DNA of 42,698 bases from a virus, in the IMG/VR virus record IMGVR_UViG_3300025732_000084, positions 1 through 42,698 of that record; one strand, 5' to 3'. The notes beneath the pieces are model-generated. The model was not told where the DNA came from. It saw only the letters and a program-made list of their open reading frames with translations, and did no database searches. The position numbers and the translations under genes are program-made. Each line of letters opens with the position of its first letter. Positions within the stretch are counted from its first letter, which is position 1. Positions 1 to 42,698 of this stretch are shown here, piece by piece.

Positions 1-1
1 A

Positions 2-100
2 GAAGACCCCGAAGATCCAGAAGACCCCGAAGATCCAGAAGACCCCGAAGATCCAGAAGACCCCGAAGATCCAGAAGACCCCGAAGATCCAGAAGACCCT
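2..100 (+). repeat. 18-bp tandem repeat encoding EDPEDP
   Basis: Five perfect consecutive copies of an 18-bp unit (GAAGACCCCGAAGATCCA) are followed by a decaying sixth. The repeat stays in frame and begins at the window edge, so the full array is probably longer. Copy number could vary by slippage. Confidence 0.95.
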
Positions 101-889
101 AAAGATAAGGATAAAGAAAATAATGGATTTGGAAATGGAGACCAGGATGCTCCTGGAAATTCAGGTTCAAATAATAATGCGGAGAATGATGAAACTCCAG
201 GAGAACAAGGTAATTCTCACCAAAATGGGAATGGTAATGGCAATGATGGGTCTCCAAATAATGACGGGAATAATGGATTTGGAAATGGGGATCAGGATGC
301 TCCTGGCAATTCAGGGCCAAATAATAATGCGGAGAATGATGAAGATTTAGAAGATCCTGAGGAACCAGAAGATCCAAATCCAGAAGATGTTGGTAGTAAT
401 CCTGGTAATGATAAGGAAGTGGGTAATTCTCCTTGGGATGGTGAAACTGGGGCATCAGATAATCCTGGAAAAGGAAATCATCAAGATGGACAAGACCCAG
501 AACCAAATCAACCACCAGGCGATATGAAGAATGATGGACCTAAAGAAGATAAAAATCCAAATAATAATGATGATAATGATAATGGAGGAGGTGGAGGAAA
601 CTCAGAAAGTAAAGGTAACAACGGATGGGGTAATGGAGATCAAGATGCTCCAGGTAACTCAGGACCTAACAATAACGCTGAAAATGATGAAACTCCTGAC
701 GGAAATACTGCAGACCTTATAGACAAATTCTTAGAAGATCATCCGTCAGATAATCATCAACCAGAACTTATTTTGGAAAATGAAGATCCTTATGTAGAAT
801 ATCCAGAATATAATATTGACTTTCAGGATAATGTAGATTTTCCACCTATTGATGATGTGTATCAAGAAGATTATGGTTTAGATATGTGA
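2..889 (+). CDS. Acidic repetitive protein, 5'-truncated
   Basis: The window opens inside this reading frame; 295 residues are visible and the true start lies upstream. The first ~33 residues are a Glu-Asp-Pro tandem repeat. Three copies of a 25-residue module follow (residues ~40-64, 90-114, 206-230), each carrying GNGDQDAPGNSG and NNNAEND. The rest is rich in Asn, Asp, Gly and Pro, and the tail is acidic and Tyr-rich, ending at a TGA. There are no cysteines and no hydrophobic segment in the visible part, so it is probably extended or disordered. A terminator follows 32 nt after the stop. I do not recognise the family; a virion-surface or structural role is only a guess. Confidence 0.75.
   Translation, partial: EDPEDPEDPEDPEDPEDPEDPEDPEDPEDPEDPKDKDKENNGFGNGDQDAPGNSGSNNNAENDETPGEQGNSHQNGNGNGNDGSPNNDGNNGFGNGDQDAPGNSGPNNNAENDEDLEDPEEPEDPNPEDVGSNPGNDKEVGNSPWDGETGASDNPGKGNHQDGQDPEPNQPPGDMKNDGPKEDKNPNNNDDNDNGGGGGNSESKGNNGWGNGDQDAPGNSGPNNNAENDETPDGNTADLIDKFLEDHPSDNHQPELILENEDPYVEYPEYNIDFQDNVDFPPIDDVYQEDYGLDM
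119..691 (+). repeat. Three dispersed 75-bp coding modules
   Basis: Near-identical 75-bp segments lie at 119-193, 269-343 and 617-691, all in the same frame. Each encodes the module N-N-G-(F/W)-GNGDQDAPGNSG-x-NNNAENDE. The third copy has diverged most at synonymous sites, which suggests it is older or under protein-level selection. Confidence 0.85.
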
Positions 890-920
890 TTTTTGACTTT
901 TAATTGTTCGGGTGTTATGA

Positions 921-950
921 TGGAGGGGAGAAATCCTCTCCATTTTTTGT
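921..950 (+). terminator. Rho-independent terminator
   Basis: A 9-bp stem with one G.T wobble (TGGAGGGGA / TCCTCTCCA, GAAA loop) is followed directly by a T-rich run. It closes the transcript of the acidic repeat protein and separates it from the glutaredoxin operon. Confidence 0.85.
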
Positions 951-988
951 TTTAATATATAAAATAAGTTAATACTTTGTTTCAAATT

Positions 989-1225
989 ATGAAATTTACG
1001 GTTTATTCAAAAGATGGTTGTCCATATTGTTCAAAAGTAGAACAGGTTTTGCAATTAGCAGAATTACAACACGTAGTTTATAAGTTAAATGAAGATTTTA
1101 CAAGAGAAGAATTTTACTCTGAGTTTGGTCAAGGATCTACTTTCCCCCAGGTGATTGTAGATGATAAACATATTGGTGGTTGTACAGATACAGTTCAATA
1201 CCTTAGGGAGCAAAATTTAGTTTAA
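989..1225 (+). CDS. grx: Glutaredoxin
   Basis: This 78-residue protein has the glutaredoxin layout: beta strand KFTVYSK, redox motif CPYC near residues 11-14, a TFP cis-proline motif (STFPQV) and the glutathione-binding GG-C-T segment (HIGGCTDT). Glutaredoxins use glutathione to reduce disulfides, and in T4-like phages the usual client is phage or host ribonucleotide reductase in the cytoplasm. I chose the ATG at 989; an in-frame TTG at 977 adds only four residues and has no better ribosome site. The stop overlaps the next start by one base (TAATG), indicating translational coupling. Length matches compact phage glutaredoxins. Confidence 0.93.
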   Translation: MKFTVYSKDGCPYCSKVEQVLQLAELQHVVYKLNEDFTREEFYSEFGQGSTFPQVIVDDKHIGGCTDTVQYLREQNLV

Positions 1226-1584
1226 TGGAAAGTACATTTCACGAAGTCTATAATGATGTTGAAAAAGCAATTGATTTTGCTTTTAATGGTAAATTTGTTT
1301 TGAGTTTTTATGATTATTTGAAAGATCGTGGAACAAAAAGATTAGAAGTTAAAGAGTTCATTGAAAGTCCAACGGCTAATGAAATAAACGAACTTGTGAT
1401 GGACTTGGATGATTATCTTGAGGGTGGGGCAGATGAAGTTCATAAGCAACTTCGTGAAGCATATGGATATATTCCAAAACCACAAGCAAGAAAGATAAGA
1501 AATTATTTGTATAATATTCTTGAAGATGCCTGGAGATACGACCATGATAGAAGACCAGGAAGGAGAAAAAAGAAAACTAAATAA
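1225..1584 (+). CDS. Conserved hypothetical cyanophage protein
   Basis: A 119-residue protein of unknown function, coupled to the glutaredoxin by a TAATG overlap. It appears mainly helical, with an acidic middle and a very basic C-terminus (RRPGRRKKKTK) that could contact nucleic acid. No catalytic motif or membrane segment is visible. Its last 41 bases overlap the start of the following gene in another frame. Small proteins of this kind are common in the grx region of T4-like cyanophages, but I cannot assign a role. Confidence 0.8.
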   Translation: MESTFHEVYNDVEKAIDFAFNGKFVLSFYDYLKDRGTKRLEVKEFIESPTANEINELVMDLDDYLEGGADEVHKQLREAYGYIPKPQARKIRNYLYNILEDAWRYDHDRRPGRRKKKTK

Positions 1585-1750
1585 GTCAGAACCTCAAATT
1601 AATAGAGGTGTTGAATTATTACTTAGGAATAGGAGGAAGAGATCACCAAAACCAAAGACTTTTCAAGTGAAGTTTGGTAAAATGATCTCTCTTTTTCAAA
1701 GAGAGTTTCACTTTTTTATAGAATTTCACTTTGATATAAGGAAAAAATAA
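1544..1750 (+). CDS. Small basic hypothetical protein
   Basis: The start is the ATG at 1544 (MIEDQEGEKRK), inside the end of the previous gene in a different frame. An in-frame ATG at 1520 is possible but lies deeper in the overlap. The 68-residue product is Lys/Arg-rich in its first half and aromatic in its second (LFQREFHFFIEFHF), ending DIRKK. The hydrophobic half is too charged for a clear transmembrane helix. No function is recognised. The sensible composition and position in a co-directional cluster support a real gene. Confidence 0.6.
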   Translation: MIEDQEGEKRKLNKSEPQINRGVELLLRNRRKRSPKPKTFQVKFGKMISLFQREFHFFIEFHFDIRKK

Positions 1751-1769
1751 ACTCTCTGGAGAAAGAAAA

Positions 1770-2003
1770 ATGGAAACAGCATATGTAATAACATTCTCAG
1801 TAATGTTCACTTTGCTCTTTTTTATGGTTGGGGGTATAATAGGTTGGTTGACATACAGGCACCTAATAGAAAATAAACCTCCTTATTTGCATCCAGAGTT
1901 CTTTGATGAAAATGGGCAGGTGATCCCTGACGAAATAGTTGCAGTAACATTTGAAAATAGCGATTACAATTATGACGACTACGAAGACGAGGAAGAAGAC
2001 TGA
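1770..2003 (+). CDS. Small single-pass membrane protein
   Basis: This 77-residue protein has an N-terminal hydrophobic segment (residues ~4-27, containing FSVMFTLLFFMVGG), then a short basic stretch and a strongly acidic cytoplasmic-type tail (DYNYDDYEDEEED). A purine-rich ribosome site (CTGGAGAAAG) sits 7-8 nt upstream of the ATG. It probably sits in the host inner or thylakoid membrane. Its 3' end overlaps the next gene by 32 bases in another frame. No family is recognised. Confidence 0.75.
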   Translation: METAYVITFSVMFTLLFFMVGGIIGWLTYRHLIENKPPYLHPEFFDENGQVIPDEIVAVTFENSDYNYDDYEDEEED

Positions 2004-2544
2004 AGAAACAGTAGCATCTCTTCCTGTTAACCCTTTTGCTTTTGAAGTTTTAGACCTTGCTTCAAAGCAAAGGACAAATGCAAAAAAAGTAGAGGTACTT
2101 CAAAAATATGAAGATCCTTCACTTAAAACGATTTTAATTTGGAATTTTGATGAATCTATTATCTCATTACTTCCTGAAGGAGATGTTCCTTACGCTAGTG
2201 CAGGAGAACAAACCTCATATAGTGGAACATTAAGTTCTAAAATTAATGATGCAGTGTCTAAAATGGATGAACTTAGTTCTAATTCTTTAGGATCTATGGA
2301 TCAAGGAAGATCTACGATTCGAAAAGAATATACTATGTTTTATAATTTCGTAAGAGGAGGAAATAATGAATTGAGTTCTCTTCGTAGAGAAACGATGTTT
2401 ATTAATATCCTTGAAGGTCTCCATCCAAGAGAAGCAGAAATTTTAGTGCTTGTTAAAGATAAGAGACTTCAAACTAAATATAAAATAACAAAAGAAATTG
2501 TCAGTGAATCCTATCCCGATATTCAATGGGGAGGACGTTCATGA
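1972..2544 (+). CDS. Conserved hypothetical protein (possibly DUF6433-like)
   Basis: The likely start is the ATG at 1972 (MTTTKTRKKTEE), giving 190 residues; an in-frame ATG at 1951 lies deeper in the preceding gene. The body starts with a conserved-looking stretch (NPFAFEVLDLASKQRTNAKK) and includes a helical segment near the end (LEGLHPREAEILVLVKDK). It resembles a T4-like cyanophage family of unknown function that I recall as DUF6433; this assignment is from memory. The stop overlaps the next start (ATGA), so the two are probably translationally coupled. No enzyme motif is visible. Confidence 0.75.
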   Translation: MTTTKTRKKTEETVASLPVNPFAFEVLDLASKQRTNAKKVEVLQKYEDPSLKTILIWNFDESIISLLPEGDVPYASAGEQTSYSGTLSSKINDAVSKMDELSSNSLGSMDQGRSTIRKEYTMFYNFVRGGNNELSSLRRETMFINILEGLHPREAEILVLVKDKRLQTKYKITKEIVSESYPDIQWGGRS

Positions 2545-2879
2545 CAGTAACTGTGGGAGCGAAGAAAAAAATGGCAGAATCACCAAAAAAAGAAAAAGAA
2601 ATTCTGCCCCATGAGTATGGATGTCAAATTCTTTTAGAAAAAACTACGCTTGAAAAAGCAAAAGACACATCGTTTCCTAATGATGCATATTTGATTTGGT
2701 ATAATGTTGATGGAAAACAATATCTAGATCTAACACGTTGCCATAAAAGAGTTAGTCTATTTGATATGTACTATGATAAGTATGGTCCTGGATCAGTTCA
2801 AAAAATTGATTTTGGATATGGAAGAACTAACCCAAGACTTTGGGGGACAAAACAACCTGAAAAAAAGAAAAGAAAATGA
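2541..2879 (+). CDS. Hypothetical protein
   Basis: The start at 2541 overlaps the previous stop as ATGA and has a strong ribosome site (GGGGAGGA) about 6 nt upstream, which decides it over the ATG at 2526. The 112-residue product has Lys-rich ends and a compact centre (DAYLIWYNVDGKQYLDLTRC) followed by a segment with a YGPG turn. There are two cysteines and no membrane segment. Its own stop overlaps the next gene by ATGA. The function is not recognised. Confidence 0.75.
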   Translation: MTVTVGAKKKMAESPKKEKEILPHEYGCQILLEKTTLEKAKDTSFPNDAYLIWYNVDGKQYLDLTRCHKRVSLFDMYYDKYGPGSVQKIDFGYGRTNPRLWGTKQPEKKKRK

Positions 2880-3088
2880 GTGCAGGATTTGGTGGTCAAG
2901 GAAAAGAAAATAGAATTGGAAAAGACGCAAAAATTACTATTGATTTAGATAATATAGATATTGTTCTAAAGAAATATAAACAAATTAAAAAATATCAAAA
3001 GTCATCTCTGTTCGCTATCAAAACAATGGACGGCACAGAAGAGATTGTGAGTTCATTGATTAAGGAAGCGGAGGAGAATCCACTGTAA
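2876..3088 (+). CDS. Small hypothetical protein
   Basis: A 70-residue protein coupled to the preceding gene by an ATGA overlap and ending one base before speD. It starts Gly-rich (MSAGFGGQGKE) and continues with alternating Ile/Asp and Lys-rich helix-like sequence, with no cysteine and no hydrophobic span. The tight packing in the operon is the main support for it being real. No function can be assigned. Confidence 0.65.
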   Translation: MSAGFGGQGKENRIGKDAKITIDLDNIDIVLKKYKQIKKYQKSSLFAIKTMDGTEEIVSSLIKEAEENPL

Positions 3089-3089
3089 A

Positions 3090-3416
3090 ATGGGGAAGCA
3101 TTATCTACTTAACTTGTATGGATGCTCGTTTGTTCTTTTGGACGACGAGCGTTGTCTTATAGACTTATTGGAAAATGCAGCAGTTGCAAGCGGTGCTACA
3201 ATAGTTCAAACTATTTCAAAGAAGTTTGAACCACAAGGAGTTACCGTTCTCTGTTTACTTTCAGAAAGTCATATTAGTATTCATACATGGCCAGAGGAAG
3301 GTAAGGCAGCAGTAGATGTATATACCTGTGGAGATTGTAATCCAAAAATTGGATGTGATATTATCATTCATCAACTTTTTGCTCAAAGTCATACTTTGAG
3401 TTATATTGAAAGATAA
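3090..3416 (+). CDS. speD: S-adenosylmethionine decarboxylase (class 1B)
   Basis: This 108-residue protein matches the small prokaryotic SpeD family, which removes CO2 from AdoMet to make the aminopropyl donor for spermidine. The self-processing site is the LSESHIS motif: cleavage before Ser60 would create the pyruvoyl cofactor. His65 and Cys80 have the same spacing from it as the family's His68 and Cys83 relative to Ser63. The IHTWPE and DVYTCG blocks are also typical. speD is a known cyanophage accessory metabolic gene; polyamines may help DNA packaging or host translation. It ends the upstream operon, and a new promoter follows 25 nt later. Confidence 0.92.
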   Translation: MGKHYLLNLYGCSFVLLDDERCLIDLLENAAVASGATIVQTISKKFEPQGVTVLCLLSESHISIHTWPEEGKAAVDVYTCGDCNPKIGCDIIIHQLFAQSHTLSYIER

Positions 3417-3440
3417 TTGTAACAAAAGTTACAAAAGTTC

Positions 3441-3469
3441 TTGCCTAACTATACTAACGGGTCTATAAT
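3441..3469 (+). promoter_or_regulatory. sigma70-type promoter
   Basis: TTGCCT and a perfect TATAAT are separated by exactly 17 nt. Transcription would start near 3476 and give a leader of ~138 nt before the small gene at 3614. The host-type consensus suggests early expression. Confidence 0.75.
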
Positions 3470-3475
3470 GACCTT

Positions 3476-3613
3476 ACGTTCATCCTCATTTTAGAGGACG
3501 CAAGTAGGACGACGCGGAACGCATTATCGTTCATTCGCTATTCGGAAATAGTGAACGGAAACGCCGCCCAAAGGAACGGGAATTAAAACTCTCATTTCTT
3601 TAGGAGAAATTCA
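3476..3613 (+). promoter_or_regulatory. Long structured 5' leader
   Basis: The region between the promoter and the first ATG has no ORF but contains clear stems. TCCTC/GAGGA (3483-3487 / 3494-3498) has a 6-nt loop. A longer hairpin at 3528-3557 pairs CGTTCA with TGAACG and CTATT with AATAG around a CGGA loop, with a TTCG bulge. GCGG (3514-3517) can pair with CCGC (3564-3567) to enclose it. The region is GC-richer than its surroundings and ends in a strong ribosome site (TAGGAGAAA). It may be a translational control element; it matches no riboswitch class I know. Confidence 0.5.
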
Positions 3614-3751
3614 ATGGCAAAAATTGTTTACAGAGGAGTTGAATATGATACTCAAAAGCGTCTTGAATATCAACAGCAGATGATGCAACAACCTCAACAA
3701 TACGACGAAACCTATCGTGGTGTTAAGTTTGTAAAAGAGGGGCATAAGTGA
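3614..3751 (+). CDS. DUF4278-like small protein
   Basis: A 45-residue ORF preceded by a good ribosome site (TAGGAGAAATTCA). It has two copies of a YRGV motif (IVYRGVEYD and TYRGVKFV) flanking a Gln/Met-rich linker. This two-YRG layout is characteristic of the short cyanobacterial family I know as DUF4278, whose function is unknown. The stop and next start overlap by one base (TGATG). Its own promoter and long leader suggest strong or regulated early expression. Confidence 0.7.
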   Translation: MAKIVYRGVEYDTQKRLEYQQQMMQQPQQYDETYRGVKFVKEGHK

Positions 3752-3849
3752 TGAAAAAACTCAACTTCCTACAACTAATTAAAGAACAAAAACAGAAAGA
3801 AGAGAGGCGTCAGAAAGCATCTCTTGCTACTCTGGTGGCAGCAAAATGA
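3751..3849 (+). CDS. Very small basic peptide
   Basis: A 32-residue ORF (MKKLNFLQLIKEQ...LVAAK) coupled to the preceding gene by TGATG and followed 3 nt later by a terminator. It is a charged amphipathic helix rich in Lys, Glu and Gln. No family is recognised. The exact fit between the upstream stop and the terminator is the main support. Confidence 0.55.
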   Translation: MKKLNFLQLIKEQKQKEERRQKASLATLVAAK

Positions 3850-3852
3850 TTA

Positions 3853-3881
3853 AGAGGGGACTTGACTCCCCTCTTTTTTTT
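3853..3881 (+). terminator. Strong rho-independent terminator
   Basis: A perfect 8-bp GC-rich stem (AGAGGGGA / TCCCCTCT, loop CTTGAC) is followed by a T run of 7-8. It ends the short two-gene transcript. Its loop and 3' arm double as the -35 region of the next promoter. Confidence 0.93.
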
Positions 3882-3890
3882 ATGTATAAT
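3862..3890 (+). promoter_or_regulatory. sigma70-type promoter overlapping the terminator
   Basis: TTGACT (3862-3867) and TATAAT (3885-3890) are exactly 17 nt apart. The -35 box lies in the loop and first base of the 3' arm of the terminator hairpin, and the T-run is part of the spacer. Transcription would start near 3897, just before the gene at 3914. Confidence 0.78.
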
Positions 3891-3913
3891 TACCTTTGTG
3901 AGGGTTGATAAAA

Positions 3914-4153
3914 ATGGATAAAGAAAAGCTTAAACTCATCATAAGGAATCTAGAGTCTCTTGTTGAGTGTCTTAAATCAGAAGTCTATTCTGATATAGAT
4001 TCTTATAAACCAGAACCTCAATATGAAGAGATTGCTCCTTATATTGGCGATTATGATGAAGTCTTTTATGATGATGAAGAAGATGAAATTTATGGACCAG
4101 TAAAAATAAACAAGAAATGCAAACAAACTAATAATGATGGAGATGGACTGTGA
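3914..4153 (+). CDS. Acidic hypothetical protein
   Basis: The start is the ATG at 3914 (MDKEKLKL), close behind the promoter at 3862-3890; an in-frame TTG at 3905 is less likely. The 79-residue product has an N-terminal helix (residues ~2-23) and an acidic Tyr-rich middle ([15 protein letters not shown]), then a polar tail. The stop overlaps the thyX start as GTGA, so it is probably translated together with thyX. No function is recognised. Confidence 0.7.
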
Positions 4154-4869
4154 AAGAAATGCTTGATGAATTTGAATTTATGAAACCAGAAGTTAAACTT
4201 GTTTCCGTAACACCAGATGCAGAAAAGCATATGGCTTATTGTGCAAGAGTTTCAAATCCAAAGAATCAGGATAACGAAAGTTTTGAAGGACTTCTTAAGT
4301 ATTGTATTAAGCATCAACACTGGAGCATCTTTGAGCAAGCAACAATGACTGTAGAGATTAATACCACAAGAGGTATTGCTGCTCAAATTCTTCGTCATAG
4401 AAGTTTTACTTTTCAAGAGTTTTCTCAAAGGTATGCTGATACAAATCTTTTGAATCAAACTATTCCTCTTCCTGAACTTCGTAGGCAAGATGATAAGAAT
4501 CGCCAGAACAGTATTGATGATCTTCCTGACTATTTGAAACTGACACTACTAGAAGACATCAGAATGCATTTTGAGCAGTCTCAGAGGATCTACAACCGCC
4601 TTCTGGAGAAAGGAGTGGCAAAGGAGTGCGCTAGGTTCGTATTGCCCTTAGCGACGCCCACAAGACTCTATATGACAGGTTCTGTAAGGTCTTGGATCCA
4701 CTATGTAACTCTTCGCTCGGCCAATGGCACCCAAAAGGAACATATGGAGATTGCAGAAGCAGTTCGTTGTATCTTTACCTGTCAGTTCCCTGCAGTTTCT
4801 AAAGCACTTAGTTGGACTCGTGAAGGATGTTCTGAATGTGTAGATCCACCTGTAGTCCAGAAGCAATAG
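4150..4869 (+). CDS. thyX: Flavin-dependent thymidylate synthase ThyX
   Basis: This 239-residue protein carries the ThyX signature RHR-X7-S: RHR at 82-84 and Ser92, followed by QRY. The C-terminal [16 protein letters not shown] block is the typical substrate-binding helix. ThyX methylates dUMP to dTMP using methylenetetrahydrofolate and FAD/NADPH, supplying thymidylate for phage DNA synthesis. The GTG at 4150 overlaps the upstream stop (GTGA); an in-frame ATG at 4159 is an alternative three residues in. thyX is common in T4-like cyanophages. Bases ~4560-4740 are visibly richer in G/C than the flanks. Confidence 0.95.
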
Positions 4870-4874
4870 AACGA

Positions 4875-5033
4875 ATGAGAGAAACTAAAAGAAAGTTAAC
4901 TGAGTCTCAGGTTAAAGAAATTAAAAATAGTCTAGAAAAGGGTGTAATACTTGCATCTAAATACAACATAACTCCGTCTTTGGTTTCTCAAATTAGAAAT
5001 GGAAAGGCATCTGGTTATAAACATATAATTTAG
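4875..5033 (+). CDS. Orphan helix-turn-helix peptide, homing-endonuclease type
   Basis: The ATG at 4875 gives 52 residues. The sequence KLTESQVKEIKNSL...ASKYNITPSLVSQIRNGK is the HTH module often found at the ends of phage HNH and GIY-YIG homing endonucleases, where it binds the target DNA. There is no nuclease domain here, so this is either a free-standing DNA-binding protein or the remnant of a lost endonuclease. It lies 5 nt after thyX and ends 11 nt before the next gene, and is Lys-rich and AT-rich compared with thyX. Confidence 0.65.
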   Translation: MRETKRKLTESQVKEIKNSLEKGVILASKYNITPSLVSQIRNGKASGYKHII

Positions 5034-5044
5034 GAGGCGAAATT

Positions 5045-5293
5045 TTGGCAACATATCCCGTTTATAATAAACAAACTGGTGAACAAAAAGAAGTGAGTAT
5101 GAGTGTTCACGATTGGGACCAGTGGAAGAAAGACAATCCTGAGTGGGATAGAGATTGGTCTGATCCATCAACTTGTCCTGCTTCAGGTGAAGTTGGTGAA
5201 GTTTATGATCGACTTAAAAAGTCTCATCCAGGATGGAATTCTGTATTAGAACGTGCTAGTAAGGTGCCGGGATCAAAAGTTAAACCTGTTTAA
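5045..5293 (+). CDS. Hypothetical protein, TTG start
   Basis: The start is the TTG at 5045, supported by a strong ribosome site (AGGAGG) 7 nt upstream; no ATG lies near the 5' end. The 82-residue protein begins ATYPVYNKQTGEQKEV, a pattern seen in small phage proteins related to FmdB-like putative regulators, but it lacks the CxxC zinc-ribbon cysteines (one Cys only). The middle is Trp/Asp-rich (WDQWKKDNPEWDRDWSDP). The role is unknown; it stands before phoH. Confidence 0.75.
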   Translation: MATYPVYNKQTGEQKEVSMSVHDWDQWKKDNPEWDRDWSDPSTCPASGEVGEVYDRLKKSHPGWNSVLERASKVPGSKVKPV

Positions 5294-5297
5294 ACCG

Positions 5298-5306
5298 TGT
5301 TATAAT
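5298..5306 (+). promoter_or_regulatory. Extended -10 promoter candidate for phoH
   Basis: TGTTATAAT is an extended -10 (TGn-TATAAT) right after the previous stop. No convincing -35 box is present 16-18 nt upstream, so it may be a middle promoter or an extended -10 type. The leader to phoH would be ~65 nt. Confidence 0.45.
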
Positions 5307-5379
5307 ATAAAAGTGATATGGATGTATCTTCATTCACTGAACATATATTAAAAATTACAAATCATTTACAGAAATCTAA

Positions 5380-6141
5380 ATGGCAAGAAGAAAAAGAGTA
5401 GACGATCAACCGATTGGTGTTGGAATGACTGCTAAACAAATGAAACGCAAGAAACCAATCGGTTTGGATTTAATGAGAGATATTGAACCTCTTACTGATA
5501 ATCAAAAACTGTTATATCAAGCATACGAAAAAAATCAAAACATCGTTGCTTATGGTTGTGCCGGAACAGGTAAAACTTTTATTACTCTTTATAATGCTCT
5601 TCAAGATGTTTTAGATGAAAGAAGTCCTTACGAAAAGATTTACATCGTAAGATCTCTTGTTGCGACTCGTGAAATTGGTTTTCTTCCTGGAGATCACGAA
5701 GATAAATCCTCACTTTACCAAATCCCATATAAAAATATGGTAAAGTATATGTTCCAAATGCCATCTGATGCAGACTTTGAGATGCTCTATGGAAACCTCA
5801 AAACTCAAGGAACGATTAGTTTTTGGAGTACTTCTTTTATTCGCGGAACTACTCTGGACAATTCTATCATTATCGTAGATGAGTTTGCTAACTTAAATGG
5901 TCACGAGCTGGATTCAATTATTACTCGTGTAGGCGAGAACAGTAAAATTATGTTCTGTGGTGATGCTACCCAAAGTGATTTAATCAAAACAAGCGAAAGA
6001 AATGGTATTATTGATTTTATGAAAATTTTAAGAGTAATGCCCTCTTTTGATATTATTGAATTTGGAATCGAAGATGTGGTCCGTTCCGGAATAGTTAAAG
6101 AGTACCTAACAGCAAAATATGAGTTGGGAGTTACTCTTTAA
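5380..6141 (+). CDS. phoH: PhoH-like P-loop ATPase
   Basis: This 253-residue protein has a Walker A motif (GCAGTGKT, residues 59-66), a Walker B motif (IIIVDEFAN) and the later sensor-like block GDATQSDL typical of PhoH. The N-terminal ~35 residues are basic. PhoH proteins are cytoplasmic ATPases related to the RecD-type helicase core. phoH is one of the commonest cyanophage host-like genes, but its role in infection is unsettled despite the original phosphate-starvation link in E. coli. A possible extended -10 promoter lies upstream, and a homing-endonuclease gene with its own hairpin leader lies downstream. Confidence 0.93.
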   Translation: MARRKRVDDQPIGVGMTAKQMKRKKPIGLDLMRDIEPLTDNQKLLYQAYEKNQNIVAYGCAGTGKTFITLYNALQDVLDERSPYEKIYIVRSLVATREIGFLPGDHEDKSSLYQIPYKNMVKYMFQMPSDADFEMLYGNLKTQGTISFWSTSFIRGTTLDNSIIIVDEFANLNGHELDSIITRVGENSKIMFCGDATQSDLIKTSERNGIIDFMKILRVMPSFDIIEFGIEDVVRSGIVKEYLTAKYELGVTL

Positions 6142-6147
6142 TATGTT

Positions 6148-6196
6148 AGTTCATAAAAGTTCCAGTTTATATAAATAATTGTAACTTTTATGAACT
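6148..6196 (+). promoter_or_regulatory. Hairpin with T4-type late promoter in its loop
   Basis: A perfect 14-bp inverted repeat (AGTTCATAAAAGTT at 6148-6161, AACTTTTATGAACT at 6183-6196) encloses a 21-nt loop. That loop holds an exact T4-type late promoter, TATAAATA (6170-6177). The 3' arm ends 4 nt before the GIY-YIG start at 6201. Read-through mRNA from phoH would fold and bury the initiation region. A late transcript would start near 6183 and lack the 5' arm. This mirrors the control of T4 I-TevI. Confidence 0.8.
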
Positions 6197-6200
6197 GTTA

Positions 6201-6833
6201 ATGTATAAAATTTATTTAATTACCAATCTTTTAAATTATAAAAAGTACGTTGGAATAACAAAATTTTCTCTTGAAGAGAGGTTCTTACAGCACACTAAAA
6301 AAGGTTTTCTTTTAACAGAAGCAATTCAAAAATATGGAAAACAAAAGTTCTCAATAGAACTAATTGAAGAAGTTGAAAGCGCAGAAAGAGCGTATGAACT
6401 TGAAATGTTTTATATTCAAGAGTATAATACAAAGGCACCTAATGGATATAATTTGACTGATGGTGGTGATGGAATTTTTGGTTGGCAACCAACAGATGAA
6501 TATAGACAAGAGTGTTCTGAAAGAGTAAAACAACTTCATAAAAATCAAAAAATTGGAATGTATGGAAAAAAACATACAAAAGAGACAAGACAAAAAATGA
6601 GTGAATCTTTAAAAGGAAACCAAAATTGTTTAGGAAGAGTATTATCTGAAGAAACAAAATCTAAAATTTCATCATCACATAAAGGAAAAACTTTAAGTAA
6701 TGAAACTAAAAAGAAAATAAGTGAAAACCATCATAATGTATTCGGAGAAAATAATCCTATGTATGGGAGAAAACATTCTCCGGAAACAATTGAAAAAATT
6801 CGTCAAAAAGCATTAGAAAGAAAAAAGAAATGA
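6201..6833 (+). CDS. GIY-YIG homing endonuclease with NUMOD3 repeats
   Basis: Residues ~1-95 form a GIY-YIG nuclease: KIYLITN and KKYVGIT supply the two strand motifs, LEERFLQH the catalytic-Arg helix, and ELEMFYIQEYN the metal-binding Glu helix. Residues ~110-210 hold repeated NUMOD3-like DNA-binding segments (MYGKKHTKET, GRVLSEET, GKTLSNET, MYGRKHSPET). It resembles the free-standing T4 Seg enzymes. It is inserted between phoH and the exonuclease gene, and its stop overlaps the exonuclease start (ATGA). It is more AT-rich and Lys-rich than its neighbours, as expected of a mobile gene. The ATG at 6201 overlaps the stop of a tiny ATG-AAC-TGT-TAA reading frame inside the hairpin arm. Confidence 0.9.
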   Translation: MYKIYLITNLLNYKKYVGITKFSLEERFLQHTKKGFLLTEAIQKYGKQKFSIELIEEVESAERAYELEMFYIQEYNTKAPNGYNLTDGGDGIFGWQPTDEYRQECSERVKQLHKNQKIGMYGKKHTKETRQKMSESLKGNQNCLGRVLSEETKSKISSSHKGKTLSNETKKKISENHHNVFGENNPMYGRKHSPETIEKIRQKALERKKK

Positions 6834-7510
6834 CCTTTACTCATCATAATTTTTTAGGTGAACTTGAACTAGAAAAGAAAGAAACAAACGGCATCCGCCT
6901 GTACCATCTTCCTGATGGTCAGTGGGTGCCTTCAATCACTTCAGTCACCTCTTTCTACAATCGTCAGATCTTTATTGATTGGAGAAAGCGTGTAGGACTT
7001 GAAGAGGCAAATCGGATTACAAAAAGAGCAACAGCAAGAGGAACTGACTTTCACCAAGTCTGTCAGGACTATCTTGAAAATAAAGAACTTGTCTGGAATG
7101 ATTATCAACTCCTGACAAAGCATATGTTTCATCACGCGAAACCTTATCTGGATAAGATAAATAATATTCATGCAATTGAAAGAACTCTCTACTCTCAATA
7201 CCTTGGACTTGCTGGACGAGTTGATTGTATTGCTGAATATGAAGGAGAATTAGCAGTCATTGACTTCAAGACATCAGAAAAAATCAAACCAGAGCAGTGG
7301 ATTGAAAACTATTTTGTTCAAGAAACTTTCTATGCTGCTGCTTACTACGAACTCACAGGACAAGTTGTTAAAAAACTCATTACACTTATGGTGACTCCTG
7401 GCGGGGAAGTCAAGGTGTTTGACAAAAGAAACAAAGGGGATTATATTAAACTATTAGTTCGTTATATTAAAGAATTTGTACATCACAATACTGGGTCAGA
7501 TGGAGAATGA
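6830..7510 (+). CDS. PD-(D/E)XK exonuclease (RecB/MGME1-like)
   Basis: This 226-residue protein has the RecB-family nuclease core: GRVDCIAEY (Asp132) and AVIDFKTS (Asp145, Lys147), followed by a QETFYAAAYYE helix corresponding to the Q-x-x-x-Y motif. An upstream RGTDFHQVCQDYL segment supplies the usual conserved His. Such proteins occur throughout T4-like cyanophages, often annotated as MGME1-like exonucleases, and probably act in DNA recombination, repair or host DNA breakdown. The start overlaps the stop of the GIY-YIG gene (ATGA), and its own 3' end overlaps gene 33 by 11 nt. Confidence 0.85.
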   Translation: MTFTHHNFLGELELEKKETNGIRLYHLPDGQWVPSITSVTSFYNRQIFIDWRKRVGLEEANRITKRATARGTDFHQVCQDYLENKELVWNDYQLLTKHMFHHAKPYLDKINNIHAIERTLYSQYLGLAGRVDCIAEYEGELAVIDFKTSEKIKPEQWIENYFVQETFYAAAYYELTGQVVKKLITLMVTPGGEVKVFDKRNKGDYIKLLVRYIKEFVHHNTGSDGE

Positions 7511-7757
7511 ATTAGAAAAAGCATTAGAGAATAAGTTCTTCTGTCCATCAAGATTTGCCCAAGAGATCGAAAATCTTGTTCAAGTCAATGTGGAAATGAG
7601 TTACATTGATGCTATTATTCATTTTTGCGAAAATAATAATATTGATTTGGAGTCAGTTCCAAAACTGATTTCCAAACCTCTGAAAGAGAAGATTAAATAT
7701 GAAGCAATGGAACTTAATTTTCTCAAGAAGACTTCCAGAGCAAAATTAGTTTTTTAA
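7500..7757 (+). CDS. 33: gp33-like late transcription coactivator
   Basis: The ATG at 7500 lies inside the end of the exonuclease gene and gives 85 residues. The pattern (FFCPSRFAQEIENLV...MSYIDAIIHFCENNNIDLESV..LISKPLKEKI..EAMELNFLKK) matches the short cyanophage homologues of T4 gp33. gp33 binds host RNA polymerase and, with the sliding clamp and gp55, activates late promoters. Its presence fits the TATAAATA-type elements seen here. In T4, 33 and 59 are adjacent; here a GIY-YIG gene separates them. The assignment rests on recall of the family pattern, not a search. Confidence 0.72.
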   Translation: MENELEKALENKFFCPSRFAQEIENLVQVNVEMSYIDAIIHFCENNNIDLESVPKLISKPLKEKIKYEAMELNFLKKTSRAKLVF

Positions 7758-7758
7758 T

Positions 7759-8328
7759 ATGTGGTATGTTTATGCCTATTTGAGAGAAGACAAAACTCCT
7801 TATTATATCGGAAAGGGAAGTGGTAAAAGATGTTATGTAAAACATCGTAGAAGTAATGGTGGATTTTCTCCTCCTGAAAAAGAAAAAGTACTTATTTTAA
7901 AAAAATTTAATAATGAAGAAGAAAGTTTTCAGTTTGAAAAATATATGATTTTTCTTTATGGAAGAAAAATTGATGGCGGAATTCTTATTAATGAATCTCT
8001 TGGTGGGTTAGGCAATAAAACTTTTCTTACGGAAGAGGAGAGGAATAAAAAAAGAAAAGAGTCGAGAGAAAAGTGGTTGGAAAAAAATCAAGACTACCAC
8101 AAAAATTATTGGCAATTCAATAAAGAAAAATTAAATAATGAACAGAAAGAAAGATATTATAAAAATATAGAAAGTAGAAAAAAATATTGGCAGGAAAATA
8201 AAGAAGAATTTAATAAAAAACAAAGAGAAAAATATCATAGTGGAGAAAGTGAAAGTAGAAAAGAATACAAAAAGAAATATGGAGAAGAATATAGAAAAAG
8301 AATAGTGAAAACCACAAAGAATATATGA
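7759..8328 (+). CDS. GIY-YIG endonuclease with charged repeat tail
   Basis: Residues ~1-90 are a GIY-YIG domain (WYVYAYLR and YYIGKGSGKR motifs; the FQFEKYMIFLYG helix carries the likely catalytic Glu). The remaining ~100 residues are almost entirely Lys, Glu, Asn, Arg and Tyr, with repeating YYKNIESRKKYWQENKEEF-like units, as in many phage GIY-YIG proteins with DNA-contacting coiled tails. It starts one base after gene 33 and precedes gene 59, so it occupies an otherwise compact core operon. Unlike the other two GIY-YIG genes here, it has no hairpin or late promoter in front and probably relies on read-through. Confidence 0.85.
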   Translation: MWYVYAYLREDKTPYYIGKGSGKRCYVKHRRSNGGFSPPEKEKVLILKKFNNEEESFQFEKYMIFLYGRKIDGGILINESLGGLGNKTFLTEEERNKKRKESREKWLEKNQDYHKNYWQFNKEKLNNEQKERYYKNIESRKKYWQENKEEFNKKQREKYHSGESESRKEYKKKYGEEYRKRIVKTTKNI

Positions 8329-8364
8329 GAGAATATTATAAAAAAAGGAAACTTGAAAGTAATA

Positions 8365-8976
8365 ATGGGGATGAATAAAGTGGTTCCATTTGATGCCTAT
8401 AAATGTTATCTATCATTAAAAAGGCATTTTATAGATGATAAGTATGATTATTTTAAGTACTGTGGTAAGTCTAGAGCAACCGTTCAATCCTTCTATAAAC
8501 GAAAGGACAGAATGTGGTTCGAAAAGATTTCACGACAAAAATCAGATCAAGAAGTTGTAGATTTTTTTGTTGCTAACTTTGTATCTTGCCCTGATCCAGA
8601 AACACTTTGGATTGGTGAGATGATGAAAGAAGGTGAAGCGAGATACCAAAACTGGCAAAAAAAGATTCAGTCTCTTTCATATTTTTTTAAAGAGGAAAGT
8701 CAATCTCTATTTGGTGAAAATAAGTTTCAAGACATATTCAAATGTGCAAAAGGACATCCTATTCTCTTAAAGAAACATTTGAGTGGTCAAGTATCTCTTG
8801 AAACAATGGTTCTTTTGGATAAAGTCTTTGCCTATTCAAGAAATTTTGATAAAAAACTCCAAGATCCAGTGTGGGAAACCGTCAGTCGTAGAATTAAAAA
8901 ATATAATCCATTTCTAAATATTGATGTACTTGGTTATCGTAAAATTTTGAAAGAGATCATTCTGGAGGATCAATGA
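8365..8976 (+). CDS. 59: gp59-like helicase loader
   Basis: The protein is ~203 residues and matches T4 gp59 in size (217) and N-terminal pattern (VPFDAYKCYLSLKRHF, YDYFKYCGK). gp59 loads the gp41 replicative helicase onto gp32-coated single strands at forks and D-loops. Several starts are possible: TTG at 8353 (nearest the AAGGA ribosome site), ATG at 8365 and ATG at 8371 (MNKVVPFD); I chose 8365. The stop overlaps the next gene by ATGA. Its neighbours gp33 and gp32 also adjoin 59 in T4, which supports the call. Confidence 0.85.
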   Translation: MGMNKVVPFDAYKCYLSLKRHFIDDKYDYFKYCGKSRATVQSFYKRKDRMWFEKISRQKSDQEVVDFFVANFVSCPDPETLWIGEMMKEGEARYQNWQKKIQSLSYFFKEESQSLFGENKFQDIFKCAKGHPILLKKHLSGQVSLETMVLLDKVFAYSRNFDKKLQDPVWETVSRRIKKYNPFLNIDVLGYRKILKEIILEDQ

Positions 8977-9317
8977 GTTTTTTTAGTTCCGAAGTCGTCC
9001 GTGCTGAGATGACGGAAATTGCCGAACTTCAAGAACAAATCTATGGAAACATTTTTAAGTTTCCAACGATGAGTAAAGAAGAGAAACTTGAGCACGTTGA
9101 AGTTCTTGAAAGACTCTTGGATAAACAAAAAGTTCTTTATACAAGAATGAGTTTATCTGATGATCCTGAAGCAAGAGAAATGAAAGAACGGATTATTAGT
9201 TCTGCAATTATGATGGGTATGCCTCCTGGCACTGATATGAATATTATCTTGAACAATATGTCCAAGATGCTTGATGTGATGAAAGAACAGATTGACAAAA
9301 CAGGGTCAGACCTGTAG
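8973..9317 (+). CDS. DUF1825-like protein
   Basis: This 114-residue, mostly helical protein resembles the cyanobacterial family I know as DUF1825: an FFSSEVVRAEM start, a KEEKLEHVEVLERLLDK helix, a LSDDPEA motif, a Met/Gly/Pro-rich MMGMPPG turn and a C-terminal helix ending MKEQIDK. Its function is unknown. Its place between gp59 and gp32 suggests a replication-linked role. It starts with an ATGA overlap on gene 59, and 49 nt separate it from gene 32. Confidence 0.78.
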   Translation: MSFFSSEVVRAEMTEIAELQEQIYGNIFKFPTMSKEEKLEHVEVLERLLDKQKVLYTRMSLSDDPEAREMKERIISSAIMMGMPPGTDMNIILNNMSKMLDVMKEQIDKTGSDL

Positions 9318-9366
9318 AATAACGAAGTACACAAAGGCCAAATCCTACTAATACGAGGTAATCCGA

Positions 9367-10314
9367 ATGTCTTTTGAAAATCTTAAAAAGCAATCCAAAC
9401 TGGGTTCTCTGACTTCTAAACTGGTAAAAGAAGTTGAGAAGATGAGCACCGCAAGCAGTGGAGAAGATGATCGTCTCTGGAAACCTGAGATGGACAAAAC
9501 TGGAAACGGTTTTGCTGTGATTCGTTTCCTTCCTGCTCCTGAAGGTGAAGAACTTCCTTGGGCAAAGATGTATTCTCACGCTTTCCAAGGTCCTGGTGGT
9601 TGGTATATTGAAAACTCTCTGACTACTATTGGTCAGAAAGATCCTCTTGGTGAACATAACCGCGAACTGTGGAATACTGGTTCCGAAACTAACAAAGAAA
9701 TCGTTCGTAAGCAAAAGCGTAAACTTTCTTATTACAGCAATATCTACGTTGTAAAAGATCCTGCAAATCCTCAAAACGAAGGTAAAGTTTTTCTTTACAA
9801 GTATGGTAAGAAAATCTTTGATAAGATCATGGAAGCGATGCAACCTGAGTTTGAGGATGAAACTCCTATCAATCCTTTTGACTTCTGGCAGGGTGCTAAT
9901 TTCAAACTCAAGATCGTAAAGAAAGATGGGTATTGGAATTACGACAAGTCAGAATTTGGTTCTGTTGAACCACTACTGGATGATGACGATGCTCTGGAAA
10001 CCCTCTGGAAGAAAGAGTATTCCCTGACTGCTATCACTGCTCCTGATCAGTTCAAGTCCTATGAAGAACTTGAGCGTCGTATGAATTCTGTTCTTGGTCT
10101 GAAGACTGCTTCTCCAACTCGCTCTCGCGCTGTTGTTGAGCAAGAAGATGAACTTGAAGAGTATTCTTCTACTCCTTCCACACAAGATCGTGTTGTAGAA
10201 GAACTGGAACAGTCTTATGCTCGTTCTAAGTCTCCTTCACTTCCCAAGATTACGCAGGATGATGAAGACGAAGATGATGCGATGGCATATTTTTCTCGCC
10301 TAGCTAATGACTAA
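9367..10314 (+). CDS. 32: gp32-like single-stranded DNA-binding protein
   Basis: A 315-residue protein with the gp32 plan: a basic N-terminal B region (KKQSKLGSLTSKL), an OB-fold core starting GNGFAVIRFLPAPEGEELPWAK, and a long acidic C-terminal tail (DDEDEDDAM) that would recruit partners such as gp59. It coats single-stranded DNA during replication and recombination. The whole protein has no cysteine, so the zinc ligands of T4 gp32 (His64, Cys77, Cys87, Cys90) are absent and the region is replaced by TIGQKDPLGEHNRELWN. The gene uses more C-ending codons than its neighbours, consistent with high expression. A UUCG-loop terminator follows. Confidence 0.93.
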   Translation: MSFENLKKQSKLGSLTSKLVKEVEKMSTASSGEDDRLWKPEMDKTGNGFAVIRFLPAPEGEELPWAKMYSHAFQGPGGWYIENSLTTIGQKDPLGEHNRELWNTGSETNKEIVRKQKRKLSYYSNIYVVKDPANPQNEGKVFLYKYGKKIFDKIMEAMQPEFEDETPINPFDFWQGANFKLKIVKKDGYWNYDKSEFGSVEPLLDDDDALETLWKKEYSLTAITAPDQFKSYEELERRMNSVLGLKTASPTRSRAVVEQEDELEEYSSTPSTQDRVVEELEQSYARSKSPSLPKITQDDEDEDDAMAYFSRLAND

Positions 10315-10324
10315 ATAGCAATAC

Positions 10325-10396
10325 CTGTAAGTCGCATTATAGGTGGAAAGGGTGCTTCGGCACCTTTTCTTGTATAAATAGTATTGCGACTTACAG
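10325..10396 (+). promoter_or_regulatory. Second hairpin with late promoter before a GIY-YIG gene
   Basis: A perfect 12-bp inverted repeat (CTGTAAGTCGCA at 10325-10336, TGCGACTTACAG at 10385-10396) encloses the gene 32 terminator and an exact late promoter TATAAATA (10373-10380). Late transcription would start near 10386, at the beginning of the 3' arm. Read-through transcripts could fold the full structure close to the start codon at 10406. A second 7-bp match (GCAATAC 10318-10324 with GTATTGC 10381-10387) overlaps the 3' arm and would be mutually exclusive with it. Confidence 0.75.
10347..10371 (+). terminator. gene 32 terminator with TTCG tetraloop
   Basis: A 9-bp stem (AAAGGGTGC / GCACCTTTT, one G.T wobble) is closed by an extra-stable TTCG loop and runs into TTTTCTT. 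It lies 33 nt after the gene 32 stop and is nested inside a larger inverted repeat. Confidence 0.9.
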
Positions 10397-10405
10397 AGTA
10401 GAACT

Positions 10406-11029
10406 ATGGAAACTCCAAAAGAGTATCATTATGTCTATTATTCCTATGAGGAATATGGTAGAGGATATTTAGGATCAAGAACTTGTAATTGTTTACCTGA
10501 AAAAGACACAAGTTATTTTGGTTCTTTCAAAGATAAATCATTTAAACCAACATATAAAATAATTTTAAAAAGTGATTATTCTACAAGAGAAGAAGCATAC
10601 GCTGATGAGATTATTTTACAAGAACACTATAAAGTAATAGAAAATCCACATTTTGCAAATAGAGCATATCAAACTTCCACTGGATTTAGTAGAAAAGGTA
10701 TGACTCCACATAATAAAGGAAAGAAAATGTGTGAGAATCAAAGAAAAAAACTAAGTAATTCTTGTAAAGGAAAAAAAGTCACAGAAGAAACTAAAAAGAA
10801 AATAAGTAGAGCATCTAAAGGGAAAACTTTATCTGAAGAGCATAAAAGAAAAATAGGAGAATCAAATAAAGGAAAACCTAGACAGACACCAGAAGGTATG
10901 GAAAGACTTAAAAGAATGCAACAAGAAAGAAAAGGAAAACCTAGTAAAAAACATTCAGAAGAAACAAAAAGAAAGATCAGTGAGGCAACAAAAGGTAGAG
11001 TTCCTTGGAATAAAAAGAATTATTCATAG
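10406..11029 (+). CDS. GIY-YIG homing endonuclease with NUMOD3 repeats
   Basis: A 207-residue protein. The N-terminal domain carries divergent GIY-YIG strands (YHYVYYSYEEYGRGYLGSR) and an EEAYADEIILQEHY helix with the likely catalytic Glu. From residue ~95, NUMOD3-like units repeat (GMTPHNKGKK, GKKVTEETKKKIS, GKTLSEEHKRKIG, GKPSKKHSEETKRKIS). It lies directly after gene 32 and converges on gene 53, overlapping its end by 10 bp. The body is AT-rich and Lys-rich, in sharp contrast to gene 32, which indicates acquisition as a mobile gene. Expression is probably late because of the upstream element. Confidence 0.87.
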   Translation: METPKEYHYVYYSYEEYGRGYLGSRTCNCLPEKDTSYFGSFKDKSFKPTYKIILKSDYSTREEAYADEIILQEHYKVIENPHFANRAYQTSTGFSRKGMTPHNKGKKMCENQRKKLSNSCKGKKVTEETKKKISRASKGKTLSEEHKRKIGESNKGKPRQTPEGMERLKRMQQERKGKPSKKHSEETKRKISEATKGRVPWNKKNYS

Positions 11030-12039
11030 AGTCTAATATTATCACCTTTTTTCAAGGTTCTGCTCACATACTGAGTGGAACCTTCTTTGTATGGCATAAT
11101 CTTATCAAGATCATTAAAGACTACATTTAAGTAACGTGGTTTAAGTATAAAAATATTTCTTTTATCTTCTTCAATTTTATTTTCATATTCAAAGTTTGTA
11201 ATTGATCTGATTACTTGGGATGATGGGAGAGTTACATATTGTTCAAAATTGTTATCATAATATTCATAATAGTATGCATTGCCAACTCCAATATTGTTTT
11301 CGATTGTAAAAATAGCTTCTTCAATACCAGATGAACTTAATATTGGATCAGCAATTAGAGGGACTTCTGGTAATTCATATGTAAATGAAATAGCAATGTC
11401 GTCTGATGGAGCAACAACGGAAGTAACTTTAAACCTTCCATTAAAGACTCTTTCGGATACATTATTAATATAAATTTGAGAACCAACAGATAATCCTTTA
11501 ATTCCATTATTCATTGTTACTGTCACTGTTTTAGAAGGAACTCCCGCACTTCCAGCAAAGATTTGATTGATTGTTGTTCTTGCTGCCTGAATAAAGTTTC
11601 CATTAGTTCTCCAAGTGTTTGGAGTTTTTAATCCAGCGGGAAGAATTGTTTTTCCAATTGAATTTTTAACTTCTACTGTTTCGTAATGATGAATTCCCGA
11701 ATATAATTCATCATAAGATCCATACTTATCTAAAACAAGTTTATCAAAAGATGTTTGTGATAGTGGCCATTCTGTTTGAATGTTTAGAATGTTATTTGCT
11801 ATGAGGATTACCCAATCAAGAGTTTCGTCTCCATAAATTTTATAAGCAACGTTGTCTGGTCTTTCATCTCCAATAATTTTATATTTGGTGAAAAAATTTA
11901 AATTTCCGAAAATATCTGGACGAAGTTTTCCTCTTTTAAATAAATTTTTAACTTGAACATAATTTGAGATACTATGATCGTCATTATTACGATTGATATA
12001 GTCAAAATTAGGAACTTGCCTGAAATAAGGTTTTGACAT
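11020..12039 (-). CDS. 53: gp53-like baseplate wedge protein with an insertion
   Basis: The N-terminal ~125 residues follow the T4 gp53 pattern (PYFRQVPNFDYINR, FKRGKLRPDIFGN, FFTKYKIIGDERPDNVAYKIYGDETLDWVIL). gp53 joins baseplate wedges into the hexagonal ring. The protein is 339 residues against 196 in T4. The extra length includes a beta-rich segment near residues 150-235 containing GLSVGSQIYINNV, which resembles a repeat in the 1956-residue tail protein downstream. The gene is on the minus strand with gp48 and gp4, and its 3' end overlaps the convergent GIY-YIG gene by 10 bp. Confidence 0.85.
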   Translation of the reverse strand: MSKPYFRQVPNFDYINRNNDDHSISNYVQVKNLFKRGKLRPDIFGNLNFFTKYKIIGDERPDNVAYKIYGDETLDWVILIANNILNIQTEWPLSQTSFDKLVLDKYGSYDELYSGIHHYETVEVKNSIGKTILPAGLKTPNTWRTNGNFIQAARTTINQIFAGSAGVPSKTVTVTMNNGIKGLSVGSQIYINNVSERVFNGRFKVTSVVAPSDDIAISFTYELPEVPLIADPILSSSGIEEAIFTIENNIGVGNAYYYEYYDNNFEQYVTLPSSQVIRSITNFEYENKIEEDKRNIFILKPRYLNVVFNDLDKIMPYKEGSTQYVSRTLKKGDNIRLYE

Positions 12040-12041
12040 TT

Positions 12042-13598
12042 TTAGTAACCCATATTAGGAATATTTTTTTCTGAAGTTGGATAATCTTCTTTATAAATTG
12101 GTTCTAGTTCAGAGAATTCCATATCAATAGTATAAGATGTCATAGATCCTCCCTCGGCATAAGTCATATATGTTCCATCTGGAGTATAATTAACATTAAA
12201 ATTAGTTAAAGCACAAGGTTTAATTAAATTTAAATATGGATGTTCTTTTCCTTTTGTTCCTGATTTATCTCCATTATAGATGTACTTAAGTTGGAAAACA
12301 TTTGGTGTTTGTAAGAACAATCCAGTATCAGATCTGGAGGTTGCCATTTCTCTTTTAAATAATCTAATAATTTTTCGAATCATTTCTGCTTCATCTTTTT
12401 CTCTTGGAGTGAATCGATAACTGTATCTAAAAGTTCTTAATTTAGGTCCAGCAAAGAGAAGTTCAAGGTTATTATTGATAACCGCACCTGTTGCTCTTCC
12501 AATTACATTTGCTCCAACTGCTTGTCCAGCAAAGTAACCTGCGATAAGTTCAGACATTCCTTTTGAATTAGCCAGTGTTCCAACTGTTTTTCCAAGACTA
12601 TCTAAAAGATTTGTAACTGCTCTTATTGCGTCTTGAGCACTTCCTATATTTCCAGCTCCTGCGATTGAAGTATAAGCATTAGAAGCAAAAGCACCTTGAA
12701 TAGCATTGAGTGGATCTTCATTCCACGAAACTCCATTGCTATCAGAAATATTAGGTTGCATTGGTAAAATGACAGTTCCTAATATATCTTTTAATCTTTC
12801 TGATGGTAATCTTTCTGATGGTCTTGCTAAATCTAATCTTTCTGAACCGCTTGTTATTAATCCAGACTTAACATACTTTAGAACGTCTATCTTTAAATAA
12901 TCATATGTTTCTTCTTTACTTTGAATGATTGGATATCTTAAAACATTTTTATATTTTATATCAACTGTTTTACTAAATTGCCCAGCAAATTCTTCATCTG
13001 TTAATAGTGGTTGAAGAGTTGGAGATGTTGGATCTGCAGGCGCTGCTGCTGGTTCTGTTGGTATATTACCTGATCCTAAAACAGGATCTGGTGTGCTCGA
13101 TAATACTCGTGGTATTTGTGTGCCAGATGAACTTGTACTTTGACTGATGTAATATGCTTGATTTACTTGAGATCTTGGTAATCTAGCTCCTTTTTCTAAT
13201 GTATATGCTGCATTTTGTCTTGCTGCGGTATTCAGAGAATTTAATGATGGATCAACTAGCGATCTTATAGTGGGATCACCAAGCACATAAGAATTTGAAT
13301 TTTGATCTAGAATTCCTGTTAATTCGCTAGTTTGTAAATCAACATATTGCGATTCATTCTCTTTTAATGGTCTCCATTTACCATCTGGTTCCAACACGGC
13401 AGCAGTAACAAAATTCTTTCCTATCCCAAGAGGTCCTGGTTTTTCGTATATTAAGTATGTTTTGAGTGTCGATACATTAAGAGTTCCTGGAGGACCTAAT
13501 GTATCATATTTGATATAACTACTAAAAAATAATTTTGTTCCATCAACTACGTAATTATATTTGTATTTGGGATCCCTTGTACCATCTATTACTGCCAT
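12042..13598 (-). CDS. 48: gp48-like baseplate tail-tube cap
   Basis: An ATG at 13598 with a GGAGG ribosome site 8 nt upstream gives 518 residues; a TTG one codon earlier is possible. The C-terminal ~170 residues hold the gp48/tube-like core (LELLFAGPKLRTFRYSYRFTPR, MIRKIIRLFKREM, VFQLKYIY, ALTNFNVNYTPDGTYMTY, YTIDMEFSELEPIY). gp48 sits on the hub and nucleates the tail tube with gp54. T4 gp48 has 364 residues; the additional N-terminal half here has a Pro/Ala/Thr-rich linker (residues ~170-200). Two bases separate it from gene 53. Confidence 0.82.
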   Translation of the reverse strand: MAVIDGTRDPKYKYNYVVDGTKLFFSSYIKYDTLGPPGTLNVSTLKTYLIYEKPGPLGIGKNFVTAAVLEPDGKWRPLKENESQYVDLQTSELTGILDQNSNSYVLGDPTIRSLVDPSLNSLNTAARQNAAYTLEKGARLPRSQVNQAYYISQSTSSSGTQIPRVLSSTPDPVLGSGNIPTEPAAAPADPTSPTLQPLLTDEEFAGQFSKTVDIKYKNVLRYPIIQSKEETYDYLKIDVLKYVKSGLITSGSERLDLARPSERLPSERLKDILGTVILPMQPNISDSNGVSWNEDPLNAIQGAFASNAYTSIAGAGNIGSAQDAIRAVTNLLDSLGKTVGTLANSKGMSELIAGYFAGQAVGANVIGRATGAVINNNLELLFAGPKLRTFRYSYRFTPREKDEAEMIRKIIRLFKREMATSRSDTGLFLQTPNVFQLKYIYNGDKSGTKGKEHPYLNLIKPCALTNFNVNYTPDGTYMTYAEGGSMTSYTIDMEFSELEPIYKEDYPTSEKNIPNMGY

Positions 13599-13677
13599 CA
13601 AAAATTCCTCCCATTTGCGAGGTAAATAATCATCTCAATTGTTCGTAGAGTATGAGACATTTATGAGAGGAGGTTTT

Positions 13678-14064
13678 TTATTTATTTAGACGGAATTTCG
13701 CATAAGGTATAGAAAGCATCTCATCAAGTTCTTCGTACTTAATCGTATATAATTTTCCAGCAACTTCTTCCCAGGTATAATTTCTATACTTTTCCCAATG
13801 AAAATTAATTCCTCTAAATCCCCATCCTTTAAGATCTACGCAAGCGATTAATGGATGCTGATCATATTCAATGTTTGGTGTCTTAGGATTATAAACAAAT
13901 GTATAAAATTTTCCTATTTCTGGATATAATGCATCTTCTTTTAATACACTCATAATAATTAACATTAAATCTTCTGGATCATTTGTTTTGTCGTTGAGAA
14001 TTCTTTTTTTCAATTCTCTCATTCTTGGTGGAATACTAGTATATTGCCCGAAACCTTTTGCCAT
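13678..14064 (-). CDS. Unassigned protein between gp4 and gp48
   Basis: A 128-residue protein beginning MAKGFGQYTSIPPRMRELKK. The middle contains GKFYTFVYNPKTP, a PLIACVDLKGWGFRGINFHW core and YTWEEVAGKLYTI, a compact beta-rich pattern common in T4-like marine phages. Its ATG overlaps the gp4 stop by one base, and it lies in the same minus-strand operon as gp48 and gp53. A baseplate or neck structural role is likely from context, but I cannot name a T4 counterpart. Confidence 0.75.
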   Translation of the reverse strand: MAKGFGQYTSIPPRMRELKKRILNDKTNDPEDLMLIIMSVLKEDALYPEIGKFYTFVYNPKTPNIEYDQHPLIACVDLKGWGFRGINFHWEKYRNYTWEEVAGKLYTIKYEELDEMLSIPYAKFRLNK

Positions 14065-14507
14065 TACTTTAGACCTAATTCGGATTCGGTGATTACTTTA
14101 AACTCTAACATTCTATCAGCACACCATTCTTTGGCAGCAGCCCACTTTGCTTGATTTACCGCGTAAGTTCTACATTCGTGGAGATATGATTTAGTCACTC
14201 TTGATTTTTGTTTTGGTGGAACTGTTTGTTTTTGTGGTTTCACTTCAATTACATAAGTTTTAATGTTTCCAGATTGCTCCTTAACTTTGATAAGATAATC
14301 TGGAAAGTATCGATGAATTCTACCATCAACGGGAGACACATAGGGTACAGAAAATTCTTCTGATGCCCAAGAAATTATACTTGGATTATGATCACACCAG
14401 TAACAGAAACGTCGTTCCCAACTGCTTCTACAGATTATGTTATTTGCGTCACCTTTGTATTTTTCTGGATATGATGGTTTGTATTTACTCTTTATGCTTT
14501 CTGCCAT
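14064..14507 (-). CDS. 4: gp4-like head completion protein
   Basis: A 147-residue protein nearly the same size as T4 gp4 (150) and similar in pattern: PEKYKGDANNIICRSSWERRFC, NPSIISWASEEFSVPY, DGRIHRYFPDYLI and VIEVKPQKQTVPPKQK. The RSSWE...PDYLIK...IEVKPQKQ layout resembles a restriction-like (TnsA-type) nuclease fold with Glu, Asp and Glu-x-Lys. In T4, gp4 is needed to complete the filled head before tail joining. It is the first gene of the minus-strand operon, ~34 nt downstream of a perfect late promoter. Confidence 0.88.
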   Translation of the reverse strand: MAESIKSKYKPSYPEKYKGDANNIICRSSWERRFCYWCDHNPSIISWASEEFSVPYVSPVDGRIHRYFPDYLIKVKEQSGNIKTYVIEVKPQKQTVPPKQKSRVTKSYLHECRTYAVNQAKWAAAKEWCADRMLEFKVITESELGLK

Positions 14508-14540
14508 TATCCTTACTACATAATATATAAGATCAAAAAG

Positions 14541-14549
14541 TATTTATAG
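14541..14549 (-). promoter_or_regulatory. T4-type late promoter for the gp4-48-53 operon
   Basis: The minus strand reads CTATAAATA, an exact late promoter, giving a leader of ~28 nt to the gp4 start at 14507. Its 5' end touches the ATG of the plus-strand gene at 14550, so promoter and opposing start codon are back to back. Confidence 0.85.
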
Positions 14550-15398
14550 ATGGGAGTACCAAAACCAGCTCGCCATTATAATGTTAGTGAAATTAAATCT
14601 AGATTATTAAATATTGCCCAAACCTCATTATATCAGGTTACTATTTTTCCTCCAGGAAGTCCAGAGAAGCCTTTAGACAATTTTTTCAGTTCTATTGGGA
14701 GAAGCATTGGATTTCCTGATATAGATGATATTGAGTTGTTGTGTAGTGAAGCATCCTTGCCCGGATCTTCATTAGCTACTCATGATGTGACAAACGATTA
14801 TCATGGTGTCACTGAAAAGATGGCATACCGAAGAATATATGATGATACTTTGGATTTAACTTTTTATGTTGATCGTGATTATAAAGTTATTGAATTTTTT
14901 GATGGGTGGTTAAATTATATTGCTGGAGAAGGAAGCAGAGGAGATAGTGGACTAGATAGAAGTTCTTTCAAAGATCCTTATGTTAATAATAGATTTATTT
15001 TTCCTAAAGAATATAAGACTGATATTTACCTAGTAAAATTTGAGAAGGACAAATATACGACTGGAAGAGTTATGAATTATACCTTTGTTCAAGCTTTTCC
15101 TATTAGCATTGTTTCTATGCCTGTTTCATATGAGCAAAGTCAGTTACTAAAATGTACGGTATCATTTTCCTATATCCGTTATGTTCGCGAAAGAGATTTC
15201 ATTCAAGTAAATCCAAATATTCCCAATACAAAAGCACCTGGAGTACCTGAATTAAAACAACCAACACAAAAACTTGGTCCTGCTTTTGGAAGCGATTTTG
15301 AGGTTGCTCAAAATTTTCCTGGCATATCTTCTTCTGGTGTTGGTGAAGCGGTTTCGAATAGAAGACTTACTAATTACGCTGGGCAACCACTATTTTAA
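14550..15398 (+). CDS. 54: gp54-like tail-tube initiator
   Basis: A 282-residue protein with a tube-like pattern: an N-terminal SLYQVTIFPPG strand, CSEASLPGSSLATHD, ERDYKVIEFFDGW-type beta/helix segment (DRDYKVIEFFDGWLNYI), FPKEYKTDIYLVKFEKD and YTFVQAFPISIVSMPVSY. These resemble the tail tube (gp19) fold that gp54 shares. T4 gp54 (320 residues) starts tube polymerisation on the gp48-capped hub. It could instead be another tube-type baseplate protein. No good ribosome site precedes the ATG, and the minus-strand late promoter abuts it. The last ~60 residues are Pro/Ser/Gly-rich. Confidence 0.65.
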   Translation: MGVPKPARHYNVSEIKSRLLNIAQTSLYQVTIFPPGSPEKPLDNFFSSIGRSIGFPDIDDIELLCSEASLPGSSLATHDVTNDYHGVTEKMAYRRIYDDTLDLTFYVDRDYKVIEFFDGWLNYIAGEGSRGDSGLDRSSFKDPYVNNRFIFPKEYKTDIYLVKFEKDKYTTGRVMNYTFVQAFPISIVSMPVSYEQSQLLKCTVSFSYIRYVRERDFIQVNPNIPNTKAPGVPELKQPTQKLGPAFGSDFEVAQNFPGISSSGVGEAVSNRRLTNYAGQPLF

Positions 15399-15401
15399 TA
15401 A

Positions 15402-15409
15402 AATAAATA
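15402..15409 (+). promoter_or_regulatory. Late-promoter-like element
   Basis: AATAAATA (one mismatch to TATAAATA) lies 30 nt before the gp26-like gene, directly after the previous stop. It matches the relaxed form seen before several other structural genes here. Confidence 0.4.
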
Positions 15410-15438
15410 CTTACACTGAATTAATTTTATAGAAGATT

Positions 15439-16158
15439 ATGCCTTTACCAACAATTGCGACTCCAACTTATGAACTTGAGTTGCCATCAACTGGTCAAAA
15501 AATAAAGTATAGACCATTTCTAGTCAAAGAAGAAAAATTATTAGTTCTCGCATTAGAGGGCGAGGATACAAAAGAAATTTCAAATGCTATCAAAGCAGTA
15601 TTAAAAAATTGTATTCAAACAAGATCGGTTAAAGTTGAAACATTGCCGACTTTTGATATTGAATATTTGTTCCTTAACATTAGAGGAAAATCTGTTGGGG
15701 AAGAAATAGATGTTAATTTGATAGCACCCGACGATGGTGAGACATCAGTTCCTGTAAAAATTAGTGTTGATGAGATCAAAGTAAGAAAAAATCCGGAACA
15801 TAATAAGCAGATAAAACTTGATGATAGTCTCATTATGGAGATGAAGTATCCATCTCTTGATCAATTTATTAAGAGTAACTTTGATATTTCAAATGAAACT
15901 AATGTTAATCAATCATTTGAGTTGATTGCTTCTTGTATTGATAAAATTTATAATGAAGAGGAAGTATGGTCAGCATCTGATGTTACAAAAAAAGAACTTG
16001 TGGAATTTTTAGAGCAGATGAATAGCTCTCAATTTAAGCAGATTGAGAAATTCTTTGAAACGATGCCAAGACTTTCCCACGAAATAACTTTTGTTAATCC
16101 AAAAACTAAAGTAGAAAGCACTGTCGTATTGGAGGGTCTTTCAAGTTTTTTCGCATAG
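15439..16158 (+). CDS. 26: gp26-like baseplate hub protein
   Basis: A 239-residue protein beginning with the typical PTYELELPSTGQKIKYRPFLVKEEKLL, then a helical IKAVLKNCIQ segment, FDIEYLFLNIRGKSVGE and a C-terminal region ending EGLSSFFA. This matches the T4 baseplate family represented by gp26 (PF12322 as I recall it; T4 gp26 has 208 residues), involved in baseplate hub assembly. It may act like the tail-assembly chaperones of other phages. The following small gene 12 nt downstream fits the gp51 position. Confidence 0.82.
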   Translation: MPLPTIATPTYELELPSTGQKIKYRPFLVKEEKLLVLALEGEDTKEISNAIKAVLKNCIQTRSVKVETLPTFDIEYLFLNIRGKSVGEEIDVNLIAPDDGETSVPVKISVDEIKVRKNPEHNKQIKLDDSLIMEMKYPSLDQFIKSNFDISNETNVNQSFELIASCIDKIYNEEEVWSASDVTKKELVEFLEQMNSSQFKQIEKFFETMPRLSHEITFVNPKTKVESTVVLEGLSSFFA

Positions 16159-16169
16159 GAATGGTACAT

Positions 16170-16337
16170 ATGGATCTTGAAAATTATTTCAGGATCAATT
16201 TTGCCTTGATGCAGTACCATAAATATTCATTAACAGAGATTGAAAATATGATTCCTTGGGAAAGGGATGTTTATATTACTTTACTACAACAGCATCTCGA
16301 AGAGGAAAAATTAAAACAACAACAAAATGTCGGTTGA
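16170..16337 (+). CDS. 51: gp51-like baseplate hub assembly protein
   Basis: A 55-residue ORF (MDLENYFRINFALMQYHKY...TEIENMIPWERDVYITLLQ) with a ribosome site (AGGA) 9 nt before the ATG at 16170; an in-frame ATG at 16161 adds three residues. The LTEIENMIPWERDVY pattern matches the short gp51-like proteins that follow gp26 in T4-like cyanophages. T4 gp51 (249 residues) is needed for hub assembly but is not in the final particle. The gene overlaps the next by 11 bp. Its short length is normal for the cyanophage form as I recall it. Confidence 0.65.
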   Translation: MDLENYFRINFALMQYHKYSLTEIENMIPWERDVYITLLQQHLEEEKLKQQQNVG

Positions 16338-18783
16338 AGCACCATCGGGAATAGTAAATTGGTACAACGCACCAGTAGGTGATAAGACTTGGAGTGTTCT
16401 AAGGGCTAAACTTACTGGCAAAAAGCAACCCGATGGTTCTCAATATTTTTCACATGTAAATCTATCAGAAAAAGAAGTAGATGAACTGATAGAAAATATG
16501 AAAAATGATCCGAAAGGATTTCCTATTTTTGATGAATCAAGTGGAAAATCTGAAGAATATCAAAAGTGGTTAGTTGCAAGGTATCATACTAAACCAAAGG
16601 AAGATTCATTCGAAAACACTCAAAAAGAGTCTCCCCCGACACCAGAACCAACTTCATCCGCAATAGTTCCTCAAGGAAAAAAACCAGATGATTTAGTAGA
16701 AGAGGAAATAGATCCACAAATTCTTTCAATTTTGGGATTGGAGGATGTTTTTGATTTAACTTATGAAGAGTATGCTTCCTTATTAAAAGAAGCAGCAGTT
16801 AAAGGCAGAATGCCAAACTCTCAAATGTCAACCGAGAGTATTGAGTTAGTTACGGATGAATTTAAAAGAGTAAAGGGAAAAACTGGATTATTTAAGGTAA
16901 AAGTAAAAAAAGTTGATATTGATAAAGTACTTAATAGAAAAGTACCATCACCACAAAAAGTACAATTAGATCCTAAAAAGTTACTTCCACCAAGCGATTC
17001 TATATCAGATTCTCAATCTGATTCAAATACAAAAATTGTTAAATTTTTAAAAGATGATCTTGGTGAAGAACTTTCAAAAATTAATGAAAAACTTGTTGAG
17101 TTATTATCAGTTCTTAAACAAGAATCCTCTCTTGAAAAAAAGGAAAAAGAAAAAAAGAGAAGAAAATCTGAAAAGGATAAAAAAACAAAAAGAGAATCCG
17201 AACTAGAAAGTTCTGGAAAAAGTGCGAATAAAATTTTCGAAAAAGTGGCAAAACCATTTGTAAGTTTTTTTGATAGAATCAAACAGTTTTTCTTGTCGAT
17301 ACTTATAGGTTCTGCTCTTAATTTTTTATTATCCGTATTTAAAAATCCTTCAATTATATTAAACCCTCTTAAAAATCTTGCTAATGGAATTGTTGGATTT
17401 TTGAATAATATTATATCCTTTTTATGGAACTTTTTTATATCTCCAATTAATTTTGTTATTGGTTCTATTAATAATGGAGTGAATGGATTAATCAATCAAA
17501 TTAATAAAGCAATTAGTATAATACCCGGAGCAAAACCAATTACTCCACCACAGATACCAACTATATCTGGACCTCCGCAAATACCTACACCTTTTCCTAT
17601 TCAGCAGCAAGAGGGGGGTGGTCAAGTCGTCAATTATATTCAAAAGCAAGAAGGTGGTGGAAAGGTTGTTAACTATATTCGGAGACAAGAGGGTGGTGGA
17701 TATGTAACTAATATAATTCAAAAACAAGAAGGTGGTGGGTCAGTTATTAATGTTGGCGATATTTCTTTTGAAGGTGGTGGTCAAATTAAAAAAAATTCAG
17801 GAGTTAAAATATCTGGATTTGGAAAAGATGATCGTTTAATTGCTGCTCAAGAAGGTGAAGTGATGATGAGTAATCCAGCAGGAGATTTTTGGGGAAGAGA
17901 TACTTTACTCGCAATGAACGCAATGGGTGGCGGAACAAACCAACCTAAATTTGGAAAACTTGGCGTTCAACCAATGCAAGGTGGTGGGCAAGTCGGAACA
18001 CTTTTTCCCCATATGGATGCATCAACTGGAGGGTCTCATATCATTGGTCAAGGACAACTTGCCAATCTTCTTGCACCAATACTTTCTCAGGCATCTCGTA
18101 GAAATAGAATTAATCCATCGCCGGGAACAGGAACTAGTCCTGTAAATCGTAAGTTAAAATCTTTAAGAGTTGCTAATTCTTCTGGATCACAATCTGCTTT
18201 AGCGGAATTTTCTACTTTAAAACAAGCAGTTGATCAATATGGAACTCCTTCTGGATTTGCAAATAGTAATTATATGTCCGAATTTATTAGAGGACTAAAA
18301 GATTCTTTAAAAGGTTCTCCTCTAATTATTGGAATGGATCATTCTCGAAGATTGATACCAAATTCTCCAACTGATTTGAGAACAACCCAAGCTTCTGCTA
18401 CTGGAGCTTCATATGGTGGATATACTGAAAGAGATTTTACTGATGCAATAGCACGAAGAATACAAAAAGAAATATCAAATGCACGTATTATAAAACCAGA
18501 AGATTATAAAAATTATGAAGAATATGACAAAGCACTTAAATCTGCTATTTCGAAAGCAAAGTTAGGACAAACAAGACCGCCTGCTCCTGTATTGCCACCT
18601 CCATCCGCACGACCATCTATAGTTCCTTTGCCATTACCAATTACTCCAAGAGGTACTAATCAAACAGCGGCTGCGAGAGCAACTTCTGCTCCAAATCAAG
18701 CAGAAGTTCCATACTTCTCATCAGAAGATCCAAATAATATGACAACTTTGGTTGTAAGATCAATCTATAACGTTGTAGGATAA
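16327..18783 (+). CDS. Large tape-measure/hub-like structural protein A
   Basis: An 818-residue protein. Residues ~1-90 look globular; a charged coiled-coil-like segment (~245-300, KKEKEKKRRKSEKDKK) precedes a hydrophobic region (~320-395, FFLSILIGSALNFLLSVF) typical of tape measures. Then come four QEGGG repeats (residues ~424-470) and a GEVMMSNPAGDFWGRDTLLAMNAMGGG motif common in tail tape-measure and related proteins. The C-terminus is Pro/Ser-rich. It follows gp51, where T4 places hub genes 27 and 29, and shares its central layout with the next protein, so they are probably paralogues. Which of the two sets tail length is unclear. Confidence 0.7.
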   Translation: MSVEAPSGIVNWYNAPVGDKTWSVLRAKLTGKKQPDGSQYFSHVNLSEKEVDELIENMKNDPKGFPIFDESSGKSEEYQKWLVARYHTKPKEDSFENTQKESPPTPEPTSSAIVPQGKKPDDLVEEEIDPQILSILGLEDVFDLTYEEYASLLKEAAVKGRMPNSQMSTESIELVTDEFKRVKGKTGLFKVKVKKVDIDKVLNRKVPSPQKVQLDPKKLLPPSDSISDSQSDSNTKIVKFLKDDLGEELSKINEKLVELLSVLKQESSLEKKEKEKKRRKSEKDKKTKRESELESSGKSANKIFEKVAKPFVSFFDRIKQFFLSILIGSALNFLLSVFKNPSIILNPLKNLANGIVGFLNNIISFLWNFFISPINFVIGSINNGVNGLINQINKAISIIPGAKPITPPQIPTISGPPQIPTPFPIQQQEGGGQVVNYIQKQEGGGKVVNYIRRQEGGGYVTNIIQKQEGGGSVINVGDISFEGGGQIKKNSGVKISGFGKDDRLIAAQEGEVMMSNPAGDFWGRDTLLAMNAMGGGTNQPKFGKLGVQPMQGGGQVGTLFPHMDASTGGSHIIGQGQLANLLAPILSQASRRNRINPSPGTGTSPVNRKLKSLRVANSSGSQSALAEFSTLKQAVDQYGTPSGFANSNYMSEFIRGLKDSLKGSPLIIGMDHSRRLIPNSPTDLRTTQASATGASYGGYTERDFTDAIARRIQKEISNARIIKPEDYKNYEEYDKALKSAISKAKLGQTRPPAPVLPPPSARPSIVPLPLPITPRGTNQTAAARATSAPNQAEVPYFSSEDPNNMTTLVVRSIYNVVG

Positions 18784-18784
18784 T

Positions 18785-21298
18785 ATGTCAACACCACTCT
18801 TACCTCCATCTAAAAAATCTGGTCAGATTGTTGATAAAAAAATATCAACAAGTTCTTTATTTGGCAAAAATAAAAAGGATAGTGCTATTGTAAAGGCAGA
18901 TAAATCATCGATACAATTAAGACCAAAGATATCTTCTTCCATTATAAATTACCCATTATCGCAATCTGAACAAGAGGAAAAGAAGTCTGATGATTTTATT
19001 GATATTAGAAAAAAGTTTTTTTCTATTGGTGATAGTTTGGATTCGATTATTCAATATTTCACTAAAAGAAATAGTGATAAAGTAAAAGAATCTAAAGAAC
19101 AATTTAAAAAAGAAGATAAAGAAAAAAAAGAAAAAAGAGAATCTGAATTAGAAAAACCAAAGTCTCCTTTTATGAAAGGAGTAAAGGCACCTTCAATTCC
19201 AAAGTTTAGTTTTCTTGATACTATTATTAATTTTTTTAGTAATATTTTGTTAGGTAGTCTGTTAAATTTTTTACTTTCAAAAAAAGATTTTATTTTTAAG
19301 GCGTTTGATGATATTTTAAAAGGATTTGATAATATTTTTAATGTATTAAAATTTTCAATTATATCAATAAGTAATACCGCAGGAAATCTTGTAAAAAGTG
19401 TTGCCCAGGTTGCCACAAAATTATTCAAGGGACCTGCCAAATTTACTTTTAATCTTTTAAAAAAACTTGGAGGTACGGTTAAAGGATTATTATTTAAGGC
19501 AGGAAAGGCAATAAGTAATTTTATAAAAGGAACATTCAAAAATATTTCTGGACTTGCTACAGGCGCTGCTTCTGGATCCACTAGAGCAACTGGAGTTCAA
19601 AAAAGATTACCTCCATCTAAAACAAAACTTGGAACTAAACCACCTAAACCAGGAGCACCATCTTCAACGAATACTTCGATTTTAAAAAGATCAGAAAAGT
19701 TATTTGGTGAGAAAGGAGCAAAACATTTAGGAAAAGTATCTAAAGTTTTTAAGAAAATACCTTTTATTGGAGCTCTAATTGGTATAGGTATTGATCTCGC
19801 TATGGGAGAAAGGTTGGATAATGCAGTAGCGGGTGCAGCTGGTGCATCATTAGGTGCTGCAATAGGTGGAGTAATAGGAACTTTTGCACTTCCAATTCCT
19901 GGTGTTGGTTCTTTTCTTGGTGGAGTTATTGGCGCTGCTGTTGGTGATTGGGCTGGAAAGGAAATCTATAGAAATATAAGTGGTCAAGTATCTCAGATTA
20001 ATCCTCCACCAGAAGATCTGGGACCCCCGCCACCAGCACCAGGAGGAGGTGCTGGTGGTGGAGGTAGAATGCTCCCAGGAGGAGCACCGCCAGAGGTTAA
20101 TGCTGCATTGGAAGCAATTGCTGGTGCTGAGGGTGGATGGAATTCTGTAAATCCCGGAAAGGTGGTTCCTGGTTTAACAAATATGACTATTTCTCAAGCA
20201 AGAGAAGTTGGAATGAGACAAAGATCTGTTTCTGGATCTGGTGCTTTAGGAAAGTTTCAACAAATTCCTGTTTATGATGGAGTGAATGTTTTAAAACAAA
20301 GAGCAGAAGCCGCTGGACTTAATTACGAAAGAGATAAATTTAGTGAAGAAAATCAAACAAAAATTGCAAGGGCTTACATAGCAGGAATATACCCGGGGGG
20401 AGAATCACAACTTATAAAAGATGCAAGAAAAGATCCTATGATACTCGCATCAAAATTAAAAGGAGTTTATCCATCACTTCCTGGAGGATCTCAACAAAAC
20501 GTTCATACCTCTGGGTATTTAAGTAGATATCAAAGTGCTCTAAAAAAATATCAAGGTGTTTCTGTTGGTCCAAGTCAAAGTGTGGGAATGCAATATCAGA
20601 CAAATACTTATCCAAATCAATATTATGGAGCTCGAAGAATAAGAAAGGGTGGAGTGTTAGATAAACACGCTGGCGTTGACCTTCAGATGTACTCTAACTC
20701 AAAGCAAATAACATTTTTAGGTGGAAGAGTTGTTAATATAGGTAGTGATCCTGGTGGATACTATACTTATGTTGATATATTAACTCCTACCGGAAAAATT
20801 GAAAGACTTGCAGAACTTGGAAGATTAGATCCTGCAGTTAAAAAAGGTGCTGTTCTTGCTCCAGGTCAAGTGGTTTCTCATGGAGTTGGCCCAACTGGTG
20901 TTACTCATTTAGAGTATAGAAATCCTGGAACAACTGGTTTTAGTGGAACAACTAATCCTTTAGAATATTTAAGATCAGTTGGTGCTATATTTGGTGGAGA
21001 TAGATTCCAATATAAAGGAGGACCTGGTGGTGCAGTTCCATCTTCTCAAATAGCACAAGTTCCCAGACAACCAACACAATCTTTATCGCAAGAAGCAAGG
21101 CAACTTACGCAACAAGCATCTTATGAGGGTCAACAACAAATCATTCCCATCCCTATTCCTATGGGAGGTGGGTCTATTCCACCCATAATCTCTGGTGGTG
21201 GAGGAGGTGGAATTATACCTGTAGGACTCTCCAAAAGAGAAGCATTAAATAGTTATTATCAATCACAGTTGATAGGATTTTTATACAAACAGGGATAA
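18785..21298 (+). CDS. Tape-measure/hub-like protein B with lysozyme-like and M23-like domains
   Basis: An 837-residue protein. Residues ~80-125 are a charged helix (KKEDKEKKEKRESELEKP); ~140-260 are hydrophobic with NILLGSLLNFLLS as in protein A; ~320-400 are Gly/Ala-rich membrane-active-looking (AGAAGASLGAAIGGVIG). Residues ~435-600 resemble a lysozyme or transglycosylase: EAIAGAEGGW with Glu449, and GALGKFQQIP. Residues ~610-750 resemble an M23 peptidase: HAGVD (His628, Asp632) and THLEYR (His708, Glu710). In standard M23 enzymes the second motif is HxH, so Glu710 replaces a zinc-binding His. The role is probably to open peptidoglycan during injection, in the tail or hub. Confidence 0.78.
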   Translation: MSTPLLPPSKKSGQIVDKKISTSSLFGKNKKDSAIVKADKSSIQLRPKISSSIINYPLSQSEQEEKKSDDFIDIRKKFFSIGDSLDSIIQYFTKRNSDKVKESKEQFKKEDKEKKEKRESELEKPKSPFMKGVKAPSIPKFSFLDTIINFFSNILLGSLLNFLLSKKDFIFKAFDDILKGFDNIFNVLKFSIISISNTAGNLVKSVAQVATKLFKGPAKFTFNLLKKLGGTVKGLLFKAGKAISNFIKGTFKNISGLATGAASGSTRATGVQKRLPPSKTKLGTKPPKPGAPSSTNTSILKRSEKLFGEKGAKHLGKVSKVFKKIPFIGALIGIGIDLAMGERLDNAVAGAAGASLGAAIGGVIGTFALPIPGVGSFLGGVIGAAVGDWAGKEIYRNISGQVSQINPPPEDLGPPPPAPGGGAGGGGRMLPGGAPPEVNAALEAIAGAEGGWNSVNPGKVVPGLTNMTISQAREVGMRQRSVSGSGALGKFQQIPVYDGVNVLKQRAEAAGLNYERDKFSEENQTKIARAYIAGIYPGGESQLIKDARKDPMILASKLKGVYPSLPGGSQQNVHTSGYLSRYQSALKKYQGVSVGPSQSVGMQYQTNTYPNQYYGARRIRKGGVLDKHAGVDLQMYSNSKQITFLGGRVVNIGSDPGGYYTYVDILTPTGKIERLAELGRLDPAVKKGAVLAPGQVVSHGVGPTGVTHLEYRNPGTTGFSGTTNPLEYLRSVGAIFGGDRFQYKGGPGGAVPSSQIAQVPRQPTQSLSQEARQLTQQASYEGQQQIIPIPIPMGGGSIPPIISGGGGGGIIPVGLSKREALNSYYQSQLIGFLYKQG

Positions 21299-22651
21299 AT
21301 GGCAGATAATACTTCAACAAGAGCTGGTAATATAACCAGATTTCAGATTTTTCAAGCAAAAAATAATGGAGAATCTGTTGATATGTCTGCTGGTGCTGTT
21401 GAGATAAGATATTATGAAAATGTATTATCAAATTCCGTTTCTGCTACTGCTACTATCGTAGAAACTGGTTTTTCCGATAAGAATTTTCCCGATAAAACAA
21501 AACCGGTTGGTATTATTGATGGTCTTCCAATTCGTGGTGGAGAGCAAGTGTTTATTGATTTTCAGGACAATCAACCAACTCCAAATAAATTATCCTTTAA
21601 AGCAGAAAAATCTTTTTATGTAAATCGAGTTCGTGACATAGATCCTGGAACACAAAAGGATGTATATTCAATTGATTTATGTACTCGTGAATTTATTGCA
21701 AATGAACAAACAAGAGTTGTGAGAAGGTACGACGGAAAAATATCTGATAGTGTTAGGTCTATTTTAGTTGATCAGAGAGGATTAAATGTAAAGAAAGATA
21801 TTGAGACAGATCCCACTTTAATTAAGTATAATTTTATCGGTAATGATCGAAAACCTTTTTATGTAAATACTTGGTTAGCATCCAAATCTGTGCCAGATCT
21901 TTCTGTAAATGGTAAGTCTGCGAAAGGAGGAACAGCAGGATATTTATTTTATGAAAATTATGATGGATTTAAATTTAAATCAATTGACAAACTTTTTGAA
22001 CAAAAACCAGTAAAAAAATACATCTATAATAATGTTGCTGATAAACCACAAGAGTATGATGATAAAATTCTTTCATATAAAATTGAAAGAGATATTGATC
22101 TTCAGCAAAACCTTACGTTAGGAACATATTCAAATAGAAGTATATTTTTTGATTTTTATGCGATGGATTATACCGTGAGAAATTTTAATGTTGATGATTA
22201 TCAGAAAGATAAAATTATAACTGCTGGACAAAAAGATATTCTTTATGTCGCTGATCAGTTTAGAAAACCAACATCACGACTAATGAATCACGTTTTGGAT
22301 GTTGGAACTTTACCCTCTGGAAATAACATAGATGAGCAATTAAAAAATTGGAAAAATACTCCATTTGATCCAACATATGATGCGACAAATACTATGGTTC
22401 AATCTATTATGAGATATAATCAGATGTTCACTATCAAAATAAATATTGTAGTACCTGGTGATTTTAGTTTAAGAGCAGGTCAAATGATACATTGTGACTT
22501 TCCTGAACTTACAATAGATAAAGGAACTGATACAAATAAGGAAAGTGGTGGCATATATATGATATCAAGTTTGTGCCATAGAGTCACACCTAAAAATACA
22601 TTTACAAGTTTATCACTTGTAAGAGACACCTTCGGTAGAAAATCTTTCTAA
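21299..22651 (+). CDS. 27: gp27-like baseplate hub protein
   Basis: A 450-residue protein starting in the base after the previous stop. The N-terminal region (FQIFQAKNNGE, VEIRYYENVLSNSVSATATIVETG) and the PIRGGEQVFIDF segment fit the tube-like domains of hub proteins. The C-terminal part (FSLRAGQMIHCDFPEL, GGIYMISSLCHRVTP, LSLVRDTFGRKSF) matches the end of gp27-type hubs. T4 gp27 (391 residues) is a trimer that links the tail tube to the gp5 spike complex, and the gp5-like gene lies just downstream. No signal or membrane segment is seen. Confidence 0.75.
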   Translation: MADNTSTRAGNITRFQIFQAKNNGESVDMSAGAVEIRYYENVLSNSVSATATIVETGFSDKNFPDKTKPVGIIDGLPIRGGEQVFIDFQDNQPTPNKLSFKAEKSFYVNRVRDIDPGTQKDVYSIDLCTREFIANEQTRVVRRYDGKISDSVRSILVDQRGLNVKKDIETDPTLIKYNFIGNDRKPFYVNTWLASKSVPDLSVNGKSAKGGTAGYLFYENYDGFKFKSIDKLFEQKPVKKYIYNNVADKPQEYDDKILSYKIERDIDLQQNLTLGTYSNRSIFFDFYAMDYTVRNFNVDDYQKDKIITAGQKDILYVADQFRKPTSRLMNHVLDVGTLPSGNNIDEQLKNWKNTPFDPTYDATNTMVQSIMRYNQMFTIKINIVVPGDFSLRAGQMIHCDFPELTIDKGTDTNKESGGIYMISSLCHRVTPKNTFTSLSLVRDTFGRKSF

Positions 22652-22652
22652 T

Positions 22653-22868
22653 ATGGACAGAACACTTCAGCAACACATTAATGATGACAGAGATGAATTA
22701 GATAATCCAAATACTAGTGGACAAAGAAAGCGTCATTTGGAAGACGAACTTGACTCTTTAGAAAAATATCAATCAAAACATCCAGACGAAGATTATGATC
22801 CAACTTCTCTTGAACTCTATTGTGACCAAAATCCAGATGCTCTTGAATGTAGGATTTACGAAGACTAA
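22653..22868 (+). CDS. cp12: CP12-like small protein
   Basis: A 71-residue acidic protein. Its last 20 residues (SLELYCDQNPDALECRIYED, Cys57 and Cys66) match the C-terminal loop of CP12, including the C-X8-C spacing and terminal CR-(V/I)-Y-(E/D)-D. CP12 binds and inhibits GAPDH and phosphoribulokinase, switching off the Calvin cycle, and cyanophages are known to carry cp12. The N-terminal Cys pair of plant and some cyanobacterial forms is absent. The upstream half is a charged helix (RKRHLEDELDSLEKYQ). It lies between gp27-like and gp5-like genes, with TAATG overlap to the latter. A purely structural role is the alternative. Confidence 0.72.
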   Translation: MDRTLQQHINDDRDELDNPNTSGQRKRHLEDELDSLEKYQSKHPDEDYDPTSLELYCDQNPDALECRIYED

Positions 22869-25201
22869 TGATTGAACAGGGACTATTTAAAAGACACTTT
22901 GTTGGTCGTGATGGTTTTATATGGTGGATAGGGCAAGTAGTCTCTGAAGAAAAGTGGGCAGGAAATATCCCTGGACGTAGAACACCTACGATTGGAGATC
23001 ATAAAGGTTTTGGTGAAAGATTTAAAGTTCGCATTATGGGATATCATACTGCGGACAAAAATCAACTAACCGACGATCAACTCCCTTGGGCATCTGTAAT
23101 GTATCCAGTCACTGCTGGTGGCGGCGGTGGAGGAACTTGGACTAATGCTGCTATTAGACAAGGTAATTTTGTGTTTGGATTCTTCTTGGATGGGGAGGAC
23201 GCACAACAACCTGTAATTATGGGAGTCATTGGGTATAATCAATATACTTCATTTTCAAATCAAGATAATCCAGATGTTGCGTTTTTTCCGTTTGGGGGAT
23301 TTTCCACAAACGATGTAGTACCAAGATATTCTATCAAAACAAATCCGGAAGATCTTCCTGCCACTCAATCCGGAGCGACTCAAACATCAAATAGAGTTAC
23401 TCAACAAAATGTTGGTGGAGAAACAAAAGATCCCGCATCTAAAGAACAATATGAAAGGGGAGCAGTTAAAAATTCAGTTCCATCAGCTTGTGAAAAAGTT
23501 CCTCTCTCTAAAATACAAAGAGAAATTAAAAATTTAATTGCCGACATAGAAAGAATTAGAAAAACCGCAAGTGATTGGCAAACAAAAGTTTCCACAACAA
23601 TTGGAAATGTTCAAAATGCGATTAGTTATTATTCAAATCTTGATAATATTATTCAGATTAGAATAAATGGTGCCACACTGGGAATTGTAAGTGCCGTAAG
23701 GTATTTGATTAATGAAGCACAAAAATATATTACAAGAAAAATAAACAGTGGTTTTAAAGAAGCTTATAATCTTCTTTATCCTGATATAAGAGCAACTGCT
23801 AAAATAGCAATAGAAAAGGCAAATGACACTATTGCCTGTATCTTTAAAAACATTATAAAAAATTTATTCAAGATGGTTTTGAATTTTTTATTATCTGCTG
23901 TTGATAGATTTATTAATACTCCGTTATGTGCTGTTGAAAATTTCGTTGCCGGATTGATTGGAAAAATATCAGGACTTATTAATTCTTCTGTATCCAAAGT
24001 TATAGGTGAAGTTAGTTCCATTATTGGACAAGCATTTGATATTGCTGATGGAGTTTTAGATTTCATTACTGATATTATTTCTTTTTTACTTTGCGAAGAA
24101 AAACCTTCTTGTGCCGAAATTAAAGAGTGGAGTACTTGGGAAGGTGGGGTTCCTTCAATCTCTCTTGATCCATCATCAATTGTGAATAAAGTAAAAACTT
24201 TTGCGAGTTCTGTAACACAGGTTGTTGATCCGGATAATTTTGATTTTGATTTTGATTTTAGTGATGTTTTTGAAGATACCTGTAATGTTGGTCCAATATT
24301 TTGTGGTCCTCCGGAGGTTCAGTTTTATGGCGGAGGTGGAGTTGGTGCGGCAGGAAACGCGATTATAAGTGCTGCTGGAGACATTCTTGCTGTAGATATT
24401 GTAAATTCGGGAAGTGGATATTCTTCACCGCCTATTGTTAGTTTTGTTGACAATTGTGGAAAAGGTAGAGGAGCCGTTGGTAGAGCAATTATTGGTGTTG
24501 TCACTACTACTTCAGGAATTGGTACTACTTCAGTTGGTATAGCAACTACAACAATTGGAGTTGTTCAGGTAATTATAGATAGATCGGGATCGGGGTACAT
24601 ATCAGGTTCTGATGGTGATCGTGGTGGAGATGGTAGAGTTTGGGCAACAAAAGAGCAAACTACGGTGAAGAGAAGTGATGGTACATATGACGTTCCATAT
24701 AATCCGGAAGAAACAATTCAAGTTAATGTTGGAGATGAAGTTTATTCCTGCGGTATTACTACAGTAATTACAACAAGTCAAACAATAATAGCACCAAGAT
24801 GCACACAAATATCTCCTACACGAGGAGAAAGTCCATCGTCAAGTGATGGACTATATCCTGTTATTTTAGAATTGACTGATACATCAATTGAAAATCCTGG
24901 AATAAATTATGATCCAGAAAAGGATAAGATTATAGTGAAACCAGATAATGGATCTGTTTTAAAACCAACTTTTGATCCTCTTGGATCTTTGATTGGAATT
25001 GATGTTATTAATACTGGAATTGGATTTACTGAAGTTCCAACTATTACAATACAAAGTCAAACAGGTTTTAACGCAAAGATAGTTCCTGTGTTTAGTGTAA
25101 ATAGAAGTATATCTTCTCTTCAGCAAGTTCAAACCGAACAAAATATTCCTGTTGAGAATCGTCAAATTATTTCTGTTGTAGATTGTGTGGGTAAAGTTTA
25201 A
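22868..25201 (+). CDS. 5: gp5-like OB-fold hub protein without lysozyme
   Basis: A 777-residue protein. The N-terminal ~140 residues match the gp5 OB-fold domain: FVGRDGFIWWIGQV, GERFKVRIMGYH, DDQLPWASVMYPVTAGGGGGG, NFVFGFFLDGEDAQQPVIMGVIGY. T4 gp5 then has a lysozyme and a beta-helix spike; here no lysozyme motif is present. Instead ~220-420 are long amphipathic helices. Residues ~500-760 carry repeated Gly-rich beta motifs (NSGSGYSSPPIVSF, RSGSGYISG, NTGIGFTEVPTITI). The spike-like region seems to be a separate downstream gene, overlapping by TAATG. Confidence 0.78.
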   Translation: MIEQGLFKRHFVGRDGFIWWIGQVVSEEKWAGNIPGRRTPTIGDHKGFGERFKVRIMGYHTADKNQLTDDQLPWASVMYPVTAGGGGGGTWTNAAIRQGNFVFGFFLDGEDAQQPVIMGVIGYNQYTSFSNQDNPDVAFFPFGGFSTNDVVPRYSIKTNPEDLPATQSGATQTSNRVTQQNVGGETKDPASKEQYERGAVKNSVPSACEKVPLSKIQREIKNLIADIERIRKTASDWQTKVSTTIGNVQNAISYYSNLDNIIQIRINGATLGIVSAVRYLINEAQKYITRKINSGFKEAYNLLYPDIRATAKIAIEKANDTIACIFKNIIKNLFKMVLNFLLSAVDRFINTPLCAVENFVAGLIGKISGLINSSVSKVIGEVSSIIGQAFDIADGVLDFITDIISFLLCEEKPSCAEIKEWSTWEGGVPSISLDPSSIVNKVKTFASSVTQVVDPDNFDFDFDFSDVFEDTCNVGPIFCGPPEVQFYGGGGVGAAGNAIISAAGDILAVDIVNSGSGYSSPPIVSFVDNCGKGRGAVGRAIIGVVTTTSGIGTTSVGIATTTIGVVQVIIDRSGSGYISGSDGDRGGDGRVWATKEQTTVKRSDGTYDVPYNPEETIQVNVGDEVYSCGITTVITTSQTIIAPRCTQISPTRGESPSSSDGLYPVILELTDTSIENPGINYDPEKDKIIVKPDNGSVLKPTFDPLGSLIGIDVINTGIGFTEVPTITIQSQTGFNAKIVPVFSVNRSISSLQQVQTEQNIPVENRQIISVVDCVGKV

Positions 25202-25848
25202 TGCCAGAAACAATTAATTATCATCAATATCGTTTGGGAAATGACCATGGAGAAATAAGATTCGGTCATGTTCATGATGACGAAAATATTGCCGGAGTTC
25301 TTTTAAGGACTGGTGCTGATGGGGGAAGACATTATATTCAAATGGATTCTTCTGGAGATGTAAATCAAGGAAGAAAAGGGTGTACAATGAATGTATGTCC
25401 TGGATCATACTCTGTGATGGCAGGAGCAGATGTAGCAAAAGAAACTCCAGCAATATATCAAATTGCTGAAAATGGTGATATTATTATTGGAGCGCCAAGA
25501 GGTAGAATTAGAATATTCGCACAAAATATTGAGATCATAGCTCAAGGACCTGATGGAGAAAATGGTGTTGTACAGATTGATGGTAGTGAAAAGGTTCTTA
25601 TAACAGCACCAACAATTAATATTGATTCGAAAGTATCTACTAAAATAGCATCAGAAAAAACCGTTGATATTGTCGGCAATGCGGTTTTAAATATATACGG
25701 AGGATTAATTGAAGGAATAGATGGAGCATCAAGTTCTTTGACTGGAAAGGGATCTAAAACTTGCCCAATACCGACTCTCGCAACAGAAGCTGAGATTGTA
25801 AGAAAGATATTAAGTGTTATTGATACTATTAATGGAGTAGTTGGATGA
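25201..25848 (+). CDS. Spike-like beta-helical baseplate protein
   Basis: A 215-residue protein. After an N-terminal segment with GNDHGEIRFGHVHDDENIAG and HYIQMDSSGDV, residues ~85-175 contain short alternating strands (GDIIIGAPRGRIRIFAQNIEIIAQG, VLITAPTINIDSK, KIASEKTVDIVGNAVLNIYGG). These resemble the beta-helix of the gp5 C-terminus and of phage spikes. It directly follows the gp5-like gene (TAATG) and overlaps the next by ATGA. I infer that it forms the membrane-piercing spike as a protein separate from the OB hub. Confidence 0.65.
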   Translation: MPETINYHQYRLGNDHGEIRFGHVHDDENIAGVLLRTGADGGRHYIQMDSSGDVNQGRKGCTMNVCPGSYSVMAGADVAKETPAIYQIAENGDIIIGAPRGRIRIFAQNIEIIAQGPDGENGVVQIDGSEKVLITAPTINIDSKVSTKIASEKTVDIVGNAVLNIYGGLIEGIDGASSSLTGKGSKTCPIPTLATEAEIVRKILSVIDTINGVVG

Positions 25849-26819
25849 AAGTACCTGATTTATTTGTAGGAAAACAATTATTTGTTGGTTGTTCTGTAAT
25901 ACCTCCTATTGCTCTTGGACCTGCTCCAGCAGCAATTAGAGGATCTGCGTATCTTGAAGGACCTGTAATGGTCGGAACGCCACTTTCTTATCCTGCGATT
26001 TCTGAAGCAAATTTGATGGTATCCAGGTGTACAAATCCAGAAGCATTAGCACTTGGTCTTGTCCCATCAATTTTTAAAGTTTCTACACGAGGATTGTCCC
26101 CAACTCCTATTGATGTAATGTTGGGCGATCCTACTGGACCTGTTGGTATTCAAGCTTGGTGCGGACCAATGCCATTTTTTGCACAAGCAGCAACAATTGA
26201 TTTTATTTCTGGATTTTATTCTTTATTTTCTTCTTCTATTTCTAGAGTAGGACCATCTATTGATGTGGGAGCAAAACTTTTTACAGGTGCTCAAGCTGAA
26301 TTTAGTGTAACATCAAACTTTGATGCATGTTTTACTGCTGCTCCTGTTCTTGGCGATGCTCCATATTTTGCTCCGGATATGATTAATTATAGTGCTGTCA
26401 GCCTAAACAGTTTAAAAATAGAAAAAAAACCATTTGATATTCAGCATCCAACCAAAAAAGGGTGGAGACTACGGTATGTTTCTATAGAGGGACCTACCGC
26501 AGATGTATATGTCAAAGGCAAACTTGAAAATTCAAATGTAATTGAATTGCCTGATTATTGGACTGGATTAGTTGATCCAGAAACTATTACTGTCAATTTG
26601 ACACCTATTGGATCTTATCAGGAATTGTTTGTAGAAAAAATAGAGTGGGGTAAAAGAGTAATAGTTAAGAATAATTCCAGTGGAATGATAAAATGTAGTT
26701 ATTTAATTTGTGGGGAACGTATTGACTGTGAAAAAAATATTCCAGAATACGAAGGAGAATATGGAGATTATCCTGGAGATAACAGTCAATATTTTGTGTC
26801 TGGGTTTAATTTAAAATAA
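25845..26819 (+). CDS. Baseplate/fibre protein with C-terminal fibre domain
   Basis: A 324-residue protein. The N-terminal ~180 residues are Pro/Ala/Gly-rich (FVGCSVIPPIALGPAPAAIRG, MLGDPTGPVGIQAW), possibly wrapping the spike tip or assembling as a collar. The C-terminal ~115 residues form a recognisable phage fibre domain: KPFDIQHPTKKGWRLRY, ELPDYWTGLVDPETITVNLTPIG, then an acidic EYEGEYGDYPGD tail. The smaller protein at 28611 has the same domain. It starts inside the previous stop (ATGA). Its exact place in the virion cannot be told. Confidence 0.65.
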   Translation: MKVPDLFVGKQLFVGCSVIPPIALGPAPAAIRGSAYLEGPVMVGTPLSYPAISEANLMVSRCTNPEALALGLVPSIFKVSTRGLSPTPIDVMLGDPTGPVGIQAWCGPMPFFAQAATIDFISGFYSLFSSSISRVGPSIDVGAKLFTGAQAEFSVTSNFDACFTAAPVLGDAPYFAPDMINYSAVSLNSLKIEKKPFDIQHPTKKGWRLRYVSIEGPTADVYVKGKLENSNVIELPDYWTGLVDPETITVNLTPIGSYQELFVEKIEWGKRVIVKNNSSGMIKCSYLICGERIDCEKNIPEYEGEYGDYPGDNSQYFVSGFNLK

Positions 26820-26822
26820 ATA
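26815..26822 (+). promoter_or_regulatory. Late-promoter-like element
   Basis: AATAAATA overlaps the stop of the previous gene and lies 20 nt before the structural gene at 26843. It has one mismatch from TATAAATA. Confidence 0.4.
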
Positions 26823-26842
26823 CATTACAATTTTAGTTTATT

Positions 26843-28606
26843 ATGGCAGATTATACAGGGAAAATAAACACTCAAGATATTATTAATATAATAGAGAGGA
26901 AGAAAAATATATCAATAAATGATGTTGAATTTCTAAAGAATCAGATTGTAACTTTGGATGCTTCAAAAGAACCATATCAAAGTGCTTTAAAAATTCTTGA
27001 CACATATCTTCTCAATGATATAAAAATACTAAATGATTCTTTAGTTGGAATTCAAAGTGCTTATCAGGATAGAATTGATGCTGGAGCAAGAACAACTTTA
27101 TTTTGGAATTATGATGGCGTTGATAATATGGGAAATCAACTCTTCACTTGTATAGACGCCGCAAAATTTGTTTCTGGCAATTCTGGGATTGGCTCTACCG
27201 TAGTCAGATACACATATTCTGATGGATTTACTGTTGGAATAACTACTATTTTCTTAAATGAAAATGGAAAAGTTACCGACCAAAGTGATTTGGCAACACT
27301 TGGTATGGGGGTCACTGCTTTACACGCACTTAAAATTTATACTGAACCGTACACTCAAGATATTTTGAATCCGTTAATATCATCTTTTCCTGGTTCAATT
27401 GGAATCGTGACAAGTACTTACTCTGCTGGATTTGTTACTGTAAATTATTCCACAAAAGCAGTAACTGTCAGTGGTGGTAACTTTATAACTGCCGGTATTA
27501 AAACTGGAGATATAATTTATATTGGTGCGGGATATACATATGGATCTGCAACTGTATCTCAAGTATCTACAGCATCATCTTTATCTATCGCATCAACTTC
27601 TGGGTTAAGTGGAGACCCTATTCAATTACAAACATATTCAATACTTCAGGGTGCTAACTTTACAACCTTAAATGTTTTGGCTCCTATTACTGCTGTTACT
27701 GGACTTCAGACTGGACAAATTATTAAATCTACAAATAAACCATATGTATTTTCTCCTAGAGAAAATAAAATAATTGGAATAGGTACAACAGTCGCAGACC
27801 TTTCGACTGTTTATACTGGATATTCTACAAGTTCTGTAATTTATCAACTAACATTAGAGGATCCATTTATTTCTCCAGCACAAGCACCTGAACCTGAAAT
27901 ATTACCAGATGGATCATTTTTCGTTGAGTTTGATGTTCTTATGAATCCAAATGAATTAAGTGATTCATTAGCATTTGATGTTCCAAGTAGACCAAAGGGT
28001 GATAAAGGAAAACCTGTATTTGAAAAAGAACTTAAACAACCTTATGTCCCACAAACAATTTCGAGATATCTTGAAGTAAATGCTGACAAGGGAGTTAGGA
28101 TAGAGTATGTTAGATCTTTTGATGATCCTTCTCCTAAAAAGTGGAATCATTTTCTGGAGGGATTTCAAGATCCGGACCAATTAGACAGAGAAGTTTATGT
28201 TGAAGAACCTAAAGTTGGATCTGGCACACTTTATTATTCTATAGGTTTTAATAGAGCACCAACTGATGGATTTGGCAATTTTGCGAAAGAAGGTGATAAA
28301 ATTGTGAATCCAATTTTTATTGGTTTACTGTTTTATGATAATCTTTCAAATAATCCGACACTAAATGCTGCTATTAATCAAAAATTAAATGAAAATGCAG
28401 TTCTTGAAAGCGAGTTTCAGAGTAATTATAGTGACTACCAGCAAAAAATAAAAGCGTCAAATCTCATAAGAGATGATGCGAATGAATTAAATATTCGTAT
28501 ATGGGGATGTAGAGTAAAATTAGGAGAAAGTTTAGATACTCTTTCTAAATATGACATTAGACTTGAAGCAGTTATTGACCCGTCAGTTATAGATTTTACG
28601 AATTAA
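26843..28606 (+). CDS. Virion structural protein, unassigned
   Basis: A 587-residue protein. Residues 1-75 are helical and charged; ~180-330 are Ser/Thr/Gly-rich beta sequence (TVSGGNFITAGIKTGDIIYIG); ~350-490 include SFFVEFDVLMNPNEL, a collagen-like RPKGDKGKP and FGNFAKEGDKIVNP. The final ~100 residues are a helix plus a compact ending (IRIWGCRVKLGESL). It lies between fibre-domain genes at the end of the hub run, so a baseplate or fibre-attachment role is likely. I do not recognise a T4 equivalent. Confidence 0.7.
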   Translation: MADYTGKINTQDIINIIERKKNISINDVEFLKNQIVTLDASKEPYQSALKILDTYLLNDIKILNDSLVGIQSAYQDRIDAGARTTLFWNYDGVDNMGNQLFTCIDAAKFVSGNSGIGSTVVRYTYSDGFTVGITTIFLNENGKVTDQSDLATLGMGVTALHALKIYTEPYTQDILNPLISSFPGSIGIVTSTYSAGFVTVNYSTKAVTVSGGNFITAGIKTGDIIYIGAGYTYGSATVSQVSTASSLSIASTSGLSGDPIQLQTYSILQGANFTTLNVLAPITAVTGLQTGQIIKSTNKPYVFSPRENKIIGIGTTVADLSTVYTGYSTSSVIYQLTLEDPFISPAQAPEPEILPDGSFFVEFDVLMNPNELSDSLAFDVPSRPKGDKGKPVFEKELKQPYVPQTISRYLEVNADKGVRIEYVRSFDDPSPKKWNHFLEGFQDPDQLDREVYVEEPKVGSGTLYYSIGFNRAPTDGFGNFAKEGDKIVNPIFIGLLFYDNLSNNPTLNAAINQKLNENAVLESEFQSNYSDYQQKIKASNLIRDDANELNIRIWGCRVKLGESLDTLSKYDIRLEAVIDPSVIDFTN

Positions 28607-28610
28607 AAAT

Positions 28611-28904
28611 ATGAAAATACAAACACAAGAAAACGAATTTAATTATTCTCCTGTACTATCCACTAAAAATAGTGTTTTCCTTCAAGGAAGAACAAAAAAA
28701 CCAGTTATTCATCTTCCAAAGGAGTGGGAAGAATTTGTAGATTTAACTTCTATCACTGTTCATTTAACACAGATTGGAGCAAATCAAAATCTTATTGTTA
28801 AGAGAGTTCAGGGACTTGAGGTTCATTTACAAACGAATGGTCTTCCAGTGGACTGCTACTATTTTATTTCAGGTCAGGTGCTTGACACGGCATCCGTGGT
28901 CTGA
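28611..28904 (+). CDS. Stand-alone fibre-domain protein
   Basis: A 97-residue protein containing GRTKKPVIHLPKEWEEFVDLTSITVHLTQIGANQNL, which parallels the C-terminal fibre domain of the protein encoded at 25845-26819 (ELPDYWTGLVDPETITVNLTPIG). It is therefore a single-domain relative. The end (CYYFISGQVLDTASVV) overlaps a strong promoter for the next gene, so the last codons also serve as promoter DNA. Probably a virion protein. Confidence 0.7.
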   Translation: MKIQTQENEFNYSPVLSTKNSVFLQGRTKKPVIHLPKEWEEFVDLTSITVHLTQIGANQNLIVKRVQGLEVHLQTNGLPVDCYYFISGQVLDTASVV

Positions 28905-28910
28905 TATGAT
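28882..28910 (+). promoter_or_regulatory. Near-consensus sigma70 promoter
   Basis: TTGACA and TATGAT are separated by exactly 17 nt; only one base differs from the sigma70 consensus. The promoter covers the last codons and stop (TGA at 28902-28904) of the fibre-domain gene. Transcription would begin near 28917, feeding the small genes and tRNA segment. Confidence 0.85.
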
Positions 28911-28935
28911 ACTTAGGTAATCACGAAACGAACCG

Positions 28936-29118
28936 ATGCAAGATGAGTACCTGACACGATGCGTGGTTGATCCTCTTAAGCGTACAGTGTATCTGTATTC
29001 TAATGAAGGCGATACTAAAGAAGTGTCCTGTGATACGGTTGAAGAGTTTATGAATGTGCTAGACTTTGTTCGTGCTACAGTGGATGAAGAGACGCTCTCA
29101 TACGCAAATCCACTTTAA
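28936..29118 (+). CDS. Small hypothetical protein
   Basis: A 60-residue acidic protein (DEYLTRCVVDPLKRTVYLYS...EVSCDTVEEFMNVLDFVR), probably a small alpha/beta fold with two cysteines. It starts ~19 nt after the predicted transcription start of the strong promoter at 28882-28910, which suggests early high expression. Codons are GC-richer than in the structural genes. No function is recognised. Confidence 0.7.
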   Translation: MQDEYLTRCVVDPLKRTVYLYSNEGDTKEVSCDTVEEFMNVLDFVRATVDEETLSYANPL

Positions 29119-29181
29119 GTTCCATTTTTGGTCGTAAAAAATCCCGGCAAATTTTCTCACACGATACTTTTTTAAAATTGT

Positions 29182-29388
29182 ATGAGTTTATACAAAATTT
29201 CATATAAAAACCTTAAAGAGGAACCAGTCAAAACGACTCCTCAAAATGTAAAAGAGTCAAATGAAGCACTCTTTACTGCAAAGTGGAATCTCCCTAAAGC
29301 AGCAAAACACTGTGGAATGTCACAAAAAGAAATGAAGTTGACATTCTGGGAGTTTCTCAAGTATAATCCTATCACCTACAAAGGGTGA
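29182..29388 (+). CDS. Small putative HTH-like protein
   Basis: A 68-residue protein. The second half (ALFTAKWNLPKAAKHCGMSQKEMKLTFWEFLKYNP) reads like a helix-turn-helix with an alanine-rich first helix and a G-M-S turn, so DNA binding is possible. There is no good ribosome site before the ATG, which makes translation from an upstream message likely. The gene ends 7 nt before the tRNA-Leu gene. Confidence 0.65.
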   Translation: MSLYKISYKNLKEEPVKTTPQNVKESNEALFTAKWNLPKAAKHCGMSQKEMKLTFWEFLKYNPITYKG

Positions 29389-29395
29389 TTTTTAT

Positions 29396-29677
29396 GCGAG
29401 TATGGTGGAATCGGTAGACACACCAGACTTATGAAAATTGAGCCTCATTTGGGAAACCTTATGAGTGTAATTCCTCAAATTCGGTGAAACCTGTAAAATG
29501 GCAATACCGAGCCAAGCATCGTTAGATGAAGGTGTAGAGACTAGACGGGGAACACCTAAACCGAAAGGTATGGTGAAGGTATAGTCCAGACCACAAACCG
29601 AAAGGGTAGTGAAAACTATAGTGGTACGAAAATCTGTTGGGCGTATGCCCGTGCCAGTTCAAGTCTGGCTACTCGCA
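29396..29677 (+). tRNA. tRNA-Leu(UAA) split by a group I intron
   Basis: The exons are 29396-29430 and 29629-29677. Joined, they give an 84-nt class II tRNA: perfect acceptor stem GCGAGTA/TACTCGC, D arm GTGG..GGTAGACAC, anticodon stem CAGA/TCTG with loop CTTAAAA (anticodon UAA), variable arm GGGC-GTAT-GCCC and T arm GCCAG-TTCAAGT-CTGGC. The first anticodon-stem pair (C27.U43) is a mismatch. No CCA is encoded. The intron sits after the first anticodon base, the same place as the tRNA-Leu(UAA) intron of cyanobacteria and chloroplasts. Anticodon and exon junctions are read by eye. Confidence 0.88.
29431..29628 (+). ncRNA. Group I intron in tRNA-Leu (198 nt)
   Basis: The upstream exon ends in T and the intron ends in G, as required. 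Core blocks resemble the Anabaena/chloroplast tRNA-Leu intron in order: AAAATTGAGCC (P1/IGS), CAAATTCGGTGAAACC (Q-like), GGCAATACCGAGCCAAGC (P4-P6), GTGTAGAGACTAGACGGG (R-like), GGTATAGTCCAGACC (S-like). It has no ORF, and at 198 nt is shorter than the 249-nt Anabaena intron, so it is a compact ribozyme that may self-splice. Confidence 0.88.
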
Positions 29678-29718
29678 CTAGAGGACAACCTCTAAATAAA
29701 CAAAAGTAGGGACATCCT

Positions 29719-29988
29719 ATGAAGTACCGTATTGATGCAAGATATTGCTGGTACAATAGAGGAACTCAATTAGTTCTGATGTACTTTATAAATCAAGTTC
29801 CTTTTACTTTTGATGATGTTCCAGATAGTTATATTTACGATCCGGAAATACTAGAAATAGCAGACAACGAAAGACGCTTTGAACCAGAGGACTTATACAA
29901 ATCATCATTTTATTTGATTGATGAGGAGTGTCATCCAATGTTATTTGAAGTTGAACTGGAAAATCCAGAAATGATGCCTGCCGATTAA
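29719..29988 (+). CDS. Acidic hypothetical protein between tRNA genes
   Basis: An 89-residue protein starting MKYRIDARYCWYNRGTQLVLMYFINQVP and then strongly acidic (YDPEILEIADNERRFEPEDLY, VELENPEMMPAD). A GTAGGGA ribosome-site-like sequence lies ~8 nt upstream. It sits between the tRNA-Leu and tRNA-Thr genes, presumably on one transcript. Two clustered cysteines are absent, so no metal site is evident. No function is recognised. Confidence 0.7.
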   Translation: MKYRIDARYCWYNRGTQLVLMYFINQVPFTFDDVPDSYIYDPEILEIADNERRFEPEDLYKSSFYLIDEECHPMLFEVELENPEMMPAD

Positions 29989-29991
29989 TAT

Positions 29992-30063
29992 GCCTCTGTA
30001 GCACAATGGAAGTGCATCTCACTTGTAATGAGAAGGTTGCTGGTTCAAATCCAGTCGGGGGCT
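29992..30063 (+). tRNA. tRNA-Thr(UGU)
   Basis: A 72-nt cloverleaf: acceptor GCCTCTG/CGGGGGC (with G.T wobbles), D arm with AGCAC..AATGG, anticodon stem TCTCA/TGAGA with loop CTTGTAA (anticodon TGT, threonine), and T arm CTGG-TTCAAAT-CCAG. No intron and no encoded CCA. It starts 4 nt after the preceding stop. UGU would help read ACA codons, common in AT-rich phage genes. Confidence 0.85.
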
Positions 30064-30084
30064 TTAGTTCTCATAAAACTATAA

Positions 30085-30258
30085 ATGAAAATATCCTTAT
30101 GGTACTGCGAGTCTATGAAACAGTGGAGATGGACTCTTACAGATGATTCACGACCAATTATCAAACAAGAATCGGGACAACAACCATTTCTTCGTGATGC
30201 TATGAGTGATATAGCAACTACTGTAGAATATATGATGAACTGTAAACAGAGTGAATGA
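30085..30258 (+). CDS. Small hypothetical protein
   Basis: A 57-residue ORF (MKISLWYCESMKQWRWTLTDD...GQQPFLRDAMSDIATTVEYMM). The mix of aromatic N-terminus and helical C-terminus looks like a small folded protein, and similar short proteins are familiar in T4-like cyanophages. Its stop overlaps the next start as ATGA. The ATG lies 22 nt after the tRNA-Thr end, without a clear ribosome site. No function is known. Confidence 0.65.
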   Translation: MKISLWYCESMKQWRWTLTDDSRPIIKQESGQQPFLRDAMSDIATTVEYMMNCKQSE

Positions 30259-30869
30259 AATCTGATTTCTATATTGATGTAGTTTCTAAAAAGCAAGCAG
30301 AAGAACTTTTACTTCAATATCATTATCTCAAAGATATTTCAAAAAGTTTTAAAAGTGGTTGGAATTACGGATTGTTTCAAAGAAATGAGTTCTCTCCTCT
30401 AAATATTGGCGGACTGAAAGGTGTAGTAATTTTTACAGGATTACCAGTTCCAGAAATTGCAAAAGGCGCTTTTGGACTTGAAAGAAATGAGCAACAAGGA
30501 CTCTTTGAACTCTCAAGACTCTGCATTCATCCACAAACTCAACAGAGCGAGTATAATATCACTTCTTGGTTTGTTTCAAAAGCGATTAGACAACTGCGAA
30601 AAGATACTGAAGTCAAAGCAATCCTCTCATATGCTGATAATGACTTTCATAGCGGTACAATTTATCGCGCTCTCAATTTCCGGTATTGCGGTCTTACAGA
30701 TGCAAAAAAAGATTTCTATTATGCAGACGGAACTAAACACTCTCGTGGAAAAGTGAAAGGTATTCCTGGAGAATGGAGAGAAAGAAGTAGAAAACATAGA
30801 TTTGTTATGGTTTTTGATAAAACCATAAATATATTATGGAAAGAAGAAAAATGGATTAATGGAAAATAA
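30255..30869 (+). CDS. Mom-like GNAT-fold acyltransferase
   Basis: A 204-residue protein resembling the Mom family, known from phage Mu Mom, which modifies adenine in DNA to block restriction. Supporting motifs: YHYLKDISKSFKSG start, GVVIFTGLPVPE strand, ELSRLCIHP, NITSWFVSKAIRQL helix, KAILSYADNDFHSGTIYRALNFRYCG core and an SRKHRFVMVFD end. Mom-like proteins use an acyl or aminoacyl donor on a GNAT fold; the exact substrate here is unknown. It is coupled to the small gene upstream (ATGA) and overlaps the HNH gene downstream by 11 bp. A different GNAT transferase is the alternative. Confidence 0.7.
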   Translation: MKSDFYIDVVSKKQAEELLLQYHYLKDISKSFKSGWNYGLFQRNEFSPLNIGGLKGVVIFTGLPVPEIAKGAFGLERNEQQGLFELSRLCIHPQTQQSEYNITSWFVSKAIRQLRKDTEVKAILSYADNDFHSGTIYRALNFRYCGLTDAKKDFYYADGTKHSRGKVKGIPGEWRERSRKHRFVMVFDKTINILWKEEKWINGK

Positions 30870-31414
30870 CAAATTATTGATACAAAATGGAACTAGATTT
30901 GGAAAATTAATAGTATTAGGATTAACAGATAAAAGAAATTCATCAGGAAATAGGGTTTATATTGTAAAATGTGATTGTGGGAACATATCTGAAAAAACAT
31001 CAGCAAGTCTTAAAAAGAAAAAAGATCCGGTAAAGCATTGTAATACAAGATGTCCATTAATGGATAGAAAAAAGAAAAAAAAGAAGCACGGTCAGTCTGG
31101 CACTCTTGAATATCATATGTGGAAAGGTTCTCAAAACAGAGCAAGATTAAACAATATACCATTTGATCTTAATTATACTGATATAATTATTCCAAAATTA
31201 ATGTCCTATTTTGGAAATACCAATTTTTAAGGGAGAAAAGAAACATACCCCAAATAGTCCAACTTTAGATAGATTAGTTCCTGAATTAGGTTATGTTAAA
31301 GGAAATATTAGAGTTATTAGTTATAAAGCAAACGCTATGAAAAGTGATGCTTCTATACAAGAAATTGAAAAATTTTCTAAAAATGTAATTTCATATATAC
31401 GTGGCGAAAAATAA
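30859..31414 (+). pseudogene. HNH homing endonuclease with a frameshift
   Basis: Two frames together make one HNH-type endonuclease. The first (30859-31230) has a GTRFGKLIVLG start, a zinc-like CDCGN site and EYHMWKGSQNRARLNNIPFDL, then breaks after DIIIPKL. The second resumes with CPILEIPIF and runs through PTLDRLVPELGYVKGNIRVISYKANAMKSDA to 31414. One extra A near 31201 (TTA-A-TGT) accounts for the shift; removing it restores PKLCPILEIP. The start overlaps the Mom-like gene by 11 bp. It is either a decaying mobile gene, a sequencing error, or less likely a programmed frameshift. Confidence 0.8.
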
Positions 31415-31421
31415 AAAAAAC

Positions 31422-31451
31422 TTGACGTGGAAAGAAGAGAAGTGCTATAAT
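31422..31451 (+). promoter_or_regulatory. sigma70-type promoter
   Basis: TTGACG and a perfect TATAAT are separated by 18 nt, 7 nt after the HNH reading frame. Predicted start is near 31458. A hairpin terminator follows only ~35 nt downstream, with no ORF between. Confidence 0.75.
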
Positions 31452-31457
31452 AATAAA

Positions 31458-31520
31458 GGCGATACTGACCAAACCCCTTCCGTGTGACTTGTAAAACCTC
31501 CTCTTGTAGGAGGTTTTCTT
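31458..31520 (+). ncRNA. Candidate small RNA
   Basis: The stretch from the predicted start at ~31458 to the terminator is ~60 nt, has no start codon with a reasonable frame, and is bounded by a good promoter and a hairpin. It could be a phage small RNA or an attenuated leader for the 1956-residue gene. Confidence 0.4.
31493..31520 (+). terminator. Hairpin terminator
   Basis: A perfect 9-bp stem (AAAACCTCC / GGAGGTTTT) with a TCTTGTA loop ends in TTTTCTT. Because both arms carry A/T tracts it could work in both directions. Confidence 0.75.
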
Positions 31521-31523
31521 GTG

Positions 31524-31531
31524 AATAAATA
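31524..31531 (+). promoter_or_regulatory. Late-promoter-like element
   Basis: AATAAATA lies between the terminator and the giant tail gene at 31563, one mismatch from TATAAATA. This position suits a late promoter that restarts transcription after the terminator. Confidence 0.45.
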
Positions 31532-31562
31532 ACTTATAACGGAAACTATAAGTATTAATAAG

Positions 31563-34500
31563 ATGGGTCTTTCACGCCTGGATAATTTTCTGAAATCTGT
31601 TCGTGGTGCGGTAATATACGTTGATCCGAATAGTTTGGATGCCACTGATAGTATTGAAAATCAGGGAAATAGTCTAACTCGTCCATTTAAAACCCTACAA
31701 AGAGCACTTGCGGAAGCAGCAAGATTTTCATATCAGCGTGGATTAGATAACGATAGATTCAACAAAACAACAATTATTCTTTATCCTGGCGATCATATTG
31801 TAGATAATCGTCCTGGTTGGATTCCTGATGGAGGATCTTTTAAACTTAGAAGTAGTGAAACTTCAAGTAACTTTGGTGACTGGGATCTTCTTTCAAACTT
31901 TGATTTAACCACAGCAGACAATCAACTTTATAAGTTAAATAGTATTCACGGTGGAGTGATTGTACCTCGTGGTACTTCAATTGTTGGAATGGATTTAAGA
32001 AAAACAAGAATTCGTCCAAAATATGTTCCAAATCCAGAAAATAATAATATTGAAAGATCTGCTATTTTCCGCGTAACGGGCGGATGTTACTTCTGGCAGT
32101 TTTCAATTCTTGACGCAGACCCTAGCGATATTTGTTACAAGGACTATACAATTAATCAATTTGTTCCGAATTTTTCTCACCATAAACTTACTGCCTTTGA
32201 GTATGCGGATGGTACAAATAATGTAAGTATTACTGATGATTTTTATCCTTCAGGTCTTTCTTATAATAGAACTGATTTGGATATGTATTATGAAAAAATT
32301 GGAATTGCTTATGGACAATCTTCTGGTCGTCCAATTGATCCAGATTATCCTGCTTCTGGTGTTGATATTGAACCAAAAATTGATGAATATCGTATTGTAG
32401 GATCTCGTGGAAAAGAAGTTGGAATTACAAGCATTCGTTCTGGTGACGGTGTAACTTCATCTACAACAATTACGGTCACTCTGGCAGAAGATGCTGTTGA
32501 TTTTGATACAGATACTCCAATACAAATTGAGGGTGTAGGTGCATCTGGATATGATGGTCAATTTGTTGTATTCAATAAAGTAGATGCAACAAATATTCAA
32601 TATAAAGTGCAAAATGCACCAACTAATGCACTTCCAACAATTACAGGTGCAACAATTAATGTTTCTGTAGATACTGTAACTTCTGCGTCACCATATATCT
32701 TTAACGTTTCAATGCGTTCTGTTTATGGTTTGTGTGGTCTTCACGCTGATGGTGATAAGGCATCAGGATTTAAGAGTATGGTTGTTGCTCAGTTCACTGG
32801 AATTGGTCTTCAAAAAGACAAAAAAGCATTTGTTAAATACGATTCGGATTCTGGAATTTATGAAGATTATACTGCTTCTGGAAACGAAAATATACAATCA
32901 GATTCAAGAGCAAGATTTAAGCCAGATTATGAAAATTATCATATCAAGTGTTCAAATGAAGCATATTTACAAATAGTTTCTGTATTTGCGATTGGTTTTG
33001 CGAATCATTTTCTTGCCGAATCTGGTGGAGATCAATCGATCAATAATTCAAACTCCAATTTTGGTGCAAAATCTCTTGTTTCTTCTGGATTTAGAAAGAA
33101 CACATTTTTAAGAGATGATATTGGATATATCACTCATATTATCCCACCAAAAGAAAATGAGAATTCGGAAGTAAGTATTGAATTTACCTCAATTGATGTT
33201 GAAAAAACTATTGGAATCGCATCTACAAACAGATTATATCTTTATAATGAAACTAATGTCGATGTTTTACCAGAAACGGTTATTGATGGATATCGTCTTG
33301 GTGCAAGAGAAAATGATCAATTGAATGCCATCTTAACTAATAATAATGTTTCGAACACATATTCGGCAAGAATTATTATGCCGAATACTCAATATACTTC
33401 AGATGAAACATCATCTGAAAAGAAATTTACAGTTGGTAGAAGTGTTGCAGGTATTAATAGCATTACTGCGAGTGTTATTACACTTACCTCAAATCATAAC
33501 TTTATAGAAGGTGAGTCTATTCGTGTTATTAGTGAAACTGGACAACTTCCTGATGGATTAATCAATAATTCAGTTTATTATGCAATCACTTCTGGAATTA
33601 GTTCAAATCAAGTTAAGGTTGCTCAAACTTTAAATGATGCAATTGGTGGAAATTCTATATCAATTAATAATAATGGTGGTTTATTAAATGTTGTAAGTAG
33701 AGTTTCTGATAAAAAGGCAGGTGATATTGGGCATCCAATTCAGTATGACTCTACTAATGGACAGTGGTATGTTAATGTTGCGACTGCATCCACTGAAAGA
33801 TCTTTATATGATGGTGTAGTTGGATTTGGTACTACGGTTCTTGGTGCAGCAACTCCAAGAACATATTTAAATAGAAAACCAGATACAAGAAGTTTAACTG
33901 ATACTGTTTATCGTTTCCGTTATGTCATTCCTGCAGATTCTCCAATTTCTGCAAGACCTCCAATTGATGGATATGTAATTCAGGAATCGAATACTTCTAT
34001 TGGATCTACAACAGGAGAAATTGGATTACTTTATAATCCAACATCTTCAACATTATCTAATTCAACTCAATTAAGAAATCCAAGATATATTGCTAATGCA
34101 AGTTGGTCTGGTGGAACTGCAAATATTATTACAGAAATTCCTCACGGACTTAAAGTTGGATCTCAAGTAGAAATTCTGAATGTTAGGAGTACAACTAATA
34201 CAACTGGTGTTGCAAATTCAGCATATAACGGAACATTTACTGTTGCTGGAATTAGTAGCGCAAAACATTTTAGTGTTTCGGTTGCAAGTAATCCTGGTAC
34301 ATTTACCAATGATACATCTAGCAGAACTACTTCTCTTCCATATTTTAAAAGGAAGAGAACTGCTGGAACTTTTTATATTTACAGAAGTCAAGAAATTCAA
34401 GAATATATTCCTGGAGAGCAGGATGGAGTCTATCATTTATTAGTTGTTAATTCTTCAAATTCTCCAACGGTTTCTCCATTTACTTCTCAAAAATTCTCTC

Positions 34501-37433
34501 AACCAATTCAAAATCTCTATCCACAAACAAATAGAGATAATCCAAAATCAGATCCAAAAGCAGCAACTTCATTTGCCCTTCCAACCACGATAGGGCAAGT
34601 TGCAATTAATGACCCACAATATTCGATCACAAAAGAAAGTCTTAATAAGCAACTAGTTGATATTGGTGTTGGTGTTGGTCTTACTCAAATTATTTCAAAT
34701 TCAGTAGGAACTTCTCATACGTTCTATACAAATATTGATCACGGACTGAATAGAATTACTGGATTAACAATTTCTAACGCAGGATCTGGATATGTTGATG
34801 GAAATTATTATAATGTAAATCTTGTTGGATTTGCTGGATCAACGACGGGATCTCATGCAACTGCAAGAGTGACTGTCAGTAGTGGCACAGTCACTTCATT
34901 AAAGATTATTGATGGTGGTAGTGCATATGGAATTGGAAATACGCTTTCTCTTGTTGGTGTAGGTACTACTGGTTCTGGTGCTGTTGTATCCGTTAATAGA
35001 ATTTATAATAACGTTGGTGATACTTTAAGTGTTAATGGCATTGTACCAAGTTCTTATGATGGATATAATAACCTTTATCGAATTACTTCTATAGATGGTC
35101 CGAAGCAAGTTACTGTTTCTTCTTCATCAACTATTTCTCCTGCATACACTTCAGGTGTTGGAGTTACAGTTGCTTCGACTGGTAATGTAATTTTAACTGG
35201 AAGAACATTAAGCGTTCAGTCAATTGCTTATAATAATACTGTTGGATTGGCGACAGTAACAGTTACTCAAAATCATGGATTACAGATTGATAATAAAGTT
35301 CGCTTGAGTGGTGCTAATTCTAGTGTCTTTAACAATGACTTTATTATTAAAAAAGTAGGAACAACGACTTCTTTTGTTATTAATGTTGGAGTTTCAACTT
35401 TATCTCCTGCTACTACGGGAACTATATTTGTATATCAACCAGCATATTCATCTGCTGGTGGTAATGTTTTAAGAGAAAATGAAAATACATCTGGAAGACT
35501 GATAACAGAGTATGCTGGAATAACAACCACACTTTCTGGTGCAATTGCAATAAATGATTCGTCTATTGCGATATCGAATGTAACTGATTTTGATTTTAAT
35601 ATTGGCGATTACTTATTAATCGATAATGAAATTTTAAGAATTAGATCTACAGTTACTGGAAATCCTGTTACTGTTTATCGTGGTCTATTTGGAACACTTA
35701 GATCTTCTCATAGTTCTGGTGCGGTTGTAAGAAGAATCAATGTTCGCCCAATTGAACTTCGTAGAAATTCATTGATTCGTGCTTCTGCTCACACTTTTGA
35801 ATATCTTGGATATGGTCCTGGAAATTATTCCACAGCATTCCCAGAAAGACAAGATAGAAATATTAGTCCTCAAGAAGAACTTCTTGCTCAATCAACCAAG
35901 ACTGATGGTGGAGTTGCAATCTTCACTGCAATGAATGCGGATGGAGATTTCTATACTGGTAATAAAAAAGTTAATTCTGCAACAGGACAAGAGGAAGTAT
36001 TTGATGCTCCAATTCCTACTGTTACGGGTGAAGATATTGGAGTTGGTGGAGTTAATATTGGGTTTGATGTTTTAACACCTCTTGAAGCATCTATTAGTCG
36101 TTCGTTAAGAGTTGAAGGTGGTCCCGATAAGAATTTAATCAGCGAATTTGATGGACCAGTAATCTTTAATAATAAGATTACTTCAAATTCCAGTAAGGGT
36201 ATTGAAGCAAACTCAATATTCTTACAGGGAGATCAAACTGTATCCAGAAAATACACAATATCTAATACAAAACCAACACTTGCTGGTAATGTTGGAGATG
36301 TTGTATATGATTCATCTCCTTCAAGTGGCGGCCTTCTTGGTTGGGTTTATACATCTAATAATCTTTGGGAGAGATTTGGTAGAATTGGTTTAGATGGTTT
36401 GGAACCAACAAATACTGTTGGTGTTTCGAGTGGTGGAAACTTTGTTGGACTTTCTACTCTAATTAATTTTGTTGGGACTGGATTAACTCTAACCGCAACA
36501 AACTCTGGTGGAATTACTACTTTAAACTTCCAATCAAATCCAACTGTTGCTATTTCAACAGGTGCTTTTAATACTCCTGTTGGTAATGTTCAACAATTGA
36601 ACTTTATTGGTCTTGGAATTACTGTTTTAGGAAGTGGAACATCGGGTATTGCTACGATTAGTATTCCTGTTGTAACAGTAGGTGGAACAAATCCAGGTCT
36701 TCCATATAACTCATTACAATATAATGCAAATGGAATATTTGGTGGAGTATCTCTTGCAATTTATGATGATATTAATAATAAGTTAGATCTTGGTGGAGTA
36801 ACGTTTGTTCCTGGTGGTTTATTGGGAATCAGTTCTTCTTCACCAACATCAAAACTTGAAATTGTTACTAATAATGCTCAAGCACTTTATATTAAATCTA
36901 CATTTGGTTCGGGAAATATTGTAGAGATCGATAATGTAGATCCTGACACTGCTCCATTTATCATTGATGCTTCTGGAAATGTTGGCATCAATACTGCAAC
37001 GGCAATTTCTCAATTTGATGTTGTTGGTAATGCTGCTATTACAGGAGAAGTAAGAATTTACAATAACAATAGAAGTTTCTATGCGGGTCTTCAATCACCT
37101 ACATTAACTTCGAATGTATCTCTTACACTTCCACCAGTTGTTGGCGCGGCAAACAGCATCCTTTATACGACTGGAAGTGGAATTCTAAATTGGATTTCTC
37201 CTTCTTCCATAGTTGCTCTTGGACTTACTAGTACTGATCAGATTACAGAAGGAACTTCAAATCTTTATTTCACAAATGAAAGAGCACAAGATGCTGTTGG
37301 TGCTGCGATTAATGCTGGAATTAAGACAGGAATTACCGTAACTTATGATGATGCAAATAATCGTATCAACTTTAATGTTACAAATGTTGTTGATTATCCA
37401 TTCACTACTCGTGGATTTAGTATGCCTATCTGA
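31563..37433 (+). CDS. Giant tail/baseplate structural protein (1956 aa)
   Basis: The N-terminus (MGLSRLDNFLKSVRG, IYVDPNSLDATDSIENQG, RPFKTLQRALAEAARFSY) is a well-conserved feature of a large T4-like cyanophage virion protein, and the region to ~residue 230 looks like the start of a right-handed beta-helix (IILYPGDHIVDNRPG, GGVIVPRGTSIVGMDLRKT). Later come repeated small beta domains (around residues ~320, ~861 and ~1238; e.g. GLKVGSQVEILNV, HGLQIDNKVRLSG) and GSGY motifs near 1072. The C-terminal part has fibre-like S/G/T-rich repeats and TEGTSNLYFTNERAQDAV. It is probably a long adhesin or baseplate-attached fibre. Its stop abuts the opposing gene with no spacer. Confidence 0.8.
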   Translation: MGLSRLDNFLKSVRGAVIYVDPNSLDATDSIENQGNSLTRPFKTLQRALAEAARFSYQRGLDNDRFNKTTIILYPGDHIVDNRPGWIPDGGSFKLRSSETSSNFGDWDLLSNFDLTTADNQLYKLNSIHGGVIVPRGTSIVGMDLRKTRIRPKYVPNPENNNIERSAIFRVTGGCYFWQFSILDADPSDICYKDYTINQFVPNFSHHKLTAFEYADGTNNVSITDDFYPSGLSYNRTDLDMYYEKIGIAYGQSSGRPIDPDYPASGVDIEPKIDEYRIVGSRGKEVGITSIRSGDGVTSSTTITVTLAEDAVDFDTDTPIQIEGVGASGYDGQFVVFNKVDATNIQYKVQNAPTNALPTITGATINVSVDTVTSASPYIFNVSMRSVYGLCGLHADGDKASGFKSMVVAQFTGIGLQKDKKAFVKYDSDSGIYEDYTASGNENIQSDSRARFKPDYENYHIKCSNEAYLQIVSVFAIGFANHFLAESGGDQSINNSNSNFGAKSLVSSGFRKNTFLRDDIGYITHIIPPKENENSEVSIEFTSIDVEKTIGIASTNRLYLYNETNVDVLPETVIDGYRLGARENDQLNAILTNNNVSNTYSARIIMPNTQYTSDETSSEKKFTVGRSVAGINSITASVITLTSNHNFIEGESIRVISETGQLPDGLINNSVYYAITSGISSNQVKVAQTLNDAIGGNSISINNNGGLLNVVSRVSDKKAGDIGHPIQYDSTNGQWYVNVATASTERSLYDGVVGFGTTVLGAATPRTYLNRKPDTRSLTDTVYRFRYVIPADSPISARPPIDGYVIQESNTSIGSTTGEIGLLYNPTSSTLSNSTQLRNPRYIANASWSGGTANIITEIPHGLKVGSQVEILNVRSTTNTTGVANSAYNGTFTVAGISSAKHFSVSVASNPGTFTNDTSSRTTSLPYFKRKRTAGTFYIYRSQEIQEYIPGEQDGVYHLLVVNSSNSPTVSPFTSQKFSQPIQNLYPQTNRDNPKSDPKAATSFALPTTIGQVAINDPQYSITKESLNKQLVDIGVGVGLTQIISNSVGTSHTFYTNIDHGLNRITGLTISNAGSGYVDGNYYNVNLVGFAGSTTGSHATARVTVSSGTVTSLKIIDGGSAYGIGNTLSLVGVGTTGSGAVVSVNRIYNNVGDTLSVNGIVPSSYDGYNNLYRITSIDGPKQVTVSSSSTISPAYTSGVGVTVASTGNVILTGRTLSVQSIAYNNTVGLATVTVTQNHGLQIDNKVRLSGANSSVFNNDFIIKKVGTTTSFVINVGVSTLSPATTGTIFVYQPAYSSAGGNVLRENENTSGRLITEYAGITTTLSGAIAINDSSIAISNVTDFDFNIGDYLLIDNEILRIRSTVTGNPVTVYRGLFGTLRSSHSSGAVVRRINVRPIELRRNSLIRASAHTFEYLGYGPGNYSTAFPERQDRNISPQEELLAQSTKTDGGVAIFTAMNADGDFYTGNKKVNSATGQEEVFDAPIPTVTGEDIGVGGVNIGFDVLTPLEASISRSLRVEGGPDKNLISEFDGPVIFNNKITSNSSKGIEANSIFLQGDQTVSRKYTISNTKPTLAGNVGDVVYDSSPSSGGLLGWVYTSNNLWERFGRIGLDGLEPTNTVGVSSGGNFVGLSTLINFVGTGLTLTATNSGGITTLNFQSNPTVAISTGAFNTPVGNVQQLNFIGLGITVLGSGTSGIATISIPVVTVGGTNPGLPYNSLQYNANGIFGGVSLAIYDDINNKLDLGGVTFVPGGLLGISSSSPTSKLEIVTNNAQALYIKSTFGSGNIVEIDNVDPDTAPFIIDASGNVGINTATAISQFDVVGNAAITGEVRIYNNNRSFYAGLQSPTLTSNVSLTLPPVVGAANSILYTTGSGILNWISPSSIVALGLTSTDQITEGTSNLYFTNERAQDAVGAAINAGIKTGITVTYDDANNRINFNVTNVVDYPFTTRGFSMPI

Positions 37434-37805
37434 TTATCCTGCTTCTGGAATAACTACGATATTATAAGCACCACAAGATGCTGAAAATGTTTGTCCGGCA
37501 GAAAGCATAAGTTCGGTTGGGAGGGCAAAGTTATAGTCTTCGTTAGATTCGCTCACTAAAGCATTGTTTGCTGCAATTGCTACTCCTGCTCCTTGATTTG
37601 TCCCTCCGGAATAACTTTTTCCGGAACTAAAAGCAAGATTTCTTCCTATTGCTGTTACATAATTAGCACCTGCAGATGCTCCTGCCCAAGACATGCTAAT
37701 GGTATTGGATGATGAAGCCATATAATTAATCACAATTCTTACATTCTGTCCTGTATTATTAGTATATGAAACATTATTATTACCACTTAAAACTTGAGAT
37801 GCCAT
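37434..37805 (-). CDS. Small Ser/Gly/Ala-rich virion protein
   Basis: A 123-residue protein on the opposite strand to its neighbours. It is rich in Ser, Ala, Asn and Gly (MASSSNTISMSWAGASAGANY, GTNQGAGVAIAANNALV) with a beta-type C-terminus (AGQTFSASCGAYNIVVIPEAG), typical of small capsid or fibre surface proteins. A perfect late promoter faces it at 37830-37837. Its stop abuts that of the giant gene. Probably a small fibre or decoration protein; no family recognised. Confidence 0.7.
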   Translation of the reverse strand: MASQVLSGNNNVSYTNNTGQNVRIVINYMASSSNTISMSWAGASAGANYVTAIGRNLAFSSGKSYSGGTNQGAGVAIAANNALVSESNEDYNFALPTELMLSAGQTFSASCGAYNIVVIPEAG

Positions 37806-37829
37806 ATTTACCTTTAAAGTACTTTTGAG

Positions 37830-37841
37830 TATTTATAAATA
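37830..37841. promoter_or_regulatory. Overlapping divergent late promoters
   Basis: The 12-bp palindrome TATTTATAAATA contains an exact TATAAATA on each strand (plus 37834-37841, minus 37830-37837). The minus copy serves the gene ending at 37434 and the plus copy serves 37868 onward, each with a short leader. Confidence 0.85.
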
Positions 37842-37867
37842 ACTAGAAAGGTAGGCGTTCTCCTCCT

Positions 37868-38347
37868 ATGGCAGTACAAAAGAATTTCGTTATAAAAAAC
37901 GGACTTGAGGTTAATACAAATCTCATTGTTGCTGACGCAAATAACGATAGAGTAGGGATAGCAACATCAACACCACAACATACTCTGCACGTTAATGGTG
38001 GAATTGGTGGAACTTCTTTATATGTTAGTGGTATAACAACTGTAACTAATTTGGTTGTAACTGGGACATTAAAGGCAAATACATCCACTGGATCTACTGG
38101 AAATTATTTGGTATCTACAGGTGTTGGGATAACCTGGATGTCACCAAGAGTCTCAAATGTTTTTACAGCAACATCTGGACAAACAACATTTAATGTTAAT
38201 TATACAGTTGGATTAGTTGATGTTTATATTAATGGTATTAGATTAGTTCCAAGTGAGTTTACTGCAACGAATGGAACAACGGTTGTTTTAAATGATTCGT
38301 GTTTTGGTGGTGAAACTGTTGAGCTTGTTGTATATTCATCACTCTAA
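37868..38347 (+). CDS. Tail fibre-type protein, short
   Basis: A 159-residue protein with a cyanophage fibre start (MAVQKNFVIKNGLEVNTNLIV), a head-to-fibre repeat (RVGIATSTPQHTLHVNGGIG) shared with the next protein, and a terminal beta domain (VDVYINGIRLVPSEFTATNG, GETVELVVYSS). It lies 27 nt behind a late promoter. Probably a short fibre or the N-terminal partner of the longer fibre downstream. The AGTA-rich leader gives a weak ribosome site. Confidence 0.72.
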   Translation: MAVQKNFVIKNGLEVNTNLIVADANNDRVGIATSTPQHTLHVNGGIGGTSLYVSGITTVTNLVVTGTLKANTSTGSTGNYLVSTGVGITWMSPRVSNVFTATSGQTTFNVNYTVGLVDVYINGIRLVPSEFTATNGTTVVLNDSCFGGETVELVVYSSL

Positions 38348-38358
38348 GGAGAAAATAA

Positions 38359-39696
38359 ATGCCAATTCCAAATAGAGAACTATCGCAATTTGGTTCTTTT
38401 CTTTATGTTGATAATGCATCAAGAAATATTGGTATTGCGACCACGGCAACTCCTTATGTTGGTATAGGAACTACAAACCCATTTGCAAAACTTACTGTTA
38501 TTGGCGATACGAATATATCTGGTGTTGTTTCTGCTACTGGATATTATTTAAATGGTAATCCTTTAGTAAGTGCTGCGATACAAACGTGGGATATTTCTGG
38601 ATCTGACATTTATCGAGGTTCAGGAAATGTTGGTATTGGAAGTAGTATTCCTGGCTCGAAATTAACTGTTGCTGGGGATATTACTGCAACAGGTGCAATT
38701 ACTGGAAGTAATATTAGTGTAAGTGGAATATCGATTAGTAGTGGAATTATTACCGCATCTCAGTTTTATGTAACATCATCTTCCCCTACACCTCCATTTG
38801 TATTAACTAATAATAACTCAACGTTAGTTCCATATTTAAATGCAAATTATTTGGATGGTGCAGTAAGACCCTCTGGAAGTATTGTGGGAACCACTGATTC
38901 CCAAACACTTACAAATAAAACTCTTACTTCTCCAATAATTTCTTCCCCTATAGTTTCTTCTGCTGGCATAGCATTTTCAGGATCAACATCAGGAACAACT
39001 ACATTAAGAGCTTCTTCAGTAGCTGTTGGTATATTAACTCTTCCTGCAACAACGGATATTTTAGTTGCAAGAAATACTACAGATACTCTTACGAATAAAA
39101 CAATTGCTGCTGGATCTAATACAATTACCGATTTAACCAATTCTAATTTATCCGGTTCTGCTGGAATTACAAATGCAAATCTTGCAACTCCTACGATTTC
39201 TGGAATCTCTCTTGGGGGAAATCTTGCAAATCTAACCGCAGGTTCTTATATTAATTATAGTAGTGGAACAACTTATAATGGTTCTTCTGCAATTACTTTG
39301 TCTGTAAATGCTTCTTCTTCCGGTGTTGATAATATTATTGCTCGTAATGCAAGTGGTGGATTTAATGCGGGTATTATTACTTGTACATATTTGTATGCAG
39401 ATTTTACTGTTGAAGCTACAGATTTTAACTCAGTTTCTGATATTAATTTGAAGCAAAATGTACAAACTGTTGAAAATGCATTAGATGTTGTAAATAATTT
39501 ACGTGGTGTTAGATTTGATTGGAAGAAAGATCTTAGAACATCTTATGGTGTAATTGCTCAGGAACTTGAAAAAGTTATTCCTGACCTAGTAAATTTGGGA
39601 AAAGTTAAGTCTGTAAATTATAATGGTTTGATTGGTGTTTTGATTGAAGCAGTTAAAGAACTTTCGCAAGAAGTTGAGAAACTTAAAAAAGAATAA
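38359..39696 (+). CDS. Tail fibre with S74 self-cleaving chaperone domain
   Basis: A 445-residue fibre. The body is repetitive beta sequence (VGIGTTNPFAKLTVIGD, NVGIGSSIPGSKLTVAGD; NLTNKTL / TDTLTNKTI). The last ~90 residues are an intramolecular chaperone of the Peptidase_S74 family: SDINLKQN (Ser360 and Lys365 as the cleavage dyad), FDWKK, YGVIAQELEKVIPDLV, VNYNGLIGVLIEAVKEL and a final coiled coil. Such domains trimerise the fibre and then cut themselves off. A GGAG ribosome site precedes the ATG. Confidence 0.88.
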   Translation: MPIPNRELSQFGSFLYVDNASRNIGIATTATPYVGIGTTNPFAKLTVIGDTNISGVVSATGYYLNGNPLVSAAIQTWDISGSDIYRGSGNVGIGSSIPGSKLTVAGDITATGAITGSNISVSGISISSGIITASQFYVTSSSPTPPFVLTNNNSTLVPYLNANYLDGAVRPSGSIVGTTDSQTLTNKTLTSPIISSPIVSSAGIAFSGSTSGTTTLRASSVAVGILTLPATTDILVARNTTDTLTNKTIAAGSNTITDLTNSNLSGSAGITNANLATPTISGISLGGNLANLTAGSYINYSSGTTYNGSSAITLSVNASSSGVDNIIARNASGGFNAGIITCTYLYADFTVEATDFNSVSDINLKQNVQTVENALDVVNNLRGVRFDWKKDLRTSYGVIAQELEKVIPDLVNLGKVKSVNYNGLIGVLIEAVKELSQEVEKLKKE

Positions 39697-39699
39697 ATA
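39692..39699 (+). promoter_or_regulatory. Late-promoter-like element
   Basis: AATAAATA covers the stop of the S74 fibre gene, 29 nt before the RCC1-type gene, and is one mismatch from TATAAATA. Confidence 0.4.
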
Positions 39700-39727
39700 A
39701 TAAAAACCGCCGAGTGGAGACACGAAG

Positions 39728-41116
39728 ATGGCAATTAAAATTTCATCAACTGATGTAATAGATAATAATAAAAATATTGTCAATACGGTAAATGGCAATT
39801 TTTCTGGAATAGTCACCGCAGCATCTTTTAGTGGAAATGTGCTTCCATCCGCTCAAAATGTTACATCATCTTCCCCAACAACAACTATTAATTTAAGTTT
39901 GGGGACTTTAGTTTATCTTACGCATAATGTTGATACTACTATCGCATTTAGTAATGTCTCTACAAATCAAGAAGTTACTATAATTAGAACAAAAGACGAT
40001 ACAAATACCTCAAGATCAATTACATGGCCTTCTAGTGTTAAATGGCCTGAATTAGGATCTGCTCCTGTTTTGTTATCAAATAGTGGTTCTAACGATGCCC
40101 ATATATTTACTTTAGTAACTCGTGATGGCGGAACTACTTGGTTTGCAAGAGAAGAGTCCAAATATCAAGGAACAGGAACTTTCTTATTTGGAATAGGAAA
40201 TAATAGTTCTGGTGGATTACTTGATGGTACTCAAGTATCTCGTTCTTCTCCGGTATTACTTCCCGGAACTGGATGGAATCAAGTTCATACTGGTATTGGT
40301 GGAGGAACACTTGCATCAAAAACCGATGGAACTTTATGGGGATTTGGTAATAATGTTTATGGGCAAATAGGAATTGGTGATGTAATATCTCGTTCATCTC
40401 CAGTTCAGATTGGATCTGGAACTGACTGGACAGGCGATATATCACATGCGTATTATACCTCATGTGCAATAAAAACAGGCGGAACCTTATGGGCATGGGG
40501 ATATAATGAATATGGAACAGTGGGAGATGGTACTGTAATATCTCGTTCATCACCGGTTCAGGTTGGTGCAGATACTAACTGGAGTGCTAATAATGTATAT
40601 CTTCATATCTTGGCATGTAAAACAACTGGAACTTTATGGGCATGGGGAAGAGGTGATTTTGGAGCACTGGGAGGTGTTAATAATGTATTATCTCGTTCAT
40701 CTCCAGTTCAGATTGGATCTGGAACTGACTGGAGTACTAGTATATCATGTGGAGAATATACCTCATATGCAATAAAAACAGGCGGAACCTTATGGGCATG
40801 GGGATATAATGTTTATGGGCAAATAGGAGATGGTACTGTAATAAATCGTTCATCTCCAGTTCAAATTGGATCTGGAACTGACTGGAGTAAAGTTATTCCT
40901 GGACAAAATCAAGCACTGGCAGTAAAAACAAATGGGACTTTATGGGTTATTGGTGGAATTAATGCTAATGGTGAACTTGGATGGAATAATCCACCCTACC
41001 CACCTAACAGTGCGATCAGTTCTCCTGTGCAAATTGGTTCGGATACTAATTGGAATGGAACTGATATGTCTTCTAAGAATAATTATTCTTTCCTAGTTAA
41101 AAAAGTCGTAAGTTAA
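39728..41116 (+). CDS. Tail fibre with RCC1-type beta-propeller repeats
   Basis: A 462-residue protein. The N-terminal ~140 residues are fibre-like (KISSTDVIDNNKNIVNTVNG; SSPTTTINLSLGTLVYLTHN). From ~residue 150, about six repeats of ~50 residues match RCC1-type blades: GTLWAWGYNEYGTVGDG, SRSSPVQIGSGTDW, IKTGGTLWAWG. RCC1 propellers mediate protein or surface binding, so this may be a receptor-binding or decoration protein at a fibre tip. Two adjacent DNA copies are nearly identical, indicating recent duplication. The RCC1 part has no obvious enzyme site. Confidence 0.85.
   Translation: MAIKISSTDVIDNNKNIVNTVNGNFSGIVTAASFSGNVLPSAQNVTSSSPTTTINLSLGTLVYLTHNVDTTIAFSNVSTNQEVTIIRTKDDTNTSRSITWPSSVKWPELGSAPVLLSNSGSNDAHIFTLVTRDGGTTWFAREESKYQGTGTFLFGIGNNSSGGLLDGTQVSRSSPVLLPGTGWNQVHTGIGGGTLASKTDGTLWGFGNNVYGQIGIGDVISRSSPVQIGSGTDWTGDISHAYYTSCAIKTGGTLWAWGYNEYGTVGDGTVISRSSPVQVGADTNWSANNVYLHILACKTTGTLWAWGRGDFGALGGVNNVLSRSSPVQIGSGTDWSTSISCGEYTSYAIKTGGTLWAWGYNVYGQIGDGTVINRSSPVQIGSGTDWSKVIPGQNQALAVKTNGTLWVIGGINANGELGWNNPPYPPNSAISSPVQIGSDTNWNGTDMSSKNNYSFLVKKVVS
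40388..40811 (+). repeat. Near-identical 120-bp repeats, 303-bp period
   Basis: The segments ~40388-40508 and ~40691-40811 are nearly identical at the DNA level, each covering the SRSSPVQIGSGTDW and IKTGGTLWAWG coding stretch. A third, partial copy starts near 40846. Spacing is 303 bp (101 codons, two propeller blades), so unequal recombination would add or remove two blades in frame. Confidence 0.8.
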
Positions 41117-41125
41117 TTTTCCATA

Positions 41126-41827
41126 ATGAAATTACTCAAATTCTCTCAAGTCGATGCTCAAACAGGAATTTCTGTTTTGATAGAAAGACCTCGTTACGGT
41201 CCAGTGAATCCAAATATTTCGGGATTAAATATAATTTTTGAATATGGTGATTTTAGATATTCATATGTTGATGATAATGTGTCAGCAAACTCTAATAATT
41301 TAATTTTTGAAATAACCGAGCAAGAATTTGCTCAAGATATTCAAGATAGAGTAAATAAAACTCTTGAAAATTGGAAAATTGAATTATATGAAAATGAAAA
41401 AAAACTTCGTAATCATGTTCTTGGAAAATATGATACTACTGCAATTATATCTGGCATTTATAAATATGAGGATTCCTTAAAATTTAAACAAACTGGAGAA
41501 CAAACTCCAGAATTAGTTGAAGAGGCAACTCAAAGAGGTATAACTGTAAATCAACTTGCTGATAGAATTATTGAAAATCATGAAACTTATAGATTAAAAG
41601 AGGCAAAAATTGCTGGACTTCGTGGTAAAATATATGATAGAATAAGTTCATATAGTTTTGATATTAATGATGCATTAAATTCTTGGAAGGAACTTGCTGA
41701 ACGTATTGAAATTATTGGAACAAGAGAACCAAACGATCCTTCAATCGATAAATCGGATAACGACCAAGATGTAAAAATAGGATATTATTATCCAAATTTA
41801 TCTCTTCGCTGGAAATATTTAAATTAA
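41126..41827 (+). CDS. Unassigned protein, possible fibre partner
   Basis: A 233-residue protein. Residues ~1-75 look like beta sequence (VDAQTGISVLIERPRYGPVNPN); ~75-200 are charged helices (DIQDRVNKTLENWKIELYENEKKL, KEAKIAGLRGKIYDRI), followed by a compact end (GYYYPNLSLRWKYLN). It starts 9 nt after the RCC1 fibre and may be a fibre chaperone or attachment protein by position. No family is recognised. Confidence 0.65.
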   Translation: MKLLKFSQVDAQTGISVLIERPRYGPVNPNISGLNIIFEYGDFRYSYVDDNVSANSNNLIFEITEQEFAQDIQDRVNKTLENWKIELYENEKKLRNHVLGKYDTTAIISGIYKYEDSLKFKQTGEQTPELVEEATQRGITVNQLADRIIENHETYRLKEAKIAGLRGKIYDRISSYSFDINDALNSWKELAERIEIIGTREPNDPSIDKSDNDQDVKIGYYYPNLSLRWKYLN

Positions 41828-41847
41828 AATAATTATTAAAATTTACT

Positions 41848-42698
41848 ATGATACCACAATTGATTATTGAACTTAGCGAAAAGGGAGAATCAAAAGCGGC
41901 AAAGGAACTTGCAATTGCTTATCTTAAACATGAAAAAAATCCAGAAATATTAAATCTTCTTGGAAAACTTTATCATAATGAAAAACAGTTTGATAAGGCT
42001 TTGAAATGTGTAAATCAACTTCCAGAAACACCAGGAATAATTTTAAACAAAGCAAAGTGCTTATATTATCTCAAAAGAGCACCAGAAGCGGAAAAATTAC
42101 TTCGTTCTCTTCCAAAATATATTTTTGAAGAAGAAAACACACAATTAGATTTATGCCTTTATTTAACTGCGCAAGGAAAATTTAAAGAAAGTAAAACAAT
42201 ATTAAAATCTTTAGTGGATAAAAATCCAAGAGCTGGGTTTAACTATGGATGGTTTTTGTTGGGAGAAAATAAATTTCAAGAAGGATATAAGTATCTTCTT
42301 AATGGATCAAGAACAGATATTAGAGTATGGGGTCATGAATGGTTATTGAAAGAAAAATATGGTATTAATGAAGACCGAAGGTGGAATGGAGAAACTGTGG
42401 ATGTTATTGCATACTATCTTGAGGGTGGTATGGGCGATGAAATGATTTTTGTTCGTTATGTGGAGCATTTTCAAAAGTATTGTAATACAGTAAAAATCTT
42501 CTGTACTAAATCTATCAAGAAACTTTTGGAAGATTGTGGATATCAAAACCTTTATCTTCATGAAGATATTATAAAAACTAAGTGGGATAAATTTGTCCCA
42601 GCAATGTCTGCACCATACTTTTTGGGGTTAGATGAACCATGCGAGAATGTTTTCTTTCCTTACTTGAAGAAGACTCCAAATCCAATAAAAGAAATGCA
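41848..42698 (+). CDS. TPR and glycosyltransferase-like protein, 3'-truncated
   Basis: The gene begins at 41848 and continues past the window edge; 283 codons are visible. Residues ~1-150 are helical with TPR-like periodicity (NPEILNLLGKLYHNEKQFDKAL, APEAEKLLRSLP, GWFLLGENKFQEGYKYLLNGS). The following region (RRWNGETVDVIAYYLEGGMGDEMIFVRYVEHF) fits the start of the glycosyltransferase-B-type domain that often follows TPRs, where EQGLGD is common; here it is EGGMGD. It may modify phage or host surface glycans. The domain call is partial because the C-terminal half is missing. Confidence 0.7.
   Translation, partial: MIPQLIIELSEKGESKAAKELAIAYLKHEKNPEILNLLGKLYHNEKQFDKALKCVNQLPETPGIILNKAKCLYYLKRAPEAEKLLRSLPKYIFEEENTQLDLCLYLTAQGKFKESKTILKSLVDKNPRAGFNYGWFLLGENKFQEGYKYLLNGSRTDIRVWGHEWLLKEKYGINEDRRWNGETVDVIAYYLEGGMGDEMIFVRYVEHFQKYCNTVKIFCTKSIKKLLEDCGYQNLYLHEDIIKTKWDKFVPAMSAPYFLGLDEPCENVFFPYLKKTPNPIKEM

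Follow-up and report, generated by a model that had tools for sequence, protein, structure and literature searches.

The inverted repeat at 6148–6203 of the window, i.e. of the whole 42,698-nucleotide stretch of IMG/VR virus record IMGVR_UViG_3300025732_000084 analysed here, is likely to act in cis as a late-expression switch for a free-standing homing endonuclease, with promoter activity, early read-through and the translational block being inferred. It represents the simple form (class I) of a device widespread among the homing endonuclease genes (HEGs) of T4-like cyanophages, and a second, more elaborate element (class II), which was overlooked in the first-pass annotation of the window, is located at 10310–10408. 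The anatomy of the elements, the covariation of their arms, their association with HEGs and the insertion of the latter at sites empty in relatives are demonstrated. The class I element and its gene include the following features:

6148–6161, plus strand: 5′ arm of the class I hairpin (AGTTCATAAAAGTT), perfect 14-bp pairing
6170–6177, plus strand: late-promoter box TATAAATA inside the hairpin loop, exact motif, predicted +1 at 6183
6183–6196, plus strand: 3′ arm of the class I hairpin (AACTTTTATGAACT), with which the predicted late transcript begins (14 nt)
6201–6833, plus strand: HEG A, GIY-YIG and NUMOD3 homing endonuclease of 210 aa (Pfam, PHROG)

The loop between 6161 and 6183 is 21 nt long, and the 3′ arm is separated from the ATG of HEG A at 6201 by 4 nt. 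The cyanophage late box has been published as NATAAATA (PMC2984593), and the predicted late +1 (box +13), which rests on the motif only, is the first base of the 3′ arm. The first-pass annotation had described a perfect 14-bp repeat around an exact box ending 4 nt before the start codon, which held at all coordinates, as did, by motif, the coincidence of the predicted late start with the 3′ arm. It had also claimed that only read-through RNA can form the hairpin, and this is supported by the predicted folds: in read-through RNA the fold extends the stem and reaches −19.4 kcal/mol (z −4.8, 0/200 shuffles), whereas late RNA from 6183 is predicted to have almost no structure (−0.1 kcal/mol over 48 nt). 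The predicted mean unpaired probability from −15 to +3 around the HEG A ATG is 0.17 for read-through versus 0.65 for late RNA. A switch of this kind calls for a stable hairpin over the gene start in RNA from an upstream promoter and for a late promoter positioned so that late RNA is devoid of the 5′ arm; the former is met as predicted by the folding model, and the latter as inferred from sequence alone, by the motif. No AGGAGG-like site is present at 6183–6201, and the AUG region itself adjoins the stem. As the class I leader has no consensus Shine-Dalgarno sequence, it is the start region that would be occluded, and a block there is only inferred.

In the proposed mechanism, read-through transcripts from phoH would carry both arms and form the hairpin, the base of which, lying 4 nt from the AUG, would block the ribosome, while late transcripts, initiated at the first 3′-arm base, would contain no 5′ arm and be translatable. 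The I-TevI-like reading put forward in the first-pass annotation is supported by same-site relatives that keep the hairpin and by the recurrence of the layout at HEGs with unrelated arms, and the T4 precedent it invoked is confirmed in the literature (PMC2988022, PMC3014915). The control of a toxic nuclease, early phoH read-through and a 5′ end at 6183, which it had also suggested, remain inferred.

Arm length alone is weak evidence, since first-order Markov simulations of this AT-rich sequence (34% G+C) yield arms of at least 14 bp, with loops of up to 60 nt, at a rate of about 0.15 per window. The window contains only two perfect inverted repeats of at least 12 bp; both precede a HEG, and both enclose one of the four plus-strand TATAAATA boxes of the window. 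The class I element is considered real on account of its position, the predicted occlusion of the start and the compensatory changes in same-site relatives. An Rfam search gave no match for either window element (6148 or 10310).

HEG A matches PF01541 (GIY-YIG, E 1.9e-9), PF07460 (NUMOD3, E 4.4e-23) and the homing endonuclease family phrog_314 (E 2e-44), and its tblastn matches include SegD of Vibrio phage KVP40. The phrog_314 and SegD matches tie it to T4-type HEGs, so the earlier description of the gene as an unrelated GIY-YIG gene failed. The gene is flanked by phoH (5380–6141) upstream and an exonuclease gene (6830–7510) downstream, which abut in S-SRM01 without a HEG between them, so HEG A is an insertion. 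From its domains and the empty site it is inferred to be a free-standing, Seg-like GIY-YIG homing endonuclease, cleavage and homing likewise being inferred. HEG relatives occupy the same phoH/exonuclease site in loci L004, L005 and L006, where the hairpin and the late box are kept; protein identity is 72% for L005 and L006. The arms are AGTTCATAAAAG/CTTTTATGAACT in the window, TGTCTAACTCGTAAAG/CTTTATGAGTTAGACA in L005 and TAGTTCGTG.../...CACGAACTA in L006, which also has GATAAATA. Comparison of the window with L005 and L006 reveals paired changes on both sides that maintain the stem, so the test of covariation proposed in the first-pass annotation was passed at this site, although independent class I relatives there are few (three plus the window). 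In S-SM2 the phoH/exonuclease junction is filled by a different ORF, SSM2_276 (L001:3716–4381), which has no Pfam match, so the junction accepts several insertions. A third HEG-like gene of the window (7759–8328), located between gp33 and gp59, has neither a late box nor a hairpin; it belongs to the phrog_10829/15526 family, members of which have class II cassettes elsewhere, and it may be expressed by read-through or be decayed.

The second element of the window lies after gp32 and before HEG B, and has the same layout as that at 6148 with additional parts:

10310–10317, plus strand: LP1, ACTAAATA box of the class II cassette, predicted +1 at 10323
10322–10346, plus strand: mini-hairpin P2 (ACCTGTAA...TTATAGGT) in the predicted small RNA, with the core of the 5′ arm displayed in its loop
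10325–10336, plus strand: 5′ arm of the class II stem P1 (CTGTAAGTCGCA)
10344–10371, plus strand: intrinsic terminator between the arms (GGAAAGGGTGCTTCGGCACCTTTTCTT), fold −15.4 kcal/mol
10373–10380, plus strand: LP2, TATAAATA late box, predicted +1 at 10386
10385–10396, plus strand: 3′ arm of the class II stem P1 (TGCGACTTACAG), at most 1 nt from the predicted HEG B mRNA start
10406–11029, plus strand: HEG B, NUMOD3 homing endonuclease of 207 aa, GIY-YIG-like by eye

LP1 overlaps the gp32 stop codon (10312–10314), and position +13 of LP2 falls on the 3′ arm of P1. The outer pairs of P1 are formed by 10322–10324 (TAC) with 10398–10400 (GTA), and P2 and the outer part of P1 are mutually exclusive. 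P1 is predicted to form in LP1-derived or read-through RNA at −51 kcal/mol, where the predicted exposure of the HEG B start region is 0.40 versus 0.59 without P1. The assignment of HEG B is supported only by NUMOD3 (PF07460, E 1.4e-14) and phrog_314 (E 2.4e-20). The gene is inserted between gp32 and the convergent gp53, which adjoin in S-SM2.

Across the 14 genomes or contigs surveyed, 13% of the 182 TATAAATA boxes were found in strong stems (score at least 14) compared with 0–2% for six control 8-mers, and two positive controls from T4 were recovered, gene e and a gene at 45638 which we take to be I-TevII. Over all collected sequence, strong stems accompany 162 of 418 distinct boxes, and in 130 cases the 3′ arm begins 12–13 nt past the box. 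The 154 distinct ORFs downstream of strong-stem boxes are overwhelmingly nuclease-like according to Pfam and PHROG. Of these, 131 ORFs fall into the four largest clusters, which look GIY-YIG-like by eye and have representatives backed by NUMOD3, GIY-YIG or phrog_314; among the remaining clusters, one is the known case of T4 lysozyme e, most have matches to the HNH, NUMOD4 or endonuclease VII families, and a few are unassigned. Late boxes with low stem scores also precede HEG-like genes in 22 of 140 cases (~16%), so the association of the stem with HEGs is strong but not exclusive, and a HEG need not have the hairpin to be expressed.

Among those of the 77 scored family B loci that have a gp32 match, most carry the HEG directly after gp32, and others are located elsewhere, e.g. 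with the HEG between phoH and the exonuclease gene; nearly all have the same layout with arms differing in sequence. The class II cassette was seen at HEG loci from ~150 cyanophage-like genomes or contigs, including the cultured phages S-SRM01, B23, MA01 and S-CREM2, identified by the cassette pattern, and S-B68, identified by eye. As the loci were collected via HEG homology or a start-site motif, these counts describe carriers and not prevalence. The pattern scan found no cassette in syn9, P-SSM2, S-PM2 or P-HM2; its reversed-pattern control was uninformative because the late box is nearly the same when read backwards. No late-box hairpin is present upstream of T4 segG, which occupies the corresponding position at gene 32, and the psbA-linked nuclease gene of S-PM2 (annotated g49) has a terminator and TATAAATA but no long inverted repeat.

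Outside the two elements, the window contains a glutamine riboswitch aptamer (glnA RNA, RF01739) at 3475–3525, scored at the gathering threshold and located upstream of small ORFs. At 37834–37841, between oppositely oriented genes, there are overlapping divergent late boxes (TATTTATAAATA; plus strand at 37834, minus strand at 37837), and the same overlap is found in T4 at 116454/116457.

Class I comprises 15 elements, including that at 6148, with a short loop and no terminator, and corresponds to the T4-like form. Class II comprises 81 distinct arm pairs with a long loop, arranged in the order LP1 late box, arm, mini-hairpin, terminator, LP2 late box, complementary arm and ATG. Of 76 class II cassettes scored, 73 have a terminator-like hairpin, and in the other three it is discernible by eye. 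The LP1 box (N[AC]TAAATA) accompanies 76 of the 81 distinct arm pairs versus 3 of 225 ordinary late boxes, a quarter of the LP1 boxes being the C variant. At LP1 and LP2 alike, position −1 is T and position +1 a purine in ~90–97% of cases, and P1 begins at, or a few nucleotides from, the predicted +1 on either side. The mini-hairpin P2, exemplified by ACCTGA...TCAGGT, GCTTAA...TTAAGC and GTCTGT...ACAGAC, overlaps the outer arm with its 5′ strand and displays the arm core in its loop; its two strands change together, and its score differs modestly from that of non-cognate controls (10.1 versus 7.7).

Pair statistics were taken from anchored duplexes because the MAFFT alignment misaligned arms of variable length. 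Each of the inner 12 stem positions shows all four Watson–Crick pairs among the 81 arm pairs. Non-Watson–Crick pairs, scored symmetrically on the coding strand, include 54 G·U versus 12 A·C, which indicates plus-strand RNA, although no formal probability is given as the sequences are related. The median duplex energy is −23 kcal/mol for cognate arms versus −8 kcal/mol for non-cognate ones (shuffled partners), and when tandem late boxes 58–84 nt apart were collected without requiring a stem, 194 of 196 pairs proved complementary. In a hold-out test, with criteria fixed beforehand and a new scan via a different start-site motif, LP1 and a cognate duplex were found in 41 of 42 previously unseen cassettes, the exception being L307, in which LP1 is decayed; all 41 readable downstream ORFs matched the HEG set. 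Orthogonality of the arms within a genome was not supported, duplexes of −16 or stronger making up 4.6% within and 7.1% between genomes, which is not significant. The Rfam search gave no match for class II or class III elements.

A third form was observed before HEGs in L124 (S-SRM01, ~77.56 kb), L118, L211 and L170, where the 5′ arm is displayed in the loop of a hairpin whose constant frame is GGGCAGCA...TGCGTAAGTCCC; this form has no canonical LP1 and no Rfam match. A distant GIY-YIG gene in L011 (ORF start near 816) has TATAAATACCTCCTAGGAGGTATTTAATATG upstream, where the 5′ arm includes the late box and the Shine-Dalgarno sequence lies in the 3′ arm, much like T4 e.

In class II, as exemplified at 10310–10408, the terminator and the mini-hairpin lie between the arms and LP1 lies upstream, so that both arms would begin at a predicted start, and the terminator and P1 should silence read-through as well. 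The LP1 product is predicted to be a terminated RNA of ~50 nt antisense to the HEG mRNA leader. It has its own promoter, a terminator and complementarity to the target leader, with the promoter recognised by motif only; in the absence of expression data, both the discrete RNA and its action in trans are inferred.

The reading of class II as a tandem sRNA–mRNA module, which seems to us slightly less likely than not, holds that this late RNA, with P2 and the terminator, pairs in trans with the first ~14–17 nt of the LP2-driven mRNA beside the start codon and so keeps late HEG synthesis low. In its favor are the enrichment of LP1, the shared −1/+1 signature of both boxes, the start of P1 near the predicted +1 on both sides with the terminator between the arms, the covarying P2 with the arm core exposed, and the complementarity of tandem boxes found independently of the stem and in the hold-out set; a HEG-linked cyanophage antisense RNA, CfrI, provides a precedent (PMC2984593). 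Against it, LP1 is a promoter by motif only, with the C variant in a quarter of cases and, in the window, an overlap with the gp32 stop codon; cassettes of the same genome are no more orthogonal than those of different genomes, the gain in P2 score is modest, the covariation is equally compatible with pairing in cis, and the model is not applicable to the class I element at 6148. The competing cis-only reading, which we rank below the trans model and regard as more doubtful than not, holds that the terminator and P1 silence upstream and LP1 read-through, with LP2 alone giving translatable mRNA. It shares its logic with T4 I-TevI and mobE and agrees with the predicted P1 fold and reduced exposure of the HEG B start, but it leaves unexplained the retention of LP1, the start of the stem at the predicted +1 of LP1 and the retention of P2. 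Since LP1 is kept, the stem starts at its predicted +1 and P2 competes with P1, a function of the LP1 RNA in its own right is the best explanation. Taken further, the trans reading would make class II a portable two-RNA cassette in which twin same-strand late promoters produce the ~50-nt RNA and the HEG mRNA, their 5′ ends being complementary as each start falls on one arm of the inverted repeat, and the small RNA would restrain the HEG in trans, leaving it silent early and capped late, with possible effects on copy number or superinfection; this extended reading is offered tentatively, as somewhat less likely than not.

It is highly improbable that the inverted repeat is a DNA-level operator, serving for HEG autorepression as in I-TevI, which binds an operator over its own late promoter (PMC2988022), or for another dyad-binding repressor: all four pairs occur at the inner positions, i.e. 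pairing and not sequence is kept, and the G·U excess is that expected for plus-strand RNA. A chance repeat or an ordinary terminator at 6148 is practically ruled out. The frequency of such arms in shuffled windows, given above, speaks for chance, which is nonetheless rejected by the compensatory changes in relatives and the recurrence at HEGs; a terminator is rejected by the lack of a U run and the low G+C content.

Experimental knowledge of late-switch hairpins comes from a handful of HEGs in coliphages and Aeromonas phages; the comparative evidence shows that cyanophage HEGs of the GIY-YIG, HNH and endonuclease VII types use this design repeatedly. As a unit that is small, easy to recognise and open to testing, the class II cassette leads to the prediction of a so far unannotated small RNA in cultured phages, among them S-SRM01 and B23, and offers a handle on how hosts tolerate selfish nucleases. 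In the open-access literature searched, no such hairpins were described for cyanophage HEGs, and no twin-promoter cassette.

The cis design combining a hairpin with a late promoter has been described for I-TevI, I-TevII, I-TevIII, segB, Aeh1 mobE, T4 e and soc (Edgell 2010, PMC2988022; Uzan and Miller 2010, PMC3014915). The element at 6148 fits the design of I-TevI, segB and mobE, the cyanophage example being new: as in these cases, the HEG lies behind early or middle genes, the read-through hairpin covers the start, and the late promoter is placed so that late RNA misses the 5′ arm. Unlike them, the cyanophage element has the box in the loop and a 3′ arm starting at the predicted +1, class I is devoid of a consensus Shine-Dalgarno sequence, and class II is extended by a terminator, a mini-hairpin and a further late box upstream. 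Another parallel to class II is seg43(25) of Aeromonas phage 25 (PMC2988022), which has a stable hairpin just upstream of the HEG start with the RBS partly uncovered; no terminator or twin late promoters are described in the sections of that paper bearing on it. CfrI of cyanophage S-PM2 (Millard 2010, cited in PMC2984593) is, like the class II candidate, an RNA regulator tied to a cyanophage HEG, but it is ~225 nt long and antisense to psbA and the HEG, whereas the candidate is ~50 nt long and lies upstream on the same strand. Antisense RNAs are known to limit mobile elements, as with RNA-OUT of Tn10 and RNAs of the CopA type. The class II candidate shares with these a short hairpin structure, a terminator and complementarity to the 5′ leader of an mRNA for a mobility gene, with the difference that the classical RNAs are encoded on the complementary strand, while the class II RNA would owe its complementarity to a same-strand inverted repeat.
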